Made by a program: the position numbers and the translations under genes. A DNA stretch of 64,000 nt from Acidobacteriota bacterium (GTDB taxonomy: Bacteria; Acidobacteriota; Vicinamibacteria; Vicinamibacterales; UBA2999), in the NCBI GenBank assembly GCA_018000455.1, contig JAGNJW010000027.1:1-64000 (forward strand), given 5' to 3'. Positions 1 to 64,000 of this stretch are shown piece by piece (positions within the stretch are counted from its first letter, which is position 1; every line of letters starts with the position of its first letter). Below the pieces are notes generated by a model. The model saw only the letters and a program-made list of their open reading frames with translations. It did no database searches and was not told the origin of the DNA.

Positions 1-69
1 CGCCCACTCCTCATCAGTCACATCGCTGGGATAGCCGGTCGATCGAGGACGAGGGATCCGCTTGGCCAT
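1..69 (-). mobile_element. N-terminus of an IS5-family transposase, cut by the window edge
   Basis: Reading leftward from an ATG at 69, the 23 visible codons end in YPSDVTDEEWA. The pattern of a basic N-terminus followed by YPSD(V/L)TD.EW is the conserved opening of IS5-family (DDE) transposases. Nothing of the catalytic core is inside the window, so completeness and activity cannot be judged. The outer end of the element should lie between this start codon and the methylase stop at 124-126. The call rests on one short but characteristic motif. Confidence 0.72.
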
Positions 70-126
70 CCCTCCAAGTACCAAATCTCCCCGGCCAGTA
101 CAAGCGAAAGTACATAACAGGCTCTA
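70..126. repeat. Probable terminal region of the IS5-type element, abutting the dam stop codon
   Basis: These bases separate the transposase start from the methylase gene and hold no other gene. Read outward-in on the minus strand the end begins GAGCCTGTTATGTAC, which looks like an IS5-family terminal inverted repeat beginning GAGCCTG. The bases CTA at 124-126 are at once the methylase stop codon (TAG on the minus strand) and the likely target-site bases. The other IS end is outside the window, so the exact boundary and target duplication are inferred. Confidence 0.45.
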
Positions 127-1089
127 GGGCAAACGACCGCCAATGGGGCCGGGTGCGCGGGTAAGCGGCAGCAGGTTGCTCACAACCAGCTCGTCCACAG
201 GCCCTCGGCGGTCGGCCCGGGTGTTGATGGCCCGGCGCGCCGGCACGCGGCGCATGCGCAGGCCGGCCGAGCGGACCGCGCCCTCGCCGTAGAGCCGCAC
301 GATCGAGTCCGCGCTCGAATTGCTGAGCAGGACGTGGACGCCGCGTCCGGCGAGTCCCACGGCCAGCGCTTGAAGGCGGGCCTGGTCCTGGTCCGAAAAT
401 CCGCGGGCTGTGTAGTGGCGGAAGTTCGAGGTGGGACCGAGCGGCGCATACGGGGGATCGAAATAGACGAAGTCTCCGGGCCGCGCCTGGCCGGCCGCCC
501 GATCGAACGACCGGCAGGCAATCGAGACGCCCGGCGCGCCGAGGGCCGCCGCCGCCGCCCGCAGGCGTTCGGGATTGACGATGCGCGGGCGCGCGTAACG
601 TCCGGCGGGCACGTTGTAGCCGCCCTTCTGGTTGAGCCGGAAGAGCCCGTTGTAGCCTGTCTTGTTGAGGTAGAGGAGGGCCGCGGCCAGATCCACCGGA
701 TAGGCGTCTGGCGTGCCGCCGTCTGCCGCCCACGCCGCCCTTCGGGGGTTGAAGTGCTGATCGCGCACTTCGTAGTAGAACTCGCGTCCGCCGCGCGCAT
801 GACCCTCGGCCAGGCGACTGAGCTCGGTGATGACGGCCGCGGTCGCGTCCCGCACCCGCAGGAAGCAGCCCACGAGATCCGGATTCTCGTCGCTCAGCCA
901 CACCGGACAGCCGGCCAGTCGGCCGCTCGACCACAGATCGAAGAACACCGCCCCAGACCCGAGAAACGGCTCGTGGTAGCCGCTCACCGCCGCGGGATAG
1001 TAGGTGCGCAATACCGGCAGGAGCTGGCGCTTGCCGCCCACCCATTTCAGAAACGGCTTCGCCTCCGGCGCCGACGCCACGGCGCGCAT
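124..1089 (-). CDS. dam: D12-class (Dam-like) DNA adenine N6-methyltransferase
   Basis: A 321-residue S-adenosylmethionine-dependent DNA adenine methylase of the MT-A70/D12 class. Motif I of the family is visible at residues 13-20 (FLKWVGGK), followed by the HEPFLGSGAVFFDL region, the NKTGYNGLFRLN motif and, near residue 211, the catalytic DPPY. The C-terminal LSNS and INTRADRRG blocks are also family-typical, so the enzyme looks intact. The start is the ATG at 1089: the frame upstream is non-coding-like and this ATG follows the anti-sigma stop by one base, giving a sigma/anti-sigma/methylase operon. No restriction endonuclease is next to it, so it looks like an orphan methylase. The stop codon coincides with the junction to an IS-like end, so the last residues may differ from the ancestral protein. 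Confidence 0.93.
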   Translation of the reverse strand: MRAVASAPEAKPFLKWVGGKRQLLPVLRTYYPAAVSGYHEPFLGSGAVFFDLWSSGRLAGCPVWLSDENPDLVGCFLRVRDATAAVITELSRLAEGHARGGREFYYEVRDQHFNPRRAAWAADGGTPDAYPVDLAAALLYLNKTGYNGLFRLNQKGGYNVPAGRYARPRIVNPERLRAAAAALGAPGVSIACRSFDRAAGQARPGDFVYFDPPYAPLGPTSNFRHYTARGFSDQDQARLQALAVGLAGRGVHVLLSNSSADSIVRLYGEGAVRSAGLRMRRVPARRAINTRADRRGPVDELVVSNLLPLTRAPGPIGGRLP

Positions 1090-1090
1090 G

Positions 1091-1573
1091 TTACCAGCGC
1101 TGGCGTTCCCCGGCCCACCACACCGCGACCACCGTCGTGGCCAGCAGTACCGTCGCCGTGATGACGACCGGCGCCTGGCCTCGCAGGCGCCCGACGAGGC
1201 TCTCGAGCTGCCCGGCGGCCAGGCGGGATACTTCGGCCGGGTCGGCCACCGCGCCGAGGAGCCAGAGGAAGCTTCCTGCACCGGCCACGATGAAGACGAG
1301 GCTCGCAGCGAGCGCGATGTTGAAGCCCCAGTCGACCACCACCTCGTGACGCCAGGCGTCCTGGCGGACGCGGCTGGCGACCTGGGCGGCGAAATGCGGA
1401 GGCGGCACGGCAACCGGCCAGTCGGCGAGTACCCGGTCGATACGCCGCGCCAGCGCCAGACGCGCCTGACAGGCGGCGCAGCCGTCGAGGTGCGCGGCCA
1501 TGTCGGGCCCGAGCCTGCCGCCGCTGGCCGTTTCCTCGACGACGGCATCGATGCTGGCGCACGAGTTGGTCAT
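1091..1573 (-). CDS. Anti-sigma factor with ZAS-type zinc motif and two membrane helices
   Basis: A 160-residue protein that should bind and hold the sigma factor encoded just upstream. The N-terminal cytosolic part has the zinc-binding anti-sigma signature H28-x3-C32-x2-C35 (AHLDGCAAC). Two hydrophobic segments follow: one around residues 85-110 (NIALAASLVFIVAGAG) and one near the C-terminus (VVITATVLLATTVVAVWW). The start at 1573 overlaps the sigma stop codon by 4 bases (ATGA), and the length suits a small two-helix anti-sigma factor. The signal it senses cannot be read from sequence. Confidence 0.85.
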   Translation of the reverse strand: MTNSCASIDAVVEETASGGRLGPDMAAHLDGCAACQARLALARRIDRVLADWPVAVPPPHFAAQVASRVRQDAWRHEVVVDWGFNIALAASLVFIVAGAGSFLWLLGAVADPAEVSRLAAGQLESLVGRLRGQAPVVITATVLLATTVVAVWWAGERQRW

Positions 1574-2112
1574 GCCAGATCGCCCTCGAGCGCCTGCCGC
1601 AGCAGCCGCTTGGCACGGAAGAGGTGCGTCTTCACCGTGCCGATGGGTAGGCCGAATGTCGCGGCGAGATCTTCGTACTTCACGCCCTTTACGTAGTGTC
1701 CGTGCACGAGCACCCGGTAGTGCTCGGGCAGGCGGGCCATGGCCTTGTCGAGTCGATCGCGCAGTTCTACATCGGAGAAGGCGGGGTCGCCGACGCCGGG
1801 CGCGGGCGCCGCGTGGTCGTCGTCGAGCGACTGGTCCTGGAAGCGTTCCTTGCCGCGCGCTTCGAAGGCCACGTTCGAGGCGATGCGGTAGATCCACGTG
1901 GCCAGCGACGACGCGCCCCGGAAGTGGGGGAGGCCGCGGTGGACGCGCAGGAACGCGTCCTGCGCGATGTCTTCCGCTCGCAAGGGCGGGCGCACGAGGC
2001 GTGAGGCGAGCGCGAACACCATCGGCGAATACCTGTCCACCAAGTCCCGGAACGCCGCCTCTTCTCCCCGGCGGCAGCGCGCCACCAGATTTCGTTCGTC
2101 CACCTCCGGCAT
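1570..2112 (-). CDS. RNA polymerase ECF sigma factor (RpoE-like)
   Basis: A 180-residue ECF sigma factor. Region 2 is clear (RAEDIAQDAFLRVHRGL, then the TWIYRIASNVAFE region 2.4), and region 4 has the helix-turn-helix YEDLAATFGLPIGTVKTHLFRAK. It drives a subset of promoters and is presumably held by the anti-sigma factor translated from the overlapping downstream gene. The ATG at 2112 was chosen over a GTG at 2157 because the GTG lies inside the -35 element of a strong candidate ECF promoter (2127-2156), so a transcript from it could not contain the GTG. GGTGAG just before the ATG can serve as a weak ribosome site. Autoregulation is likely from the promoter arrangement. Confidence 0.92.
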   Translation of the reverse strand: MPEVDERNLVARCRRGEEAAFRDLVDRYSPMVFALASRLVRPPLRAEDIAQDAFLRVHRGLPHFRGASSLATWIYRIASNVAFEARGKERFQDQSLDDDHAAPAPGVGDPAFSDVELRDRLDKAMARLPEHYRVLVHGHYVKGVKYEDLAATFGLPIGTVKTHLFRAKRLLRQALEGDLA

Positions 2113-2126
2113 GCGCTCACCGCCAT

Positions 2127-2156
2127 TAGACTCGGGTCCGGGGCCGGATTGTTTCA
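2127..2156 (-). promoter_or_regulatory. ECF-type promoter of the sigma/anti-sigma/dam operon
   Basis: On the minus strand TGAAAC (2156-2151) is followed after exactly 18 bases by AGTCTA (2132-2127). The same pair with the same spacing stands on the opposite strand at 2169-2198, and the match continues past each hexamer (TGAAACAATCCG and AGTCTAA in both). TGAAAC is a known -35 class for ECF sigma factors such as B. subtilis SigW. The -10 ends 14 bases before the ATG at 2112. Confidence 0.7.
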
Positions 2157-2168
2157 CCAGCCAGGGCC

Positions 2169-2198
2169 TGAAACAATCCGCCCGGCGCGGCCAGTCTA
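2169..2198 (+). promoter_or_regulatory. Matching divergent ECF-type promoter of the 2223 gene
   Basis: TGAAAC at 2169-2174 and AGTCTA at 2193-2198, spacer 18, is a near copy of the promoter on the other strand. The two -35 regions face each other and form an 11-bp perfect inverted repeat (GGATTGTTTCA and TGAAACAATCC). The gene start at 2223 lies 24 bases after the -10. Confidence 0.7.
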
Positions 2199-2222
2199 AG
2201 CCCGCAGACGGAGGACGCCACG

Positions 2223-2636
2223 GTGAGTGATTACGGGTTCTATACGGCCATGCTGTTTTTGCCGGCGCTCGTCATCGTCGGCGGATTCGTCCTGCTCTGG
2301 ATGACCGTGACGCGCGGCTTCAAGCAGGCAGAGTTTCGCCACAAGGAACGGATGGCGATGATCGAGCGGGGTCTGACCCCGCCCGATCCGGTGCTCGGTG
2401 ACCCGACGCTGCGGCGGGCCCACGGCTTCAAGATGACGCTCGGCATCCTGATGTGCGGGCTGGGGCTCGCCTTGTTCATGCTCATCGGGTTCGCCAGCGG
2501 CGAGCCGGGCATCGCTTTCGGCGTGGGCGGTGCGTGCGTGATGCTCGGCCTGGCGCTCGTCGTGAGCGCCTTCAACACCAAGCGGGAAGCGCGTGAGGCC
2601 GAGACGCGCTTCCCGGAGCCGCCGCGCCTGCCCTAG
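2223..2636 (+). CDS. Small two-part membrane protein (DUF6249-like), divergent from the ECF operon
   Basis: 137 residues with an N-terminal membrane helix (MLFLPALVIVGGFVLLWM), a short cytoplasmic stretch rich in charged residues (EFRHKERMAMIERGL), and two further hydrophobic segments (MTLGILMCGLGLALFMLIGF and IAFGVGGACVMLGLALVV). The charged HKERMAMIERG segment is typical of DUF6249-type membrane proteins found beside ECF sigma factors in Acidobacteria. The function is unknown. It starts with GTG and is preceded by GGAGG. The promoter is a mirror copy of the one in front of the sigma gene, so it is probably a member of the same regulon. This is the only visible target besides the sigma operon itself. 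Confidence 0.8.
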   Translation: MSDYGFYTAMLFLPALVIVGGFVLLWMTVTRGFKQAEFRHKERMAMIERGLTPPDPVLGDPTLRRAHGFKMTLGILMCGLGLALFMLIGFASGEPGIAFGVGGACVMLGLALVVSAFNTKREAREAETRFPEPPRLP

Positions 2637-2650
2637 CCGCCTCGCGGTCG

Positions 2651-3460
2651 TCAGCGGAACGCGATGGTCACGACCGGGTCGTTGATCTTGAGGCCCTTGA
2701 CGTCTTTCAGGTACGGCTTGAGCTCGCTCACCGAGGCACCCGGGCCGAGCACCTTCTGCACTTCCTTCAGCTTGGCCTCATCCTGGAGCAGGGCCTCGAG
2801 ATCCATCTCGAGCAGCGTGACGCGCGAACCGGCCACGTGATCCGCGTTGGTCTTGAGGATCTTGCCGGCCACCTCGACGTCGATGGCGATCTTGAAGCCC
2901 TTGAACATCGACTTCATCATGTCGAGCATCTGCGGGTTGCTCATGTCGGGGCCGCCCTGCGGTCCGGTGGATTTCGCGGCGTCACCGCCCGGCTTGTCGT
3001 CGAGCGACACGGTGAGGGTGGAGGTGCCGTCGCCGCCCTTGGTGAAGCCGAAGGTGACCGGGTTGTTGTTCTTCGGAGGCGTCGAGAAGCCGCCGGTGGT
3101 CGAGCCCGACAGGTTCGGATCCTGATCCACGCGCAGCTTGGTGACGTCGGTGAAGGCAAAGATCGCCTTCGAGCCCTCGAAGCCGTCTTCGGCCTTGACT
3201 GGCGCGGCCGACACGAACGACACGCCCTCGCCCATGCGCTCGGCGGTGCGACGCATGTCGGCCTCGTTCATCGAGCCCGGCGTCGGCGTCTGCTGACCGC
3301 CCATCCCGCCGAACATGCCCTTCATCAGGCCGAGGTTCACGAGCATGGTCTGTTCGACCGTGCCGCTGCCATCGGCCTTGACCTTGATGAGCGTGGCGCT
3401 GCGGATGCAGCCGGTGCACAGCGTGGCGGCGACAGCAATGGCGGCGACTTTCGCGAACAT
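2651..3460 (-). CDS. Secreted lipoprotein of unknown function
   Basis: 269 residues. The N-terminus is a lipoprotein signal with LCTGC, so Cys18 should be lipidated. The mature part contains a Gly/Met-rich stretch (MKGMFGGMGGQQ) and a mixed alpha/beta sequence ending in NDPVVTIAFR. I recognise no catalytic motif. The start at 3460 is supported by GGGAGG placed 8 bases upstream and by a TATCAT -10 candidate at 3490-3485. It converges on the membrane gene at 2223-2636 and diverges from the SDR gene at 3539. Similar lipoproteins occur in Acidobacteria MAGs without assigned role. Confidence 0.8.
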   Translation of the reverse strand: MFAKVAAIAVAATLCTGCIRSATLIKVKADGSGTVEQTMLVNLGLMKGMFGGMGGQQTPTPGSMNEADMRRTAERMGEGVSFVSAAPVKAEDGFEGSKAIFAFTDVTKLRVDQDPNLSGSTTGGFSTPPKNNNPVTFGFTKGGDGTSTLTVSLDDKPGGDAAKSTGPQGGPDMSNPQMLDMMKSMFKGFKIAIDVEVAGKILKTNADHVAGSRVTLLEMDLEALLQDEAKLKEVQKVLGPGASVSELKPYLKDVKGLKINDPVVTIAFR

Positions 3461-3526
3461 GAGGAACCTCCCAGGGAACGCCACATGATACCGCGGTGGG
3501 CGGCTCCCCTCGTCGCGCCCGCCCCC

Positions 3527-3532
3527 TATACT
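3527..3532 (+). promoter_or_regulatory. -10 element TATACT of a probable leaderless transcript
   Basis: TATACT ends 6 bases before the GTG start at 3539, so transcription would begin at or next to the start codon. No Shine-Dalgarno sequence fits between. It is one of several identical arrangements in the window. Confidence 0.6.
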
Positions 3533-3538
3533 TGTGGC

Positions 3539-4348
3539 GTGACGGGCGAAGGAACCGGCCGGACGGCCCTCGTGACCGGCGCCTCGGCCGGTATTGGCAA
3601 GGCCTTCGCCGAGGTGCTGGCCGAGCGCGGTTATGGCCTGGTGCTCACGGCGCGCCGCGCCGACCGGCTGCAGGCCGTGGCGGTCGACCTCGGCATCCGT
3701 TTCGGGGTGCCGATCACGGTGCACGCGGCCGACCTGGCGGATCCAGCAGCGCCGGCCGACCTCGTGGCCGCGCTCGAGGCGCGCGGCCTGCACGTCGACG
3801 TCCTCGTGAACAACGCCGGCTATGGCGTGCCCGGGCGCTACGGTGCCGCCGACTGGACCCGGCAACGCGACTTCATACAGGTGCTCGTCGTGGCCGTCGC
3901 CGAGCTGACCCATCGCCTGCTGCCGGGCATGCTCGCGCGTCACTGGGGCCGCGTCGTCAACATCGCGTCGCTCGCCGCGCTCGTGCCGGCGGCGCCCGGC
4001 CACACGCTGTACGCAGCGTCGAAGGCGTTTCTCGTGAAGTTCTCCGAGGCGCTCGCTGGCGAATGCGTGCCCGACGGCGTGCACGTGACCGCGGTGTGCC
4101 CAGGCTTCACCTACTCGGAGTTCCATGACGTGACCGGCACGCGCGTCCAAGTCAGCGCCATGCCGCGGTGGATGTGGAGCGACGCCCGCGACGTTGCGCT
4201 GCAGGGCTACGCCGCCGCCATGGCGGGCACTCCCGTGGCCGTGACGGGCCGCGTCAACCGCGCGATCGCACTCGGCGTCAGGCATCTGCCGTCGGTCGTC
4301 ACGAACGCGGCCGTGCGGCGCACCGCCCGGAACTTCCGCAAGCTGTAG
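3539..4348 (+). CDS. Short-chain dehydrogenase/reductase
   Basis: 269 residues, classical SDR fold, NAD(P)-dependent oxidoreductase. The cofactor motif TGASAGIG is at about residues 13-20, the structural NNAGYG in the first half, the catalytic Ser in NIASLA and the catalytic pair in YAASK. The C-terminal third (CPGFTYSEFH) is typical of the family. GTG at 3539 is chosen because the frame upstream is shadow sequence and a TATACT hexamer sits 6 bases before it. Neighbours give no pathway, so the substrate stays open; SDRs of this subclass often act on acyl chains or keto groups. Confidence 0.88.
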   Translation: MTGEGTGRTALVTGASAGIGKAFAEVLAERGYGLVLTARRADRLQAVAVDLGIRFGVPITVHAADLADPAAPADLVAALEARGLHVDVLVNNAGYGVPGRYGAADWTRQRDFIQVLVVAVAELTHRLLPGMLARHWGRVVNIASLAALVPAAPGHTLYAASKAFLVKFSEALAGECVPDGVHVTAVCPGFTYSEFHDVTGTRVQVSAMPRWMWSDARDVALQGYAAAMAGTPVAVTGRVNRAIALGVRHLPSVVTNAAVRRTARNFRKL

Positions 4349-4438
4349 CCCTGCCGCTATCCCGCTGTCTCCTGCATTCTCCCGCCGCGAACTTCCGCCG
4401 CCGGCACTCGTATGACTCAGGCAGGCCGGCATCCCGGT

Positions 4439-4482
4439 CAGGCCGCTGACGACGGACATTCAGGCCGCTGAGGACGGACATG
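4439..4482 (+). repeat. 22-bp imperfect tandem repeat ending in the start codon of the permease gene
   Basis: Two adjacent 22-base units (4439-4460 and 4461-4482) begin CAGGCCGCTGA and end in GACGGACAT(T/G). They differ at two positions. The second unit supplies the ATG of the permease gene, while the first has ATT at the same place. GAGGACGG in the second copy can act as ribosome site. Confidence 0.85.
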
Positions 4483-6960
4483 TTCGAATCGCTGACCAAG
4501 GATCTGGTCTACGCCGGGCGGACGATCCGTCGCAGTCCCGGGTTCTTCGCCGTCGCGGTGCTGTCGCTCGGCCTGGGCGTCGGTGCGAACACGGCGATGT
4601 TCTCGCTCGTGGATGCGCTGCTCTTCCGGCCGTTACCCGTCCACGACCCTGGTACCATGGTCGACGTCTTCACGACCCACGGCGACGAGGTCGCCACGTC
4701 GTCGTATGCCGACTACCTCGACCTCAAGGCCCAGAACACGGTCTTCGCCGCCATGACCGGCTACAGCCCGATGATGGCGCCGCTGGCCCTCGGCGATCGT
4801 TCGCGCGTGGCCCTCGGCCAGATCGTGACCGGCAACCACTTCACGGTGCTCGGCGTGCAGCCCGCCCTTGGCCGCCTCCTGGCGCCGGCCGACGACGTGC
4901 CCGGCGCCGAACGCGTCGTCGTGCTGTCGGATCGGATGTGGCGGCGTGAGTACGGCGCCGACCCGGCCATCGTCGGACGCCCGATCACGCTGCGGGGCCT
5001 CGTCTACAGCGTGGCCGGGGTGGCCCCGCCGTCGTTCACCGGCGTCGTGCCGCTGCTGACACCCGAACTCTGGCTGACGATGGCCCACGCCGAGGAGGTG
5101 GACCCGATCGGCATCACCAACAACGTGCCGGGCCCGGGACAGACCCGGCTCGAACGCCGCGGTGCGCGCTGGATGTTCATCAAGGGACGTCTCAAGGACG
5201 GCGCCACGCCGGCCCAGGCGCAGGCCAACGTCGCGCTCATCAGCCAGCAACTGGCCACCGCCTATCCGCAGACCAACAAGGACTCGCGGATGTCGGCCGT
5301 CGCCAGCGAAGATGTCCGGTTGCTCGTGCCGCAGGCAGGCGGCGTGCTCTCGGTGGGCGCGGCGGGCGTGATGGCGATCGTCGGCCTCGTGCTGCTCATC
5401 GCCTGCGCCAACGTCGCCGGCATGCTGCTGGCGCGCGCCACGGCCCGGCGCAAGGAGATCAGCGTGCGGCTCGCGGTGGGCGCCAGCCGCGGCCGCCTGA
5501 TCCAGCAGCTGCTCGTCGAGGGCCTCGTGCTCGGCGTCGTCGGCGCGGCGGCCGCCGTGGCCTCGGCCTGGGCCCTCATCCGCGGCCTGCTGCCGGTCGA
5601 GCTGCCGTTGCCAGTCGACGTCGCTCTCGACCTCAGGCTCGATGCCCGGGTGCTCGGCTTCACGCTGGCGGTGGGGGTCGTCACGGGCCTGCTGGCCAGC
5701 CTGTTGCCGGCGCTCAAGGCCTCGCGGCCGAACGTGGTCGGCGACCTGCGCGGCGAGGCTCCGGTGGCGCGGGTGGGCGGACGGCGCTGGGCCCTCGGCG
5801 ACGGCCTCGTCGTGGCCCAGGTGGCGCCCACCGCGGTGCTGCTCGTCGTGGCCGGCCTGCTCCTGCGCAGCCTCGGCGCCTCCGAGCGGGCCGAGGTCGG
5901 CTTCAATCCGCGCGGGCTGGCCGCGGTGGCCTTCGACACCGACATGATGCGCTACGAGCCGGAGCGTGGGCTCGAGTTCTGGCGCGCGGCCCTGGCCCGC
6001 ATCTCGGCGCTGCCCGAGGTCGCCCTGGCGGCCACGGTCACGCCGACCCTGCCGTTCACCGTCAATTTCAGCCAGCAGGAGATGAAGATCGACAACCGCA
6101 CCTACGTCGAAGGGCAGCGCGGCGAGACGATCGAGAACGTGGCCGTTTCGCCCGGCTACCTCGCGACGCTCGGCGCCCGGCTGGTCGAGGGCCGCGACTT
6201 CGGCACCGCCGACACCGACGGCGCTCCCGGTGTGGCCATCGTCAACCAGACCATGGCCGCGCGCTTCTGGCCGGGGGAGTCGGCCCTCGGTCACACCATC
6301 ACGAGTGTGACCAGCGGACACACCTACCGCGTCGTTGGCGTCAACGCCGACCACAAGCAGCATGGCGTGCTGGAGCGGCCGGCGCCGTTCGTCTACTTTG
6401 CGGCGACGCAGCGACCGAGCCGCTACAACTTCCTGGTCGCCCGTACGAGCGGCGACGCCTCGGGTCTGGTTGCGTCGATGCGACGTGAATTGCTGGCGCT
6501 CGATCCGGGCCTGGTCGTGATGGATGCCGGCACGATGGAATCGCACATGGCGGCCGCGCTCCTGCCGGCGCGAGTCGGGGCACTGCTAGCCGGTGCCTTC
6601 GGCGGTCTCGGCACGTTGCTGGCGGCGATCGGCCTCTATGGCGTCGTCGCCTTCTCGGTGGGGCGGCGCACGAAGGAGATCGGACTGCGGATGGCGCTTG
6701 GTGCCGAGCCGTCGGGCGTGCTTGCCATGGTGATGGGCCAGGGCTTCACGCTGGTGGTGGTGGGCCTGGCCCTCGGCGCCGGGCTGGCGGCCGCTGTTGC
6801 CAGCCTGCTGCGCGGGCTGCTCTACGGCATCTCGCCACTCGATCCCGTGGCCTGGGGTGCCGCCACGGGAGTCATGCTCGTCGCCGCGCTCGGGGCCAAC
6901 GCGGTGCCGGCCCGCCGCGCCATGCGGGTCGAGCCGCTGACGGCGTTGCGCACCGACTGA
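4480..6960 (+). CDS. ADOP-type duplicated MacB/FtsX permease
   Basis: 826 residues, built of two consecutive MacB_PCD plus FtsX units. The first unit has an N-terminal helix (FFAVAVLSLGLGVGANTAMFSLVDALLF), a periplasmic core and three helices near residues 290-410. The second repeats the plan and ends with the FtsX block containing RTKEIGLRMALGAEPSG. The final PARRAMRVEPLTALR is the family signature. The duplicated architecture without an ATPase domain is the Acidobacterial duplicated orphan permease family. No ATP-binding partner is adjacent, so its energy source and cargo are unknown. The start codon is part of a tandem repeat. Confidence 0.93.
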   Translation: MFESLTKDLVYAGRTIRRSPGFFAVAVLSLGLGVGANTAMFSLVDALLFRPLPVHDPGTMVDVFTTHGDEVATSSYADYLDLKAQNTVFAAMTGYSPMMAPLALGDRSRVALGQIVTGNHFTVLGVQPALGRLLAPADDVPGAERVVVLSDRMWRREYGADPAIVGRPITLRGLVYSVAGVAPPSFTGVVPLLTPELWLTMAHAEEVDPIGITNNVPGPGQTRLERRGARWMFIKGRLKDGATPAQAQANVALISQQLATAYPQTNKDSRMSAVASEDVRLLVPQAGGVLSVGAAGVMAIVGLVLLIACANVAGMLLARATARRKEISVRLAVGASRGRLIQQLLVEGLVLGVVGAAAAVASAWALIRGLLPVELPLPVDVALDLRLDARVLGFTLAVGVVTGLLASLLPALKASRPNVVGDLRGEAPVARVGGRRWALGDGLVVAQVAPTAVLLVVAGLLLRSLGASERAEVGFNPRGLAAVAFDTDMMRYEPERGLEFWRAALARISALPEVALAATVTPTLPFTVNFSQQEMKIDNRTYVEGQRGETIENVAVSPGYLATLGARLVEGRDFGTADTDGAPGVAIVNQTMAARFWPGESALGHTITSVTSGHTYRVVGVNADHKQHGVLERPAPFVYFAATQRPSRYNFLVARTSGDASGLVASMRRELLALDPGLVVMDAGTMESHMAAALLPARVGALLAGAFGGLGTLLAAIGLYGVVAFSVGRRTKEIGLRMALGAEPSGVLAMVMGQGFTLVVVGLALGAGLAAAVASLLRGLLYGISPLDPVAWGAATGVMLVAALGANAVPARRAMRVEPLTALRTD

Positions 6961-6970
6961 AGGCTGCGCG

Positions 6971-6991
6971 GCGGCCCGTTGGCCTGGCCGC
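6971..6991. terminator. Hairpin between convergent genes
   Basis: GCGGCC at 6971-6976 pairs with GGCCGC at 6986-6991 across a 9-base loop, in the 38-base gap between the permease stop and the convergent barrel gene. There is no T-run, so it is only a candidate bidirectional terminator. Confidence 0.35.
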
Positions 6992-6998
6992 TCCCGTC

Positions 6999-7589
6999 CT
7001 AGAAATAGAACGTGACGCCGACGGCCGAGCGCAGGCCGTACGACGTGCTGTCGGTTTCGGTGGTCGAGCCCGGGAAGTCCGATGTCGTCGTGAGCGTCGA
7101 GTACTGCACGCCCAGCTCACCGAACAGCGCGAAGCGGTCGTGCAGGTTGTACTGAGTACCGAACGAGCCCGATGCGATGACGCCTTTGGTGGTGGCCGTG
7201 AACGCCGAGAGTGAACCGGCAAACCCGGTCTCGTTGTCGGACGTCGCATGCGAGTAGGCCAGGCGCGGCGCGAGGTAGAGGCGCAGGCGCTCGATATTGC
7301 GCACCGTGACGAGCGCACTCAGACCGACGGTCGAGTTCCAGCCCCTCGACGCGTTGGTCGACGAGAGCGGCGCGCCGCCCAGGATCCCGGTGGTCGTCGA
7401 ATCAGACGTCGTGCGCGTCAGGCCCACGTCTGGCCGCAGCGCGAAGGCATCCGTCACGTGCCAGACCACGCCGAGCGCTCCCGGATAGCCCATCGTCACG
7501 CCGACGTCGCCGGCCGACTGGGCGGAAACTGGCCGCGTGTCGCACACCGTCAGTCCGGCCAGCAGCACCCACACCACGCGCACACGCAT
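6999..7589 (-). CDS. Small outer-membrane beta-barrel protein
   Basis: 196 residues with a signal peptide (VWVLLAGLTVCDTRPVSAQ, cleavage after about residue 25). The mature part is alternating hydrophobic/polar strands rich in Thr, Ser and Tyr, for example YLAPRLAYSHAT and FALFGELGVQYST, and it ends in a terminal Phe (GVTFYF), the outer-membrane insertion signal. This fits an eight-stranded OmpA/OmpX-type barrel. No ligand-binding motif is visible. The start at 7589 begins right at the signal peptide. Confidence 0.8.
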   Translation of the reverse strand: MRVRVVWVLLAGLTVCDTRPVSAQSAGDVGVTMGYPGALGVVWHVTDAFALRPDVGLTRTTSDSTTTGILGGAPLSSTNASRGWNSTVGLSALVTVRNIERLRLYLAPRLAYSHATSDNETGFAGSLSAFTATTKGVIASGSFGTQYNLHDRFALFGELGVQYSTLTTTSDFPGSTTETDSTSYGLRSAVGVTFYF

Positions 7590-7642
7590 CGGACGCTCCG
7601 TTTCCCGGGCAGCCCGCGGGCGGGGCGCCTGTAGCGAGGATA

Positions 7643-7710
7643 CGTCAGTTGACGATTGCCGATTGCACGCCCCGCCTTCGCCGAGGCTTCGGCGGGCAGG
7701 TGAGTACAAT
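7643..7710. repeat. Palindromic intergenic element between divergent genes
   Basis: The 141-base gap between the barrel gene and the amidohydrolase holds two palindromes. One is CGTCA-GT-TGACG (7643-7654), the other CGCCGA-GGCT-TCGGCG (7679-7694) inside CCCCGCCTTCGCC...GGCGGGCAGG. Read on the minus strand the second would encode PAEASAKAG, a string I recall from dispersed intergenic repeats in Acidobacteria assemblies. A TACAAT -10 (7705-7710) for the rightward gene lies at its edge. Only one copy is in this window, so its repeat nature is from memory. Confidence 0.45.
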
Positions 7711-7730
7711 GTGCCGGTTCGGAGGATGCC

Positions 7731-9338
7731 ATGTTCAGCAGGACCATCGTCACCCGCCTCGGCCTCGGTGTCGCCGCCGTGGTCGCCACCGTGTCGCTCT
7801 CGGCGCAACAGTTGCAGCCGACGCCCAACAGGAAGGCCGGCGAAGGCGAAGGCCCGTTCGACCGCATGGTCATCCGGGGCATCACCGTCATCGACGGCAC
7901 CGGCGCGCCGCCGCGCGGCCCGATGGACGTCGTGGTCGAGGGCGGTGTCATCAAGGAGGTGGCCAGCGTCGGCTTCCCCAAGGTGCCGATCGGCGATCGA
8001 CGGCCGGCCAAGGGCACCAAGGAGTTCGACGGCACGGGCATGTACCTGATGCCCGGGTTCGTCGACGCGCACGTGCACTGTGGCGGCGGCCAGGCCAATG
8101 TTCCCGAGTACGTCTACAAGCTGTGGCTGGCGTCTGGTGTCACCACCGTACGCGGCGTGCCCTGCGGTTCGATGGATTGGGATCTGGCGCAGCGGGAATT
8201 GAGCGCGAAGAACCAGATCGTGGCGCCGCGCATCTTCGCCTACCACCGGCCGTTCACCGGCGAGGGCTGGGATCGCACCCGGCCGCAGACGCCCGAGTCG
8301 GCGCGCGAGTGGGTGCGCTTTGCCGCCAAGAAGGGCGTCGATGGCCTCAAGCTCGGCGCCCACGACCCCGAAATCATGGCCGCGCTGCTCGACGAGGCGA
8401 AGAAGCACAACCTCGGGTCGACCGCGCACCTCGATCAGATGGGCGTCGGCCGCATGACGGCCCTCGACGCCTCGCGCCTCGGCCTCGGCGCGATGACGCA
8501 CTACTACGGGCTCTTCGAGTCGCTCTACAAGGACACCAGCATCCAGCCCTACGAGCCCGGCATCAACTACAACGACGAGCAGCACCGCTTCGGGCAGGTG
8601 GCGCGCAACTGGAACCGCATCCACCCACGCGGCAGCGAGAAGTGGAACGCGCTCATCAAGGAGTGGGTCGACGGCAAGTTCATCATCGACCCGACGATGA
8701 CGATCTATTCGGCCGGGCGCGACGTCATGCGCATGCGCAACGCCGACTGGCACGAGAAGTACACCATCCAGTCGCTGTGGGATTTCTACCAGCCCAACCG
8801 CTACGCGCACGGCGCCTACTGGTTCGACTGGACGACCGAAGACGAAGTGGCGTGGAAGAAGTTCTACCAGGTCTGGATGGACTTCATCCAGGACTTCAAG
8901 AACGCCGGCGGCCGCGTCACGACCGGCTCCGACTCGGGCTTCATCTACCAGACCTACGGCTTCGGCTACACGCTCGAGCTCGAGATGCTGCAGGAGGCGG
9001 GCTTCCATCCGCTCGAGGTCATTCGCTCGGCCACCTATTACGGCGCGCAGGCACTGCACGAGCCGAAGGGCAAGCCGATCGAGTTCGGGCTGGTTAGGGC
9101 GGGCCTGAAGGCCGACTTCGTGATCACGAAGGAGAACCCGCTGCAGAACTTCAAGACGCTCTACATCACGGGCGCGGTGCGGCTGGACGACGCCACCAAC
9201 AAGCCAGGGCGCGTCGGCGGCATCGATTACGTCATGAAGGACGGCATCCTCTACGACGCCAAGAAGCTCGCGGCGGATGTGGCGGCCATCGTGGCGACGT
9301 CGAAGAAGGCGGCGCCGAAGATGACGTCGCAGCAGTAG
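7731..9338 (+). CDS. Secreted amidohydrolase (imidazolonepropionase-like family)
   Basis: 535 residues. A signal peptide (residues 1-23, ending LSAQQ) precedes a metal-dependent amidohydrolase. The family metal motif is in LMPGFVDAHVHCGG, a TIM-barrel core follows (GVTTVRGVP, STAHLDQMG), and the late metal Asp is in TTGSDSGFIYQTYG. The C-terminal beta sandwich (GLKADFVITKENPL) is the usual urease-alpha-like cap. It probably acts in the periplasm on a cyclic amide, lactone or peptide derivative; the substrate cannot be told. A good GGAGG lies 6 bases before the ATG. Its 3' end overlaps the convergent histidine kinase gene by 107 bases. Confidence 0.88.
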   Translation: MFSRTIVTRLGLGVAAVVATVSLSAQQLQPTPNRKAGEGEGPFDRMVIRGITVIDGTGAPPRGPMDVVVEGGVIKEVASVGFPKVPIGDRRPAKGTKEFDGTGMYLMPGFVDAHVHCGGGQANVPEYVYKLWLASGVTTVRGVPCGSMDWDLAQRELSAKNQIVAPRIFAYHRPFTGEGWDRTRPQTPESAREWVRFAAKKGVDGLKLGAHDPEIMAALLDEAKKHNLGSTAHLDQMGVGRMTALDASRLGLGAMTHYYGLFESLYKDTSIQPYEPGINYNDEQHRFGQVARNWNRIHPRGSEKWNALIKEWVDGKFIIDPTMTIYSAGRDVMRMRNADWHEKYTIQSLWDFYQPNRYAHGAYWFDWTTEDEVAWKKFYQVWMDFIQDFKNAGGRVTTGSDSGFIYQTYGFGYTLELEMLQEAGFHPLEVIRSATYYGAQALHEPKGKPIEFGLVRAGLKADFVITKENPLQNFKTLYITGAVRLDDATNKPGRVGGIDYVMKDGILYDAKKLAADVAAIVATSKKAAPKMTSQQ

Positions 9339-10854
9339 CGCGCCGCGGCCAGGGGCAGGCGGGGGCGGGGTCTTGCGACTCCGCCCCTTCCACGTACGGC
9401 GCCTCGGGGGCCTCGGGAGCCGCCGTGCTGCGGCCCGGGAGCGTGATCTCGATCGTGGTGCCCGCCGGCGAGCTGGCGCCCACGCGAATGGTGCCGCCGA
9501 GCGCCCGCACGACCTCGCGGCAGATGGCGAGTCCAAGACCGGTACCGCCCGTGTGCCGGCGCCGCGATTCATCGAGCCGGAAGAAGCGTTCGAACACGCG
9601 TTCGTGGTCGGTCGCGGGAATCCCGGTCCCCTGGTCGTGCACCTCGATGGTCACGAGGGTCGGCGCCCAGGCGTCGGCCGCCGGCTCGGTCAGACGGGCC
9701 GTCACGCGCACCTCGCCGCCTTCGCGGTTGTAGTGCACGGCGTTGGCCACGACGTTGTCGATGATGCGCGAGACGAGGCCGGGATCGCCGTAGACACTCG
9801 TGCCGTCGAGAGCGTGACGGCTGAGCGTGACATGGCGCGCGACCGCTACCGCCGCCCAGCGCGCGAAGGCCTCGTCGACGACCGACCCGAGCGCCACCTC
9901 GCGCAGCGCGATCTCGTCGGCGCCCTCCTGCACCCGCGAGAGCAGCATCAGATCGCCGGCCAGTTCGGTGAGCACGGCCAGACGCCGGCGGACCACGACC
10001 AACGTCTCGCGGTAGCTCTCGGCCGTGCGCGGATGGCGCAGGGCCACATCGAGTTCGCCGGCCATCGCGGTGAGCGGGCTGCGCAGCTCGTGCGAGGCAT
10101 CGGCGGCGAAGCGCCGGTTGGCATCGAGGGCATGTTGGAGGCGATCGAGCATCGAGTTGAGCAGGGTGGTCATCCGCCCGACTTCGTCGTGAACCCGCGG
10201 CGTGTCCAGCCGCGCGTCGAAATGGCCCTGTGCAATCCAGGCCGCGCGCTCGGTGATCCGCGCCACCGGCGCCAGCGCCCGCGACGCCAGCAGGTAGCCG
10301 AGCCCCGCCGTCCCGGTCACGCTCACGAGCCAGACGCCGCCGAGCAGCCAGGAGAGGAACGCCAGGCCGCGGTCGACGTCATCGGCGAACAGGCCGACCG
10401 CCACGGCGAAGGGCTGCCCATCGCGCGAAGCGGTCAGCACGGCGAGGCGGGCGCGCCGGCCATCGACCTCGGCATCGACCATTGGCGCCTCGCCGGCCAA
10501 GGCCCGCCTGACCAGCTCGGGCGAGACGAGGCGCTCGTGGTTTCCGAGCGCCGTGGACTGCAGCACGAGCCTGCCGCTCTCGTCGAAGATCTGCACCAGC
10601 TTCTCGGTGAAGTCGCCGGCGTCGAGCTGGGTGAACGGCGCCTCGTGCAGGTGCACGTCGGTCGCACCATCGGTGGAGGAGGCGGCCTCGGTCGCCGCCA
10701 CCGTGCGCACGTGGCCATCGAGCCAGCGGTGCAGGTAGACGAACGCCCCGGCGTAGACGGCGACGTTGGCCAGGCCGAGCAGTACGCCCACGGCCAGCGT
10801 CCAGCGCAGCGTCAGACGCGCGCGGAACGATTGCAGCGGGGCCGGCGGCGTCAT
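9232..10854 (-). CDS. Sensor histidine kinase of the metal-efflux operon (CusS/CzcS-like)
   Basis: 540 residues. Two membrane helices (about 15-40, and 175-200 LLGGVWLVSVTGTAGLGYLL) bracket a periplasmic sensor domain, followed by HAMP (SRALAPVARITERA), the HisKA box with the phospho-acceptor His in ADASHELRSPL, and the ATPase boxes (N: NVVANAVHYN; G1: HDQGTGIP; G2: GGTGLGLAI). It should phosphorylate the response regulator encoded just upstream, with which it overlaps by 4 bases. The kinase normally ends near ITLPG. Here about 50 extra Pro/Ser/Arg-rich residues continue antisense into the 3' end of the neighbouring amidohydrolase gene, which suggests a lost stop or a frameshift. Confidence 0.92.
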   Translation of the reverse strand: MTPPAPLQSFRARLTLRWTLAVGVLLGLANVAVYAGAFVYLHRWLDGHVRTVAATEAASSTDGATDVHLHEAPFTQLDAGDFTEKLVQIFDESGRLVLQSTALGNHERLVSPELVRRALAGEAPMVDAEVDGRRARLAVLTASRDGQPFAVAVGLFADDVDRGLAFLSWLLGGVWLVSVTGTAGLGYLLASRALAPVARITERAAWIAQGHFDARLDTPRVHDEVGRMTTLLNSMLDRLQHALDANRRFAADASHELRSPLTAMAGELDVALRHPRTAESYRETLVVVRRRLAVLTELAGDLMLLSRVQEGADEIALREVALGSVVDEAFARWAAVAVARHVTLSRHALDGTSVYGDPGLVSRIIDNVVANAVHYNREGGEVRVTARLTEPAADAWAPTLVTIEVHDQGTGIPATDHERVFERFFRLDESRRRHTGGTGLGLAICREVVRALGGTIRVGASSPAGTTIEITLPGRSTAAPEAPEAPYVEGAESQDPAPACPWPRRATAATSSSAPPSSTSPRWPPHPPRASWRRRGCRPS

Positions 10855-11534
10855 GACTGCGCGCCCGCCTTCAGCATGTAGCCCAGGCCGCGTACGGTGT
10901 GGATGAGCGGCTCGGGGGAAAGGGCCAGCAGCTTGCGTCGCACGTAGCCCACGTAGACGTCCGCGTTGTTCGAGAGCGGGTCGTAGTCGCCCCCCCACAC
11001 GTGCTGCGCGAGCTGATCGCGCGTCACGACGGCCTCGGCACGGCGCACGAGGAAGGTGAGCAGGCGGTACTCGGTGGCCGTCAGGGTGACGGGGCGTCCG
11101 CTGACGCTCACCGTGTGTGCCACCGGGTCGATGGTGATGCCGGCGTACTCGAGCAGATGTGTCAGGTGGCGCGTGCGGCCGCGCCGTCCGACGGCCCTGA
11201 GGCGCGCCAGCAGCTCGTCGAAGACGAACGGCTTGACCAGCACGTCGTCGGCGCCGGCGTCGAGCGCCGTTACGCGGTCGGTCACGCCGTCGCGCGCCGT
11301 CACCACGATCACCGGCGTATCGACGCCGCGCGCCCGCATCTGCCGGCAGACGTCGAACCCGTCGAGGCCCGGCAGCATCAGATCGAGCACGACCACGTCG
11401 TACTCTTCGGCCGCGGCCAGATCCACGGCCGAGAGGCCGTCCTCGACCAGGTCCACGAGGTGGCGCTCCTCGCTGAGCCCGCGCACGATGAACCGGCTGA
11501 TTTCCGGATCGTCTTCGACGACGAGCACACGCAT
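10851..11534 (-). CDS. OmpR/PhoB-family response regulator (CusR/CzcR-like)
   Basis: 227 residues. The receiver domain (residues 1-120) shows the acidic pair EDD at 7-9, the phospho-Asp in VVLDLMLPG, the conserved Thr in VIVVTARDG and the Lys in VLVKPF. The winged helix (about 130-222) has the TATEYRLLTFLVRR and HTVRGLGYML blocks of the OmpR/PhoB class. The gene starts 10 bases after the pump gene and overlaps the kinase gene, so the regulator is made from the operon it presumably controls. The likely signal is a divalent metal ion, by analogy with CzcR/CusR. Confidence 0.93.
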   Translation of the reverse strand: MRVLVVEDDPEISRFIVRGLSEERHLVDLVEDGLSAVDLAAAEEYDVVVLDLMLPGLDGFDVCRQMRARGVDTPVIVVTARDGVTDRVTALDAGADDVLVKPFVFDELLARLRAVGRRGRTRHLTHLLEYAGITIDPVAHTVSVSGRPVTLTATEYRLLTFLVRRAEAVVTRDQLAQHVWGGDYDPLSNNADVYVGYVRRKLLALSPEPLIHTVRGLGYMLKAGAQS

Positions 11535-11544
11535 GGCAGGTCCG

Positions 11545-14500
11545 TCACTCGGAGGCGGCGGCCTCGCGGCGCTCCACCCACGCCTCCAGCATGCCGTACA
11601 GCGTGGGCAGCACGATCAGGGTCAGCAGTGTCGAGGTCACGATGCCGCCGATGACGACCGTGGCCAGCGGCCGCTGGACCTCCGAACCCGCGCCGGTCGA
11701 GAGGGCCATCGGCAGGAAGCCGATCGCCGCCACCAACGCCGTCATGAGCACGGGTCGCAGGCGCGCGGCGGCACCTTGCAGGGTCGCGTCCTGGACGCCG
11801 AGCCCCTCCTCGTCGCGCAGCCCGCGGATGGCCGCGATCATGACGACGCCGTTCAGGACGGCAACGCCGAAGAGGGCGATGAAGCCGACCGAAGCCGACA
11901 AGTTCAGCGTGATGCCGCGGAGCCACAGCGCCGCGATGCCGCCGACTGCCGCAAACGGCACGTTCACGAGGATGAGCAACGCCCAGCGCACCTTGTGGAA
12001 GGTGGCAACCAGCAGCACGAAGATGATGGCGAGCGAGAGCGGCACCACGACGGCCAGCCGGGCCGTGGCGCGCTGCTGGTTCTCGAACTGGCCGCCCCAG
12101 GTGAGGTAGTAGCCGGTCGGGAGCACGACCGCCGCCGCCAGCTGCCGTTGCGCCTCGGCCACGAAACTGCCGACGTCGCGCCCGCGGACGTTCGTCTGCA
12201 CGATCAGCCGGCGTTCGCCGTTTTCATGGTTGACCGCTTCGGGGGTGGCCGCCGCGCGCACCTCGGCCAGCCGGCTGAGCGGCACGCGTTCGCCGCCCGG
12301 CGCCGCCACGACGAGTTGCCCGATCGTGTCGGGCGACTGGCGCACGGCGTCGGGCAGCCGGACGACGAGGGGGAAGCGGCGCGCCCCTTCGAGCACCTCG
12401 GTGACCTGGCGACCGCCGATGGCGGTTTCCACCACTTCCTGCACGTCGTTCACGTGCAGGCCGTAGCGGGCGAGCGCGTCGCGGTCGAGGCCGATCTCGA
12501 TCTGCGCCGCGCCCGACAGGATCTCCACCTGTGCATCGGCGTTGCCGGGCACTTGTGCGACGACGCGCAGCACCTGGCCGCCGAGCCGCTCGAGCACAGC
12601 GGCATCCGGCCCGAAGATCTTCACGGCCACGTCGGCCTTGACTCCCGACACCACTTCGTCGAGGCGCATCGCCATCGGCTGCGTGAAGCTGACCTCGAGG
12701 CCGGGCACGTGCGACAGCGCCTCGGCCATCGCATCCACGAGCTCAGCTTTGGTGCGGCCGCTTGCCCAATCGTCCTCGGGGTGCAGCAGCACGTAGACGT
12801 CGCCCTGGTAGATGCCCATCGCCTCGGTTGCCAGATCCGGCCGCCCCAGCTTGGTCACGATCTGCGAGACCTCTGGAAAGGCCTTGAGCACGATTTGCTC
12901 GACCCGGGTCGAGATCTCGACCGACTCGGCCAGCGACACCGACGGCAGTTTGCGGGTCTCGATGAGGAGGGATCCTTCGTCGAGCCGCGGCATGAACTCG
13001 GTGCCGAGGAAGGGCACCGAGCCGAGGGCCACGGTGATGACGGCGGCGGCGGCGGCGATTGTCAGCAGCGGATGCCGCATGTGGATGCCGAGCAGCCGCA
13101 CGTAGTAGGTGCGCAGCCGGACGAACCACGGTTCGTCGGTGTGATGGCCGGCGAGCGGCAGCAGGTACGACGAGACGACGGGTACGGCGGTGAGCGAGAG
13201 CAGCAGCGACCCGACGAGCGCCGAGCACACCGTGATCGCCATCGGGCGGAACATCTTCCCCTCGAGGCCCTCGAGCGTAAAGATCGGCAGGTAGACGGCG
13301 ATGATGATGAGCACGCCGAACAGCACCGGGCGGGCCACTTCGGCGGCCGCGCTGCGGAAGAGGTCGAGCCGGATACCGGGCCGGTCGTGAGGGTCGGCGG
13401 CGGCCAGCCGCTCACCAACGCCGACCCGCCGGCGCACGAAATTCTCCATCATGACGACCGCGCCGTCGACAATCAGGCCGAAGTCGATGGCGCCGAGCGA
13501 CATCAGGTTGGCCGACACGCCGAAGAGCCGCATGCCGATGAAGCCGACCAGCATCGAAACGGGGATCACGGCTGCGACGATGAGCGAGGCGCGCACGTCA
13601 CGGAGGAACAGGAACAGCACGAGCACGACGAGCACGCTGCCTTCGAGCAGGTTCTTCGTGACGGTGGCCGTCGTGCGGTCGATGACCTCCGTCTGGTCGT
13701 AGTACGGCTCGATCGTCATGCCGGTCGGAAGCGTGGCCGCGATCTCGGCCATCCGCGTCTTGACGCGGCCGGCGAGTTCCCGCGCGTTCTCGCCCTTCAG
13801 CATGATGACCATGCCGCCGACGACCTCACCCTGGCCGTTGCGCGTGACGGCGCCGTTGCGCAGGCCCGGGGCGACCTCGACGGTGGCTACGTCCCGCACG
13901 AGCACCGGCACGCCGCCGTGGGCGGCGAGCACCACCCGTTCGATGTCAGACGCGTCGGTCAGCAGGCCCACGCCGCGCACCGTGTAGCGTTCGGCGTGGT
14001 GCTCGATGAAGCCGCCGCTGAACGACTGGTTGTTGTCGGCCACGGCGCGCAACACGTCGCCGAGGGCGAGGCCGTACTGATCGAGTCGGGCCGGGTCGAC
14101 CACGACCTGGAACTGCTTGCTGAGGCCCCCCCAGGTGTTCACTTCGCTGACCCCCGAGACCGAGCGCAGGCGCGTGCGCACTTCCCAGTCGTGCGTCGTC
14201 TTGGCGTCCATCGCGTCGATGCCCTCGCCGGTGACGACGTACTGATAGATCTCGCCGAACGCCGTCGCGACCGGGCCGAGCACCGGCTGGAGGCCCTGGG
14301 GAATGCGGCCGCGCACATCGGCCAGCCGCTCGGTCACGAGCTGGCGGGCGAGGTAGATGGGCACGGCGTCGTCGAACACCACCGTGACCATCGACAGGCC
14401 GAACTTCGAGACCGAGCGCACCTCATTGGTGTTCGGCACGCCCATGAGGGCCGTCTCGATGGGATACGAGACGCGCTGTTCCACCTCGGGCGCGGCCAGG

Positions 14501-14718
14501 CTCGGCGCCTCGGTGATGACGACCACCTGATTGTTGGTGAGATCCGGGAAGGCCTCGACCGGCAGGTCGCGCACGGCGAGCACGCCGGTGACGATGAGCG
14601 CCGCGAGGCACAGCAGGACGAAGACCCGCTGGCCCAGCGTGGCGTGGACGAACCGTTCGACCCCGCCCACGGCGGGCCGTTCGACTCCGCTCGCATCGCG
14701 CCGCTCGACTGCGTCCAT
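11545..14718 (-). CDS. Heavy-metal RND efflux pump (CzcA/CusA family, HME1-like)
   Basis: 1057 residues, the usual size for an RND inner-membrane proton antiporter. The fourth helix carries DFGLIVDGAVVMMEN (around residue 410), which matches the HME-RND signature DFG-x3-DGA-x3-EN of pumps for Zn, Co, Cd or Ni rather than the Cu/Ag type. Other family blocks are present: FPDLTNNQVVVITEAP near the N-terminus and NVPFAAVGGIAALWLRGI near the C-terminus. It exports cations from periplasm or cytosol through the HlyD-like adaptor and TolC-like channel encoded upstream. The ATG at 14718 follows the adaptor stop by 2 bases; the frame further upstream is shadow. Confidence 0.95.
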   Translation of the reverse strand: MDAVERRDASGVERPAVGGVERFVHATLGQRVFVLLCLAALIVTGVLAVRDLPVEAFPDLTNNQVVVITEAPSLAAPEVEQRVSYPIETALMGVPNTNEVRSVSKFGLSMVTVVFDDAVPIYLARQLVTERLADVRGRIPQGLQPVLGPVATAFGEIYQYVVTGEGIDAMDAKTTHDWEVRTRLRSVSGVSEVNTWGGLSKQFQVVVDPARLDQYGLALGDVLRAVADNNQSFSGGFIEHHAERYTVRGVGLLTDASDIERVVLAAHGGVPVLVRDVATVEVAPGLRNGAVTRNGQGEVVGGMVIMLKGENARELAGRVKTRMAEIAATLPTGMTIEPYYDQTEVIDRTTATVTKNLLEGSVLVVLVLFLFLRDVRASLIVAAVIPVSMLVGFIGMRLFGVSANLMSLGAIDFGLIVDGAVVMMENFVRRRVGVGERLAAADPHDRPGIRLDLFRSAAAEVARPVLFGVLIIIAVYLPIFTLEGLEGKMFRPMAITVCSALVGSLLLSLTAVPVVSSYLLPLAGHHTDEPWFVRLRTYYVRLLGIHMRHPLLTIAAAAAVITVALGSVPFLGTEFMPRLDEGSLLIETRKLPSVSLAESVEISTRVEQIVLKAFPEVSQIVTKLGRPDLATEAMGIYQGDVYVLLHPEDDWASGRTKAELVDAMAEALSHVPGLEVSFTQPMAMRLDEVVSGVKADVAVKIFGPDAAVLERLGGQVLRVVAQVPGNADAQVEILSGAAQIEIGLDRDALARYGLHVNDVQEVVETAIGGRQVTEVLEGARRFPLVVRLPDAVRQSPDTIGQLVVAAPGGERVPLSRLAEVRAAATPEAVNHENGERRLIVQTNVRGRDVGSFVAEAQRQLAAAVVLPTGYYLTWGGQFENQQRATARLAVVVPLSLAIIFVLLVATFHKVRWALLILVNVPFAAVGGIAALWLRGITLNLSASVGFIALFGVAVLNGVVMIAAIRGLRDEEGLGVQDATLQGAAARLRPVLMTALVAAIGFLPMALSTGAGSEVQRPLATVVIGGIVTSTLLTLIVLPTLYGMLEAWVERREAAASE

Positions 14719-14720
14719 GG

Positions 14721-15935
14721 CTACTCGTCCCCAGGCGCCGGCGCGGTCATCGCCGACTTCAGCAGGAAGGCACCGGAGGTGGCGACGATGTCGCCCTCGT
14801 TCAGGCCGCGCACGATTTCGACATCGCCGTCGACGGTCGCGCCGGTCGTGACGGCGCGGCGGGCGAACTGGTCGGCGCCGGCGCGCACGAACACCACCGA
14901 CTCGCCGTCCATCGTCTGCAGCGCCCGCGACGGCACGACCAGCACACGGCGCGGCGCCGTGGCGGCGATCGACACGGTGACGAGCATCTCCGGCTTGAGC
15001 TTGCGGCCGGGATTGGGCGTCTCGATGCGCAAGGTGACCCGGCGCGTCTCCGGGCTCACGACGTCGCCGACGGTGGCGAGCCTGCCGGGGAAGGACTCGT
15101 CGGGATAAGCGGGCGCCTTCACCGTGACGGGCCGGCCGGTGACGACCTGGCCGACCAATGTCTCGTCGATCTCGGCCGTGACCCAGACGCGCGAGAGATC
15201 CGAGATGACGATGAGCGGCGTGCCCGGCGTGACGGTCGACCCCACCGTGGCCAGTCGTTCGATCACGACGCCGCCAAAGGGCGCCACCACCGGTACGTCT
15301 TCGTGCTTGAGCGGATCGGCGTCGGGAGTGGCGACGATCCCGTAGTGCGCCAGTTCCTGCGCGGTGCGCGTGATCTCGGCTTTCACCGCGACGAGTGCCT
15401 GCGTCGCGGTGGTGAGGTCGGCGCGCGAGCGTTCCAGTTCCTGCGGCGAGAGCGCCTTGTCGGCCACCAGCTGGGCGGCCCGACTCTCGGCCGTGCGCGC
15501 GTAGGCCAGTTCGGTTTCGGCCCGCCGCTGCCCGGCCAGGCCCGTGAAGTAGGCCGCCCACGCGTCGTGGACGACGTGGCTGTGCAGCTGCGCCACGATG
15601 GCTCCGCGTGTCACCGTGTCGCCGGGCTGCGCATCGAGCCGGTGCACGATGCCCTCGACGAGGGAGCCGAGGCGCGCGGTCCGGCGTTCGTCGAAGGTGA
15701 CCCGGCCGACGGCCTCGAGCGGGTCGGCGCGCTCGACCAAGCGCGCGGCGATGGTCTCGATGCCCGCGGCAGCCGCGTCGCGGGCATCGACCTGCACCGA
15801 TGACGGCGCGGCAGTGGAGGTGGCGGGGTCTGGTGCGTCCGCCGGGGCGGAGCTACTGCTTCCGCACCCCAGGGTCGTGAGGAGCGGCACGGTAGCGGCA
15901 AGCGCCGCCAGCGCGCGGACCAACGAAGACGTCAT
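14721..15935 (-). CDS. Periplasmic adaptor (HlyD/CzcB/CusB-like) of the metal pump, lipoprotein
   Basis: 404 residues. A lipoprotein signal ends in TTLGC (Cys24). The mature part has the membrane-fusion-protein plan: a lipoyl-like half (SLVEGIVHRLDAQPGDTV), a helical hairpin (about residues 125-190, with SPQELERSRADL), the second lipoyl half (VVAPFGGVVIERLA) and a barrel (VWVTAEIDETLVGQVV). It bridges the RND pump to the outer-membrane channel. It overlaps the TolC-like gene by 4 bases and precedes the pump by 2 bases, so the three are translationally linked. No His-rich metal tail is visible. Confidence 0.93.
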   Translation of the reverse strand: MTSSLVRALAALAATVPLLTTLGCGSSSSAPADAPDPATSTAAPSSVQVDARDAAAAGIETIAARLVERADPLEAVGRVTFDERRTARLGSLVEGIVHRLDAQPGDTVTRGAIVAQLHSHVVHDAWAAYFTGLAGQRRAETELAYARTAESRAAQLVADKALSPQELERSRADLTTATQALVAVKAEITRTAQELAHYGIVATPDADPLKHEDVPVVAPFGGVVIERLATVGSTVTPGTPLIVISDLSRVWVTAEIDETLVGQVVTGRPVTVKAPAYPDESFPGRLATVGDVVSPETRRVTLRIETPNPGRKLKPEMLVTVSIAATAPRRVLVVPSRALQTMDGESVVFVRAGADQFARRAVTTGATVDGDVEIVRGLNEGDIVATSGAFLLKSAMTAPAPGDE

Positions 15936-17149
15936 GGCAGGGGTTCCTCTCCAGCGGCCAGTCGCGCGTCGATGACGGCGGAAATGGCGTCGAGCTCAAG
16001 TGTCAGCGTGACGAGCGCGGCGTCGATGAACACGCGTTCTGCGTCCACGAGTCGCAGCACGTCCATGGCGCCGGCGGCGAAGGCGGCGCGGGCGGAGTCA
16101 CGCGCGCCGCGGGCCGGCTCGACGAGCAGACGCTCGGCGTCGGCGGCCCGGCCTGTCAGTGTGGTTGCCGCAGCGAGCGCGGCCGCCAGATGGCCATGCA
16201 ACCGACGCACGGTGGCGTCGCGGTCCCGTTCGGCGGCGCGCAATTGGCCACCGGCCATGGCGCGGGCAACGCCGTTGCGGTCGAAGAGGGGAATCGGCAC
16301 CGAGACAGCAACGACGCCCGTGTTGTAACCGCTCGTGCGCTTCACGCCGGCGTTCACCGAGAAGTCTGGCACGCCGCGCGCCTGCTCCACCGTCGCGGCC
16401 GCGCGCGCCGCCTCCACCGCGCTCGTCGCCGCGGCGAGTTCGGGATGCGACGGCGGTACCATGGCCTCGGCCGGTGCCGCCGGCACCACCGGACGCAGCA
16501 ACTGGTCGGCGCCGACGTCCATGCCGAGCGACGCGCCGAGGGTTGCAAGGGCGCGTGCGGCGGCCAGCTCCGCCCGCGTGCGACTGACCACGGCACGGGC
16601 TTCCTCGGTGCGCAGCTTCAGCAGGTCCGCCTCAGGCGCCGAGCCCACCTCCACCCGGCGACCGACGACGCGGGTGGCTTCGGCCAGGCTGTCGGCGTGT
16701 GTCGCCAGCGCCCGCGCCTCCTCGCGATGGCGCAGCGCCGCCAGGTAGTCGGCCGTCACGGTGCGCGCGATTTCTTGCCAAGCCAGGGCTTCGACGGCGG
16801 TCGCCGAACCGATTGTGGCCGCTGCCACCGCGCGTCTGGCGCCGCGCTTGCCGCCAAGCTCCACGGTCTGCGTAAGGGTCGCAAACAGATCGAGGGGCAG
16901 ACCGCCTGGAGCGCCGGAGGCCCAGTTCTCCGAACGCAGTTCAACGAACGGGTTGAGGGGGCGTCCAGCCACGGCGCTCGCGTCGCGGGCGCCCTCGATA
17001 CGGGCGCGAGCAGCCGCCAGGGCCGGCGACTCGGTGCGTGCCCGGCTGAGTGCCTCGGCGAGCGTGAACGCAGTGCCGGCTGACTGCGCGGCGGCCGGAA
17101 GGCTGATGGCCCCGCAGACGAGCGCCAGCCAGAGAATCCGTGTGAGCAT
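15932..17149 (-). CDS. TolC-like outer-membrane efflux protein (CzcC/CusC-like)
   Basis: 405 residues. A signal peptide (LWLALVCGAISLPAAAQ) is followed by two outer-membrane efflux protein repeats, with the typical FTLAEALSRARTESPAL opening and PIPLFDRNGVARA in the second half. It forms the outer-membrane duct of the tripartite pump. It is the first gene of the five-gene minus-strand operon. A TATAAG hexamer at 17165-17160 lies 10 bases before the ATG, and just upstream is a tandem pair of CCG(G)CATGAGA repeats at 17172-17192 that could bind the response regulator. Confidence 0.92.
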   Translation of the reverse strand: MLTRILWLALVCGAISLPAAAQSAGTAFTLAEALSRARTESPALAAARARIEGARDASAVAGRPLNPFVELRSENWASGAPGGLPLDLFATLTQTVELGGKRGARRAVAAATIGSATAVEALAWQEIARTVTADYLAALRHREEARALATHADSLAEATRVVGRRVEVGSAPEADLLKLRTEEARAVVSRTRAELAAARALATLGASLGMDVGADQLLRPVVPAAPAEAMVPPSHPELAAATSAVEAARAAATVEQARGVPDFSVNAGVKRTSGYNTGVVAVSVPIPLFDRNGVARAMAGGQLRAAERDRDATVRRLHGHLAAALAAATTLTGRAADAERLLVEPARGARDSARAAFAAGAMDVLRLVDAERVFIDAALVTLTLELDAISAVIDARLAAGEEPLP

Positions 17150-17159
17150 GTCACCACGA

Positions 17160-17192
17160 CTTATAGCAGGTCCGCATGAGACCGGCATGAGA
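17160..17192 (-). promoter_or_regulatory. Candidate promoter and repeat operator of the efflux operon
   Basis: TATAAG (17165-17160) is the best -10 for the minus-strand operon. Immediately upstream are two direct repeats, CCGCATGAGA (17172-17181) and CCGGCATGAGA (17182-17192), spanning the -35 region. Tandem direct repeats at this place are the usual binding mode of OmpR-family regulators, and such a regulator is encoded in the operon. The link is inference. Confidence 0.4.
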
Positions 17193-17220
17193 GCGGCGAC
17201 GCTGGCGCTCACCCGGCGGT

Positions 17221-17239
17221 GGCCGCGGCCCGCGCGGCC
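17221..17239. promoter_or_regulatory. Perfect 7-bp hairpin just upstream of the sigma-gene -10 elements
   Basis: GGCCGCG (17221-17227) and CGCGGCC (17233-17239) are separated by five bases. The palindrome ends 3 bases before the first TATACA and would cover the -35 region of the ECF-SHG sigma gene, so it may be an operator. It could also be a chance GC-rich palindrome. Confidence 0.3.
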
Positions 17240-17241
17240 TG

Positions 17242-17275
17242 ATATACAGAGGCGTGACATATACAGAGGCATGAC
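17242..17275 (+). promoter_or_regulatory. Tandemly duplicated -10/start-codon module of the sigma gene
   Basis: Two adjacent 17-base units, ATATACAGAGGC(G/A)TGAC, lie at 17242-17258 and 17259-17275. Each holds a TATACA -10 (17243-17248, 17260-17265) and, five bases later, a start codon: GTG at 17254 in the first, ATG at 17271 in the second. Starting at the GTG gives a six-codon reading frame (V-T-Y-T-E-A) whose TGA overlaps the ATG of the sigma gene. Confidence 0.75.
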
Positions 17276-17828
17276 CGCAGACTTGACCGCGCTGCTGCAT
17301 CGCGCGCAGGCGGGCGACCCGCAGGCGGCCGACGCGCTGTTCGAGGAAAGCTATCCGCTGCTTCAGCGGATGGCACGCGCCCGGCTCAGGGCGCACGTCC
17401 GCACCCCGACGCTCGACACCGGCTCACTGGTGCACGAGGCGTATCTCCGGTTCGTGCACTCGGGGCGGCTGCGCATCGAGGACCGGCTCCACTTCCAGCG
17501 CTGGTCGGGGCGGGTGATGCGTTCGGTGATTGTCGACCTGGCGCGGCGCCGGCTGGCCGAACGGCGCGGCGGTGACGCCGTGCGTGTCAGCCTCACTGGC
17601 GATCTGCCGGTGGCCGTCGACAGCGCCGCGCAAGACCTGGTCGTGCGCGTGCACGAGGCGCTCGCGAGCTTTCCCGAGCGCGACGCCCGGGCTGCGCAGG
17701 TCGTCGAGCTTCGTTTCTTCGCCGGGATGACCGAGCCCGAGGTGGCCGAGGCGCTCGGCGTCACCGACCGCACCGTCCGCCGCGACTGGGAGAAGGCGCG
17801 GCTGCTGCTGGCCGGCATGCTCGCCTGA
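17271..17828 (+). CDS. ECF sigma factor of the SHG group (TIGR02999-like)
   Basis: 185 residues. It has the features of the ECF sigma subfamily usually found near Ser/Thr kinases in Acidobacteria and Planctomycetes: [14 protein letters not shown], then [16 protein letters not shown] in region 2, and [35 protein letters not shown] in region 4 (the last part is the recognition helix). There is no anti-sigma gene beside it; control in this group is thought to involve the associated kinase. The start ATG is the second of two duplicated -10/start modules and the transcript would be essentially leaderless. It is divergent from the metal-efflux operon. Confidence 0.9.
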
Positions 17829-17946
17829 AGCCGCCGGCCCTCGCACCCGCCCGACGACGGCCCTGGCCCCGAGCCCGCTGTCCGGATCGGAAGCGCCGTT
17901 GCGTAGGACCCACCAGGCGCGATATCCGCGCCAGGGGGGTGGAACG

Positions 17947-19920
17947 ATGGGTCGGATCCTGAGGATGCTGGCGGTGGTGGGGGCGGCGATGACACTTGGC
18001 GCGATGCCAGCAGCTGCGCAGTCGCTTGGCACCTTCAACTGGCAGTTGACGCCGTACTGCAACGTGATCACGGTAACCGTCACGCAGAACGGCAGCAACT
18101 ACACACTCGACGGCTACGACAATCAGTGCGGCGGCTCGCCCCGGGCGGCCGTGCTCGGCATGGCGGTGCTGAACCCGACCGGCACCGTCACGCTCGGCTT
18201 CACCATCGTCACGCCGCCAGACGCCATCCCGGTGCACGTGCAGACGGCCATCGATCTCGGCACGCTCGGCGGCGCGTGGACCGACGACCAGGGGCATGCC
18301 GGCACGTTCGTCTTCACGCCGTCGGGCGTGGGCAGTGGCGCCCCGCGCCCGGCCGCCCTCGTCGGTCTGCCCGACAACGCCGTGACCTCCGCCAAAATCG
18401 CCGACGGGGCGGTGGGCGGCAGCGACATCGACGGCACGCAAGTGCAGCGGCGCGTGTCGTCCGCCTGCAGCTCGGGCGAGTTAATGACGGGCGTCAATGA
18501 AGACGGAACGGTCGTGTGCCAGGCCGTCACCTCCGGTGCCGGCGGCGATATCACCGCGGTCAACGCCGGCACAGGGCTGACCGGTGGCGGCGCCACCGGC
18601 GACGTGACGCTGCAGACCAACTTTGCACAGGTGCAGGCGAGAGTAGCGACTGCGTGCCCGGCCAACCAGGCCATCCGCACCATCAACGCCGACGGTACGG
18701 TCGTGTGCGACATCGACAACGATTCTGGCGGCGACATCACGGCGGTGGTGGCTGGAACGGGACTTACGGGCGGCGGGGCGGCGGGAGCCGTCACGCTCGG
18801 TGTCGAGTACGGCGGACCCGGCGCGGCCGCCTCCGCCGCGCGGAGCGACCACTCGCACGCCGTCGGGGGCAGCGGGAACACCGCGGTCGGAACATCTGCG
18901 CTCTCGCTCAGCGGAACGGGAGGGGCGGCCGGGACCACGGCTGTGGGCGCCTTCGCAGCCAGGAACACCCAAAGTCCGAACAACGTCGCCGTTGGTGATC
19001 ATGCGATGGAGGCCAACACCACCGGCCAGAACAACACGGCCATCGGTTCGCAAGCGATGCGCAGCAACCTCACGGGCAGCGAGAACATCGCGATTGGAAA
19101 CATCGCTGGCGTCAATGGCGGCAGCCAGAACATCGCGATCGGATACGCCACTCTCTTCCTCTCGCCGCCGTCCGGAACCGTCGGCAACACCGCCGTGGGA
19201 TACCAGGCGCTCACCTCCGTGGACACCGACTACAACACCGCCGTCGGCCACCGTGCCCTGCTCATGCTCGATACCGGCACCGACAACACCGTGCTAGGCC
19301 GGGGGGCCGTCGACTCGCTGACGAGCGGAAGCAGGAATATCGGCATCGGCGGTTTCAGCCTGGGCGGTCTGACCGGAGGTGACAACAACGTCGCCATCGG
19401 ACACACCGCCGGCGTCCTGCTGGCCAGCGGCAGCAACAACATCTACGTGAACAATCCTGGTCTGGCCGGCGACAGCGGCACCGTCCGTGTGGGGAACGCG
19501 CTCCACACGAGAACGTTCGTTGCCGGTATCCGCGGCGTCACCACCGGGCAGAACAACGCGCAGGCCGTGATCGTCGATAGCGCCGGTCAGCTGGGCACCG
19601 TGAGTTCGAGCCGGAAGACGAAATTCGACATCGCGGATCTCGACCCGTCGGTCTCCGGCGCGCTCCAGCGCCTCCGGCCCGTGCAGTTCCGATACGCGAA
19701 GCCGTTTGCGGACGGTACGACGCCCATTCAATACGGGCTCATCGCCGAAGAGGTGCAGGACGTGTTGCCCGAGCTCGTCGCCACAGACGGGAACGGCGAC
19801 CCGGCGTCGGTGAAGTACCACATCCTGCCGTCGCTCCTGCTGGCGGAGGTCCAGCGGCTCTCGCGGGAGCTGGCGGCACTGCAGTCGGAGCTCGTCGCCC
19901 TCGCGGCGGCCCGCCGCTAA
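17947..19920 (+). CDS. Secreted fibre-like protein with C-terminal peptidase S74 chaperone domain
   Basis: 657 residues. A signal peptide (to about residue 25, PAAAQ) leads to an N-terminal beta domain with two Cys (PYCN, NQCGG). Then come two tail-fibre-like [20 protein letters not shown] segments, and a run of about ten repeats of the type [10 protein letters not shown] / NTAVGYQAL, as in trimeric adhesin heads. The C-terminus is an intramolecular chaperone of the endosialidase/S74 type ([27 protein letters not shown]) with a coiled-coil end. Ser554 and Lys559 (SSRKTK) have the five-residue spacing of the S74 self-cleavage dyad. No phage genes are near, so it is likely a cell-surface or secreted trimeric fibre. 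ATG at 17947 has GGGGGTGG upstream. Confidence 0.85.
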
Positions 19921-19948
19921 CTAACAGGTCACTCGTTCGTGGCACTTC

Positions 19949-19980
19949 GACCCGGATGGCGGGTGTTGGTCATTCGGGTC
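19949..19980 (+). terminator. Hairpin between the two fibre genes
   Basis: GACCCGGAT (19949-19957) and ATTCGGGTC (19972-19980) pair with one mismatch around a 14-base loop, 28 bases after the first fibre gene. There is no T-run. The rest of the 131-base gap holds nothing else recognisable except GGGGGA before the next ATG. Confidence 0.35.
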
Positions 19981-20051
19981 GTGTCATGTCCGGATTTCGC
20001 GCGCCGTTACGTCCTCCTGAGTGACTCGCAGATTGCGAAAGGGGGACAGTC

Positions 20052-22205
20052 ATGAGACCGACAGGGAATCAGGGGTGGGCAGCGCTGGCGGCGCTCGTCC
20101 TGGGCGTCGCGCCCGCCGGGGCGCAGACGCTCGGGTCGTTCAGCTGGCAGCTGGCGCCGTATTGCAACGTCGTCACGGTGACGGTCACGCAGAACGGCGG
20201 CAACTACACGTTGGACGGGTACGACAATCAGTGCGGCGGCTCGACGCGCGCCGCCGTCGTCGGCATGGCAGTGCCCAATCCCGCGGGCACTGTGACGCTC
20301 GGGTTCACGATCGTGACACCGCCGAGCGGGATTCCGGTCCACGTGCAGACGGCGATCGACCTCGGCTCGCTGGGCGGATCGTGGACCGATGACCAGGGCT
20401 ACACGGGCACGTTCGTCTTCACCCCGTCCGGCATCGGTGCGGGGTCGCCACGTCCCGCGGCGCTCATCGGCCTGCCGGACAACGCCGTGACCTCCGCCAA
20501 AATCGCCGACGGGGCGGTGGGCGGCAGCGACATCAACGCGGCCGAGGTACAGAAGCGGGTCACAGCACCTTGCCCGCCGAACCAGCTCATGACGGCCGTG
20601 AACCAGGATGGCACCGTCGTCTGTCAGGCCGTGTCGTCGACGTCGGGAGGAGACATCACCGGTGTCGCGGCCGGCTCCGGACTCTCAGGGGGCGGCACGA
20701 GCGGCGATGTCACCCTGGGCATCGCCTCCGGCGGCGTCACGTCGTCGCACCTTTCGCCAAACACCGTCGACTCGTCGAAAGTGCTGGACGGCTCGCTCGG
20801 CGCGGCCGATATCAACCAGGCCCAAGTGCAGACGCGCGTCACAGGCACCTGTCCGGCCGGCCAGGCGATGCGGACCATCGCGCAAACGGGCACGGTCACG
20901 TGCGAGGCGGTTACCGGCGGGGCGGGTGGTGACATCACTGCCGTGATGGCCGGCGTGGGCCTGACCGGTGGCGGCGCGACTGGCGGCGTGACTCTTGGCG
21001 TGGCGTTTGCCGGTCCCGGATCGTCGGGCCTGGTCGCGAGGTCGGACCACACACATGCCACAGCAGCAGGTTCGTCCAACACCGGTGTCGGTCCAGGCGC
21101 GCTCGGGGTCGTCGCCGGCAACTACAACACCGCCATCGGTTTCGACGCGCTGGCCGCGAACACCGTCGGATTCAACAACACGGCCGTCGGCGTGGCAGCC
21201 CTCGCGGAGAACGTCGCCGGCTGGCGGAATACGGCGCTCGGAGCCAGCGCGCTCGCCTCGCACGCCACGTCCGCCGACAACACCGCCGTCGGGTACGACG
21301 CCTTGGTCTTCGCGAACGGTGTCGAGAACACGGCAGTTGGGAGCAGCGCGGGCACGCGGGGCGGCGACCGCAATACCTCGGTGGGCGCTTTTGCACTCAA
21401 TCCTGGCGTCTCGACCCCCAACGACAACACGGCCGTCGGCTGGTCGGCGTTGACCAGGGCCACGGACGACAGGAACGCCGCCTTCGGGTCAGGCGCCTTG
21501 ATGATGATGACTTCGGGCACGGCGAACGTGGCCCTGGGGTACCGGGCGATGGCGACAGCCCTGAACACGGACGACAACCTCGCCGCGGGTGCGGAGGCGC
21601 TCAGCGCGCTAACGGTCGGAGATGGCAACACGGCGCTCGGGGCGCGCGCTGGCGCCAACCTCACGACGGGGAGCGACAACCTCTATCTGGGCAACGCCGG
21701 CACCTCGGTCGAGTCGAACACGATTCGTATTGGCTCGGCGGCACGCCAGAGCCGATTCTTCGCCAACGCTATCCGCAGCGTCACCACTGGAAACAACAAC
21801 GCGCAGGCCGTGATGATCGACAGCGCCGGCCAACTCGGCACGACGTCATCCAGCCGCAAGACCAAGTTCGACGTCGCGGACCTGTCCGCGTCCGTGACCG
21901 GCGCCCTGCAGCGCCTCCGACCCGTGCAGTTCCGCTATCTGAAGCCCTTCATCGACGGCTCCACGCCTGTTCAATTCGGGCTCATCGCCGAAGAAGTGCA
22001 GGAGGTGCTGCCCGAGCTCGTCGCTACAGACGGGAACGGCGATCCGGCGTCGGTGAAGTACCACATCCTGCCATCGCTGCTCCTGGCCGAGGTGCAGCGG
22101 CTCGAGCGCGCACGCGCGGCTCAGCACGAGGAGATCGCGGCGCTCAGGACAGGGCTGGCGGCGATGCGAACGCTGGTCGCGCAGGTGGTGTCGCTGCGAC
22201 CGTAG
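20052..22205 (+). CDS. Second secreted fibre-like protein with S74 chaperone domain (paralogue)
   Basis: 717 residues, same plan as its upstream neighbour: signal peptide (to about residue 25, PAGAQ), the N-terminal two-Cys domain, tail-fibre segments (one more than in the paralogue), a longer run of NTAVG repeats and the S74 domain with SSRKTK at residues 600-605. The C-terminus again forms a short coiled coil ([19 protein letters not shown]). GGGGGA lies 7 bases before the ATG. Identity between the copies is uneven: a 57-base stretch (18373-18429 and 20478-20534) is identical at DNA level, as expected from recent gene conversion. The two probably form homo- or hetero-trimers. Confidence 0.85.
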   Translation: MRPTGNQGWAALAALVLGVAPAGAQTLGSFSWQLAPYCNVVTVTVTQNGGNYTLDGYDNQCGGSTRAAVVGMAVPNPAGTVTLGFTIVTPPSGIPVHVQTAIDLGSLGGSWTDDQGYTGTFVFTPSGIGAGSPRPAALIGLPDNAVTSAKIADGAVGGSDINAAEVQKRVTAPCPPNQLMTAVNQDGTVVCQAVSSTSGGDITGVAAGSGLSGGGTSGDVTLGIASGGVTSSHLSPNTVDSSKVLDGSLGAADINQAQVQTRVTGTCPAGQAMRTIAQTGTVTCEAVTGGAGGDITAVMAGVGLTGGGATGGVTLGVAFAGPGSSGLVARSDHTHATAAGSSNTGVGPGALGVVAGNYNTAIGFDALAANTVGFNNTAVGVAALAENVAGWRNTALGASALASHATSADNTAVGYDALVFANGVENTAVGSSAGTRGGDRNTSVGAFALNPGVSTPNDNTAVGWSALTRATDDRNAAFGSGALMMMTSGTANVALGYRAMATALNTDDNLAAGAEALSALTVGDGNTALGARAGANLTTGSDNLYLGNAGTSVESNTIRIGSAARQSRFFANAIRSVTTGNNNAQAVMIDSAGQLGTTSSSRKTKFDVADLSASVTGALQRLRPVQFRYLKPFIDGSTPVQFGLIAEEVQEVLPELVATDGNGDPASVKYHILPSLLLAEVQRLERARAAQHEEIAALRTGLAAMRTLVAQVVSLRP

Positions 22206-22299
22206 TGCGTCGTGCCGACGGGCGAGCCGAGGCGTTCATCTGCCTGGGGTGCCGACCATGAGGCGCGAGGGCGATGCTCGCAACATGGCGCTTCTCTGG

Positions 22300-22305
22300 T
22301 ATACA
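22300..22305 (+). promoter_or_regulatory. -10 element TATACA of a probable leaderless kinase transcript
   Basis: TATACA ends 7 bases before the ATG at 22313, with no ribosome-binding sequence between. The 107-base gap after the fibre gene shows no other signal, so the kinase can be transcribed on its own. Confidence 0.55.
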
Positions 22306-22312
22306 GAACGCC

Positions 22313-25144
<2,832 letters not shown>

Positions 25145-25225
25145 ACCGCCGCCGGTCGTGGCACAATCCCCGCGCAGCAGCCGTCGGTGACCGCGTTGCC
25201 CCGAACGGCGCGGAGGACTTCCCCC

Positions 25226-26215
25226 ATGAAGACCCTGGTCAAACTGCTCGTCTGGCTGGCGGCCGCGGCCGTTCTCGCGGTCGGCGCCGGCCTCACCTAT
25301 CTCTACACGCAGTTCCCCGCGGTGCCGCCGCCGGAAGACGTGCGCATCCAGGCCACGCCCGAAGGCCTGGCGCGTGGTCAATATCTCGTCGAGAACGTCG
25401 TGGGCTGCGTGGTCTGCCACGCCGACCGCGACTGGGCGAAGTTCAGCGCGCCGGTCATCGCCGCGACCAAGGGCAAGGGCGGACAACGCTTCGGCTTCGG
25501 CCTCGAACCGTTCGTGCTCTATGCGAAGAACATCACGCCGGGCGGCGTGGGTGAGTGGAGCGACGGCGAGTTGCTGCGCGCGATCACGATGGGCGTGAGC
25601 CGCGACGGCACGCCGCTCTTCCCGCTGATGCCCTACCCGCGTTACGCGCGGATGTCGCGTGAGGACGTCGAAGCGATCGTCGCCTACGTTCGCACCCTGC
25701 CGGCCGTGCCCGCCGAGCCCCTGCCGGCGCGCACGCTGAACTTCCCGCTGCCGCTCGTCGTGCGCACGATGCCCGCTGCGCCTTCGCACCAGCCGCGGCC
25801 GCCGGCCTCAGACCGCGTGGCCTACGGTGAGTACCTGACCAACGCCGCCGTGTGCGCCGACTGCCACACGCCGATCGACGATCAGGGCATGCCGCTCTCC
25901 GGCATGAACTTCGCCGGCGGCATGGCCTTCTCGCCGCACGGCGTCGGCCTGGTACGTTCGGCCAACATCACGCCCGATGCCGGCACCGGGATTGGGACGT
26001 GGACCGAGGAGCAGTTCGTCGAGAAGTTCCGCGCCTTCCGCGGCCAGCCGATGCGGACGCTCGAAGGCGCCGAGCGCCTGCAGAACACCGAGATGCCCTG
26101 GACCTACTACGCGGGCATGCACGATGACGACCTGGGCGCCATCTACGCCTACCTGCGCTCGCAGCGGCCGGTCGTCAACCGCGTCGAGAAGTTCGGCACG
26201 CCGGGCCAGCCGTAG
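25226..26215 (+). CDS. Dihaem c-type cytochrome, membrane-anchored
   Basis: 329 residues. An uncleaved or cleavable N-terminal helix (LLVWLAAAAVLAVGAGLTYLY) is followed by two cytochrome c domains with haem sites CVVCH (about 61-65) and CADCH (about 210-214). Met ligands are available in MPYPRYARM and MPWTYYAGM. This resembles the cytochrome subunits of alcohol or aldehyde dehydrogenases. It acts in the periplasm as an electron carrier. No dehydrogenase is adjacent, so its partner is unknown. GCGGAGGA precedes the ATG. Confidence 0.9.
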   Translation: MKTLVKLLVWLAAAAVLAVGAGLTYLYTQFPAVPPPEDVRIQATPEGLARGQYLVENVVGCVVCHADRDWAKFSAPVIAATKGKGGQRFGFGLEPFVLYAKNITPGGVGEWSDGELLRAITMGVSRDGTPLFPLMPYPRYARMSREDVEAIVAYVRTLPAVPAEPLPARTLNFPLPLVVRTMPAAPSHQPRPPASDRVAYGEYLTNAAVCADCHTPIDDQGMPLSGMNFAGGMAFSPHGVGLVRSANITPDAGTGIGTWTEEQFVEKFRAFRGQPMRTLEGAERLQNTEMPWTYYAGMHDDDLGAIYAYLRSQRPVVNRVEKFGTPGQP

Positions 26216-26254
26216 TGGGGCGGGCCGGCGACTGCGCGGCGGTCGACGGTGAGT

Positions 26255-26740
26255 CTAGTTGCCGCCGCGGCCGGCCTTGCGCGCTTCCTCGTCCTGGTAT
26301 TCGATCTGCTTGCCCGACCGTGTTTCGACGATGGTCAACGTCGTGCGCACGATGTCCTTGCCGAGTTCCAGCACGACGGCCTGGTCCTTGCCGTCCTTGT
26401 CCTTGTAGCCGATGGTGAAGAAGTGCTTTCGTTTCTTCGAGAAGAGCAGGAGCGGGTTCACCAGGATGGCCGCGCCGACGCGGCGGCCCGCCTTCTGCCC
26501 GTACTCGAGGCTCGCGATCGCACTGTAGGGGATCATGATCGAGGGGCCCTTGCCGCGCTCGGGCGTGAAGACGAGCTGCGACTCGGTGGTGGTGTCGAGC
26601 AAGCCCTCTGCCGCCTCGGTGATGGCGGAGATGGTGCCGCCGACGTACTCTGCCTTGCGACTGCCGACCGCACCCAGGGGGGCGATGGCGAACTCGGCGA
26701 CGATGAGCAGCGCGACGATGCCGCGGATGGACCTGGACAT
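26255..26740 (-). CDS. Small exported protein of unknown function
   Basis: 161 residues with a signal peptide (IVALLIVAEFAIAPLGAVG). The mature domain is beta-rich, with VGGTISAITEAAEGLLDTT and IPYSAIASLEYGQKAGRR, and resembles small SH3/PH-like exported domains. The C-terminus is charged (QIEYQDEEARKAG). I cannot name a family. The start at 26740 has GGGAGG 9 bases upstream. It is divergent from the catabolic operon at 26813 and convergent with the cytochrome gene. Confidence 0.75.
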   Translation of the reverse strand: MSRSIRGIVALLIVAEFAIAPLGAVGSRKAEYVGGTISAITEAAEGLLDTTTESQLVFTPERGKGPSIMIPYSAIASLEYGQKAGRRVGAAILVNPLLLFSKKRKHFFTIGYKDKDGKDQAVVLELGKDIVRTTLTIVETRSGKQIEYQDEEARKAGRGGN

Positions 26741-26777
26741 GACCGATACCTCCCAGCCGGGGACCGGCTGACGTTCT

Positions 26778-26806
26778 TTTACCATACCTCTATAGCGAGA
26801 TAGCAT
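26778..26806 (+). promoter_or_regulatory. Promoter TTTACC-17-TAGCAT of the catabolic operon, leaderless
   Basis: TTTACC (26778-26783) and TAGCAT (26801-26806) have a 17-base spacer. The -10 ends 6 bases before the GTG at 26813. The spacer to the start (GGCGCC) is identical to that of the gene at 30666. Confidence 0.55.
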
Positions 26807-26812
26807 GGCGCC

Positions 26813-28195
26813 GTGGTTCATGACCTCGTCGTCAGCGGCGGTACTGTGGTCACGTCGGCGGGGGCACGGCCGGCCGACATCGCCGTGACCGGAGGGCGGA
26901 TCGTGGCCGTCGAGCCGCCGGGTGGCGTTTCTGCAGCGGCGGTGGTCATCGACGCGACCGGCCATCACATCCTCCCCGGGATCATCGACACCCACGTCCA
27001 TACCCGCCATCCGGGCGTGCCCGAGCGCGAGGACTTCCTGTCGGGCACCGCCGCGGCGGCCGCCGGCGGCATCACGACGCTGTTCGAGATGCCGATTTCG
27101 AAGCTGCCGGTCAACTCCGGCCAGTCGCTGGCCAGGCGGGCCGAGCTGCTGCAGCCGACCGCGCACATCGACTACGCGCTCTACGGCGGCGCCGGTCACG
27201 AGAACGTGGCCGACATCGCCGGGCAGGCGGCCGCCGGAGCCATTGCCTTCAAGACCTTCCTCCAGCCGCCGCCACCCACCCGTCTCGACGAATTCTTCGG
27301 GCTATGGTGCACCGACGAAGTGCGGCTGCGCGAGGTGATGCGCCAGGTGAAGGCGACGGGGCTGCGGCACTGCTTCCACTGCGAGCACACGGCCACCTTC
27401 GAGGCCTTCGAGCGCCAGCTCCAAGCCGAGGGGCGGACGACGGGCCGGGCACACGCCGAGAGCCGTCCGCCGGGCGTCGAAGATCTGTCGGTGGCGATCG
27501 TGCTCGCGCTGGCTGAAGACCTCGGCGCACGCGTGCAGGTCGTCCATTGCTCCAGCCCGCGGGCCGCCCGCATGGCACGCGATGCGCGTTGGCGCGGCGT
27601 CGACGCGACGGTCGAGACGTGCCCGCCGTATCTCTTCTTCACCGACGAAGCGCTCGACCGCCTGGGGCCGTTCGCCAAGTGCAATCCGCCCCTCCGGGGC
27701 GAGCGGGAGGTGCGCGGCTTGCGCCAGTGCCTGCGCGAGGGACTGATCGAGGTGGTGGGCACCGACCACTCGCCGTTTCTCGCCGAGGACAAAGCGAAGG
27801 GCAACGAGAACATCTTCCTCGCGCCGCCCGGCCTGGCCGGGCTCGAGGTGCTCGTGCCGCTCATGCTGACGGCGGCGCATCATGGCTGGATCCCGCTCGA
27901 AGCGGTGGCGGCCCTGTGCGCCGAGAACGCCGCCAGGCTGTTCGGCCTGCCTGGGAAAGGCCGGCTCCAAGCGGGTGCCGACGCCGATCTCACGATCGTC
28001 GATCTCGCCACCACCTGGCGCTATGACTCGGCGGCGGCGCTGACGAAGTCGCGGGCCAACATGCGGATCTACGACGGCGTCGAGCTCCACGGGCGGGTCG
28101 TCTCGACGCTCGTGCGTGGCGAAGTCGTGTTCAAGGACGGGGTGGTCACGGGCGCTCCTGGCCACGGCCAGTTCGTGCGTCCGGTGAAGGCGTGA
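26813..28195 (+). CDS. Cyclic amidohydrolase, dihydroorotase/allantoinase/dihydropyrimidinase superfamily
   Basis: 460 residues. The metal motif IDTHVHTRHPG is followed by the loop EDFLSGTAAAAAGGITTLFEMP, the usual allantoinase/dihydroorotase signature. The bridging Lys is in AIAFKTFL, and the later metal ligands are in FHCEHT, VVHCSS and GTDHSPF. It should hydrolyse a cyclic amide in the cytosol (there is no signal peptide). It is the first gene of a four-gene operon with AroM, a DapA-family lyase and an SDR. That context points to a catabolic route rather than pyrimidine synthesis. GTG start with a -10 6 bases away. Confidence 0.88.
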   Translation: MVHDLVVSGGTVVTSAGARPADIAVTGGRIVAVEPPGGVSAAAVVIDATGHHILPGIIDTHVHTRHPGVPEREDFLSGTAAAAAGGITTLFEMPISKLPVNSGQSLARRAELLQPTAHIDYALYGGAGHENVADIAGQAAAGAIAFKTFLQPPPPTRLDEFFGLWCTDEVRLREVMRQVKATGLRHCFHCEHTATFEAFERQLQAEGRTTGRAHAESRPPGVEDLSVAIVLALAEDLGARVQVVHCSSPRAARMARDARWRGVDATVETCPPYLFFTDEALDRLGPFAKCNPPLRGEREVRGLRQCLREGLIEVVGTDHSPFLAEDKAKGNENIFLAPPGLAGLEVLVPLMLTAAHHGWIPLEAVAALCAENAARLFGLPGKGRLQAGADADLTIVDLATTWRYDSAAALTKSRANMRIYDGVELHGRVVSTLVRGEVVFKDGVVTGAPGHGQFVRPVKA

Positions 28196-28869
28196 TGGCC
28201 GCCAGGACCGCGCGTCGCCTGCTCGGCATCGTCACCATCGGCCAGACACCGCGTCCCGATCTGGCCGCGACCTTCGGTGCCGCCGCGCCCAACGCCGATG
28301 TGTGTCTGGCCGGCGCGCTCGACGGCCTCTCCGCGGCCGAGGTCTCGGCACTGGCCGTGGCCGGTCCCTATCCGCTGCTGGTCCGGCTCGCCGACGGCAC
28401 CACGGCCGAGATCCCGCGCGACACGCTGGTGCCGCGGGTGGCGGCCGCCGCGCAGACGCTGGCCGACCAGGGGGTTGCGCTCGTCGTCGTGGCCTGCGCC
28501 GGCGAGTTTCCAGCCATCGCGTGCGCCGTGCCGGTGCTGGTGCCGGGCCGTGTCGTGCCGGCCACCGTGCGGGCCGTGGCGGCCGGGGCGCTGGTTGGCA
28601 TCGTGACACCCAATGCGGCACAGGTGCCGTTTGCCGAAGCGAAATGGCGCGCCGACGGCTTCGCGGTCACCGTCACCCACGCCTCGCCGGCGCACCACGA
28701 CGACATCGCCCGCGCCGCGGCCGCGATGCGCCACGCCGACGTCGCTCTGGTGGTACTCGACTGCATGGGCCACGACGAGGCGTATCGTGCCGAGTTCGCC
28801 AGCCTGTCGTTGCGCCCGACGCTTGCCGTCCAGACGCTCATCGCGAACCTGGCCGGTGCGATGGTGTAG
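28192..28869 (+). CDS. aroM: AroM-family protein
   Basis: 225 residues. The opening [15 protein letters not shown] and the C-terminal [14 protein letters not shown] are characteristic of AroM. The family is related to the Asp/Glu/hydantoin racemase fold and its reaction is unknown; in E. coli the gene lies beside aroL but is not required for aromatic synthesis. The GTG at 28192 overlaps the previous stop by 4 bases. Context with a cyclic amidohydrolase suggests a role in hydantoin- or dihydropyrimidine-like compound breakdown, which is inference. Confidence 0.85.
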
Positions 28870-28880
28870 CGTAGGACGGC

Positions 28881-29786
28881 ATGTCCGATGTCCTGACCGG
28901 TGTCTTCAACATCACGCCCACGCCGTTTCTCGCAGGCGGCGCCATCGACCACGCCAGCCTGACGCGCCTCACGCAGTTCACGCGCGATGCCGGCGTGAAC
29001 GGCATGACCATCCTCGGCGTGCTCGGGGAAGCCGACAAGCTCACCGAAAGCGAACGCGACGCCGTGATCGAGACGACCATGGCCGCCGCCGGCGACGGCT
29101 TCCCGGTCTGCGTCGGCACCACCCACGCCGGCACCGATGGCTGCATCAGTTGGAGCCGTCGTGCCCAGGAACGTGGAGCGGTTGGCGTGATGGTGGCGCC
29201 GCCCAAGCTGGCCCGTTCGAACGACGCTGCGCTGCACCGCCACTACGTGGCGGTGGCCGAGGCACTCGACATCCCCGTCGTCGTCCAGGATTTTCCGCCC
29301 GCCGTTGGCGGTATCACCATGAGTCCCGAGCTCATCGCCGACCTGGCGAAGGCCTCGCCGAAGCTGCAGCACCTGAAGCTCGAGGACGAGCCATCGCCGA
29401 TGAAGGTCAGTCAGGTGCTGGCTCTCAATCCGGCGGCGAAGATCTTCGGCGGTCTCGGCGGCATGATGTTCCTCGAGGAGCTGCGGCACGGCGCAATCGG
29501 CACGATGACCGGCTTTGCGTTTCCCGAGATCCTGGTGAAGATTCACCGCGCCTTCGCGGCTGGTGACCGCGACCAGGCAACCGAGATCTTCTACAAGTAC
29601 TGTCCCCTGATTCGCTTCGAGAACCAGCCGCGCATCAATCTCGCGCTGCGCAAGCACATCTACCATCGTCGCGGCGTCATCGCCACGCCGCGGGTGCGAG
29701 CGCCGTTTTCGCCGGTGGATGACGCCACGCTGGCCGACCTCGACGACCTCATGACCCGCCTCGGCCTGCAGCCGAAGGCCTCTTAG
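28881..29786 (+). CDS. DapA-family (dihydrodipicolinate synthase superfamily) lyase or hydratase
   Basis: 301 residues, class I aldolase TIM barrel. The GVLGEADKLTESER segment replaces the usual GTTGE.xxLT, and the Schiff-base Lys is expected in LKLEDEPSP. The usual YNVP motif with the relay Tyr reads QDFP here, so the enzyme is probably not a dihydrodipicolinate synthase; family members with this change act on other 2-keto acids or hydroxy-acids. It is the third gene of the four-gene operon, 11 bases after aroM. Confidence 0.85.
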   Translation: MSDVLTGVFNITPTPFLAGGAIDHASLTRLTQFTRDAGVNGMTILGVLGEADKLTESERDAVIETTMAAAGDGFPVCVGTTHAGTDGCISWSRRAQERGAVGVMVAPPKLARSNDAALHRHYVAVAEALDIPVVVQDFPPAVGGITMSPELIADLAKASPKLQHLKLEDEPSPMKVSQVLALNPAAKIFGGLGGMMFLEELRHGAIGTMTGFAFPEILVKIHRAFAAGDRDQATEIFYKYCPLIRFENQPRINLALRKHIYHRRGVIATPRVRAPFSPVDDATLADLDDLMTRLGLQPKAS

Positions 29787-29823
29787 CCGCGAGCCGCCAG
29801 GCTAGCCGCTCTTCGGAGATCCC

Positions 29824-30612
29824 ATGGATTTGAAGCTCACCGGAAAACGCGCTCTCGTCACCGCCGCCAGTCGCGGCCTTGGCTACGCCACGGCCCTCGG
29901 CCTGGCCCGTGAAGGTACGGCGCTGGTCATCTGCAGCCGCGATGAAGCCCGCATCCAGGAAGCGGCCTGGAAGATCCGCGCCGAGACGGGCGCCACGGTC
30001 GAGGCGCTCGTGGCCGACGTCAGCTCGGCCGAAGAAGCGGCCCGGCTCGTGGCCTACACCGTCACGACGCTCGGCGGTCTCGACATCGTCGTGCACAACG
30101 CCGGCGGGCCGCCGGCAGGCGACTTCCTGTCGCTGACCGACGCGCAGTGGCAGAAGGCGTTCGACCAGAACCTGATGAGCCTGGTGCGCCTCGTCAACGC
30201 CGCCGCGCCCGAGCTGAAGAAGGCCGGCGGTGGACGCATCCTCACGATCGCCTCGTCGTCGATCAAGCAGCCCATTCCGGGTCTCGTACTCTCGAACGCG
30301 TTCCGCACCGGTGTCTACGGCCTCGTGAAGACACTGGCGAGAGAACTCGGCCCGTCGAACATCCTGCTGAACGTCGTGGCGCCCGGCCGCATCCAGACCG
30401 AGCGCATCGAGGAGCTCGACCAGGCGACGGCCTCGCGGCGTGGTGTCGATCTGCAGCAGGTGAAGGAGGAGTCGGTGGCCTCGATTCCACTCGGGCGGCT
30501 GGGCACGCCGGAAGAGTTCGCGAACCTGCTCGTCTTCCTCGCGTCGGACGCCGGCCGATACATCAGCGGCCAGGCGATCATCGTCGATGGCGGCGCCACC
30601 GCCGCCCTCTGA
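29824..30612 (+). CDS. Short-chain dehydrogenase/reductase of the catabolic operon
   Basis: 262 residues. The cofactor motif is TAASRGLG (residues 12-19), HNAGGPPAGDF follows, and the catalytic residues are Ser in IASSS and the Y-G-L-V-K pair. The C-terminal SGQAIIVDGG is typical. It likely reduces or oxidises an intermediate handled by the lyase upstream. GGAG lies 6 bases before the ATG. It is the last gene of the operon; the next gene at 30666 has its own -10. Confidence 0.87.
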   Translation: MDLKLTGKRALVTAASRGLGYATALGLAREGTALVICSRDEARIQEAAWKIRAETGATVEALVADVSSAEEAARLVAYTVTTLGGLDIVVHNAGGPPAGDFLSLTDAQWQKAFDQNLMSLVRLVNAAAPELKKAGGGRILTIASSSIKQPIPGLVLSNAFRTGVYGLVKTLARELGPSNILLNVVAPGRIQTERIEELDQATASRRGVDLQQVKEESVASIPLGRLGTPEEFANLLVFLASDAGRYISGQAIIVDGGATAAL

Positions 30613-30653
30613 GCACGCGGCCAGTCGGGCCGCGGGGCCACGAGAGCGCGGGA

Positions 30654-30659
30654 TATACT
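30654..30659 (+). promoter_or_regulatory. -10 element TATACT of a probable leaderless transcript
   Basis: TATACT ends 6 bases before the GTG at 30666. The spacer GGCGCC equals that in front of the GTG at 26813. Confidence 0.6.
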
Positions 30660-30665
30660 GGCGCC

Positions 30666-31961
30666 GTGGAAGAGCGGCCTGCGCCGAATATCAGGTACAT
30701 CGCCACGTTGGTCGTGGTCGCCGGCCTGATCCTGGTAGTGGGATCGCTGATGCGTCCGCGCGCCCGATCAGCCGAGCAAGCGACGCCGACCGACACCGAT
30801 CTCGCGCGTCTGTCACGCCTGACGGAACGCCGGTCGCTCGAGTCCCGCATTGAGCTCTTTCGCCAGGTCGCCGCCGATGTGACCGCCTCGGTCGTGTGGC
30901 TGGGAGAGACCGGCTCGAGCGGTGTCGTGTGGGGGCCGAACACCGTCGCGACGGCGCGCCTTGCTGCGAGGTACCCATCGCCCGGTGCGCTCGGCGGCGG
31001 CGATGCCGCGGTTCGCGTCACCGGTGTTGAGTGGACGCCGCTGCTGCCGGTGGCGGAGGTGCGGATGGCGGGACTGAGGGTGCCGGCTCCCGTCCGCGCC
31101 GCCGATGCGATGGAGTCGGGACAGCCGCTCGTGGCGGTATGGCGAACTGCTGAAGGTCGCGCGTTTGCCGGCGCCGCGTTCGCCGGGGTCACGACGACGA
31201 CGTGCGGCGATCGATCCGTGCGCGAGGTCGTGACGACCGTGGCGCTGACGCGGCCAATGGCCGGCGGCGGTCTCTTCGACCTCGATGCCAACCTCGTGGC
31301 GCTGGTCGTGCCGTGCGCTGACCGGTTCGCTGCCCTGGCGCCCGACGCGGTCGACGGGATACTTCGAGAAGCGGTGTCCTTCGACAACCGGCTGCTGGCA
31401 CGGTATGGGCTGTTGGTGGGCGCCTTGACGGAGGCCGAAATCAGCCACTTCGCGGTGTCGGCCGGCGCGATGGTTCGCGAAACCGTCGTCGGTGACCTGG
31501 CCGACCAGGCGGGACTCCGCCCCGGGGATCTGATCGTGGCCATCAACGGCAGCGCCGTGGCGCAGCCGGCCGATCTGCAGCCCCTGGCGTCGCGCACCCC
31601 GCTGGCGGCGCCGGTCGTGTCGCTACGGCGTGCTGGCGTGGCGCTCGAGGTTGCCCTCGCCCCACCGCCCCGAGCGGTCCAAGCCGAGTCGGCGGATGCG
31701 CCCGCGGCGCCTCCAGCCTCGGGCCTCGTGTGGGACGCGCGCCAGCCGGAACTGCGGATTCAGGCGGTGGCACCCGGCAGCCGCGCTGCGGCTGCCGGCC
31801 TGAGGGCCGGCGATCGGATTGTGAGGCTCGGTTCCCGCCAGCCTCGAAGCCTCGACGAAATCCGTCGTCTGCTCGACGCCCGCCGGGCGCCGGCGGTGTT
31901 CGTGGAGGTCGAGCGCGGCGCCCGGCGCTGGGGCACGCTCCTGCCGCAGGCGCAGCCCTGA
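30666..31961 (+). CDS. HtrA-like membrane protein with a degenerate protease domain and two PDZ domains
   Basis: 431 residues. An N-terminal helix (ATLVVVAGLILVVGSLM) anchors it. The following domain has the layout of a DegP-type trypsin fold: ASVVWLG.TGSSGVVWG at the start and, near residue 200, AGGGLFDLDANLVAL. In active HtrA proteins this last segment is GNSGGPL; the catalytic Ser is replaced by Gly, and I find no clear His/Asp partners. Two PDZ domains follow (about 255-330, LADQAGLRPGDLIVAING; 355-430, SRAAAAGLRAGDRIVRLG). It is probably a peptide-binding scaffold in the periplasm. It overlaps the antiporter gene by 1 base. Confidence 0.82.
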   Translation: MEERPAPNIRYIATLVVVAGLILVVGSLMRPRARSAEQATPTDTDLARLSRLTERRSLESRIELFRQVAADVTASVVWLGETGSSGVVWGPNTVATARLAARYPSPGALGGGDAAVRVTGVEWTPLLPVAEVRMAGLRVPAPVRAADAMESGQPLVAVWRTAEGRAFAGAAFAGVTTTTCGDRSVREVVTTVALTRPMAGGGLFDLDANLVALVVPCADRFAALAPDAVDGILREAVSFDNRLLARYGLLVGALTEAEISHFAVSAGAMVRETVVGDLADQAGLRPGDLIVAINGSAVAQPADLQPLASRTPLAAPVVSLRRAGVALEVALAPPPRAVQAESADAPAAPPASGLVWDARQPELRIQAVAPGSRAAAAGLRAGDRIVRLGSRQPRSLDEIRRLLDARRAPAVFVEVERGARRWGTLLPQAQP

Positions 31962-33169
31962 TGGACAGCCTCACGTCGCTGGGCCTGATTCTCCTGCTGG
32001 CACTGCTGGCCGGGCATCTCGTGCGGGTCGTCCGCGTACCCGAAGTGACGGGCTACATCCTGGCCGGCGTGGCGCTCGGCCCCTCGATGCTCGGGTGGCT
32101 GAGTCACGACAACCTCATCACCATGAGCGTTTTCAGCGAAGTGGCGCTGGGGCTCATCCTGTTCTCGGTCGGCTCGGTCTTCGAATTCTCCCGCTTTCGC
32201 CGGATCGGGCGAAAAGTACTCATTCTCACGCTGGTCGAGTCGGTCATGGCGGCGTCGATCGTGACCGTCGGTGCGCTTGTACTCGGGCAGGCCTGGCAGG
32301 TGGCGCTGCTGCTCGGCGCGATCGCCATCGCCACCGCGCCGGCCTCGACGCTGATGGTGATTCGCGAGGCCGACAGCGCCGGACCGCTGACCGAGAGCCT
32401 GCTTGGCATCATCGCCGTGAACAACCTGCTCTGCATCACCACCTACAGCGTCGTTGCCGCGGTTATCGACCTGTCGGCGCCGGGGGCATTCTCGTTTCTC
32501 GAAACGCTGTACCGCTCGACCTACCTGCTGGCCTGGCAACTGGTGGGGTCGGTCGCGCTGGGTTTTCTCATCGGCCTGCTGCTGGCCGGCTGGTCTTCGC
32601 AGGTGACCGAGAACGGTGAGGTGCTGATTCTGCTCGCCGGTTCGATCCTGTTGTGCGTCGGTGTCGCCGGCGCGCTCGAGCTGTCGCCGCTCGTCGCCAG
32701 CCTGGCGGTCGGCGCGACGATGGTGAACCTGGCCAAGCGCAGCCTGCACCTGTTCGATGCGCTCGCCTCCACCGACCCGCCGTTCTACGCCATCTTCTTC
32801 GTCATCGCCGGCGCGGAGCTCGATACCCGCCTCATCCCCGCGATGGGGGCGCTCGGCGTGCTGTACGTGGTGGGTCGCGCCGGCGGCAAGTTCTACGGGG
32901 CCCGGCTGGCGGCCCGGCGGCTCGGGCTGGCGGCGACCGTGCAGCGGTATCTCGGCTACGCGCTGATGGCACAGGCCGGACTGGCGGTGGGTCTCACCTT
33001 CGCCGTCAACGCGCGGTTCCCCGACTTCGCCCCCGTCGTGTCGACCGTCGTGCTGGCCGCCGTGGCCGTCTACGAGGTGTTCGGTCCGGTCAGCGCCCGT
33101 TTCGCCCTGACCCGTGCCGGCGAGGTCGGCCTCGCCAAGACCATCGCCGACCCGATGCTCCTCGACTGA
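31961..33169 (+). CDS. CPA2-family cation/proton antiporter
   Basis: 402 residues, about twelve hydrophobic segments, in the Kef/NapA (CPA2) class. Family blocks include VPEVTGYILAGVALGP near residue 25, VALGLILFSVGSVFE, and the ion-site region IIAVNNLLCI. It ends with VSARFALTRAGEVG. There is no C-terminal TrkA/RCK regulatory domain, so it is a bare membrane transporter. It is coupled to the upstream pseudoprotease by TGATG (1-base overlap), suggesting that the PDZ protein may regulate it or be inserted with it. Confidence 0.88.
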   Translation: MDSLTSLGLILLLALLAGHLVRVVRVPEVTGYILAGVALGPSMLGWLSHDNLITMSVFSEVALGLILFSVGSVFEFSRFRRIGRKVLILTLVESVMAASIVTVGALVLGQAWQVALLLGAIAIATAPASTLMVIREADSAGPLTESLLGIIAVNNLLCITTYSVVAAVIDLSAPGAFSFLETLYRSTYLLAWQLVGSVALGFLIGLLLAGWSSQVTENGEVLILLAGSILLCVGVAGALELSPLVASLAVGATMVNLAKRSLHLFDALASTDPPFYAIFFVIAGAELDTRLIPAMGALGVLYVVGRAGGKFYGARLAARRLGLAATVQRYLGYALMAQAGLAVGLTFAVNARFPDFAPVVSTVVLAAVAVYEVFGPVSARFALTRAGEVGLAKTIADPMLLD

Positions 33170-33194
33170 GCGGCCCGCGAGGTGCCGGCGCTCT

Positions 33195-33518
33195 CTAACT
33201 TTTCAGGTCGTCCCGCGGCGGCGAGAACACGTCGAGCACGCGCGTCTCGACGATGGCCGTGCCGGCATGGGGCACATTGCCCGGAATGGCGAACAACGTG
33301 CCCGGCGTGAGACGGTGGGTCGTGCCGTCGACCCGCAGTTCCAACTCGCCCGAGAGCACGACGACCGTCTGCTCGTGCGGGTGCTGGTGCTCGGGAAACG
33401 ACGCTCCAGCTTCGCAATCCACGTACGACTGCGTGATCAGTGGCGTGTGCACGAGCCGGGCGGTGAAGCCCGGGAACAGCTCGCGGGTGGACAGGGCGTC
33501 GAGTCGGTAGAAGGGCAT
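33195..33518 (-). CDS. Small single-domain cupin
   Basis: 107 residues. The cupin motif 1 is PEHQHPHEQTVVVLSGELEL (metal-binding His/His/Glu) and motif 2 is PGNVPHAG. Single-domain cupins of this size bind a metal and often act as isomerases, dioxygenases or sensors; nothing here specifies the ligand. The ATG at 33518 follows AGGTCCGC; a more upstream start at 33572 would add an Arg-rich unlikely N-terminus. It converges on the antiporter gene. Confidence 0.85.
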   Translation of the reverse strand: MPFYRLDALSTRELFPGFTARLVHTPLITQSYVDCEAGASFPEHQHPHEQTVVVLSGELELRVDGTTHRLTPGTLFAIPGNVPHAGTAIVETRVLDVFSPPRDDLKS

Positions 33519-33587
33519 GCGGACCTCGTTCGCCCAGCATAGCCCGGTCGGCCGGCCGCGTCGGCATGGCACAATGCAGACATCGTC

Positions 33588-34643
33588 ATGACGCGGCTCT
33601 CGAACTTCGATCGACGTGGCGTCGGCCTCCCCGCGGCGCTCGTCTGCCTGTTGCTCGGCGCCGCCGTCGCACCCCGTGCAGAGCAGCCCGCTGCCCCGGA
33701 CGCCGTCGCCCCGGCGCGCTTTGCCGCCTTTCTCGACCAGTTGAAGGCCGAGGCCATCAGGCGCGGCATTTCCGAAACGGTGGCGGCCACGGCGCTCGAC
33801 GGCCTCGCTCCATCACCGGTCGTCGTCGAACGCGACCGCAGTCAGGCCGAAGCCGTGCTCACGATCGACGCTTACGTGCGCCGGCGGCTGACCCCCGCCA
33901 CCGTGCGCCAGGCGCAGCGCATGGCGACCACCCATCGGGCCGTGCTCGCGCGGGTGGGCAAGACCTACGGCGTCCAACCGCGCTACCTCGTGGCGGTGTG
34001 GGGACTCGAGTCGAACTTCGGCCGCTTCACCGGCGTGCGGCCCACCGTGCAGGCGCTCGCCACGCTCGCCTACGACGGACGCCGCGGCGAACTCTTCAAG
34101 AACGAACTCTTCGATGCGCTCCGGATCGTCGAGCGCGGCGACATCGACCTGGCACGTCTCAAGGGCTCGTGGGCCGGTGCCATGGGGCAGCCGCAGTTCA
34201 TGCCGTCGAGCTACCTCAAGTACGCCGAAGACTTCGACGGCGATGGCACACGCGACATCTGGGCGAATCATGGCGACGTGTTCGCCTCGATTGCCAACTA
34301 CCTCAAGGCCTACGGCTGGGACGGCGAGTCGACCTGGGGGCGCCAGGTGCTCGTGCCGGGTGGGGCGGCAGCGCTTGCCGAGCGCGCCGGTGCCCGCGGT
34401 GAGGGCTGCCGGGCCGAGCGCGCCCTGTCACGGCGGCGCTATCTGTCTGAGTGGCAGGCGATGGGCGTGCGCGCGATGGGCGGCCGAGACCTGCCGGCGG
34501 TCGAGCGCCAGGCGTCGCTGCTCGATGCGGGCGACCGGCAGTTCCTCGTCTACGGGAACTACGAAGCCATCCTCGGTTACAACTGCGCCAATGCGTATGC
34601 CCTGAGCGTGGCGATGCTCGGCGACCGCGTCTCGCTGCCATGA
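33588..34643 (+). CDS. mltB: Lytic murein transglycosylase (MltB-like)
   Basis: 351 residues. A signal peptide (LPAALVCLLLGAAVAPRA) leads to an SLT_2 domain. The catalytic Glu is residue 141 in WGLESNFGRF, and substrate-binding segments PQFMPSSYLKYA and GDIDLARLKGSWAGAMGQ are in place. The domain ends with YNCANAYAL. It cleaves the beta-1,4 bond of peptidoglycan to 1,6-anhydromuropeptides in the periplasm. It is coupled to a small membrane protein by a 4-base overlap. Confidence 0.92.
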   Translation: MTRLSNFDRRGVGLPAALVCLLLGAAVAPRAEQPAAPDAVAPARFAAFLDQLKAEAIRRGISETVAATALDGLAPSPVVVERDRSQAEAVLTIDAYVRRRLTPATVRQAQRMATTHRAVLARVGKTYGVQPRYLVAVWGLESNFGRFTGVRPTVQALATLAYDGRRGELFKNELFDALRIVERGDIDLARLKGSWAGAMGQPQFMPSSYLKYAEDFDGDGTRDIWANHGDVFASIANYLKAYGWDGESTWGRQVLVPGGAAALAERAGARGEGCRAERALSRRRYLSEWQAMGVRAMGGRDLPAVERQASLLDAGDRQFLVYGNYEAILGYNCANAYALSVAMLGDRVSLP

Positions 34644-34858
34644 GACAATTCCAACCGGGACCCATGCCGCCATCCGCGCCGTCCGCTCCTCCTCCGTTCT
34701 GGCAGGTTGTCGCCTCCGCGCTCGGCGCCGTCGCCGCGATGGTGGCCGCCCTCTATTTCGTCGCGCTGCAGCTGATGCCGATCGCGCTCATCGGCACGAC
34801 GTTCTTTGTCGCCCTCGGCGGACTGAGCTTCGAACTGGCCCGCCGCCGCGCCTCCTGA
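34640..34858 (+). CDS. Small membrane protein
   Basis: 72 residues. A Pro/Ser-rich N-terminus is followed by one long or two short hydrophobic segments (VVASALGAVAAMVAALYF and LMPIALIGTTFFVALGGL) and a basic end (ELARRRAS). Function unknown. It overlaps the transglycosylase stop (ATGA), so the two are probably translated together. Confidence 0.6.
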   Translation: MRQFQPGPMPPSAPSAPPPFWQVVASALGAVAAMVAALYFVALQLMPIALIGTTFFVALGGLSFELARRRAS

Positions 34859-34896
34859 GCGTCGCCTTCGTGTCGCGGCGGTCGTGGCCTGCGTGG

Positions 34897-34902
34897 TAGG
34901 CT
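34897..34902 (+). promoter_or_regulatory. -10 element TAGGCT of a probable leaderless transcript
   Basis: TAGGCT ends 6 bases before the ATG at 34909 of the ferritin gene, with no ribosome site between. Confidence 0.5.
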
Positions 34903-34908
34903 GAGCGG

Positions 34909-35433
34909 ATGGATCCCAAGCTGCTCAAGGGCGTGAACGAGCACCTGAAGCTCGAGTTCAAGGCCTCGCACGAATACCTCGCCATGTCGGTGTGGCTCTC
35001 GGCCAACGACCTGCCGGGCTTTGCCACCTGGATGCGTCAGCAATCGGCCGACGAACTCCTGCACGCCCAGAAGTTCATCGACCACGTGGTGGAGCGCGAC
35101 GAGCAGGCGCTGCTGCCCGCCGTGCCGCAGCCGCCGTCGTCCTGGGAATCGGTGGAGGCCCTGTGCACTCACGTCCTGCAGAACGAACAGGCCGTGACGG
35201 CATCGATCAACGAACTCTATGTCATGGCCGAGTCGGTCAAGGATCGCCCGGCCATCGTCTTGTTGCAGTGGTTCGTCAACGAGCAGATGGAAGAAGAAGC
35301 TGCGGCCCGCGCCATTCTCGGGCGGATCCGGCTCGGCGGCGCGACCGGTGTCGGTCTGCTGATGATCGATCAGGAGCTGGCGAAGGGGGCGATGCCTGGC
35401 ATGCCGGCCTCGGCCGACGCTGGCGGCGCGTAG
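34909..35433 (+). CDS. ftnA: Ferritin (non-haem, FtnA-like)
   Basis: 174 residues, four-helix ferritin. The ferroxidase ligands are visible: Glu in KLEFKASHEYLAM (helix A), Glu and His in SADELLHAQKF (helix B), Glu in QNEQAVTASINEL, and Gln/Glu in WFVNEQMEEEA. It stores iron as ferric mineral in the cytosol. The start follows TAGGCT by 6 bases, so the mRNA appears leaderless. The Gly/Ala tail after residue 160 is disordered. Confidence 0.92.
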   Translation: MDPKLLKGVNEHLKLEFKASHEYLAMSVWLSANDLPGFATWMRQQSADELLHAQKFIDHVVERDEQALLPAVPQPPSSWESVEALCTHVLQNEQAVTASINELYVMAESVKDRPAIVLLQWFVNEQMEEEAAARAILGRIRLGGATGVGLLMIDQELAKGAMPGMPASADAGGA

Positions 35434-35445
35434 TAGAGCGCGGCC

Positions 35446-35784
35446 GTGCAGGTGCGCCGGTGGAACCGAGCGGCCGACGGACCCCTGAACGAAGACGCGC
35501 TGCGGGCCAAGCTCGAGGCGCACGGCTACGTCGTGGCGCGCTATGTCTATCCGCCCGGCACGCGCTTCCCCGATCACGCCCATGACGTCGACAAGATCGA
35601 CGCCGTCGTGAGCGGCCGCTTCCGGATCGTCATCGGCGGCCACACCGCCGCGCTCGGCCCCGGCGACTGGGTCGAGGTGCCGCGCGGACGCCGGCACAAC
35701 GCCACGGTGATCGGCGACGCACCGGTCGTCGGTCTCGACGCCGTCAGACCAGCGGCGATGGCCCGGAGCGAAAGACCATCATGA
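35446..35784 (+). CDS. Small cupin protein coupled to a ketopantoate-reductase-like gene
   Basis: 112 residues. Cupin residues include PGTRFPDHAHDVDKID (His/His/Asp in motif 1), GRFRIVIGGHTAALGPGDW, and RRHNATVIG for motif 2. The ligand is unknown. A GTG start 12 bases after the ferritin stop and a 4-base overlap with the next gene make this the middle gene of a compact unit. Confidence 0.78.
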   Translation: MQVRRWNRAADGPLNEDALRAKLEAHGYVVARYVYPPGTRFPDHAHDVDKIDAVVSGRFRIVIGGHTAALGPGDWVEVPRGRRHNATVIGDAPVVGLDAVRPAAMARSERPS

Positions 35785-36710
35785 AGATCGTCATGTTCGG
35801 CGCCGGCGGCGTCGGCGGTTACTTCGGCGGACGGCTCGCGGCGGCGGGTGCGGACGTGGCGTTTGTGGCGCGCGGGCCGCATCTCGAGGCACTCAGACGC
35901 GACGGGTTACGAATTGCCAGCCCCAAGGGTGACATCCACGTCGACAGCGTGCGTGCCAGCGCCGATCCGTCCGACCTGGGGCCGGCCGATGTCGTGTTCC
36001 TGACCGTCAAGATGTACGACGTCGACACGGCGGCCTCGGCGCTGCGCCCGTTGCTCGGTCCCGACACCATGGTCGTGACGCTGCAGAACGGCGTCGAAGC
36101 CACCGACATGGTGGCCCGCCGCATCGGCCGGGCGCACGTGGCGGGTGGTGTCGCCTACGTGGCGGCGGTCATCGACGAGCCGGGACGCATTCGCCACACC
36201 GCCCTCGATGCCCTGATCGTCGGCGAGCTCGACGGCGCGATGTCGCCGCGGCTGCTCGCACTGCGCGATCGGGCGGCCGCCGCCGGGTTCGCCTTCACGG
36301 CCAGTGAAGACATCCACAAAGACCTGTGGTCGAAGTTCGCTCGCCTGTCAGTGTTCAGCGGCATGACGGCGGCGACGCGCTCGCCGCTCGGCGTGCTGCG
36401 CGGTTCTGCCGGGCTGGTGAAGCTGCTCGAGACGGCGGTCGATGAGGCCCTGGCGGTTGGACGCGCCCTCGGCGTGGCGCTCGACGACCGCGTGCGCGAC
36501 GAGGTGTTCGCGATGTACCGCGGCATGCCACCGCAGGCCAAGTCCTCGATGCTGGAGGACCTGGAGCGTGGCAAGCCGCTCGAGCTGCCGTGGCTGAGCG
36601 GCGCCGTGGTGCGCCTGGGGCGCGAGAACGGCATCCCGACGCCAACCCATGCCGTCATCGAGGCGCTGCTCACGCCGTTCGTGCCCGGCGGCCCACCAGC
36701 CATGACGTAG
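35781..36710 (+). CDS. panE: 2-dehydropantoate 2-reductase family protein
   Basis: 309 residues. The Rossmann start GAGGVGGYFGGRLAAAG has the GxGxxG NADPH motif. The conserved Lys lies in HKDLWSKFA, the Asn in FSGMTAATRS, and the C-terminal Glu/Asn region in EDLERGKPLELPWLSG. The enzyme reduces 2-dehydropantoate to pantoate with NADPH in the pantothenate and CoA pathway; paralogues may have other substrates. No other pantothenate gene is near, so the exact substrate is uncertain. ATGA overlap with the cupin gene. Confidence 0.88.
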   Translation: MKIVMFGAGGVGGYFGGRLAAAGADVAFVARGPHLEALRRDGLRIASPKGDIHVDSVRASADPSDLGPADVVFLTVKMYDVDTAASALRPLLGPDTMVVTLQNGVEATDMVARRIGRAHVAGGVAYVAAVIDEPGRIRHTALDALIVGELDGAMSPRLLALRDRAAAAGFAFTASEDIHKDLWSKFARLSVFSGMTAATRSPLGVLRGSAGLVKLLETAVDEALAVGRALGVALDDRVRDEVFAMYRGMPPQAKSSMLEDLERGKPLELPWLSGAVVRLGRENGIPTPTHAVIEALLTPFVPGGPPAMT

Positions 36711-36782
36711 AGGCGGGCCGGCCCGTCCGGCTCGTGTGGTCCAATGGCTTGCCCCGGCCGGTGGACGTTCATCGACCTCCGG

Positions 36783-38528
36783 CTACTTGCCGTCGAAGAC
36801 GACCTTGCCGTTGACCACCGTCAGCCGCACGTTGCCGGCGAGCAGGGCGCCGGGATTGGACGCACCGATCGTCATCGGATCGACCGACAGCGCCGACAGA
36901 TCGGCCAGCCGGCCGGCTGCGAGCTGACCGGCCTCGCCCTCCGCGAACGACGCAAACGCCGCCCAGGTGCTGTAGCCGCGGACGGCTTCCTCGGGTGTCA
37001 TCTTCTGCTCGGGATACCAACCGCCCGCCGGCTGGCCGTCCTTGTCCTGCCGCGTGATGGCTGAATGCAGTCCGTAGAAGACGTTGTGATCCGATCCGGT
37101 CAGATCCGAGTTGAAGATGAGTCGCGCGCCGGCCATGCGTAGCGTGCGCCAGGCATAGGCGCCCTTGATGCGCTCGGCGCCCACCCGGACCTCGGCCCAG
37201 CCTTTGTCCTCGACGGCGTGTGGCGGTTCCATCGAGGCGATGATGTTCAGCGCGGCAAAGCGTGGGATGTCCTCGGGGCTCACGACCTGCGCGTGCTCGA
37301 TGCGGTGGCGGCCCTGCCGCGCACGTTCGTTCTCCTTCATGACGCCCTCGAGGAAGTCGAGCGACTCGCGGTTGCCGGCATCGCCAATGGCGTGCACGCC
37401 CACCTGGAAACCCGCCCGCATCATCGCCGCCACGACGGCCGTGTCGAAGCCGTAGCCGGCGCCGCTCACACCCTTGTGACCGGGCGTGTCGCTGTAGTCG
37501 TCGAGCAGGCGCGCGCCGCGCGAGCCGAGCGCGCCATCGTAGTACGCCTTGACCGCCCGCACGATGAGCATGTCGCCGGGGGCACCGAGCGGGCCTTTCG
37601 CCTCCCACTCGCGGCACAGGTCGGGATCACGTGCCGAGAGCATCACGTGGACGCGGATCGGAAGCGCCTTTCTGGCGTCGAGGGCCTGGTAACCAGCCAG
37701 CATCGCCCGATCCACGCCGGCGTCGTGCACGGCGGTGTAGCCGGAGCGCGCCATCTCCGTGAGGCCGGCGAGCAGCTGACTCTCGATCTCGGCCGGCGAG
37801 GGCGCCGGCACGGCGCCGGCCATGATCGTCGTGGCGCGGTTCAGGAAGATCCCAGTGGGCTCGCCGCGCCGGTCCTTGCGGATCTCGCCGCCCACCGGGG
37901 CCGCCGTGCGGCGCGTGACCTTCGCGGCGTCGAGTGCGAGCCGGTTGGCCCACACGCCGAAGCCGTGCAGGGAGAAGAGCACGACCGGATGGTCGGGGAC
38001 TTTCTCGCTGAGCAACCGCCAGTCGGGATAGCGATTCGCCCATGCGCCTTCATCCCAGCCGCGGCCAGTGATCCACTGGCCCTTGGGCACCGACCCTGCA
38101 TAGGCCACCACCCGGTCGACGGCCTCGGCTTCGGTGGTGACGCCAACCAGGTCCACGGCCTGCAGCTTGGCGCCGAGTTCGAGGATGTGCGAATGCGAAT
38201 CGACAAGGCCGGGCACGAGCGTCGCGCCGCCCAGATCGACGACCTCGGTGGAGGGGCCGCGCCGGGTGTCCACGGCCTCGCGGGTGCCGACCAGTGTGAT
38301 GCGTCCGGCGGTGATGGCGATCGCCGCCGCGTCGGGCCGCCAGCCGTTCTGGTCGTAGGGCGCGCCGGCGTTGGGTGTGCCGTCGGTGGCCGGATCGGGC
38401 CAGGTCATGGTGTAGGCCCTCGCGTTCACGAGGATCAGATCGGCGGGCGGCGGAGGCGGTGCCGAGTTGCACGCGGCGAGGCTGGCGGCGCAGACAGCGA
38501 GGGCGACGAGACGACGGAACACGGACAT
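36783..38528 (-). CDS. YtcJ-type amidohydrolase, lipoprotein
   Basis: 581 residues. A lipoprotein signal ends in ASLAACNS, so the protein is exported. The amidohydrolase_3 core has VPGLVDSHSHILELG (metal His/His), VHAIGDAGNRESL in the middle, RIEHAQVVSPED, and the NSDLTGSDHN region for the last metal ligand. The C-terminal cap is GRLADLSALSVDP. Proteins of this type are N-acyl or formyl deacylases of unknown in vivo role. The PAP2 gene lies 8 bases upstream on the same strand. Confidence 0.88.
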   Translation of the reverse strand: MSVFRRLVALAVCAASLAACNSAPPPPPADLILVNARAYTMTWPDPATDGTPNAGAPYDQNGWRPDAAAIAITAGRITLVGTREAVDTRRGPSTEVVDLGGATLVPGLVDSHSHILELGAKLQAVDLVGVTTEAEAVDRVVAYAGSVPKGQWITGRGWDEGAWANRYPDWRLLSEKVPDHPVVLFSLHGFGVWANRLALDAAKVTRRTAAPVGGEIRKDRRGEPTGIFLNRATTIMAGAVPAPSPAEIESQLLAGLTEMARSGYTAVHDAGVDRAMLAGYQALDARKALPIRVHVMLSARDPDLCREWEAKGPLGAPGDMLIVRAVKAYYDGALGSRGARLLDDYSDTPGHKGVSGAGYGFDTAVVAAMMRAGFQVGVHAIGDAGNRESLDFLEGVMKENERARQGRHRIEHAQVVSPEDIPRFAALNIIASMEPPHAVEDKGWAEVRVGAERIKGAYAWRTLRMAGARLIFNSDLTGSDHNVFYGLHSAITRQDKDGQPAGGWYPEQKMTPEEAVRGYSTWAAFASFAEGEAGQLAAGRLADLSALSVDPMTIGASNPGALLAGNVRLTVVNGKVVFDGK

Positions 38529-38536
38529 GGGCTCAC

Positions 38537-39148
38537 TCACCGGGAAGGAACGCTGGCGGCGCTGAAGGCCACCGCCAGCCAACTGAGACAGATGACGTAG
38601 GTGCCGACCGCATCGCTCGGCCAATGGGCCCCGGGGACGATGCGCGCGCACGCCGCGACCCCCAGCAGTACGACGCCGCCCACGATCACCGACGAGCGTA
38701 GCCAGCCGGGGCCGGGTCTGAGCCGCCACGCCAGGACGACCAGCGCGCCGATGGTGACGCTGTAGAGCGTCATGAAGGTTGACGGGAACGACAGACCGGT
38801 GGGGTTGCCCATCACGGCGATCAAATCGTGCGCCGGGCGCGGACGCCCGAAGAGCGGCTTCGAGGCCTCGCCGAGGGTCTGCTCGACAGCGATCGCGGCA
38901 AGGACGACCACGGCGGCGCGGATGCCGGCCAGGCGCCACGCGCCGAGCACCGCCAGCGCCATCAGGCCGAACTTGAGCGGCGCGCTTGCGGTCGTGAGAA
39001 AGGGGGCCACCCAGCCAGTGCCCGGCGACAGGCTCTGAATGGCGCGCGTGACGGCGGGATCGCCGGGCAGGTACGGCAGGAAGCGGGCCTGCGCGCCGAA
39101 CACGATTGTGAGAAGCAGGGCGAGCTGGACCAGGTGACGGGTGCTCAT
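38537..39148 (-). CDS. PAP2-family membrane phosphatase
   Basis: 203 residues, with five or six hydrophobic segments. The phosphatase signature is split over three parts: KPLFGRPRP, GLSFPSTFMTL (PSGH-like, with SFPS) and RIVPGAHWPSDAVGTY, which contains the catalytic His. The enzyme dephosphorylates lipid phosphates such as undecaprenyl-PP or phosphatidic acid at the outer face of the membrane. The ATG at 39148 is preceded at 7 bases by TAATGT, so it is probably a leaderless transcript that also covers the downstream amidohydrolase. Confidence 0.88.
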   Translation of the reverse strand: MSTRHLVQLALLLTIVFGAQARFLPYLPGDPAVTRAIQSLSPGTGWVAPFLTTASAPLKFGLMALAVLGAWRLAGIRAAVVVLAAIAVEQTLGEASKPLFGRPRPAHDLIAVMGNPTGLSFPSTFMTLYSVTIGALVVLAWRLRPGPGWLRSSVIVGGVVLLGVAACARIVPGAHWPSDAVGTYVICLSWLAVAFSAASVPSR

Positions 39149-39155
39149 CGGCTGG

Positions 39156-39161
39156 ACATTA
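39156..39161 (-). promoter_or_regulatory. -10 element TAATGT of a probable leaderless transcript
   Basis: TAATGT (39161-39156) ends 7 bases before the ATG at 39148 of the PAP2 gene. It lies between this gene and the stop codon of the one upstream. Confidence 0.5.
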
Positions 39162-40595
39162 TTCCTCAAGACCTGCGGCCAGCGTCAGCGTCGTCGAGAT
39201 CGCGGCCAGGCGCGCCCACCGTGCCTCGGCGCCGCCGGCGCCGAGCGCGGCCGTGACGAGACGCCGGCCGAGCGGATAGGCCAGCACGTTGGTGCGCTGC
39301 TTTTCGATGAAGCCGACCATGCCGGCCGCATCGAGCACGAGCGCCTCGTCGCGCAGCCGCGTCGTGGCGGCGTCTGCGCTGAGCGAGGTGTCGAGATAAT
39401 CGGCGGCAATGTAGGCCACCTCCAGATCGAGCGCGGCGGCCAGCCGTTCCACCCGCACGAGCGGGGCGGCCAGTGCCGGCGGCTGGCCCGCCGCCGGCAG
39501 CAGCACCTCAGCCAGTACCTGAATACGGGTTTGGTTCGGCAAGAGCAGCGCCGCGCCCGCTTCCGCCGCGCCCTCGGCGCACATAAGGTGCGGGCCGAAG
39601 GCCGGGTGGAGCCGTCGCTCGGTCCAGCCGAGACCGTCGGCGAGCACCGCCCGCGCCAGCACGTGTTGTGCGTGGTGACCGGGCGTTCCCTCGTGCGCCG
39701 CCAGCTGCAGCAGGTGGGCGGCATCGGCGCCGCCGCCCTTGGCGACCCAGATGTCGGACGAGCGCGGGCCCGTCGGCCGCGAGAACGCCGCCCATCCCGA
39801 GGTGTCCTCGGCGCGTGTCGTTACCGTATCGCCGTCGGGCAGCGGCAGGTGCGGCCGTGCCGCCGCACGGCACCAGTCCACAGCGGCGCGGAACACGGCG
39901 TCGACGCGTTCCGGCGGCACCGCCGCCGACCTTCGGTAGGCGGCGTGACGGGCTGCCAGCGAGTCGCCGGCGGGGAGGATGGCCGCGAGCTCGGCGCGCA
40001 GCGCGTCGAACGCCGGGACGTCGCGTGGAGGCGCCGCATGACCGAAGGTGCGCCGCGCCTGATCGGCGAAGGAGCGCGCCACGCCGAGCAGCCGGCTGGC
40101 GACGTCGTCGAGGGCGCGGATCTGGCCGCTGAGGTAGGCGACGCGCAGCGCGTCGGCGACCTCGGCGAGCGCGACAACCCGCCCGCCGGCCTGGCCATCC
40201 GCCTCGGCTCGCGCCCGCATGGCGGCCCAGCGTGGGTCGGCGGCGGCGTGTTCCGCGTCGGCGACGAGCGTGGCGAGATCGGACTGCAGCGTCGCGACGG
40301 GCAGACGGGGGCCGCTGGCACGATCCGCCGGGCCCGTCCATTCCTCCACCAGTGACGGCTGGTGCTTGGCCAGCTGCAGCGCCAAGTGTGTGTAGCGGAC
40401 GGCCATCTGGTCGAGATCGACGGCTCCGGCCGACGCCCCCGGCGGCCGGTAGCCACAGCCGGCCAGCGCCAGTGCCGCCCCGCCGAGCAGCGCCGTGCCG
40501 GATGCACGCAGCACGGCACGGCGTCCCGGCAGAGGCGGCGCCGCCTCGCCGCGCCGGTCCAGGTTTCGAGGACGGGTGCCGCACATCGATGACAT
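39159..40595 (-). CDS. Exported putative metalloprotein with HExxxGHH motif (DUF885-like)
   Basis: 478 residues if it starts at 40595 (an ATG at 40586 is also possible). The N-terminus has a twin-arginine-like stretch (GRRAVLRASGTALLGG) and a lipobox (ALAGC), so it is a Tat- or Sec-exported lipoprotein. The body is mainly helical. The motif HEGTPGHHAQH is close to the HEx.PGHH pattern of DUF885 proteins, which are predicted zinc peptidases. The later ECGAAE-like CAEGAAEAGAALLLP would give the third ligand. I could not assign a substrate. Confidence 0.72.
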   Translation of the reverse strand: MSSMCGTRPRNLDRRGEAAPPLPGRRAVLRASGTALLGGAALALAGCGYRPPGASAGAVDLDQMAVRYTHLALQLAKHQPSLVEEWTGPADRASGPRLPVATLQSDLATLVADAEHAAADPRWAAMRARAEADGQAGGRVVALAEVADALRVAYLSGQIRALDDVASRLLGVARSFADQARRTFGHAAPPRDVPAFDALRAELAAILPAGDSLAARHAAYRRSAAVPPERVDAVFRAAVDWCRAAARPHLPLPDGDTVTTRAEDTSGWAAFSRPTGPRSSDIWVAKGGGADAAHLLQLAAHEGTPGHHAQHVLARAVLADGLGWTERRLHPAFGPHLMCAEGAAEAGAALLLPNQTRIQVLAEVLLPAAGQPPALAAPLVRVERLAAALDLEVAYIAADYLDTSLSADAATTRLRDEALVLDAAGMVGFIEKQRTNVLAYPLGRRLVTAALGAGGAEARWARLAAISTTLTLAAGLEE

Positions 40596-40705
40596 CGCGA
40601 GACATGCATCTTCGCACGATCCCAATTGACTTCCGGCGCGCTGACGGTTCCAATGCGGCATCCCCGCGGTCGAATCCTCGACACCGGGCACCACAGGAGT
40701 GTGCC

Positions 40706-42391
40706 ATGCGCTGGCCGTCGTTGTTGCCCTTGTCGGTTGTCGTTGTCGCCGCGGCCTGCTCGCAGCCAGCCTCGCCGCCCGCGTCGTCTCCGGCCACCTC
40801 GCCCGCCGCGCCATCGCTCGGCATCCGACCCGCCGGCGACGAAGAGATCAAACCAGACATGAGTCAGGTGCCGCCGGACCTGGCCAAGGTCTTCGACCAC
40901 ATCGACGCGAACATCGACCAGCACGTGGTCAACCTGCAGAAGTGGATCCAGCAGCCCAGCATCTCGAACTCGGGCGAAGGCATTCCCGAGTCGGCAGAGA
41001 TGGTGAAGGGCTTCTTCGACGAGCTCGGCTGCCAGCAGACGCAGGTCTACGACGTGGGCATCACCGAGTACGGAACGCCGGGCAACCCGGTGGTCTACGC
41101 CAAGTGCGACGAGGGCGCCGAGAAGACCGTCCTCATCTACTGGATGTACGACACGATGCCGGTGACGCAGGCCGACGCCTGGCACTACCCGCCGTTTGAA
41201 GCGCAGATCGTCGAGCAGGCACCCTACAAGAAGGTCATGATCGGCCGCGGCGCCACCAACTCCAAGGGCCCGCAGATGGTGCAGTTGAACGCCTTCCGCG
41301 CCATCAAGGCCGTGCACGGCAAGCTGCCGGTCAACCTCATCGTGGTCGCCGAAGGCGACGAGGAGCGGATGGACATCGGCCTGCGCAAGTGGGTCAAGGA
41401 CCACCCGGAACTGCTCGAGGGCGCCGATGCCATGATTCGCTTCGGCAGTCAATCGGGCAGTGGCGGCGGCGGGTTCGGTGGCGGCTCGGAAGGCTGCGTC
41501 TACGTCGAGCTGACGACCTCGGGCACGGCGTGGGGGCGCGGGCCGACGGTGTCGGACATCCACGGCAGCAACAAGCGCGGCACCGACAGTCCGGCCTGGC
41601 GCCACATCAAGATGCTGGCGTCGCTTGTGAGCGACAACGGCAACACGCCGAAAATCGACGGTTTCTACGACGGCATTCTGCCGCTGACATCGCAGCAGGA
41701 AGCCAGCCTGCGCGCCGGGGCCAAGAACACGGACCTGAAGGTGGCGGCCGAAAACCTCGGCGTGGCGCGCTTCATGTTCGACGATCCGTACGAAGTGCTG
41801 AAGACGCAGCGCTACGGCCAGTCGTTCAACCTCGACGGCATCTGGGGCGGCAACATGTATGCGGGCGGCGCCGGCGCCATCCTGCCGAACAAGATCACCT
41901 CCAAGCACAACTTCCGCTACGTGCCCAACATGCACGGCCCGGACATCGTGAAGAAGCTGCGGGCGCAGCTCGACAAGAACGGCTACAAGGACGTCGACGT
42001 CAAGCTCATCGGCGACGTGCCGTGGGCCCTCATGAACTCCGACAACTCGGCCGGCCAGGCCATGAAGCGCGCCTACGAAGTGATGAACATCCCGCACGGC
42101 GAGCTGCGCGACGACTGGGGCATCGGCGGCGGTGCGGCGGCGGGCGGCTACTGGCCCGCCTACCTGTTCGGTAACGGTGAGGTCGGCGAGAAGGTGTCGC
42201 CCTTCAAGGGCGTGCCGATCGTCGGCGGCGGCGGCGGTCACGGCGGCCGCGCGCACGCGGCCAACGAGTACTGGGTGATCGAGGGTGCCGGCAAGGTGCT
42301 CGGCATGGCCGGCGCCGAGAAGTCGATTGCCACGGCGGTCTACGCCTTTGCCGGGCTCGTCCCGCCGGTGGCGGCCAAGTCCACGAACTGA
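40706..42391 (+). CDS. Secreted M20-family dipeptidase/deacylase, copy 1
   Basis: 561 residues. The lipoprotein signal ends in VAAACSQ. The M20 metal-site segments are WMYDTMPV (Asp) and VAEGDEER (Glu pair), with GRGATNSKGP as the usual linking block and AHAANEYWVIEG for the C-terminal His. Inserted Gly-rich stretch GGGGFGGGSEG is unusual. The enzyme should hydrolyse peptides or acylated amino acids in the periplasm. CAGGAG is 8 bases before the ATG. It is followed by a near-identical copy at 42446. Confidence 0.9.
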   Translation: MRWPSLLPLSVVVVAAACSQPASPPASSPATSPAAPSLGIRPAGDEEIKPDMSQVPPDLAKVFDHIDANIDQHVVNLQKWIQQPSISNSGEGIPESAEMVKGFFDELGCQQTQVYDVGITEYGTPGNPVVYAKCDEGAEKTVLIYWMYDTMPVTQADAWHYPPFEAQIVEQAPYKKVMIGRGATNSKGPQMVQLNAFRAIKAVHGKLPVNLIVVAEGDEERMDIGLRKWVKDHPELLEGADAMIRFGSQSGSGGGGFGGGSEGCVYVELTTSGTAWGRGPTVSDIHGSNKRGTDSPAWRHIKMLASLVSDNGNTPKIDGFYDGILPLTSQQEASLRAGAKNTDLKVAAENLGVARFMFDDPYEVLKTQRYGQSFNLDGIWGGNMYAGGAGAILPNKITSKHNFRYVPNMHGPDIVKKLRAQLDKNGYKDVDVKLIGDVPWALMNSDNSAGQAMKRAYEVMNIPHGELRDDWGIGGGAAAGGYWPAYLFGNGEVGEKVSPFKGVPIVGGGGGHGGRAHAANEYWVIEGAGKVLGMAGAEKSIATAVYAFAGLVPPVAAKSTN

Positions 42392-42445
42392 GATTCACGC
42401 CGTGGCCCCGGCGCTGCCGCCGGCCACGGCAATTGGAGGATGTCG

Positions 42446-44143
42446 ATGCGCCGGATCTCTTTGTCGTTCATGTGTGCCGCCGTGATTGCCGCGGCGGCGT
42501 GCCAGCAGCCCGCAAGCCCTGGAGGGGACGGCGCCGCGCAGGCACCGGCCGCCGCCGCGCCCAAACTCGGCATCCGCCCTGATGGTGATACCGAGATCGA
42601 GCCCGACATGAGCCAGGTGCCGCCCGAGCTGGCGCAGGTCTACGCGCACATCGATGAGAACATCGATCAGCACGTGGTCAACCTGCAGAAGTGGATCCAG
42701 CAGCCCAGCATCTCGAACTCGGGCGAAGGCATTCCCGAGTCGGCCGAGATGGTGAAGGGCTTCTTCGACGAGCTCGGCTGCCAGCAGACCCAGGTCTACG
42801 ATCCGGGCATCACCGAGTACGGATCACCGAGCAATCCCGTGGTCTACGCCAAGTGCGACGAGGGCGCCGAGAAGACCGTCCTCATCTACTGGATGTACGA
42901 CACGATGCCGGTGACGCAGGCCGACGCCTGGCACTACCCGCCGTTTGAAGCGCAGATCGTCGAGCAGGCACCCTACAAGAAGGTCATGATCGGCCGCGGC
43001 GCCACCAACTCCAAGGGCCCGCAGATGTCGCAGTTGAACGCCTTCCGCGCCATCAAGGCCGTACACGGCAAGCTGCCGGTCAATCTCATCATCGTGGCCG
43101 AGGGCGACGAGGAACGGATGGACATCGGCCTGCGCAAGTGGGTCAAGGACCACCCCGAGCTGCTCGAGGGTGCCGACGCGATGATGGCCTTCGGCGGACA
43201 GTCGCCAAGCGGCGGCGGCGGCTACGGCGGCGGCTCGGAAGGTTGCGTCTACGTCGAGCTGACGACCTCGGGCACGGCGTGGGGGCGCGGGCCGACGGTG
43301 TCGGACATCCACGGCAGCAACAAGCGCGGCACCGACAGCCCGGCCTGGCGCCACATCATGATGCTGGCCTCGATCGTGAGCGACGACGGCAACACGCCGA
43401 AGATCGACGGGTTCTTCGACGGCATCCGTCCGATCAGCAAGCAGCAGGACGAGAGCCTGCGCACGGCGGCCAAGAGCATGGACCTGGCGGTGGCGGCCGA
43501 GAACCTCGGCGTGGCGCGCTTCATGTACGACGACCCCTACCAGGTGCTCAAGACGCAGCGCTATGGCACGTCGTTCAACCTCGACGGCATCTGGGGCGGC
43601 AACATGTATGCGGGCGGCGCCGGCGCCATCCTGCCGAACAAGATCACCTCCAAGCACAACTTCCGCTACCAGCCGGGACAGACCGGGCCGGACATCGTGA
43701 AGAAGCTGCGGGCGCAGCTCGACAAGAACGGCTACAAGGATGTCGACGTCAAGCTCATCGGCGACGTGCCGTGGGCGCTGATGAACTCCGACACCGAGAT
43801 CGGCCGGGCCATGCAGCGCACCTACGAGATCATGGGCATTCCGCACGCGCCGGTGCGTGCCGATTGGGGCATCGGCGGCGGTGGGGCGGCGGCGGGCGGC
43901 TACTGGCCGGCCTACATGTTCGGCAATGGCGAGGTCGGCGAGAAGATCTCGCCGTTCAAGGGCGTGCCGATCGTGATGGGCGGTGCCGGCCTCGGCGGCC
44001 GCGCCCACGCGGCCAACGAGTACTATGTCCTCGAGGGCGCCGGGAAAGTCTACGGCATGGCGGGTGCCGAGAAGGCCGTGGCCACCGCGCTCTACACCTA
44101 CGCCGGCAAGATGCCGCCGGCGCCCGCCAAGTCTACGAACTAG
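42446..44143 (+). CDS. Secreted M20-family dipeptidase/deacylase, copy 2
   Basis: 565 residues, same plan as copy 1, with a lipobox at AAAACQQ. The start at 42446 is chosen over an ATG at 42440 because GGAGG at 42435-42439 overlaps the first but is well placed for the second. The active-site segments WMYDTMPV, VAEGDEER and AHAANEYYVLEG are intact, so both copies look functional. A run of 189 bases (42839-43027) is identical to 41090-41278 even at silent sites, while other parts differ. That pattern suggests gene conversion. The pair lies directly before a MacB-type ABC transporter, which may be unrelated. Confidence 0.9.
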   Translation: MRRISLSFMCAAVIAAAACQQPASPGGDGAAQAPAAAAPKLGIRPDGDTEIEPDMSQVPPELAQVYAHIDENIDQHVVNLQKWIQQPSISNSGEGIPESAEMVKGFFDELGCQQTQVYDPGITEYGSPSNPVVYAKCDEGAEKTVLIYWMYDTMPVTQADAWHYPPFEAQIVEQAPYKKVMIGRGATNSKGPQMSQLNAFRAIKAVHGKLPVNLIIVAEGDEERMDIGLRKWVKDHPELLEGADAMMAFGGQSPSGGGGYGGGSEGCVYVELTTSGTAWGRGPTVSDIHGSNKRGTDSPAWRHIMMLASIVSDDGNTPKIDGFFDGIRPISKQQDESLRTAAKSMDLAVAAENLGVARFMYDDPYQVLKTQRYGTSFNLDGIWGGNMYAGGAGAILPNKITSKHNFRYQPGQTGPDIVKKLRAQLDKNGYKDVDVKLIGDVPWALMNSDTEIGRAMQRTYEIMGIPHAPVRADWGIGGGGAAAGGYWPAYMFGNGEVGEKISPFKGVPIVMGGAGLGGRAHAANEYYVLEGAGKVYGMAGAEKAVATALYTYAGKMPPAPAKSTN

Positions 44144-44173
44144 CGGCTAGGAGCTGGCGGCTAGGGGGATTCG

Positions 44174-44920
44174 ATGATTGGGGTTCGCAGTCTCGAGAAG
44201 GAGTATCACGTGGGCGACCACGTGGTGCGGGCCCTCAGGGGCGTCACGCTCGACATCGCCGCCGGCGAGTTCGTCACGGTCGTCGGACCGTCGGGCTCCG
44301 GCAAGTCGACGTTCATGCACATCCTGGGATGTCTCGACCGGCCCACGCGGGGGCAGTACCTGCTGGGCGGCCGCGACGTCTCGACCCTGCCGCACGACGA
44401 GTTGGCGCGCGTGCGCAACGAAACGATCGGCTTCGTCTTCCAGGGCTTCAACCTGCTGTCGCGGACCTCGGCGCTCGAGAACGTCGAGCTGCCGCTGCTC
44501 TACACCCGCCAGGGCGCGGTGAAGGCGGCGGAGCGGCGCGATCGGGCCCGCCGGGCGCTGGCGGCCGTCGGCCTGACCGACCGCGAGGAGCACCACCCGA
44601 ACCAGCTCTCGGGCGGCCAGCAGCAGCGCGTCGCAATTGCCCGGGCGCTCGTCAACGAGCCGTCGCTGCTGCTCGCCGACGAGCCCACCGGCAACCTCGA
44701 CACCACCACCAGCTACGAAGTGATGGAGGTGTTCGCGAAGCTGCGCGCCGAGCGCGGCATCACCATCGTGGTCATCACCCACGAGCGCGACATCGCCGCG
44801 TGGGGCACACGCACCATCGACTTCAAGGACGGCGTGGTCGTGTCCGACGAGCGGCACGCCGCGAAGCCTCCGCTGGCGCCGGATACGACCATCGGCTCGC
44901 CGGCGCCGGTCGGCGCCTAG
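44174..44920 (+). CDS. ABC transporter ATP-binding protein (MacB/LolD type)
   Basis: 248 residues. Walker [10 protein letters not shown] at residues 37-45, Q-loop GFVFQGFN, signature LSGGQQQR, Walker [13 protein letters not shown], switch His in VVITHERDI. Sequence type is that of MacB/LolD/FtsE ATPases working with FtsX-like permeases. It is the first gene of a three-gene unit with two permeases, so the transporter would be a 2:1:1 complex. Nothing in the sequence shows what is moved; macrolides, lipoproteins and peptides are known for relatives. Confidence 0.93.
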
Positions 44921-44953
44921 GGCGCGTCTCGTTCGCAGCAAGGAGTTCTGACC

Positions 44954-46510
44954 GTGGCCTCACCGATTCAGCGCCTTCGCGCCCTGCACCCGTCGCTCGA
45001 CATCGGGTTCAAGGCCCTCACGCGCAACCGCCTCCAGACCGGCCTCACGATGCTCGGCATCACGGTGGGTGTGGCGACGGTGCTGGCGATGATGGCCGTG
45101 GGCGCCGGGGCGCAGCGGTCGATCGAACAGCAGGTGCGCGCCGCCGGCCTCAATCAGTTGACGATCAAGGCCGGCAACTGGAAGCCGAAAACCGAAGACT
45201 CCGGCAGCGCCGTTGCGCACCAGGGCGATGCCGAAGACACCATGCGGCTGCCGGTGGATGAGCTGATGCCGGCGCTGCCGAGCGCCGGCGATCCTTTCTT
45301 CGGGGCGGCCGACGTCGTGCCGATCGGCTTCCATCCCGAAGACGATCCGATGGAGAAGCACGACCATCCGCTGGCCTGGCAGCGCCTCGGCGACCTCGAA
45401 GCCGGTCTCGGGGCCTCGGCCACGCTGTCGTTTGCCGACGCCGATGCCATCCGCGAACTGGATGGTGTGCAGTACGTGGCCTGCGGCGTGCACGGCAACG
45501 CCCGCGTCCACTTCACGCCCGAGGGCGGCGAGGAGAAGCGCTGGTTCACCCGGATGCACGGCACCGACCTGCACCTGCTCGACATCAAGCGCACCTGGAC
45601 GCTGCGCAGCGGCCGCTTCTTCACCGAGAAGGAGCAGGAGGCCAAGGCGATGGTGATGGTGCTCGGCTCGGTGGTGGCCGAGAAGGTCTTCGGCGAGAAG
45701 GTCGATCCCGTCGGCAAGGACATCACTTTGTGGAACCAGACCTTCAAGGTGGTCGGCGTCGTGACGAGCGCCAGCTGGGTGGTACGCCCGGCGGCCGGCG
45801 ACGACGAGTTCGATGCCGTCTACATGCCCTACACGACGACGCATCAACTGCTGAACCTGACCAAGCTCAACGACATCATCGTGACGGCGGCCTCGAGCGG
45901 CGAGGTGTCCGACGTCAGCAAGCGCATCACCGATCTGCTGCGCCAGCGCCACGGCATCACCGAGGCCAAGCCCGACGACTTCACCATCTCGACGCAGGCC
46001 ACGCGCGCCATCACGACCGGCGGCCTGCCGCCGAATGTCGCCGCGGCGATTGCCGGCAACGTCAAGGAGCTCGAGCGCGTGACGCTCGAGCAGCTGGCCG
46101 GCACGCTCGAACGGGCCAGCGGCACCATGCGCTGGCTGCTGGCGGCCGTCGCCGCCGTGTCGCTGCTGGTCGGCGGCATCGGCATCATGAACATCACGCT
46201 GCTCTCGGTCACCGAGCGGACCAAGGAGATCGGCCTGCGCATGGCGGTGGGCGCGCGCGGTCGCGACGTCACCCGCCAGTTCCTGACCGAGGCGGTGGCC
46301 ATCAGCCTGGCTGGGGGCGCCGTGGGCGTCGTGCTGGGCCTGATGGCCTCCTACTTCATCGCCACCACGCTGCGTTGGGCCACCGTGGTGTCGCCCGGCG
46401 CGGTCTTCATGGCCTTCGGCGTCTCGGCGGCCGTCGGCGTGCTCTTTGGCTGGTATCCGGCGCGTCGCGCCGCCGAACTCGATCCCATCGACGCCCTGCG
46501 CCACGAATAG
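44954..46510 (+). CDS. MacB-type permease, first of two
   Basis: 518 residues. A single N-terminal helix (LTMLGITVGVATVLAMMAVGAGAQ) with the family GLxxLGI start is followed by a large MacB_PCD periplasmic domain (to about 380) and three C-terminal FtsX helices (LLAAVAAVSLLVGGIGIMN, AISLAGGAVGVVLGLMA, GAVFMAFGVSAAVGVLFG). The ending PARRAAELDPIDALRHE is typical. GTG start with AAGGAG 8 bases upstream. It should pair with the second permease as a heterodimer. Confidence 0.92.
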   Translation: MASPIQRLRALHPSLDIGFKALTRNRLQTGLTMLGITVGVATVLAMMAVGAGAQRSIEQQVRAAGLNQLTIKAGNWKPKTEDSGSAVAHQGDAEDTMRLPVDELMPALPSAGDPFFGAADVVPIGFHPEDDPMEKHDHPLAWQRLGDLEAGLGASATLSFADADAIRELDGVQYVACGVHGNARVHFTPEGGEEKRWFTRMHGTDLHLLDIKRTWTLRSGRFFTEKEQEAKAMVMVLGSVVAEKVFGEKVDPVGKDITLWNQTFKVVGVVTSASWVVRPAAGDDEFDAVYMPYTTTHQLLNLTKLNDIIVTAASSGEVSDVSKRITDLLRQRHGITEAKPDDFTISTQATRAITTGGLPPNVAAAIAGNVKELERVTLEQLAGTLERASGTMRWLLAAVAAVSLLVGGIGIMNITLLSVTERTKEIGLRMAVGARGRDVTRQFLTEAVAISLAGGAVGVVLGLMASYFIATTLRWATVVSPGAVFMAFGVSAAVGVLFGWYPARRAAELDPIDALRHE

Positions 46511-46521
46511 ACGGATCCCAC

Positions 46522-47904
46522 GTGCTTCGACTCCTCGCCGTCAGCGGACAGATCGCCTGGAAGGCGCTCGGCCGTAATCGTCTCCGGTCGGGTCTGACGA
46601 CGCTTGGTGTCGTCATCGGCGTGGCCGCCGTCATCGCCATGGTGGCCCTCGGCAACGGTGCTGCGGCGTCGGTCGAGCGCACGCTCAAGACGGCGGGCAC
46701 GAGCATCGTGCAGGTCTCGTCCGGCAATTTCACCAAGGGCGGCGAGAGCATGAACATCGCCTCGGGCCTGGGCTCGGCGACCACCTTGACCAGGGCCGAC
46801 GCTGCCGCGATCGGTCGGCTCGAGAACGTCGTGCACGTCGCCGCCGGCCTGCGCTCGCGCACCTTCATCACCGCCTCGCCCGAGGCGCGGATCTTCACGC
46901 TCGTCAACGGCACCGAGGATTCACTGGCCGAGATTCATGGCTGGACGTGGCTCGAGGGCAAGGGCTTCACGGCCGCCGACGTCGAGGCCGGGGCGGCCAA
47001 AGCGGTGCTCGGGCGCATCGCCAGTGCGCGGCTCTTCGGCGACGGCGTCGATCCCACCGGGAAGGTCGTCAAGATCCACGACCGCGACTTCGTCGTCGTG
47101 GGAATGATGCGGGCGGTCGATGCCGATCAGGACGAGGCGGCGTTCGTGCCGGTGACGACGCTCGGCGCGTTGACCAGCCGCGCCTCGTGGCTGCAGACGA
47201 TCACCGTCGGCGTGACGGAAGCGGGCGTGGCGACCTCGGTGGCCGATGCGATCACGGCCCTCTTGCGCGAGCGGCACGCGGATCACATCGCGGCCGCGGT
47301 GGCCCGCGCCTCCGGCGCACTGGGCGGGTCGCAGATGCCCGGCGGCGGCAACAGCCGGATGGGCCCGGCCGACGACTTCGTGGTCAAGACCCTGGCTGCG
47401 GCGCAGGTGACCAAGGGGCTGTATACCGAGGTGGCGGCCTTCGCGCTCGCCAACATGCCGAAGCTCGACTCGGCCACGATGGAGGAGATGTCGGGCACGC
47501 TCAACCGCGCCGGCACGACGATGACGGCGCTGCTGGCCAGCATCGCCGCCATCTCGCTGGTGGTCGGCGGCATCGGCATCATGAACATCATGCTGGTGTC
47601 GGTCACCGAGCGCACGCGCGAGATCGGCCTGCGCCTGGCGATGGGCGCGCGGCGCAGGGACGTGCTCGTGCAGTTCCTGGTCGAAGCGGTGGCGCTGAGC
47701 CTGATCGGCGGCCTCGTCGGCATCGCCGCCGGTATCGGCGCCGCGCGCGGTCTCACGGCGCTCATGTCATGGCCCACCGAGGTCTCGGCCCAGGCCATCG
47801 GGCTGGCGTTCGCGATCTCGGCGCTCATCGGCGTGGCCTTCGGTTTCTACCCGGCGCGGAGAGCATCGAGGCTCGATCCGATCGTGGCGCTCAGGCGCGA
47901 ATAG
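46522..47904 (+). CDS. MacB-type permease, second of two
   Basis: 460 residues, same plan as the previous gene: N-terminal helix (LTTLGVVIGVAAVIAMVALG), periplasmic domain with a Gly-rich insert (QMPGGGNSRMG), and C-terminal FtsX helices ending PARRASRLDPIVALRRE. GTG start 11 bases after the first permease. The two permeases are clearly diverged, so they are an old pair and not a recent copy. There is no MacA adaptor gene in the unit. Confidence 0.92.
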   Translation: MLRLLAVSGQIAWKALGRNRLRSGLTTLGVVIGVAAVIAMVALGNGAAASVERTLKTAGTSIVQVSSGNFTKGGESMNIASGLGSATTLTRADAAAIGRLENVVHVAAGLRSRTFITASPEARIFTLVNGTEDSLAEIHGWTWLEGKGFTAADVEAGAAKAVLGRIASARLFGDGVDPTGKVVKIHDRDFVVVGMMRAVDADQDEAAFVPVTTLGALTSRASWLQTITVGVTEAGVATSVADAITALLRERHADHIAAAVARASGALGGSQMPGGGNSRMGPADDFVVKTLAAAQVTKGLYTEVAAFALANMPKLDSATMEEMSGTLNRAGTTMTALLASIAAISLVVGGIGIMNIMLVSVTERTREIGLRLAMGARRRDVLVQFLVEAVALSLIGGLVGIAAGIGAARGLTALMSWPTEVSAQAIGLAFAISALIGVAFGFYPARRASRLDPIVALRRE

Positions 47905-47938
47905 CGGCACTCGGCGCCACGCTGGCCGCGTCCGTAGA

Positions 47939-48120
47939 TCGATGTCGGGATCGCGTCTGCGCCGGCGTGGTGTCTTCCTCCGCCTCCCCTTCGCTCCGGC
48001 ATGCCGGGTCGACTCTGGCGCGCCGGAGCAGAAACGGTCCGCATGGAGGACCGGCAGAACTGCCGGTGCTCAGAGGTCGGCGTCGGAAGACACCACGCCG
48101 GCGCCGCCGCTCGATGTCGG
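47939..48120. mobile_element. MITE-like element with 26-bp terminal inverted repeats and flanking direct repeats
   Basis: In the 259-base gap between the permease and the next gene, 47959-47978 is a perfect inverted copy of 48085-48104 (20 bp, GCGCCGGCGTGGTGTCTTCC). The match extends to 26 bp with two mismatches (47953-47978 and 48085-48110). Inside are two more hairpins: GCTCCGGC/GCCGGAGC (47993-48000, 48022-48029) and ACCGGCA-GAAC-TGCCGGT (48050-48067). Outside are two copies of TCGATGTCGG (47939-47948 and 48111-48120). There is no transposase gene. Alternatives are a structured RNA or a large terminator-like structure. Confidence 0.55.
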
Positions 48121-48163
48121 AACGCATCCTGCCCGCGGTTAGACTGTCGTCCCGGAGGGTTGC

Positions 48164-49468
48164 ATGACACGCCGTCGGACGTCAGGTTCGTATGCGCCGT
48201 GGCTGGCATGCCTGGCCGGCGCTCTGGTCGTCGCGGACGGCCAGTTAGCCTTCGCGACCAGCTGCGTGCCAACGCCGCTTGTGACTGTCGCGCGGCAGGC
48301 GGCCGCGATCTTCGAGGCCACGGTGTCCTCCGTCACGGTGCACCCGTGGCCGGAGGTGCGCCATCCAGACGGCACAGTGTCCGTCGTCGCCGCCAGCAGG
48401 CGGTCCATCGTCACGCTGCGAGACGTCAGCGCCATCAGAGGCACTGCCCCCGAAAGCATCGAGTCGGTCGAGCGCGTTCTCGAGCCCGGGCGCCGGTATC
48501 TGATCCTGGCCATGGAGCACCCGCTGCGTCCCGGCGTGCTGTTGGCCGGCGAGTGTGCCGGCTACGTGCGGCCTTCGGCTCGGTCAGACGGGTTCAAGGC
48601 ATGGCTCGAATCGCTCGGGCAGCCACCGACAGGCGGCCGGATCCTTGGCAGCGTCGTTGCCCGGGGGATCGGTGGGGACGTGGCAGCGTGGCCGGCCGTC
48701 GTCGGGGCGCGCATCACGGCCCATGGGCCAGTGACCGTCGAGACCGTGTCAGGGTCGGACGGCCAGTATGCGTTCACCGCGTTGCCCGACGGCAAGTACG
48801 AGGTCAGCGTGACGCTGCCAGACGGCCGGCACGGCCTGCTCACACCGAAGCCTTCGACGGCGACGCTCGCAGGGGCGCATGCCCTGTGGACCCGGGACTT
48901 CCGCGCCGAAGTGGACGGCTTCGTGACCGGCGCCGTGGTCGATGAGGGTGGGCGCGCCGTCGGCGGCGCTCCCATCTTCCTGGATGCCCAGCCCCGAAGC
49001 AGCGATCCCGCTGACCTGGCCTTCTGGATCGGCAAGACCGACGGCGAGGGACGCTACGAGTTCCGGGGGGTGCCGCCTGGTTACTACGTGGTGACCATCG
49101 ACGAGCCGTTCGCGCCGGCCTACGCGCGCACGGCCGACGGCGCCGAAGAACTGACCGTGGGTTTCGCCGACCGCCTCGAACTGGCACCGCTGGTGGCGAT
49201 GCGCGGCGCGACGGTTCCGATCGGCGGTGTAGTGGTCGACGCAACCGGTCGGCCCGTCGAGTCGACCATTCACGTAGAGATCCTCGGCCCACTTGGGCCA
49301 TACCCAAGGTCCGGCTCGATGGAGGAGAGCGACGCCGCCGGCCGGTTCAGATTGCGCCTGATCCGAGGGCGCCGCTACCGTTTCACCGCGATCGATAGCG
49401 GCGAGGCACGGCAAGCGACGACGGAAGTGGTGGCTGACGGTTTGCCCATCAGGATCGTGCTGCCCTGA
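48164..49468 (+). CDS. Secreted protein with carboxypeptidase-regulatory-like (CNA-B-type) repeats
   Basis: 434 residues. A signal peptide (ACLAGALVVADGQLAFA) leads to a first domain of about 130 residues with two Cys. Then come three beta-sandwich segments of the carboxypeptidase-regulatory type: GRILGSVVARG...SGSDGQYAFTALPDGKYEVSV, FVTGAVVDEGGRAVGG...DGEGRYEFRGVPPGYYVVTI, and GGVVVDATGRPVES...AAGRFRLRLIRGRRYRF. Such modules are structural and are common in exported acidobacterial proteins. No enzyme motif is visible. TAGACT (-10, 48140-48145) and GGAGGG precede the ATG, so this one has a normal leader. Confidence 0.78.
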   Translation: MTRRRTSGSYAPWLACLAGALVVADGQLAFATSCVPTPLVTVARQAAAIFEATVSSVTVHPWPEVRHPDGTVSVVAASRRSIVTLRDVSAIRGTAPESIESVERVLEPGRRYLILAMEHPLRPGVLLAGECAGYVRPSARSDGFKAWLESLGQPPTGGRILGSVVARGIGGDVAAWPAVVGARITAHGPVTVETVSGSDGQYAFTALPDGKYEVSVTLPDGRHGLLTPKPSTATLAGAHALWTRDFRAEVDGFVTGAVVDEGGRAVGGAPIFLDAQPRSSDPADLAFWIGKTDGEGRYEFRGVPPGYYVVTIDEPFAPAYARTADGAEELTVGFADRLELAPLVAMRGATVPIGGVVVDATGRPVESTIHVEILGPLGPYPRSGSMEESDAAGRFRLRLIRGRRYRFTAIDSGEARQATTEVVADGLPIRIVLP

Positions 49469-49640
49469 CCGGCACGAGACAATGGCACGTGTCCAATGAG
49501 CGCATCGTGGTTCTACGCATCGCGCTGTTGATGATTTCGTCCACGCGCGTCGCTATGCGGGTCGACTCGGCCGCCGTGGACCTGGCAGATGTCCTCTTGG
49601 CCCACCGTGATGACATGGTGGTGGTCAAACAGGTGCGGAG
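49469..49640. other. 172-base gap without a convincing gene
   Basis: A GTG-initiated 60-codon frame begins at 49489 and runs into the next gene in another frame. It has no ribosome site and no recognisable domain. I see no repeat or strong promoter here apart from GGTGCGGAG just before the start at 49641. Confidence 0.5.
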
Positions 49641-50186
49641 ATGCGGCCAAGTCTGTCGACTCCGCGTCTGACGCTGTTTCCTCTCGCCGAGTCTGACCTC
49701 GGCGCCCTGCACGCGCTGTGGACGGATGCGGACGTGCGCCGCTATCTCTGCGATGACAAGATCGTCTCGCTCGAGCAATCGCGGCAATGGCTTGCCGTCA
49801 GCACGCGCGGCTTTGCCGAACGGCGTTTCGGCCTGTGGGGGCTGCACGATGCCGCTGGGGGTCCGCTCATCGGATTTTGTGGTTGCCGCGACTGGTCCAC
49901 GGGTGAACCCGAGTTGATGTACGGCCTGTGGCCCGCCTGGTGGGGGCGCGGGCTGGCCACCGAGGCCGCTCAGGCGGTGCTCGAATACGTGTTCGAAGTG
50001 CTCGGCCATCCGGTCATGATGGCGGCCACCGACCCGCCCAACGTCGCCTCCATCCGCGTCATGGAGCGCCTCGGCATGGTGTTCGACTGGCGTGGTGAGA
50101 TGCACGGCCTCGACACGCTCGTCTACCGCCTGTCGCGTGAGCGCTGGCGCCGGCACCGTGTCGTCAGCGACAATCGACGGCCATGA
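49641..50186 (+). CDS. GNAT acetyltransferase (RimJ/RimL type)
   Basis: 181 residues. The start LSTPRLTLFPL and the acetyl-CoA loop PAWWGRGLATEAAQAVL are typical of RimJ/RimL-like N-acetyltransferases; ELMYGLWPAWWG forms the beta-bulge. The NVASIRVMERLGM segment is the conserved acceptor-side helix. It transfers acetyl groups to an amine of unknown identity in the cytosol. It overlaps the next GNAT gene by 4 bases. Confidence 0.88.
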   Translation: MRPSLSTPRLTLFPLAESDLGALHALWTDADVRRYLCDDKIVSLEQSRQWLAVSTRGFAERRFGLWGLHDAAGGPLIGFCGCRDWSTGEPELMYGLWPAWWGRGLATEAAQAVLEYVFEVLGHPVMMAATDPPNVASIRVMERLGMVFDWRGEMHGLDTLVYRLSRERWRRHRVVSDNRRP

Positions 50187-50677
50187 TCGCCGATCTGACG
50201 CTCCGTCCCGCGGCGCCCGCCGACGCCGAGCCGCTCTGGACCATCCTTCACGCCGTGCTCGCCGCCGGCGAGACCTACGCCTGGGCCCCCGACACGTCGC
50301 GCGACGACGCCCTGGCGATTTGGCACCCGCCCGGCGGGCGGACGATGGTGGCGCACCGTGCGGGGCGCCTGGTCGGCACCTACCTGCTCAAGGCGAACCA
50401 GCCCGGGCTCGGCGACCACGTGGCCAACTGCGGCTACATGGTGGCGCCCGACGCCCGCGGGCACGGCCTCGGCGAGGCGTTGTGCCGCCACTCGCTCGAC
50501 CTGGCCCGCTCGCTCGGCTTCCGCGCCATGCAGTTCAATGCCGTCGTCAGCACCAACCTCGGCGCCATCAAGGTCTGGGAGCGCTGCGGCTTCGTCATCG
50601 TCGGCACCGTGCCCGGAGCGTTCCGCCACCCCGAGCACGGCGACGTGGCCATCCACGTGATGCACCGTTGGCTCTGA
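50183..50677 (+). CDS. GNAT acetyltransferase (second, unrelated subtype)
   Basis: 164 residues. The acetyl-CoA site is VAPDARGHGLGEALCRHSL, followed by the NLGAIKVWERCGF segment. It is closer to the general GNAT class (like phosphinothricin- or aminoglycoside-type enzymes) than to its neighbour. The ATG at 50183 overlaps the stop codon of the previous gene, so the pair is co-translated. Substrate unknown. Confidence 0.87.
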   Translation: MIADLTLRPAAPADAEPLWTILHAVLAAGETYAWAPDTSRDDALAIWHPPGGRTMVAHRAGRLVGTYLLKANQPGLGDHVANCGYMVAPDARGHGLGEALCRHSLDLARSLGFRAMQFNAVVSTNLGAIKVWERCGFVIVGTVPGAFRHPEHGDVAIHVMHRWL

Positions 50678-50721
50678 CGGGTTCGTCGAACGCCTCCGTG
50701 CCACCGTCCGTCCAACGCTTC

Positions 50722-51642
50722 GTGACGGACGAGCCGGTCATCCGCGTGCAGGCGCTCCGCAAGACGTACGGCCGCACCGTGGCCGTGGACGGCGTGAGCT
50801 TCGAAGTCGCACGCGGCGAGATCTTCGGGCTGATCGGGCCGAACGGCGCCGGTAAGACCACGACCATGGAGTGCGTCGAAGGCCTGCGGACGCGTGACAG
50901 CGGTGCGGTCAGCGTGCTCGGGCTCGATCCCGTGCGCGACGTGCGGGCGCTGCAGGAGCGGATCGGCGTGCAACTGCAGGAGGCGCAACTGCAGAAGCGG
51001 ATCACGGTGCGCGAGGCGGTGGACCTGTGGGCGGCGCTCTACCGCTCGGCCCTCGACGGTGACCGCCTGCTCGACCAGCTCGGCCTGAGGGAGAAGCGGC
51101 ACGCCTGGTTCATGACGCTCTCGGGCGGGCAGAAGCAACGGCTGCTCATCGCGCTTGCGCTCATCAACGACCCAGAGGTCGTGTTCCTCGACGAGCTGAC
51201 GACCGGGCTCGACCCTCAGGCACGGCGCGCCATCTGGGAGCTGGTGCGCGGTATCCGCGCCCGTGGCAAGACGGTCTTCCTCACGACTCATCTGATGGAG
51301 GAAGCCGAGCGGCTGTGCGACCGGGTGGCCATCATCGATCGCGGGCGCCTCGTCGATCTCGGCACGCCAGCCGAGCTCGTGCGGCGGCATTGCCCCTCGG
51401 CCACGGTCATCGTGGTGACCGACGCCGCCGCGGCCCTCACCGCTTTCGAGGCCATGCCGGACGTGGTGTCGGTGGCGCAGGACGGGCACACGTTCACGAT
51501 TCGCGGCCGCGCCGCCGACCTCGTGACCGAGGTGATTCGATGTCTCGCGGCCCGACAGATTCACGTCCGCGACTTCCGCACCGACACGCCCACCCTCGAG
51601 GACGTCTTTCTCGAGACCACCGGCCACGCGATGCGCGACTGA
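50722..51642 (+). CDS. ABC-2 type transporter ATP-binding protein
   Basis: 306 residues from the GTG at 50722 (a GTG at 50698 would add 8). Walker A GPNGAGKTTT, Q-loop QLQEAQLQKR, signature TLSGGQKQRLLIA, Walker B EVVFLDELTTGLD and switch His in TTHLMEEAERLCDRV are complete. The C-terminal extension (about residues 220-306) is the usual regulatory tail of DrrA/CcmA-like ATPases. It powers the single permease encoded 8 bases downstream. Relatives export antibiotics or polymers. Confidence 0.92.
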   Translation: MTDEPVIRVQALRKTYGRTVAVDGVSFEVARGEIFGLIGPNGAGKTTTMECVEGLRTRDSGAVSVLGLDPVRDVRALQERIGVQLQEAQLQKRITVREAVDLWAALYRSALDGDRLLDQLGLREKRHAWFMTLSGGQKQRLLIALALINDPEVVFLDELTTGLDPQARRAIWELVRGIRARGKTVFLTTHLMEEAERLCDRVAIIDRGRLVDLGTPAELVRRHCPSATVIVVTDAAAALTAFEAMPDVVSVAQDGHTFTIRGRAADLVTEVIRCLAARQIHVRDFRTDTPTLEDVFLETTGHAMRD

Positions 51643-51650
51643 GGCGAGCA

Positions 51651-52397
51651 ATGCTGCGTGGACTCTGGCGACTGACCTGGCTCGAGACCAAGATCTTCGT
51701 GCGCGAACCGCTCGGTGTCTTCGGCACGGTCGGGGCACCGGTGCTGGTGTTTCTGGGCGTTGGCCGGCTACTTGGTGGACGGGCCCGCCCGTCGGGCGCC
51801 GCGGTGCCGGGACTGGTCGCCGATCTGCCGGTGCTCGTGGCGATGTTCGTTGCGGTGAGCGCCATCCTGTCGCTGGTCGCCATCATGGCGATCTACCGCG
51901 AGGGCGGCATCCTGAAACGCTTGCGGGCCACACCCCTCGGTCCCTCCACCATCCTCACCGCTCACGTCCTGGTGAAGCTGTTCTTCTCGGCGATCACGCT
52001 GGCGCTCATGGCAGTGCTCGGACGGTCGTTCGTGCCGGCCGGTGTCGATGCCCCCTGGCTGCCGTTCGGCGTCGCGGTACTCTTCAGTCTGGCCTGTGTG
52101 TTGTCGACTGGCTTCGTGATTGCGGCCGTGGTGCCGACGGCCCGCTTCGCCCAGCCGCTCGGCGCGCTGGTGCTGTATCCGATGCTCGGACTGTCTGGCC
52201 TCTTCGTGCCAGTCGACGCCTTGCCGGCCGGCCTGCAGCTGGTGGCGCGCGCGCTCCCGTTCACCTATGCCGTGTCGCTCCAGCGCGGCATCTGGCACGG
52301 CGAGAGCTGGGCCGGCCATGCCAGCGACATCGCCGTGCTGGCGCTGGTATTCGGTCTGAGCGTCGCCGTGTCGGCACGCGTCTTCCGGTGGGAGTAG
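51651..52397 (+). CDS. ABC-2 type transporter permease
   Basis: 248 residues, six predicted helices. The start LTWLETKIFVREPLGVFGTV is the amphipathic opening of DrrB-type permeases, and the last loop has LYPMLGLSGLFVPVDALPAGLQLVARALPFTYAV, the conserved ABC-2 signature region. It should dimerise with two copies of the upstream ATPase. The ATG at 51651 follows AGGCGAG. Confidence 0.9.
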   Translation: MLRGLWRLTWLETKIFVREPLGVFGTVGAPVLVFLGVGRLLGGRARPSGAAVPGLVADLPVLVAMFVAVSAILSLVAIMAIYREGGILKRLRATPLGPSTILTAHVLVKLFFSAITLALMAVLGRSFVPAGVDAPWLPFGVAVLFSLACVLSTGFVIAAVVPTARFAQPLGALVLYPMLGLSGLFVPVDALPAGLQLVARALPFTYAVSLQRGIWHGESWAGHASDIAVLALVFGLSVAVSARVFRWE

Positions 52398-52401
52398 GGG
52401 C

Positions 52402-53196
52402 TCAGCGCCGGTAGCGCCAGCTGAGGCCGGCGCCGCCGCGCCAGTCGATGGCCACGTCGTTCAGTCCGCGACCGACCCATGCGTCCAGCTGCAGGTGTGC
52501 GCCCACCCCTCGCTGTACACCCGCGTTGGCAAGCCAGGTCGCCCCGTCGAGCTCGACGTTGCGATGCTGCACGACACCCTCCCAGAACGCACTCCAGGCG
52601 CCCCACAGCGGATGGCCCATGACGAGGCTGGCGTCGAGCGCGCGCAGGCGTTCACTGGCAACGCTTGGCGCCGACCAGTTGAAGGTGCCGCCGACCACTG
52701 TGGTTGCACCGAGCGGCCGGCCCCACACCAACCGGGCGAACGGATCGGCGTTGCCGCTCGAGGCGGCGCCACCGGTAGGCAGCGACGACCCGGCGATGAC
52801 GGCGACGTCGACGCCCCGCTCGTCGGCGCGCGCGAACTGATATTCGAGTGCGAGGGAAGTGTCTGACGCCGATGACACGGCCTCGAGGCCGGGCCGGCCG
52901 GTGGCGCTCCTGATCCAGCCCTCCGTTTCGACCCGCAGTTCGAGCTGGGCGCTCATGCCCAGCCGCACGAGCGTGTTGGGCACGGAGAAGCGTGTGGCCC
53001 TCTCGGGGCCCGGGGCATCCCGTTCGGCCGTCAGACCGGTTTCGATCTGGACGACGCCGGCGCCGACGACGGTCGGTGCGCTCGTGAAGCTCGGGCGATC
53101 GGTAACCAGCGGTGCCGGCGCAGGCTGGGCGGCGGCACCGCGCCCCAGCGCCAACAGCGCCAGGGCCAGGAGCCCGCCGCGTGCCAGGCGGATCAT
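52402..53196 (-). CDS. Outer-membrane beta-barrel protein (phenol-degradation MetA-like)
   Basis: 264 residues. A signal peptide (LLALALLALGRGAAAQ) is followed by LVTDRPSFTSAPTVVGAGVVQIETGL, the hallmark start of MetA-pathway/transporter-type barrels. The rest is made of alternating strands that end in aromatic/basic residues (GLSWRYRR). It may be a channel for small solutes. It is the last gene of a minus-strand unit with a lipoprotein, an MBL remnant and HupE, with a 4-base overlap to the lipoprotein gene. Confidence 0.82.
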   Translation of the reverse strand: MIRLARGGLLALALLALGRGAAAQPAPAPLVTDRPSFTSAPTVVGAGVVQIETGLTAERDAPGPERATRFSVPNTLVRLGMSAQLELRVETEGWIRSATGRPGLEAVSSASDTSLALEYQFARADERGVDVAVIAGSSLPTGGAASSGNADPFARLVWGRPLGATTVVGGTFNWSAPSVASERLRALDASLVMGHPLWGAWSAFWEGVVQHRNVELDGATWLANAGVQRGVGAHLQLDAWVGRGLNDVAIDWRGGAGLSWRYRR

Positions 53197-53675
53197 GGCG
53201 GCGTGGGAGGCGTCTGGATGAGAAACGGGATCTCGATCTCGTATGGCTCGCCCTGCACCGCGTAGGAAACTTTCACGTAGACGTCGTCGCCGGTGACGGG
53301 CCGGCCGGCCGCCAGCCACGACTCGCCGCTGTCGTCGATGGCAAGCCTCAGCAGCTCGTCGGCCTCGCCCGGCCGCGTGACGAGCATCGTGACGCCGGTG
53401 GCGACCGAGGCCGGCAGATCGGCGCGGACCGCGTCGGTGAACCAGACGCGATGCGCCCCGCTGCGCGAGAACACCACCTCGTAGTGGATGTCGCCGTTCA
53501 TCAGCACCATGCCACCGCGCTGCGGGTTGTGGTCACCGTGTGGTGCGGTGAGCCCCTCGTGCTGAGGGTCGATGGGCGCTGCCGGGACGATCGGCGCGGT
53601 CGCCGCCGGCGCCGCCGGCTCGTTCGAACAGCCAGCGAGCAGGACGAGAATGGCAAAGCACGGAACGATACGCAT
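53193..53675 (-). CDS. Small lipoprotein with His/Asp-rich motif
   Basis: 160 residues. Lipobox LLAGCS (Cys16). The mature part contains an APHGDHNPQRGGMVLMNGDIHYEVVF segment; HGDHNP could bind a metal. A beta-rich domain follows (HRVWFTDAVRADLPASVATGV). I know this protein type from clusters with HupE/UreJ permeases, without a fixed role. TACTTT lies 5 bases before the ATG, which may be a leaderless -10. Confidence 0.75.
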   Translation of the reverse strand: MRIVPCFAILVLLAGCSNEPAAPAATAPIVPAAPIDPQHEGLTAPHGDHNPQRGGMVLMNGDIHYEVVFSRSGAHRVWFTDAVRADLPASVATGVTMLVTRPGEADELLRLAIDDSGESWLAAGRPVTGDDVYVKVSYAVQGEPYEIEIPFLIQTPPTPP

Positions 53676-53701
53676 GGGTGAAAGTACCTGCGGGATGGCT
53701 G

Positions 53702-53968
53702 CTAGGGCAGCTGCTTGTAGATGGTGGCCACGTTGTCCCTGGTGCGCGTCATCGCATAGTCCTTGAACATCACCGGCAGGGTGAGCTCCGCCGCCGCCTG
53801 CTCGGCCGTGTTCCCGCCGCCGCCCGTCACCATGTAGAGGTTGTCCTCCACCTTCTCGATGCCGGCCACGTTCGGGCCGGACGCGGGCTGTTGCGCTACC
53901 AAGCCGCGACCGGCCACGGTGATAAGCGCCACGGCGACGACAAGCGACAACAGGTGCGTGCGCTGCAC
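53702..53968 (-). pseudogene. MBL-fold hydrolase remnant with an in-frame internal deletion
   Basis: 88 residues. The first 54 are a signal peptide and the opening of a metallo-beta-lactamase-fold hydrolase (VEDNLYMVTGGGGNTA). The next residues, EQAAAELTLPVMFKDYAM... to IYKQLP, are the C-terminal tail of the same family. The whole metal-binding core (the HxHxDH region and everything between, roughly 200 residues or more) is missing at a junction near 53803. The reading frame is kept. It starts with GTG overlapping the HupE stop codon. It cannot be an active hydrolase. Confidence 0.7.
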
Positions 53969-55065
53969 TACGGTCCCTCCGGAAAGAACACGCGCTGGAT
54001 GAACCACCAGGCGCCGGCGCCGACGACCACGACAGAGCCTATCATCGCCACCCGCGCCGCGGCCAACGCGCTGGCGCGGCGGAGGGCAGCCAGCGCCACC
54101 GCGCTCGGGACGACGATGGCCAGCTGGCCCAGCTCCACGCCGGCATTGAAGCCGAAGAGCGACCAGCCCAGGGCCTCGCGCGGCAGGCCGAACTCGCGCA
54201 GTACCGCGGCGAAGCCGAAGCCGTGCACGAGGCCGAAAAGACCCGCCATCCACGGCCGCACGTCGCGACCGCCCACGGGGGCGCCGCCGACCATGAGGTT
54301 GTCGACGCCGACGAGCACGATGCTGAGCGCGATGAGCGGCTCGACGATGAAGGGCGGCGGGCTGTAGAGGCCGAGGGCCGCGACCGAGAGCGTCACGCTG
54401 TGGCCGAGCGTGAAGGCCGTGACGACCAGGCCGAGGCGGGCCGCGGAGCCGCCGAGGAGGAGCAGGCCGACGAGGAACAGCACATGGTCCGGCCCGACGA
54501 GGATGTGCTGGATACCCGACGGCACGAAGGTGCCGAGCACGGCGCTCACGCCCTGCCACGACCCGGCGTAGTAGTCCATCGAGGGATGACGCGCGTCGAG
54601 AATGGCCTGGTGACGCAGCCGGTCGCCTTCGTAGACGTTGATGAACGTCTGATGAACGGCGTCGTAGGGGAAGAGTGTGGCCTCGACGCGCAGGCGCCCC
54701 GGCAGTCCACTCGCCGCCACCTGTACCGAGAAGCGCAGTCCCTGCCGATCGGGCAGCGGCGTGATATCCGACAGCGTGACCGCCGTCGCCTGCCCGTCGA
54801 GCTCGAGGCGAAGCCGCCCCTCGAGCCTGGCGGCCAGAGCCGATCCGTACCGGCGCGCCACCGCCGCATCGAGCAGGGCGTCGGCGTCGCTCAGCCCGAG
54901 TTCGTAGGCGGCGTCGAGATCGTGGATGGTGAGCGTGCCCGACACGCCCGTGGCATCGAGCCGCAGGTCGAGGTAGCTGAACGGGGCGGGATGGGCGGCC
55001 GCCGGGCTCACCCCAAGGACGACCAACACGGCGACGGCCGGCAAGACCTGCGACACGACTCTCAC
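53968..55065 (-). CDS. HupE/UreJ-2 family membrane protein
   Basis: 365 residues from the GTG at 55065 (a GTG at 55107 is possible). A signal peptide ends in AAAHPAPFSY; the mature N-terminus begins with a periplasmic domain of about 150 residues. The C-terminal half has six or seven helices with the family motif GIQHILVGPDHVLFLVGLLLLGG and TAFTLGHSVTLSVAAL. Relatives are proposed Ni/Co permeases. TACACT at 55083-55078 may be its -10. It heads the minus-strand unit. Confidence 0.87.
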   Translation of the reverse strand: MRVVSQVLPAVAVLVVLGVSPAAAHPAPFSYLDLRLDATGVSGTLTIHDLDAAYELGLSDADALLDAAVARRYGSALAARLEGRLRLELDGQATAVTLSDITPLPDRQGLRFSVQVAASGLPGRLRVEATLFPYDAVHQTFINVYEGDRLRHQAILDARHPSMDYYAGSWQGVSAVLGTFVPSGIQHILVGPDHVLFLVGLLLLGGSAARLGLVVTAFTLGHSVTLSVAALGLYSPPPFIVEPLIALSIVLVGVDNLMVGGAPVGGRDVRPWMAGLFGLVHGFGFAAVLREFGLPREALGWSLFGFNAGVELGQLAIVVPSAVALAALRRASALAAARVAMIGSVVVVGAGAWWFIQRVFFPEGP

Positions 55066-55160
55066 GGCGACCGCCCGAGTGTACGCCGGGTGCGGTGTTG
55101 TCGGCACCGGAAGGGCCCGGCCAGTAGCCGGACCGGGTGTCAGCCGGCCAGGAAGGGCGC

Positions 55161-55166
55161 TAGGAT
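55161..55166 (+). promoter_or_regulatory. -10 element TAGGAT of a probable leaderless transcript
   Basis: TAGGAT ends 6 bases before the ATG at 55173 of the dipeptidase gene. Confidence 0.5.
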
Positions 55167-55172
55167 GGACGG

Positions 55173-56423
55173 ATGACCTTCCGACTCGCCGTCCTCTGTC
55201 TCCTCGCCCCGGCCCTGGCAGCCGCGCAGCCGGCCGACCCTGCGCTCGTCGAGCGCGCGCGCGGCATCCACGAGCGCGTCATCACGCTCGACACGCATGA
55301 CGATATCAATCCGCGCAACTTCACCAAGGCGCGCAACTACACCGAGCGCCTCGACACTCAGGTCAACCTTCCCAAGATGGAAGAGGGCGGTCTCGACGCT
55401 GCCTTCTTCATCGTCTTCGTCGGGCAGGGGCCACTCACGCCCGAGGGCTACGCCCGGGCTTACGCGCAGGCGGTGGAGAAGTTCGACGCCATTCACCGAT
55501 TCACGAAGGAGATCGCGCCCACGCGGATCGGTCTCGCGCTCACCGCTGCCGACGTCCGCGCGATCGCGAAGTCGGGGCGCAAGGTTGCGCTCATCGGCAT
55601 CGAGAACGGGTATCCGATCGGCACCGACCTCGCCCGCGTGAAGGAGTTCCACGACCGGGGCGGGCGCTACATGTCGCTGGCGCACAACGGCCACAGCCAG
55701 TTGGCCGACTCGAATACCGGCGAGCGTGACGGCAAGTTCATGCACAACGGCCTGAGCGATCTCGGCCGACAGGTCATCGCCGAGATGAACCGGTGGGGCA
55801 TCATGGTCGATGTCTCCCATCCCTCGAAGGCTGCGAACCTGCAGGCCATCGCGCTTTCGAAGGCGCCCGTCATCGCCTCGCACTCGGCCGCCAGGGCGCT
55901 GGCCGATCACAGTCGCAACATGGACGACGAGCAGCTGGAAGCGCTCAAGAAGAACGGCGGCGTCATCCAGACCGTGGCCTTCGACAGCTACGTGAAGATC
56001 AAGCCGCCCGACTCGGTCGAGCGGGCGGCCGCGATCGCGAAACTGCGGGCGGAGATGGGCCCGCAGGACGGAGCCGCGAGCCAGACCGACGCGACCCGTT
56101 CGCAGTTCCGGGCCAGGATGGCGGCCATTGGCAAGCAGTTTCCGCCGCCACCGATGGCGACGGTGGCCGACTTCGTCAACCATATCGATTACCTCGTCAA
56201 GAAGATCGGCATCGACCACGTGGGCATCTCGTCCGACTTCGACGGCGGGGGCGGTGTGGCCGGGTGGAACGGTGCCGACGAGACGTTCAACGTCACGCTC
56301 GAACTGGTGAGGCGTGGCTACTCCGAGGAACAGATCGGGAAGCTCTGGAGCGGCAACCTGCTGCGTGTGATGGAAGACGTCGAACGCGTCGCAGGCGAAC
56401 TCCAGGCAGGCCGCGTGCAGTGA
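55173..56423 (+). CDS. Membrane dipeptidase (peptidase M19)
   Basis: 416 residues. A signal peptide (LAVLCLLAPALAAAQ) is followed by the M19 core. Zn ligands are expected in TLDTHDDIN (His-x-Asp), in the Glu of IGIENGYPI, and in the His of DVSHPSK and IASHSAARAL. The late Asp region DHVGISSDFDGGGG is the conserved substrate pocket. It cleaves dipeptides in the periplasm. It overlaps the membrane HD gene by 4 bases, so the two are co-translated. Confidence 0.92.
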   Translation: MTFRLAVLCLLAPALAAAQPADPALVERARGIHERVITLDTHDDINPRNFTKARNYTERLDTQVNLPKMEEGGLDAAFFIVFVGQGPLTPEGYARAYAQAVEKFDAIHRFTKEIAPTRIGLALTAADVRAIAKSGRKVALIGIENGYPIGTDLARVKEFHDRGGRYMSLAHNGHSQLADSNTGERDGKFMHNGLSDLGRQVIAEMNRWGIMVDVSHPSKAANLQAIALSKAPVIASHSAARALADHSRNMDDEQLEALKKNGGVIQTVAFDSYVKIKPPDSVERAAAIAKLRAEMGPQDGAASQTDATRSQFRARMAAIGKQFPPPPMATVADFVNHIDYLVKKIGIDHVGISSDFDGGGGVAGWNGADETFNVTLELVRRGYSEEQIGKLWSGNLLRVMEDVERVAGELQAGRVQ

Positions 56424-57712
56424 CCGAGGGGCCAGCAGGGCGGCTCGCGGTCGAGTTGCCCCCACGCGTCGATGCACCGGCCCGCCCCTCCCGGCCCGGA
56501 CGCGACCTCTTCACCGAAACCGGGTGGCGCCTGTGGCGCATGGGAGGCTTTGCCGCCACGAGCGCCGCTGTCACCGTGGCCGCCTATGTAGAAGGCGCCG
56601 GCGGTGCCATGCACCTGACGGCCTTCGTGGTCGCCGCCGCGGTGGCGGCCGCCGTGCACGGGCGACTCGCCATGAGCCCACGCATGGCGCGCCTCCACGT
56701 CGTGCTCAACACGGTCGTGCTCGTCGCGCTCGGTGCCGAGTGGGAGGTCATCGTCGCCGCGCTCGTGGCGGCGGTCGTCGCCGCTGAAGTGCTGGCCTCG
56801 CGGGCCAGCCTCGAGTCGATCATCCCGGCCGGCCTGCTCTCGGGCGCCAGCGCCTCCGTCCTCCTCCTGCTGTGGTTGCTCGTCGAACGGGGCGTGACGA
56901 ACTGGGATCTGACCGCGGCCGCCGTGGCCGGTGCCGCCGCCGGCGGCCTCCTCGGCGCGCCGATGGCGCTCGCGGTCGGTCCGCTCGCCGAATGGGCCTT
57001 CGATCACACGACGCGGCTCACGATGGCCGAATGGCTCAACTTCGAGCATCCCCTGCTGAGGGAACTCGCCTCGGTGGCGCCGGGCACTTTCCAGCACTCG
57101 GTCAGCGTCAGCGTGCTGGCCAGTGCCGGCGCGCAGGCGATCGGCGCCGACGCCTTCCGCGCCAGGCTCGGCGGGCTCTATCACGACGTGGGAAAGCTCA
57201 AGGCGCCGGAGTATTTCGGCGAGAACCAGCACGGCGTCAATCCGCACGCCGCGCTGCCGCCATGGGAGAGCGCCGCGATCCTGCGTGCCCACGTCGACGA
57301 CGGCGTGGCGCTGCTCACCTACCACGGCATGGTGCGGCCGCTGGCGGCCTTCGTCCGCGAGCACCACGGCACGAGTTTCATGCCAGGCCTGGCGTCACAT
57401 CCGGCGGTCGCCGGCAACAGCCGCGAGCCGTACCGCTATCTCGGTCCGTCGCCCCAATCGCGCGAGACGGCGATCGTGATGATCGCCGACCAGCTCGAGG
57501 CGATTGCACGGGTGACGCCGCCAGTCGACGGCCTCGCCTGCACGGCGCTCGTCCGCCAGACGCTGGCGCGGGTGTCCGAGAGCGGCGAACTCGAGGACGC
57601 CGCCCTCTCGCCCGGCGATCGCGAGCGTCTCGTGGCTGCCTTCGCCGCGGCGCTGCTGGCGATGTACCACCGCCGTGTCGGCTACGCGCCGACGCTGACC
57701 GCCGCGCCGTAG
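56420..57712 (+). CDS. Membrane HD-domain phosphohydrolase (minimal PgpH-like)
   Basis: 430 residues. An N-terminal membrane part of about six helices (residues 35-190) is followed by a cytoplasmic HD domain. HD residues are visible: FQHSVSVSVLA (first His), LYHDVGKLKAPEYF (about 255, the HD pair), ILRAHVDDG and REHHGTSFM. Relatives of the 7TM-HD family (PgpH) hydrolyse cyclic di-AMP. PgpH is about twice this size because of an extracellular 7TMR-HDED domain, which is missing here. The substrate is therefore only likely. It is coupled to the dipeptidase upstream. Confidence 0.83.
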   Translation: MTEGPAGRLAVELPPRVDAPARPSRPGRDLFTETGWRLWRMGGFAATSAAVTVAAYVEGAGGAMHLTAFVVAAAVAAAVHGRLAMSPRMARLHVVLNTVVLVALGAEWEVIVAALVAAVVAAEVLASRASLESIIPAGLLSGASASVLLLLWLLVERGVTNWDLTAAAVAGAAAGGLLGAPMALAVGPLAEWAFDHTTRLTMAEWLNFEHPLLRELASVAPGTFQHSVSVSVLASAGAQAIGADAFRARLGGLYHDVGKLKAPEYFGENQHGVNPHAALPPWESAAILRAHVDDGVALLTYHGMVRPLAAFVREHHGTSFMPGLASHPAVAGNSREPYRYLGPSPQSRETAIVMIADQLEAIARVTPPVDGLACTALVRQTLARVSESGELEDAALSPGDRERLVAAFAAALLAMYHRRVGYAPTLTAAP

Positions 57713-57723
57713 AACGGCGCCTC

Positions 57724-57741
57724 GGCTGCCTGCGTGCAGCC
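57724..57741 (+). terminator. Hairpin after the HD phosphohydrolase gene
   Basis: GGCTGC (57724-57729) and GCAGCC (57736-57741) pair around a 6-base loop, 12 bases after the stop codon. There is no T-run. The other 100 bases up to the FtsH gene show nothing further. Confidence 0.35.
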
Positions 57742-57840
57742 ACCTACACGGCGTGGCGTGGAGCGCAGACCCGCGAGACGGGGCATGTCCAGACGCGCCA
57801 GAGCGCGGGCACATCCCACCGCCTGCGAGCGTCCAACACT

Positions 57841-59808
57841 ATGATGGCTAGCAGTGCATCGATGAGCGAGTCCCAGCAGTCGTCCCCGTCGCCCGAGCCG
57901 CGCCCGCCCACCTCCGGCGCGCAGAAGCCGCGTCCGCGACCGTGGCGCACCGAGGGGCTGCCGCCGGAACCGCCGAAGGGGAACCCCCGGCCGAAGTGGT
58001 CGATTCTCGCCATGCTGGCGGTGGGCTACGCGGTGGTGTTCGCCATCCTGACCGTCCAGGATCGCCTGGCCGCGCCAGAACCCGTGCCGTATACCGATTT
58101 CAAGCAGCAGGTCGACGGCAGGAACGTCTCGGAACTCTTCGCGCGCGGCGACTCGATCCAGGGTGTGTTGAAGAAAGCGGTGCCGGTGCCGGGCGATACC
58201 ACTCGCACCTACGAGCGCTTCACCACCGAGCGGCCGACGTTTGCCAGCGACGACCTCCTGGCGGAGCTGACCGACGGCGGCGCGGCCGTGCGGGCGACGC
58301 CGCTCGTGCAGGAACGCGGCATTCTCACCAACCTGCTGATCTCGGTGGCTCCGTTCCTGCTGCTCATCGGCTTCTACGTGTGGATGTTCCGCCGACAGCA
58401 GAACATGATGGGTGGCGGCCTGCTCGGCGGCGCGCCGCGCAAGCCCGTCGACCGCGACACGATTCGGGTCACCTTCGACGACGTCGCCGGCATCGACGAG
58501 GTCGAAGACGAGATCAACGAGATCGTCGACTTCCTGAAGGACCCGGGCAAGTACCGCAAGCTCGGCGCTCGCGCGCCGAAGGGGGTGCTGCTGGCCGGCG
58601 CCCCTGGCACGGGCAAGACGCTGCTGGCGCGGGCCACGGCGGGGGAGGCTAACGTGCCGTTCTTCAGCGCCAGCGCCTCGGAGTTCATCGAGATGATCGT
58701 CGGGGTCGGCGCCAGCCGCGTGCGCGAGCTCTTCGCCGAGGCGCGCAAGGTGGCGCCAGCCATCGTCTTCATCGACGAGATCGATACCATCGGCCGTGCC
58801 CGTGGGGGCGCGCGCTCCTTTGGCGGCCACGACGAGCGGGAGCAGACGCTGAACCAGATCCTGACCGAGATGGACGGCTTCTCCGGCCAGGAAGGCGTGG
58901 TCGTGCTTGCGGCCACCAACCGCGCCGACGTTCTCGACCCGGCGCTCACCCGGCCCGGGCGTTTCGACCGGCAAATCATCGTGCACGCGCCCGACCAGAA
59001 GGGCCGGCTCGCCATCCTGAAGGTCCACACGCGCAAGATCCCACTCGGTCCGGACGCCGATCTCGAAAAGCTGGCCGCCTCCACGCCGGGGATGACCGGC
59101 GCCGACCTGGCGAACCTCGTGAACGAAGCAGCGCTGCTCGCCGCGCGGCGCAATCAGGACGCGGTGGCACACCGCGATCTCACCGATGCGCTCGAAAAGG
59201 TGCAGCTCGGCACCGCCCGCAGCGTCGTCATCCCCGAGGCCGAGCGCCGCCGTACGGCCTATCATGAGGCCGGTCACGCCCTGCTCGGGATGCTCCAACC
59301 CGGAGCCGATCCGGTGCGCAAGGTGTCGATCGTGCCGCGGGGCCGCGCCCTCGGCGTCACGCTCTCGACGCCAGACACCGATCGCTACGGCTACGACGCC
59401 AACTACCTGCGCGGACGGATCGTGGGGGCGCTCGGCGGCATGGCCGCGGAGCAGGAGGTCTACGACGTCACCACGAGCGGCGCCGAAAGCGACCTCGAAC
59501 TCGTGACCCGCATCGCCCGTTCGATGGTCGGGCGGTGGGGCATGTCGGATCGCATCGGGCCCCTCTCGGTGCTTCCCCTCGAGGGCGATCCGCGGATGGC
59601 CGGCGTCTCGAACGTGTTGTTGAACGCCGTCGACGACGAAGTGCGTCGCATCACCGAGGAGTGCTACGCCGAGGCGCGGCGTCTCGTGCGCGAGCATCGC
59701 GCCCAGCTCGACGCCATCGTGGCCGAGCTGCTGGCGAAGGAAAGCCTCGACGAAGCCGAGATCTACGCCGCGGCAGGCATCGCGCGTGAGCGCGCGCCCG
59801 CCTCCTAG
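57841..59808 (+). CDS. ftsH: ATP-dependent zinc metalloprotease FtsH
   Basis: 655 residues if started at 57841 (57844 and 57862 are alternatives). A Pro-rich cytoplasmic tail, unusual for FtsH, precedes helix 1 ([15 protein letters not shown], about 60-75), a periplasmic domain and helix 2 ([18 protein letters not shown]). The AAA domain has Walker A GAPGTGKT (about 253-260), Walker [12 protein letters not shown], and the pore motif [12 protein letters not shown]. The zinc site is HEAGH near 476. It degrades membrane and soluble proteins at the inner membrane. Ends with a short helical tail. Confidence 0.95.
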
Positions 59809-59885
59809 TCACCGTCCCATCGCCGGTGCGCTCCGCCACTTGTTCGTCGGTGGTAGTGGCCTCGACGGCAAGACCCGGCCGACCC

Positions 59886-59951
59886 ATGCTCGACATCCAC
59901 AACACCGCCGAGCTCGTGCTCTACGCCGTGCGCCGCGGCATCGTCTCTTGA
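59886..59951 (+). pseudogene. C-terminal remnant of a LuxR-type response regulator
   Basis: A 21-codon frame, MLDIHNTAELVLYAVRRGIVS, matches the last helix of NarL/FixJ-type helix-turn-helix regulators (typical end: KL.IHN.AELVRYAIR.GI). Upstream in the same frame (to about 59841) there is no helix-turn-helix or receiver sequence. The rest of the gene has been lost. It is the only recognisable content of the 177-base gap between FtsH and the beta-propeller gene. Confidence 0.6.
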
Positions 59952-59985
59952 CCACCGCGCCAGGCCCCCGGGCAGGCGGCGTGGG

Positions 59986-60999
59986 CTACCGGCCGACCGG
60001 CGACCAGGCGACGCCGTCGGGGCTTTGCTGCACCTCGACGCGGGCCAGCGTCGTGCCGCTCACGAGGTCGAGCACCAGCATCGAGTCGTCGTTGCGCACG
60101 GTCACGAAGGCGTGGCGGTTGTCGGGATGCGCGAAGACGCCCGCCGTGGACGGCTTCTCGACGTTCGTCAGGCCGAGGGGAATCGACCGGGCGATGGTCT
60201 GTGTGGCGACGTCACCCACCACCAGCGACGAGGCGTTGGCGTGCGGGACCAGCGCGTGTTTGCCATCGGGCGTGAACTGCACGCGGTAGGGAAAGCCCGG
60301 CGACTTCAGGTGCTTCACCACCGCGAGCGACTGCGTGTCGATGATCGAGATGGTGTCGGCCGCGCGGTTGCCGGCCCACACCCAGCGGCCGTCAGGCGTC
60401 ACGCCCACGCCTTCGCACTCGGTGCCGGTCTTGATGTCTGTGAGCTTCGCGCCGGTCCGGAAGTCGAAGGCGCTCACGCTGCCGTCGCGCATGTTGGAGC
60501 AATAGAGCCGCGTGCGATCCGCCGACAGCGCCAGCATGTGCGACACGCCCGCCTCGGTCTTGAACACGCGCTCGATGGCGCCGGAGTCGACGTTCACGAC
60601 GAGCAGCGCCTGGTTGGCCTCCGACGTCACGACGACACGTGAGCCATCCACCCAGCGGACGTCGTGCGGCGCCCGGTACTCACCGAGGTCGATGGTCTTG
60701 AGCGGATCGCCCGAGGGCAGCGCCAGCAGGCTCAGGGTCTTCTGCGGTCCGGCCCCCTGTTTGTTGTAGTTGGTCACGACCACACGCCGGCCGTCTGGCG
60801 AGACCGCGGCCTCGTGCGGGCCGCCCACCACCAGCACGTGACGGTAGGCCTCCATCGTCTTGAGGTCGATGAGGGTCACCGTGTCGGATTGCTGGTTGAC
60901 GACGACCACCGTGCCGCTCAGCTGGAGCCGCGGCTGACTCTGGAGTGGCCCTGTCGTGGCGGCGGCCAGGAGGACCAGGCCGAGGCTGGTTGCGCGCAT
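59986..60999 (-). CDS. Secreted YncE-like beta-propeller protein
   Basis: 337 residues. A signal peptide (LGLVLLAAATTGPLQSQ) is followed by seven YVTN-type propeller blades, with repeats such as TVVVVNQQSDTVTLIDLKT, PDGRRVVVTNYNK, and PDGRWVWAGNRAADTISIID. Proteins of this class bind ligands or surfaces and are not enzymes. The ATG at 60999 follows TAGGGT by 7 bases and the frame upstream is shadow sequence. Confidence 0.85.
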   Translation of the reverse strand: MRATSLGLVLLAAATTGPLQSQPRLQLSGTVVVVNQQSDTVTLIDLKTMEAYRHVLVVGGPHEAAVSPDGRRVVVTNYNKQGAGPQKTLSLLALPSGDPLKTIDLGEYRAPHDVRWVDGSRVVVTSEANQALLVVNVDSGAIERVFKTEAGVSHMLALSADRTRLYCSNMRDGSVSAFDFRTGAKLTDIKTGTECEGVGVTPDGRWVWAGNRAADTISIIDTQSLAVVKHLKSPGFPYRVQFTPDGKHALVPHANASSLVVGDVATQTIARSIPLGLTNVEKPSTAGVFAHPDNRHAFVTVRNDDSMLVLDLVSGTTLARVEVQQSPDGVAWSPVGR

Positions 61000-61006
61000 G
61001 CCCCTC

Positions 61007-61012
61007 ACCCTA
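61007..61012 (-). promoter_or_regulatory. -10 element TAGGGT of a probable leaderless transcript
   Basis: TAGGGT (61012-61007) ends 7 bases before the ATG at 60999 of the propeller gene, with no ribosome site between. Confidence 0.45.
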
Positions 61013-61165
61013 CCGGTGCCGGCCCGGCCCGGCAAGCCGGATGTCGGCCGCCCCATCACATTGGCGTGACGGCGGGTGGGACCGGCCGGGCGGACGGATA
61101 ATGGGGCCACGGTCCGATCGGGGTGGCGACCGTTTCCGCCCGCTGCTCTCACCTGGAGGAGTCAC

Positions 61166-62116
61166 ATGGCAGACAAGAAAATCATTGCCGTTGTCGGCGC
61201 CACCGGCGCTCAGGGTGGAGGCCTCGTGCGCGCGATCCTCGCCGACCCACGAGGCGGCTTCACCGTGCGCGCGATTACGCGTGACCCGCAGTCGGCAGCG
61301 GCCAAGGCGCTGGCGGCCGCCGGCGCCGAGGTGGTCGCCGCCGATGTCGACGACGTCGAGAGCCTGAAGCGCGCCTTCGCCGGCGCCTACGGCGCCTACT
61401 GCGTCACGTTCTTCTGGGCGCATTTCTCGGTGGAGAAAGAGCAGGCCGAGGCGCAGAACATGGCCGAGGCCGCCAAGGCTGCCGGGCTTCGCCACGTCAT
61501 CTGGTCGACGCTCGAAGACACAAGGCGCTACGTGCCGCTCGGCGACAGCCGGATGCCGACGCTGCAGGGCAAGTACAAGGTGCCCCACTTCGACGGCAAG
61601 GGCGAGTCCGACCACTACTTCACCGACGCCGGGGTGCCGACGACCTTCCTGCTCGCGTCGTTCTATTGGGACAACTTCATCCACTTCGGTTCGGGGCCGA
61701 AGAAGGGTCCCGATGGCACCTACCTGCTGACCTTACCACTCGGCACGGCGGCGATGGCCGGCATCGCCGCGGCCGACATCGGCGGCTGCGCCTACGGCAT
61801 CTACAAGGAAGGCTCGGCGCTGGTCGGCGAGCGGATTGGCGTGGCCGGCGAGCATCTCACCGGCCTCGAGATGGCGGCAGCGCTGGGGCGGGCGCTCGGC
61901 CAGCCGGTGCGCTACAACGACGTCTCGGCCGACACCTACCGGAGTTTCGGCTTCCCCGGCGCCGACGACCTCGGCAACATGTTCCAGTTCTATCGGGACT
62001 TCGCCGAGGTCTGCAACACGACACGCGACGTCGTGCAGTCGAAGCGCCTGAATCCATCCCTGCAATCGTTCGAGACGTGGCTCGCCGCCAACGCCAGCCG
62101 CATTCCGCTGGACTGA
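61166..62116 (+). CDS. NmrA-family NAD(P)-binding protein
   Basis: 316 residues. The Rossmann motif IAVVGATGAQGGGLVRAIL (residues 7-25) is the GxxGxxG of NmrA-like atypical SDRs. VIWSTLEDTRRYV, ASFYWDNFI and ADIGGCAYGI are family blocks; the SDR catalytic Tyr-x3-Lys is absent. NmrA-type proteins sense NAD(P) or act as regulators or reductases. GGAGG lies 8 bases before the ATG, so this gene has a normal leader. Confidence 0.88.
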   Translation: MADKKIIAVVGATGAQGGGLVRAILADPRGGFTVRAITRDPQSAAAKALAAAGAEVVAADVDDVESLKRAFAGAYGAYCVTFFWAHFSVEKEQAEAQNMAEAAKAAGLRHVIWSTLEDTRRYVPLGDSRMPTLQGKYKVPHFDGKGESDHYFTDAGVPTTFLLASFYWDNFIHFGSGPKKGPDGTYLLTLPLGTAAMAGIAAADIGGCAYGIYKEGSALVGERIGVAGEHLTGLEMAAALGRALGQPVRYNDVSADTYRSFGFPGADDLGNMFQFYRDFAEVCNTTRDVVQSKRLNPSLQSFETWLAANASRIPLD

Positions 62117-62153
62117 CGCCGCCCAGGGCCGACCGGTCGAGGCCAGCCCTTCG

Positions 62154-63278
62154 TCAGTTGTTGAGCGCGACGATGATCATCGCCAGCAGCACCAGGACGA
62201 GCACCGCGAAGAAGATCTTCACCCAGCTGTACGGTTGCTCGCCAGCGGTGGCGCCGGTGACGCCGTTGACGACCACCTGATAGGCCTGGCGCCGGTAGTC
62301 GTAGTGCAGCAGCCAGACCGGCAACAACGTGTGCTTGAAGGTCTGGTCGGTGTAGGTGGCTGCCACTTCAAGGCTGCGGTAGGTGTCGCCTGGAATGTCC
62401 GCGGCGCACCTGGCGCGCACCTTCGCGTCCATCTGGGCACGTGAGCGTTCGGCAGCGCCCACCAGGTCGAGCTGATATTGCTCCACCACCCAGCCCGACA
62501 CGTAGCCGCGGTCGTAGGGCCGCAGATCGCCCGTCGGGAAAGGCTCGATGGCCTTCAGCAGCGCCGGCCTCAGGCCCTGGGTCGCCGGCACGAGTTCATC
62601 GTCGAAGGCAGTCGACAGCTCGCCGGCGGCCGGCACCCAGCGCACCCGCCGTTCCCGCACCGTCTGCGTCCGGCCGTTCCTGTGGACCGTGCGCGCTTCG
62701 TAGTAGTAATGGCCGGCCTCGGCCCGCCAGCGTGCGTGTACTCGTGCGTCGAACGTCCAGTAGGGCAGGTAGATGCCGCCGACGCGGTCGGTCAGGGCCG
62801 CCTTCTTCAGTCGGTTCGGCGCGAACCAGCGGCTGGCGTACCACTTGCGGATCGATTCCCGGACCTGCGCCTCGCTGACGACGAAGGGCAGCAGGCTCTC
62901 GGGGTAGATGGCGTTGCGCGTCTTGGTGTAGGGCACGACCGCCGCCGAGCCGCAGAACTCACAGCGCTGCGCCACTCGCGTCGACTCGAAGAGCGAGATG
63001 GCCTTGCAGCTCTGGCACTGCACCGACGTGCGGTCGTGCTCCCAGCCGCGCTGGGAGTCTGGAATGGCGCGCAGCGCCAGCGCCAGGTCGTGCTCGCGCA
63101 CGAGCGAGCCGTCGCTGGCCAGTTGCGCTGGCGACACCGTGCCGCAGTAGGGGCAGAGCAGCGCCTGCCTGGCCGCATTCCAGTGCGCTTCGGCGCCGCA
63201 CCCCGGGCAGTGATGCTTCTCGAGCGCCGTGACGTCGAGCGAAGGGGCCGCCGGAATCGGCGGCGGCTCGGTGGCCAC
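62154..63278 (-). CDS. Zinc-ribbon protein with C-terminal membrane anchor (YdjG-like)
   Basis: 374 residues. Two zinc ribbons: CPGC (24-27) with CPYC (42-45), and CQSC near 88 with CEFC near 107. A middle domain of about 220 residues contains PYWTFDARVHARW and a beta-rich part. The C-terminus is one membrane helix (IFFAVLVLVLLAMIIVAL) placing the ribbons in the cytosol. It directly follows an SPFH gene on the same strand (3-base gap). In B. subtilis the ydjFGHI operon joins PspA, a zinc-ribbon membrane protein and an SPFH protein. By analogy this pair may recruit PspA to stressed membranes. Confidence 0.78.
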   Translation of the reverse strand: MATEPPPIPAAPSLDVTALEKHHCPGCGAEAHWNAARQALLCPYCGTVSPAQLASDGSLVREHDLALALRAIPDSQRGWEHDRTSVQCQSCKAISLFESTRVAQRCEFCGSAAVVPYTKTRNAIYPESLLPFVVSEAQVRESIRKWYASRWFAPNRLKKAALTDRVGGIYLPYWTFDARVHARWRAEAGHYYYEARTVHRNGRTQTVRERRVRWVPAAGELSTAFDDELVPATQGLRPALLKAIEPFPTGDLRPYDRGYVSGWVVEQYQLDLVGAAERSRAQMDAKVRARCAADIPGDTYRSLEVAATYTDQTFKHTLLPVWLLHYDYRRQAYQVVVNGVTGATAGEQPYSWVKIFFAVLVLVLLAMIIVALNN

Positions 63279-63281
63279 GCG

Positions 63282-64000
63282 CTAGTGCTTGAGGAACTCG
63301 TCGAGGGCCGTGCGTGTCACGCGCCACGCCGAGCCGATCTTGCGGCCCTTCAGATCGCCCTTCTCGAGGGTGTCGACGACGTCGGCCTCGGTGACGCCGA
63401 GCGCCGTGGCGACATCTGCCGGCGTGAGCACGTCGGGGAGGGGCGGCGGCGCCGCCGCACCGGCTACTGGTGCGGCCTGGCCGCCGCCGAGCATGCCACC
63501 CGGCTGGTTCATCATCTGGTTGGCCATGGCGAAGCCCATGGCCAGTTCGGCCGCCGATCCGGCGACGCCGCCACCGCTGCCAGGCTGCGCCATACCCTGC
63601 GCCATCTGGTACTTCACGTAGTCGTTCAGGTTGCCGATGGCGCTCATGCTCGAACGCTTGTCGATCGCCGCTTCGACTTCTGGTGGCACCGAGCAGTTCT
63701 CGAGGATGAAGCTCGGGATCTCGATGCCGTACTTGCCGACCAGCTGCGGATTGATCAGCGGGAGCAGTGCTTCGCCGACTTCCTGGTAGCGGGTGGCGAG
63801 GTCGAGTGCCGGTACTTTCGCCGTCGCGATGGCGTCGCTGAAGACGCTGACGACGCGCGACCGCATCGTGTCGGTGAACTCGTCCAGCCGGAAGTTGTGG
63901 TCGGAACCGGCCACCTCCTTCAGGAACCGCTTCACGTCGACGACCTTGAAGTCGTAGGTGCCGAACGCGCGCAGGCGCACGATGCCGAAGTCCTGATCGC
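63282..64000 (-). CDS. SPFH-domain protein (YdjI-like) with C-terminal helix-turn-helix, N-terminus outside the window
   Basis: At least 239 residues are visible; the gene runs through the window edge. The SPFH/virion-core-like part includes AFGTYDFKVVDVKRFLKEVAG and PQLVGKYGIEIPSFILENCSVP. A Gly/Met-rich flexible stretch (GGGVAGS..., MMNQPGGMLGGG) links it to a final 50-residue domain: LTPADVATALGVTEADVVDTL with KGRKIGSAWRVTRTALDEFL. This end is an excisionase/MerR-like winged DNA-binding module, or the protein-binding variant found in such membrane proteins. It probably acts with the zinc-ribbon protein encoded next. Confidence 0.8.
   Translation of the reverse strand, partial: DQDFGIVRLRAFGTYDFKVVDVKRFLKEVAGSDHNFRLDEFTDTMRSRVVSVFSDAIATAKVPALDLATRYQEVGEALLPLINPQLVGKYGIEIPSFILENCSVPPEVEAAIDKRSSMSAIGNLNDYVKYQMAQGMAQPGSGGGVAGSAAELAMGFAMANQMMNQPGGMLGGGQAAPVAGAAAPPPLPDVLTPADVATALGVTEADVVDTLEKGDLKGRKIGSAWRVTRTALDEFLKH

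Follow-up and report, generated by a model that had tools for sequence, protein, structure and literature searches.

Mirror-image predicted ECF promoters between a sigma/anti-sigma operon and a divergent DUF6249 gene, conserved in Acidobacteriota and found in two Bacteroidota records

Genes and predicted promoters at the locus

The stretch of DNA analysed here (64,000 nucleotides from an Acidobacteriota bacterium of the order Vicinamibacterales, hereafter the window) contains an ECF sigma factor gene followed by an anti-sigma factor gene on the minus strand and, divergent from them, a gene for a small membrane protein of the family DUF6249. Between them, an interval of 74 bp carries two predicted promoters in mirror image (Table 1).

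Table 1. Genes and predicted regulatory features of the locus (positions in the window)
Feature	Position	Strand	Details
Anti-sigma factor gene	1091..1573	-	160 aa; HLDGCAAC (Hx3Cx2C) zinc-type motif, then two hydrophobic segments
ECF sigma factor gene	1570..2112	-	180 aa; ATG start 2112; Sigma70_r2 E 4.6e-16, Sigma70_r4_2 E 5.8e-13
Predicted autoregulatory ECF promoter	2126..2156	-	-35 TGAAAC 2156-2151; -10 AGTCTAA 2132-2126; spacer 18
12-bp perfect inverted repeat of the two -35 regions	2145..2180	.	arms 2145-2156 and 2169-2180; gap 2157-2168 (12 bp)
Predicted divergent ECF promoter, DUF6249 gene	2169..2199	+	-35 TGAAAC 2169-2174; -10 AGTCTAA 2193-2199; spacer 18
DUF6249 membrane protein gene	2223..2636	+	137 aa; PF19762 E 2e-10

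The sigma factor has the composition of an ECF (group IV) factor, i.e. regions 2 and 4 only, joined by a short linker: PF04542 and PF08281 were found at residues 39-103 and 134-186 of a 195-aa sigma frame, and the domain search of this frame returned no sigma domain beyond these two regions. Its start codon, which an initial annotation of this DNA had regarded as fixed, is supported at 2112 both by ortholog alignment, which puts it at MPEVDERNLVARCR, and by the position of the upstream GTG at 2157, which abuts the -35 box. The stop codon of the sigma gene overlaps the start of the anti-sigma gene (ATGA). The product of this overlapping downstream frame matches an NCBIfam anti-sigma model weakly (E 4.5e-4, below the cut-off) and possesses the other features of a co-encoded anti-sigma factor, namely hydrophobic segments and the motif HLDGCAAC, which conforms to the Hx3Cx2C signature of class I (zinc type) anti-sigma domains. 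The same signature was seen in 11 of the extracted ortholog anti-sigma frames; the ortholog protein comparison left out the anti-sigma frames of loci L022, L034, L033 and L038 and the DUF6249 frame of L036. The DUF6249 protein scores 41 bits against the Pfam gathering cut-off of 33 (PF19762), and hydropathy and alignment indicate three hydrophobic segments, the first being followed by a conserved RHKERMAMIERGL motif. A second DUF6249 gene of the window genome (G000:C11:261418-261708; L108) is immediately followed by another ECF-like sigma gene of the same orientation, and the mirror promoter pair is absent there.

The minus-strand site at 2156-2127 reads TGAAACAATCCGGCCCCGGACCCGAGTCTA and the plus-strand site at 2169-2198 reads TGAAACAATCCGCCCGGCGCGGCCAGTCTA, with AGTCTAA running on to 2126 and 2199, respectively. 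The back-to-back occurrence of TGAAAC-N18-AGTCTAA on both strands, as originally described, is therefore exact (2126-2156 on the minus and 2169-2199 on the plus strand). The palindrome formed by the two -35 regions is perfect, as had been claimed, but measures 12 bp instead of the 11 bp given, with CGGATTGTTTCA (2145-2156) and TGAAACAATCCG (2169-2180) as its arms. Such symmetry had been judged unlikely by chance, and first-order Markov resamplings of positions 2000-2300 bear this out: the longest inverted repeat had a mean length of 6.8 bp and reached 12 bp in none of 400. With up to two mismatches allowed, the two mirror sites are the only matches in the window, where 0.49 would be expected by chance, and at least two such sites arose in 9 of 100 shuffles of the window. 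In the whole 5.19 Mb genome, exact N18 sites are confined to the mirror pair.

Conservation within the order and beyond

Orthologous divergent loci were found by searching with the DUF6249 and sigma proteins, and 17 genomes of the Vicinamibacterales provided a complete intergenic region. Both half-sites are kept in all 17, and left and right spacers are equal in every locus, being 17/17 in 16 of them and 18/18 in the window; the pair has thus passed the comparison of orthologous intergenic regions by which the initial annotation proposed to judge it. The consensus offered there holds for the conserved pair and fails for its N18, as the family spacer is N17 and the window is the exception. Because the spacer is N17 elsewhere, a scan of 40 relatives with the N18 pattern came back nearly empty, with a single unrelated match (G039:C40). 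Among 30 aligned half-sites the only near-invariant columns are TGAAACAA and TCTAAT. The -10 box of the sigma side reads G[CT]TCTAAT in most orthologs, without the G of GTC, and that of the DUF6249 side AGTCTAAT or GGTCTAA.

Of 162 genomes of the order, 17 yielded pairs with the compound pattern TTAGA-N17-21-GTTTC-N0-30-GAAACA, which gave one stray match besides (G086); the reversed control gave 3 matches. Sixteen of the 17 are orthologous loci, and G064 has its pair at a contig end, with the genes beyond view; the module genome G080 was missed, its gap exceeding the pattern limit.

Several peculiarities were observed within the order. Both window promoters have 18-base spacers, as opposed to 17 bases in all order orthologs and in a further site of the window genome upstream of an ADOP permease gene (see below), which may reflect a concerted change or the copying of one arm. 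Locus L109 (G044:C6, about 4240-5020) lacks the sigma gene together with most of the intergenic region, and its anti-sigma frame runs straight into AGTCTAA of the DUF6249 promoter, owing either to a natural deletion or to an assembly fault. The distribution is patchy, as neither DUF6249 nor a close sigma ortholog was detected in the four other genomes of the same genus (G001-G004).

The wider set of loci was drawn from PF19762 matches across the phylum and from two Bacteroidota records, the only loci reached by a search for related loci with the DUF6249 protein; one is titled Chitinophagaceae, and the other is assigned by its content, as it carries closely related copies of the same genes. The divergent sigma/DUF6249 layout with a mirror pair also occurs in other families of the phylum and in the two Bacteroidota records, with boxes that agree between left and right -35 within each locus and differ between clades: TGAAACTT..TCTAAC with spacers 16/16 in family f24, TGAAACCG..CGTCCAAG in f19, a -35 box TGCAACC in f42 and TGTAACC..CGTCATA in the Bacteroidota loci. 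In a permutation of sides among few groups (seven), four of which had their sites first found on the assumption of a spacer of 17, the observed left-right similarity of the -35 boxes was reached in 2 of 5040 permutations and that of -35 plus -10 boxes in 1 of 5040. At L050 the more similar left/right pair was taken where a choice existed. Spacer pairs are 16/16, 17/17 or 18/18 and never mixed, and the test of spacers alone is weak (120 of 5040). A relaxed scan, with spacers of 13-21, returned 17/17 for f19, f42 and f48. The boxes of the two Bacteroidota loci fell outside its -10 pattern, so that their sites rest on the first search. The persistence of the pair across the order, through the phylum and into Bacteroidota supports the earlier proposal that the DUF6249 gene is a likely direct target.

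The association of the family with ECF factors extends to loci of other arrangement. In 39 of 49 loci the DUF6249 gene has an ECF sigma gene no more than 1.5 kb away, compared with 0 of 30 control loci; since 19 of the 49 are order loci that were chosen as relatives of the window DUF6249, the phylum sample (22 of 30) gives the fairer figure. The sigma gene is sometimes divergent and sometimes in the same direction, and the association suggests that DUF6249 has a role in ECF signalling beyond that of a single output.

Further candidate sites and alternative readings

A sequence-only half-site model gave its two top ranks to the mirror pair in each of the 17 module genomes, with 150 candidates scored per genome and with most module sites having helped to build it. 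It found no match in 7 genomes without a complete module, and it missed existing ADOP sites in three of these, so that it shows the scarcity of other sites and not their absence. In four family genomes, that of the window among them, its further matches precede the ATG of an ADOP-type (MacB/FtsX) permease gene by 7-9 nt; these genes are orthologous and share 62-93% identity. Such permeases in the gene content agree with an origin of the window in the Acidobacteriota. The only other good site of the window genome is of this kind (G000:C21:61207-61235; L149, L153), at a distance of 8 nt from the start codon of an unlinked gene. The exact pattern TGAAACA-N17/18-GTCTA has 21 matches in 43 family genomes versus 2 for the reversed control, and its three matches in the window genome are the mirror pair and the ADOP site.

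The ADOP site is present in five of five family genomes with the module, in G045 (where the DUF6249 gene sits at the edge of a contig) and also in G005, G044 and G046, where no ortholog of the locus sigma is detectable; it is absent at the permease gene in G004 and G054. The permease gene is accordingly only a candidate third target, predicted from its upstream sequence: its site occurs where the sigma ortholog is undetected, which makes its reader uncertain, and another sigma factor may read sites similar to the mirror promoters. At L179 (G042:C156) the permease gene is apparently truncated just past its first codons, which are retained along with the ADOP promoter. Three half-site matches were set aside, two inside open frames (G078:C278, G079:C41) and one without a proper -10 (G055:C139). 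The two-mismatch N18 matches of the window genome were likewise rejected as targets, none of the 17 loci tested (L004-L020) being near a sigma gene of the locus type.

If the promoters were real and read mainly by another ECF sigma factor, the locus being only one of its targets, this would account for the same promoter being kept ahead of the ADOP permease gene in G005, G044 and G046, genomes that hold many ECF factors. We nevertheless regard this as improbable, because the motif varies together with the clade to which the adjacent sigma locus belongs and few other good sites occur in module genomes. A widespread ECF paralog was rejected as the reader of the mirror sites, its own upstream motif (GGGAACTTTC...TTCTAA) being different. 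Upstream of this paralog (L168-L173, L175) the sequence GGGAAC[CT]TTC...GGTTCTAA is conserved and is likely its own promoter.

The 12-bp perfect arms, which exceed chance and reach past the usual -35 hexamer, could also suggest that a dimeric transcription factor controls both genes, with the palindrome TTGTTTCA-N-TGAAACAA as its operator. This is less probable still, and is largely refuted by the gap separating the -35 boxes, which ranges from 1 to 36 bp across orthologs and is incompatible with one dimer. Moreover, TCTAA boxes stand at a fixed distance outside each arm, a single half-site with its -10 occurs before the ADOP permease, and among the locus genes no transcription-factor gene was seen except the sigma itself. 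A fixed promoter geometry around a freely varying central gap argues for two outward promoters, not for one dyad operator. Least credible is an RNA hairpin, a terminator or a recent inverted duplication without promoter function: a recent arm copy would give arms as unusually identical as those of the window (12 bp, both spacers 18, both AGTCTAA), but the pair is order-wide, its spacers have diverged and only promoter-like columns are conserved, so that copying may account for the additional identity of the window arms and not for the conserved pair.

Proposed circuit and known systems

We thus consider it highly probable, judging from sequence comparison, that the 74-bp interval represents two independent outward promoters read by the adjacent ECF sigma factor, which would provide positive autoregulation together with a divergent target, DUF6249. 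The regulatory link from the sigma factor to its own operon and to the DUF6249 gene is very likely real. Sequence comparison establishes the two sites, how they are conserved and change in concert, and how scarce other sites are, whereas the adjacent sigma as their reader, control in the positive direction, an envelope signal and what DUF6249 does are inferred. An ECF-type promoter sequence lies upstream of the sigma gene in all 17 loci, from which autoregulation is predicted. The mirror symmetry would arise from one sigma factor recognising the same -35/-10 pair on either strand, and not from a dimeric protein on a palindrome. At rest, the membrane-anchored zinc-type anti-sigma factor would hold the sigma factor; an envelope signal would free it, and the sigma-RNA polymerase would fire in both directions and raise sigma, anti-sigma and DUF6249 protein together.

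In the orthologs the two promoters probably differ in strength, as the -10 box of the sigma side differs from that of the DUF6249 side; to judge by the -10 boxes of known ECF promoters, the feedback promoter, without the G of GTC in most orthologs, may be the weaker one. The sigma ATG lies about 12-17 nt past the -10 box in most orthologs, a distance short enough to imply a sigma leader of only a few bases. A gap of 1 bp probably leaves no room for two polymerases at the same time; the longer gaps elsewhere indicate that such exclusion is not required.

More tentatively, DUF6249 could be a membrane co-regulator of the sigma/anti-sigma pair, in a three-gene feedback circuit kept from Acidobacteriota to Bacteroidota, whose mirror promoters and sigma factor would have co-evolved through several specificities with spacers of 16, 17 and 18; this is a possibility that we rate well below even. 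If true, it would provide a natural series from which ECF promoter recognition could be decoded. A literature search for DUF6249 returned, as the only paper naming the family, a plant kinase study.

The locus provides a well-supported predicted promoter for an ECF group of which no description was found, and it ties the uncharacterised family DUF6249 to ECF signalling in two phyla. It also supplies promoter pairs that changed together: with two independent sites per locus for probably one sigma factor, spacer and -35 preferences become readable by comparison and can be related to the sigma protein, an aid to the prediction or engineering of ECF specificity. The literature searched, with the main ECF classification outside its scope, yielded no description of the window instance, of the depth of its conservation or of the co-varying promoters.

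Bacillus SigW-type promoters (TGAAAC-N16-CGTA) share the TGAAAC -35 box with the window, whereas spacer, -10 box (AGTCTAA) and host phylum differ. The general features of autoregulated ECF sigma/anti-sigma operons have been reviewed (PMC8103513, PMC7406223). With systems of the RpoE-RseA and SigW-RsiW type, the window locus shares a two-domain sigma factor, a co-encoded membrane anti-sigma factor (here with Hx3Cx2C) and an AAC-type -35 with a GTC-type -10 in the sigma factor's own promoter. It differs from them by an additional mirror promoter for the divergent DUF6249 gene, the pair being conserved as a unit, and by the few other candidate targets found for its sigma factor.

The kind of circuit is already known: a divergent pair has been documented at the EcfG-NepR / PhyR locus of Alphaproteobacteria, where a sigma/anti-sigma operon and a divergent gene are both expressed from promoters of the same sigma factor (PMC8103513). 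The window locus has the same arrangement, with same-sigma promoters predicted on both sides. By contrast, the divergent gene there encodes the regulator PhyR, whereas in the window it is no PhyR-type response regulator but a small DUF6249 membrane protein with three hydrophobic segments, and the anti-sigma factor opposite it is of the zinc-motif membrane type.
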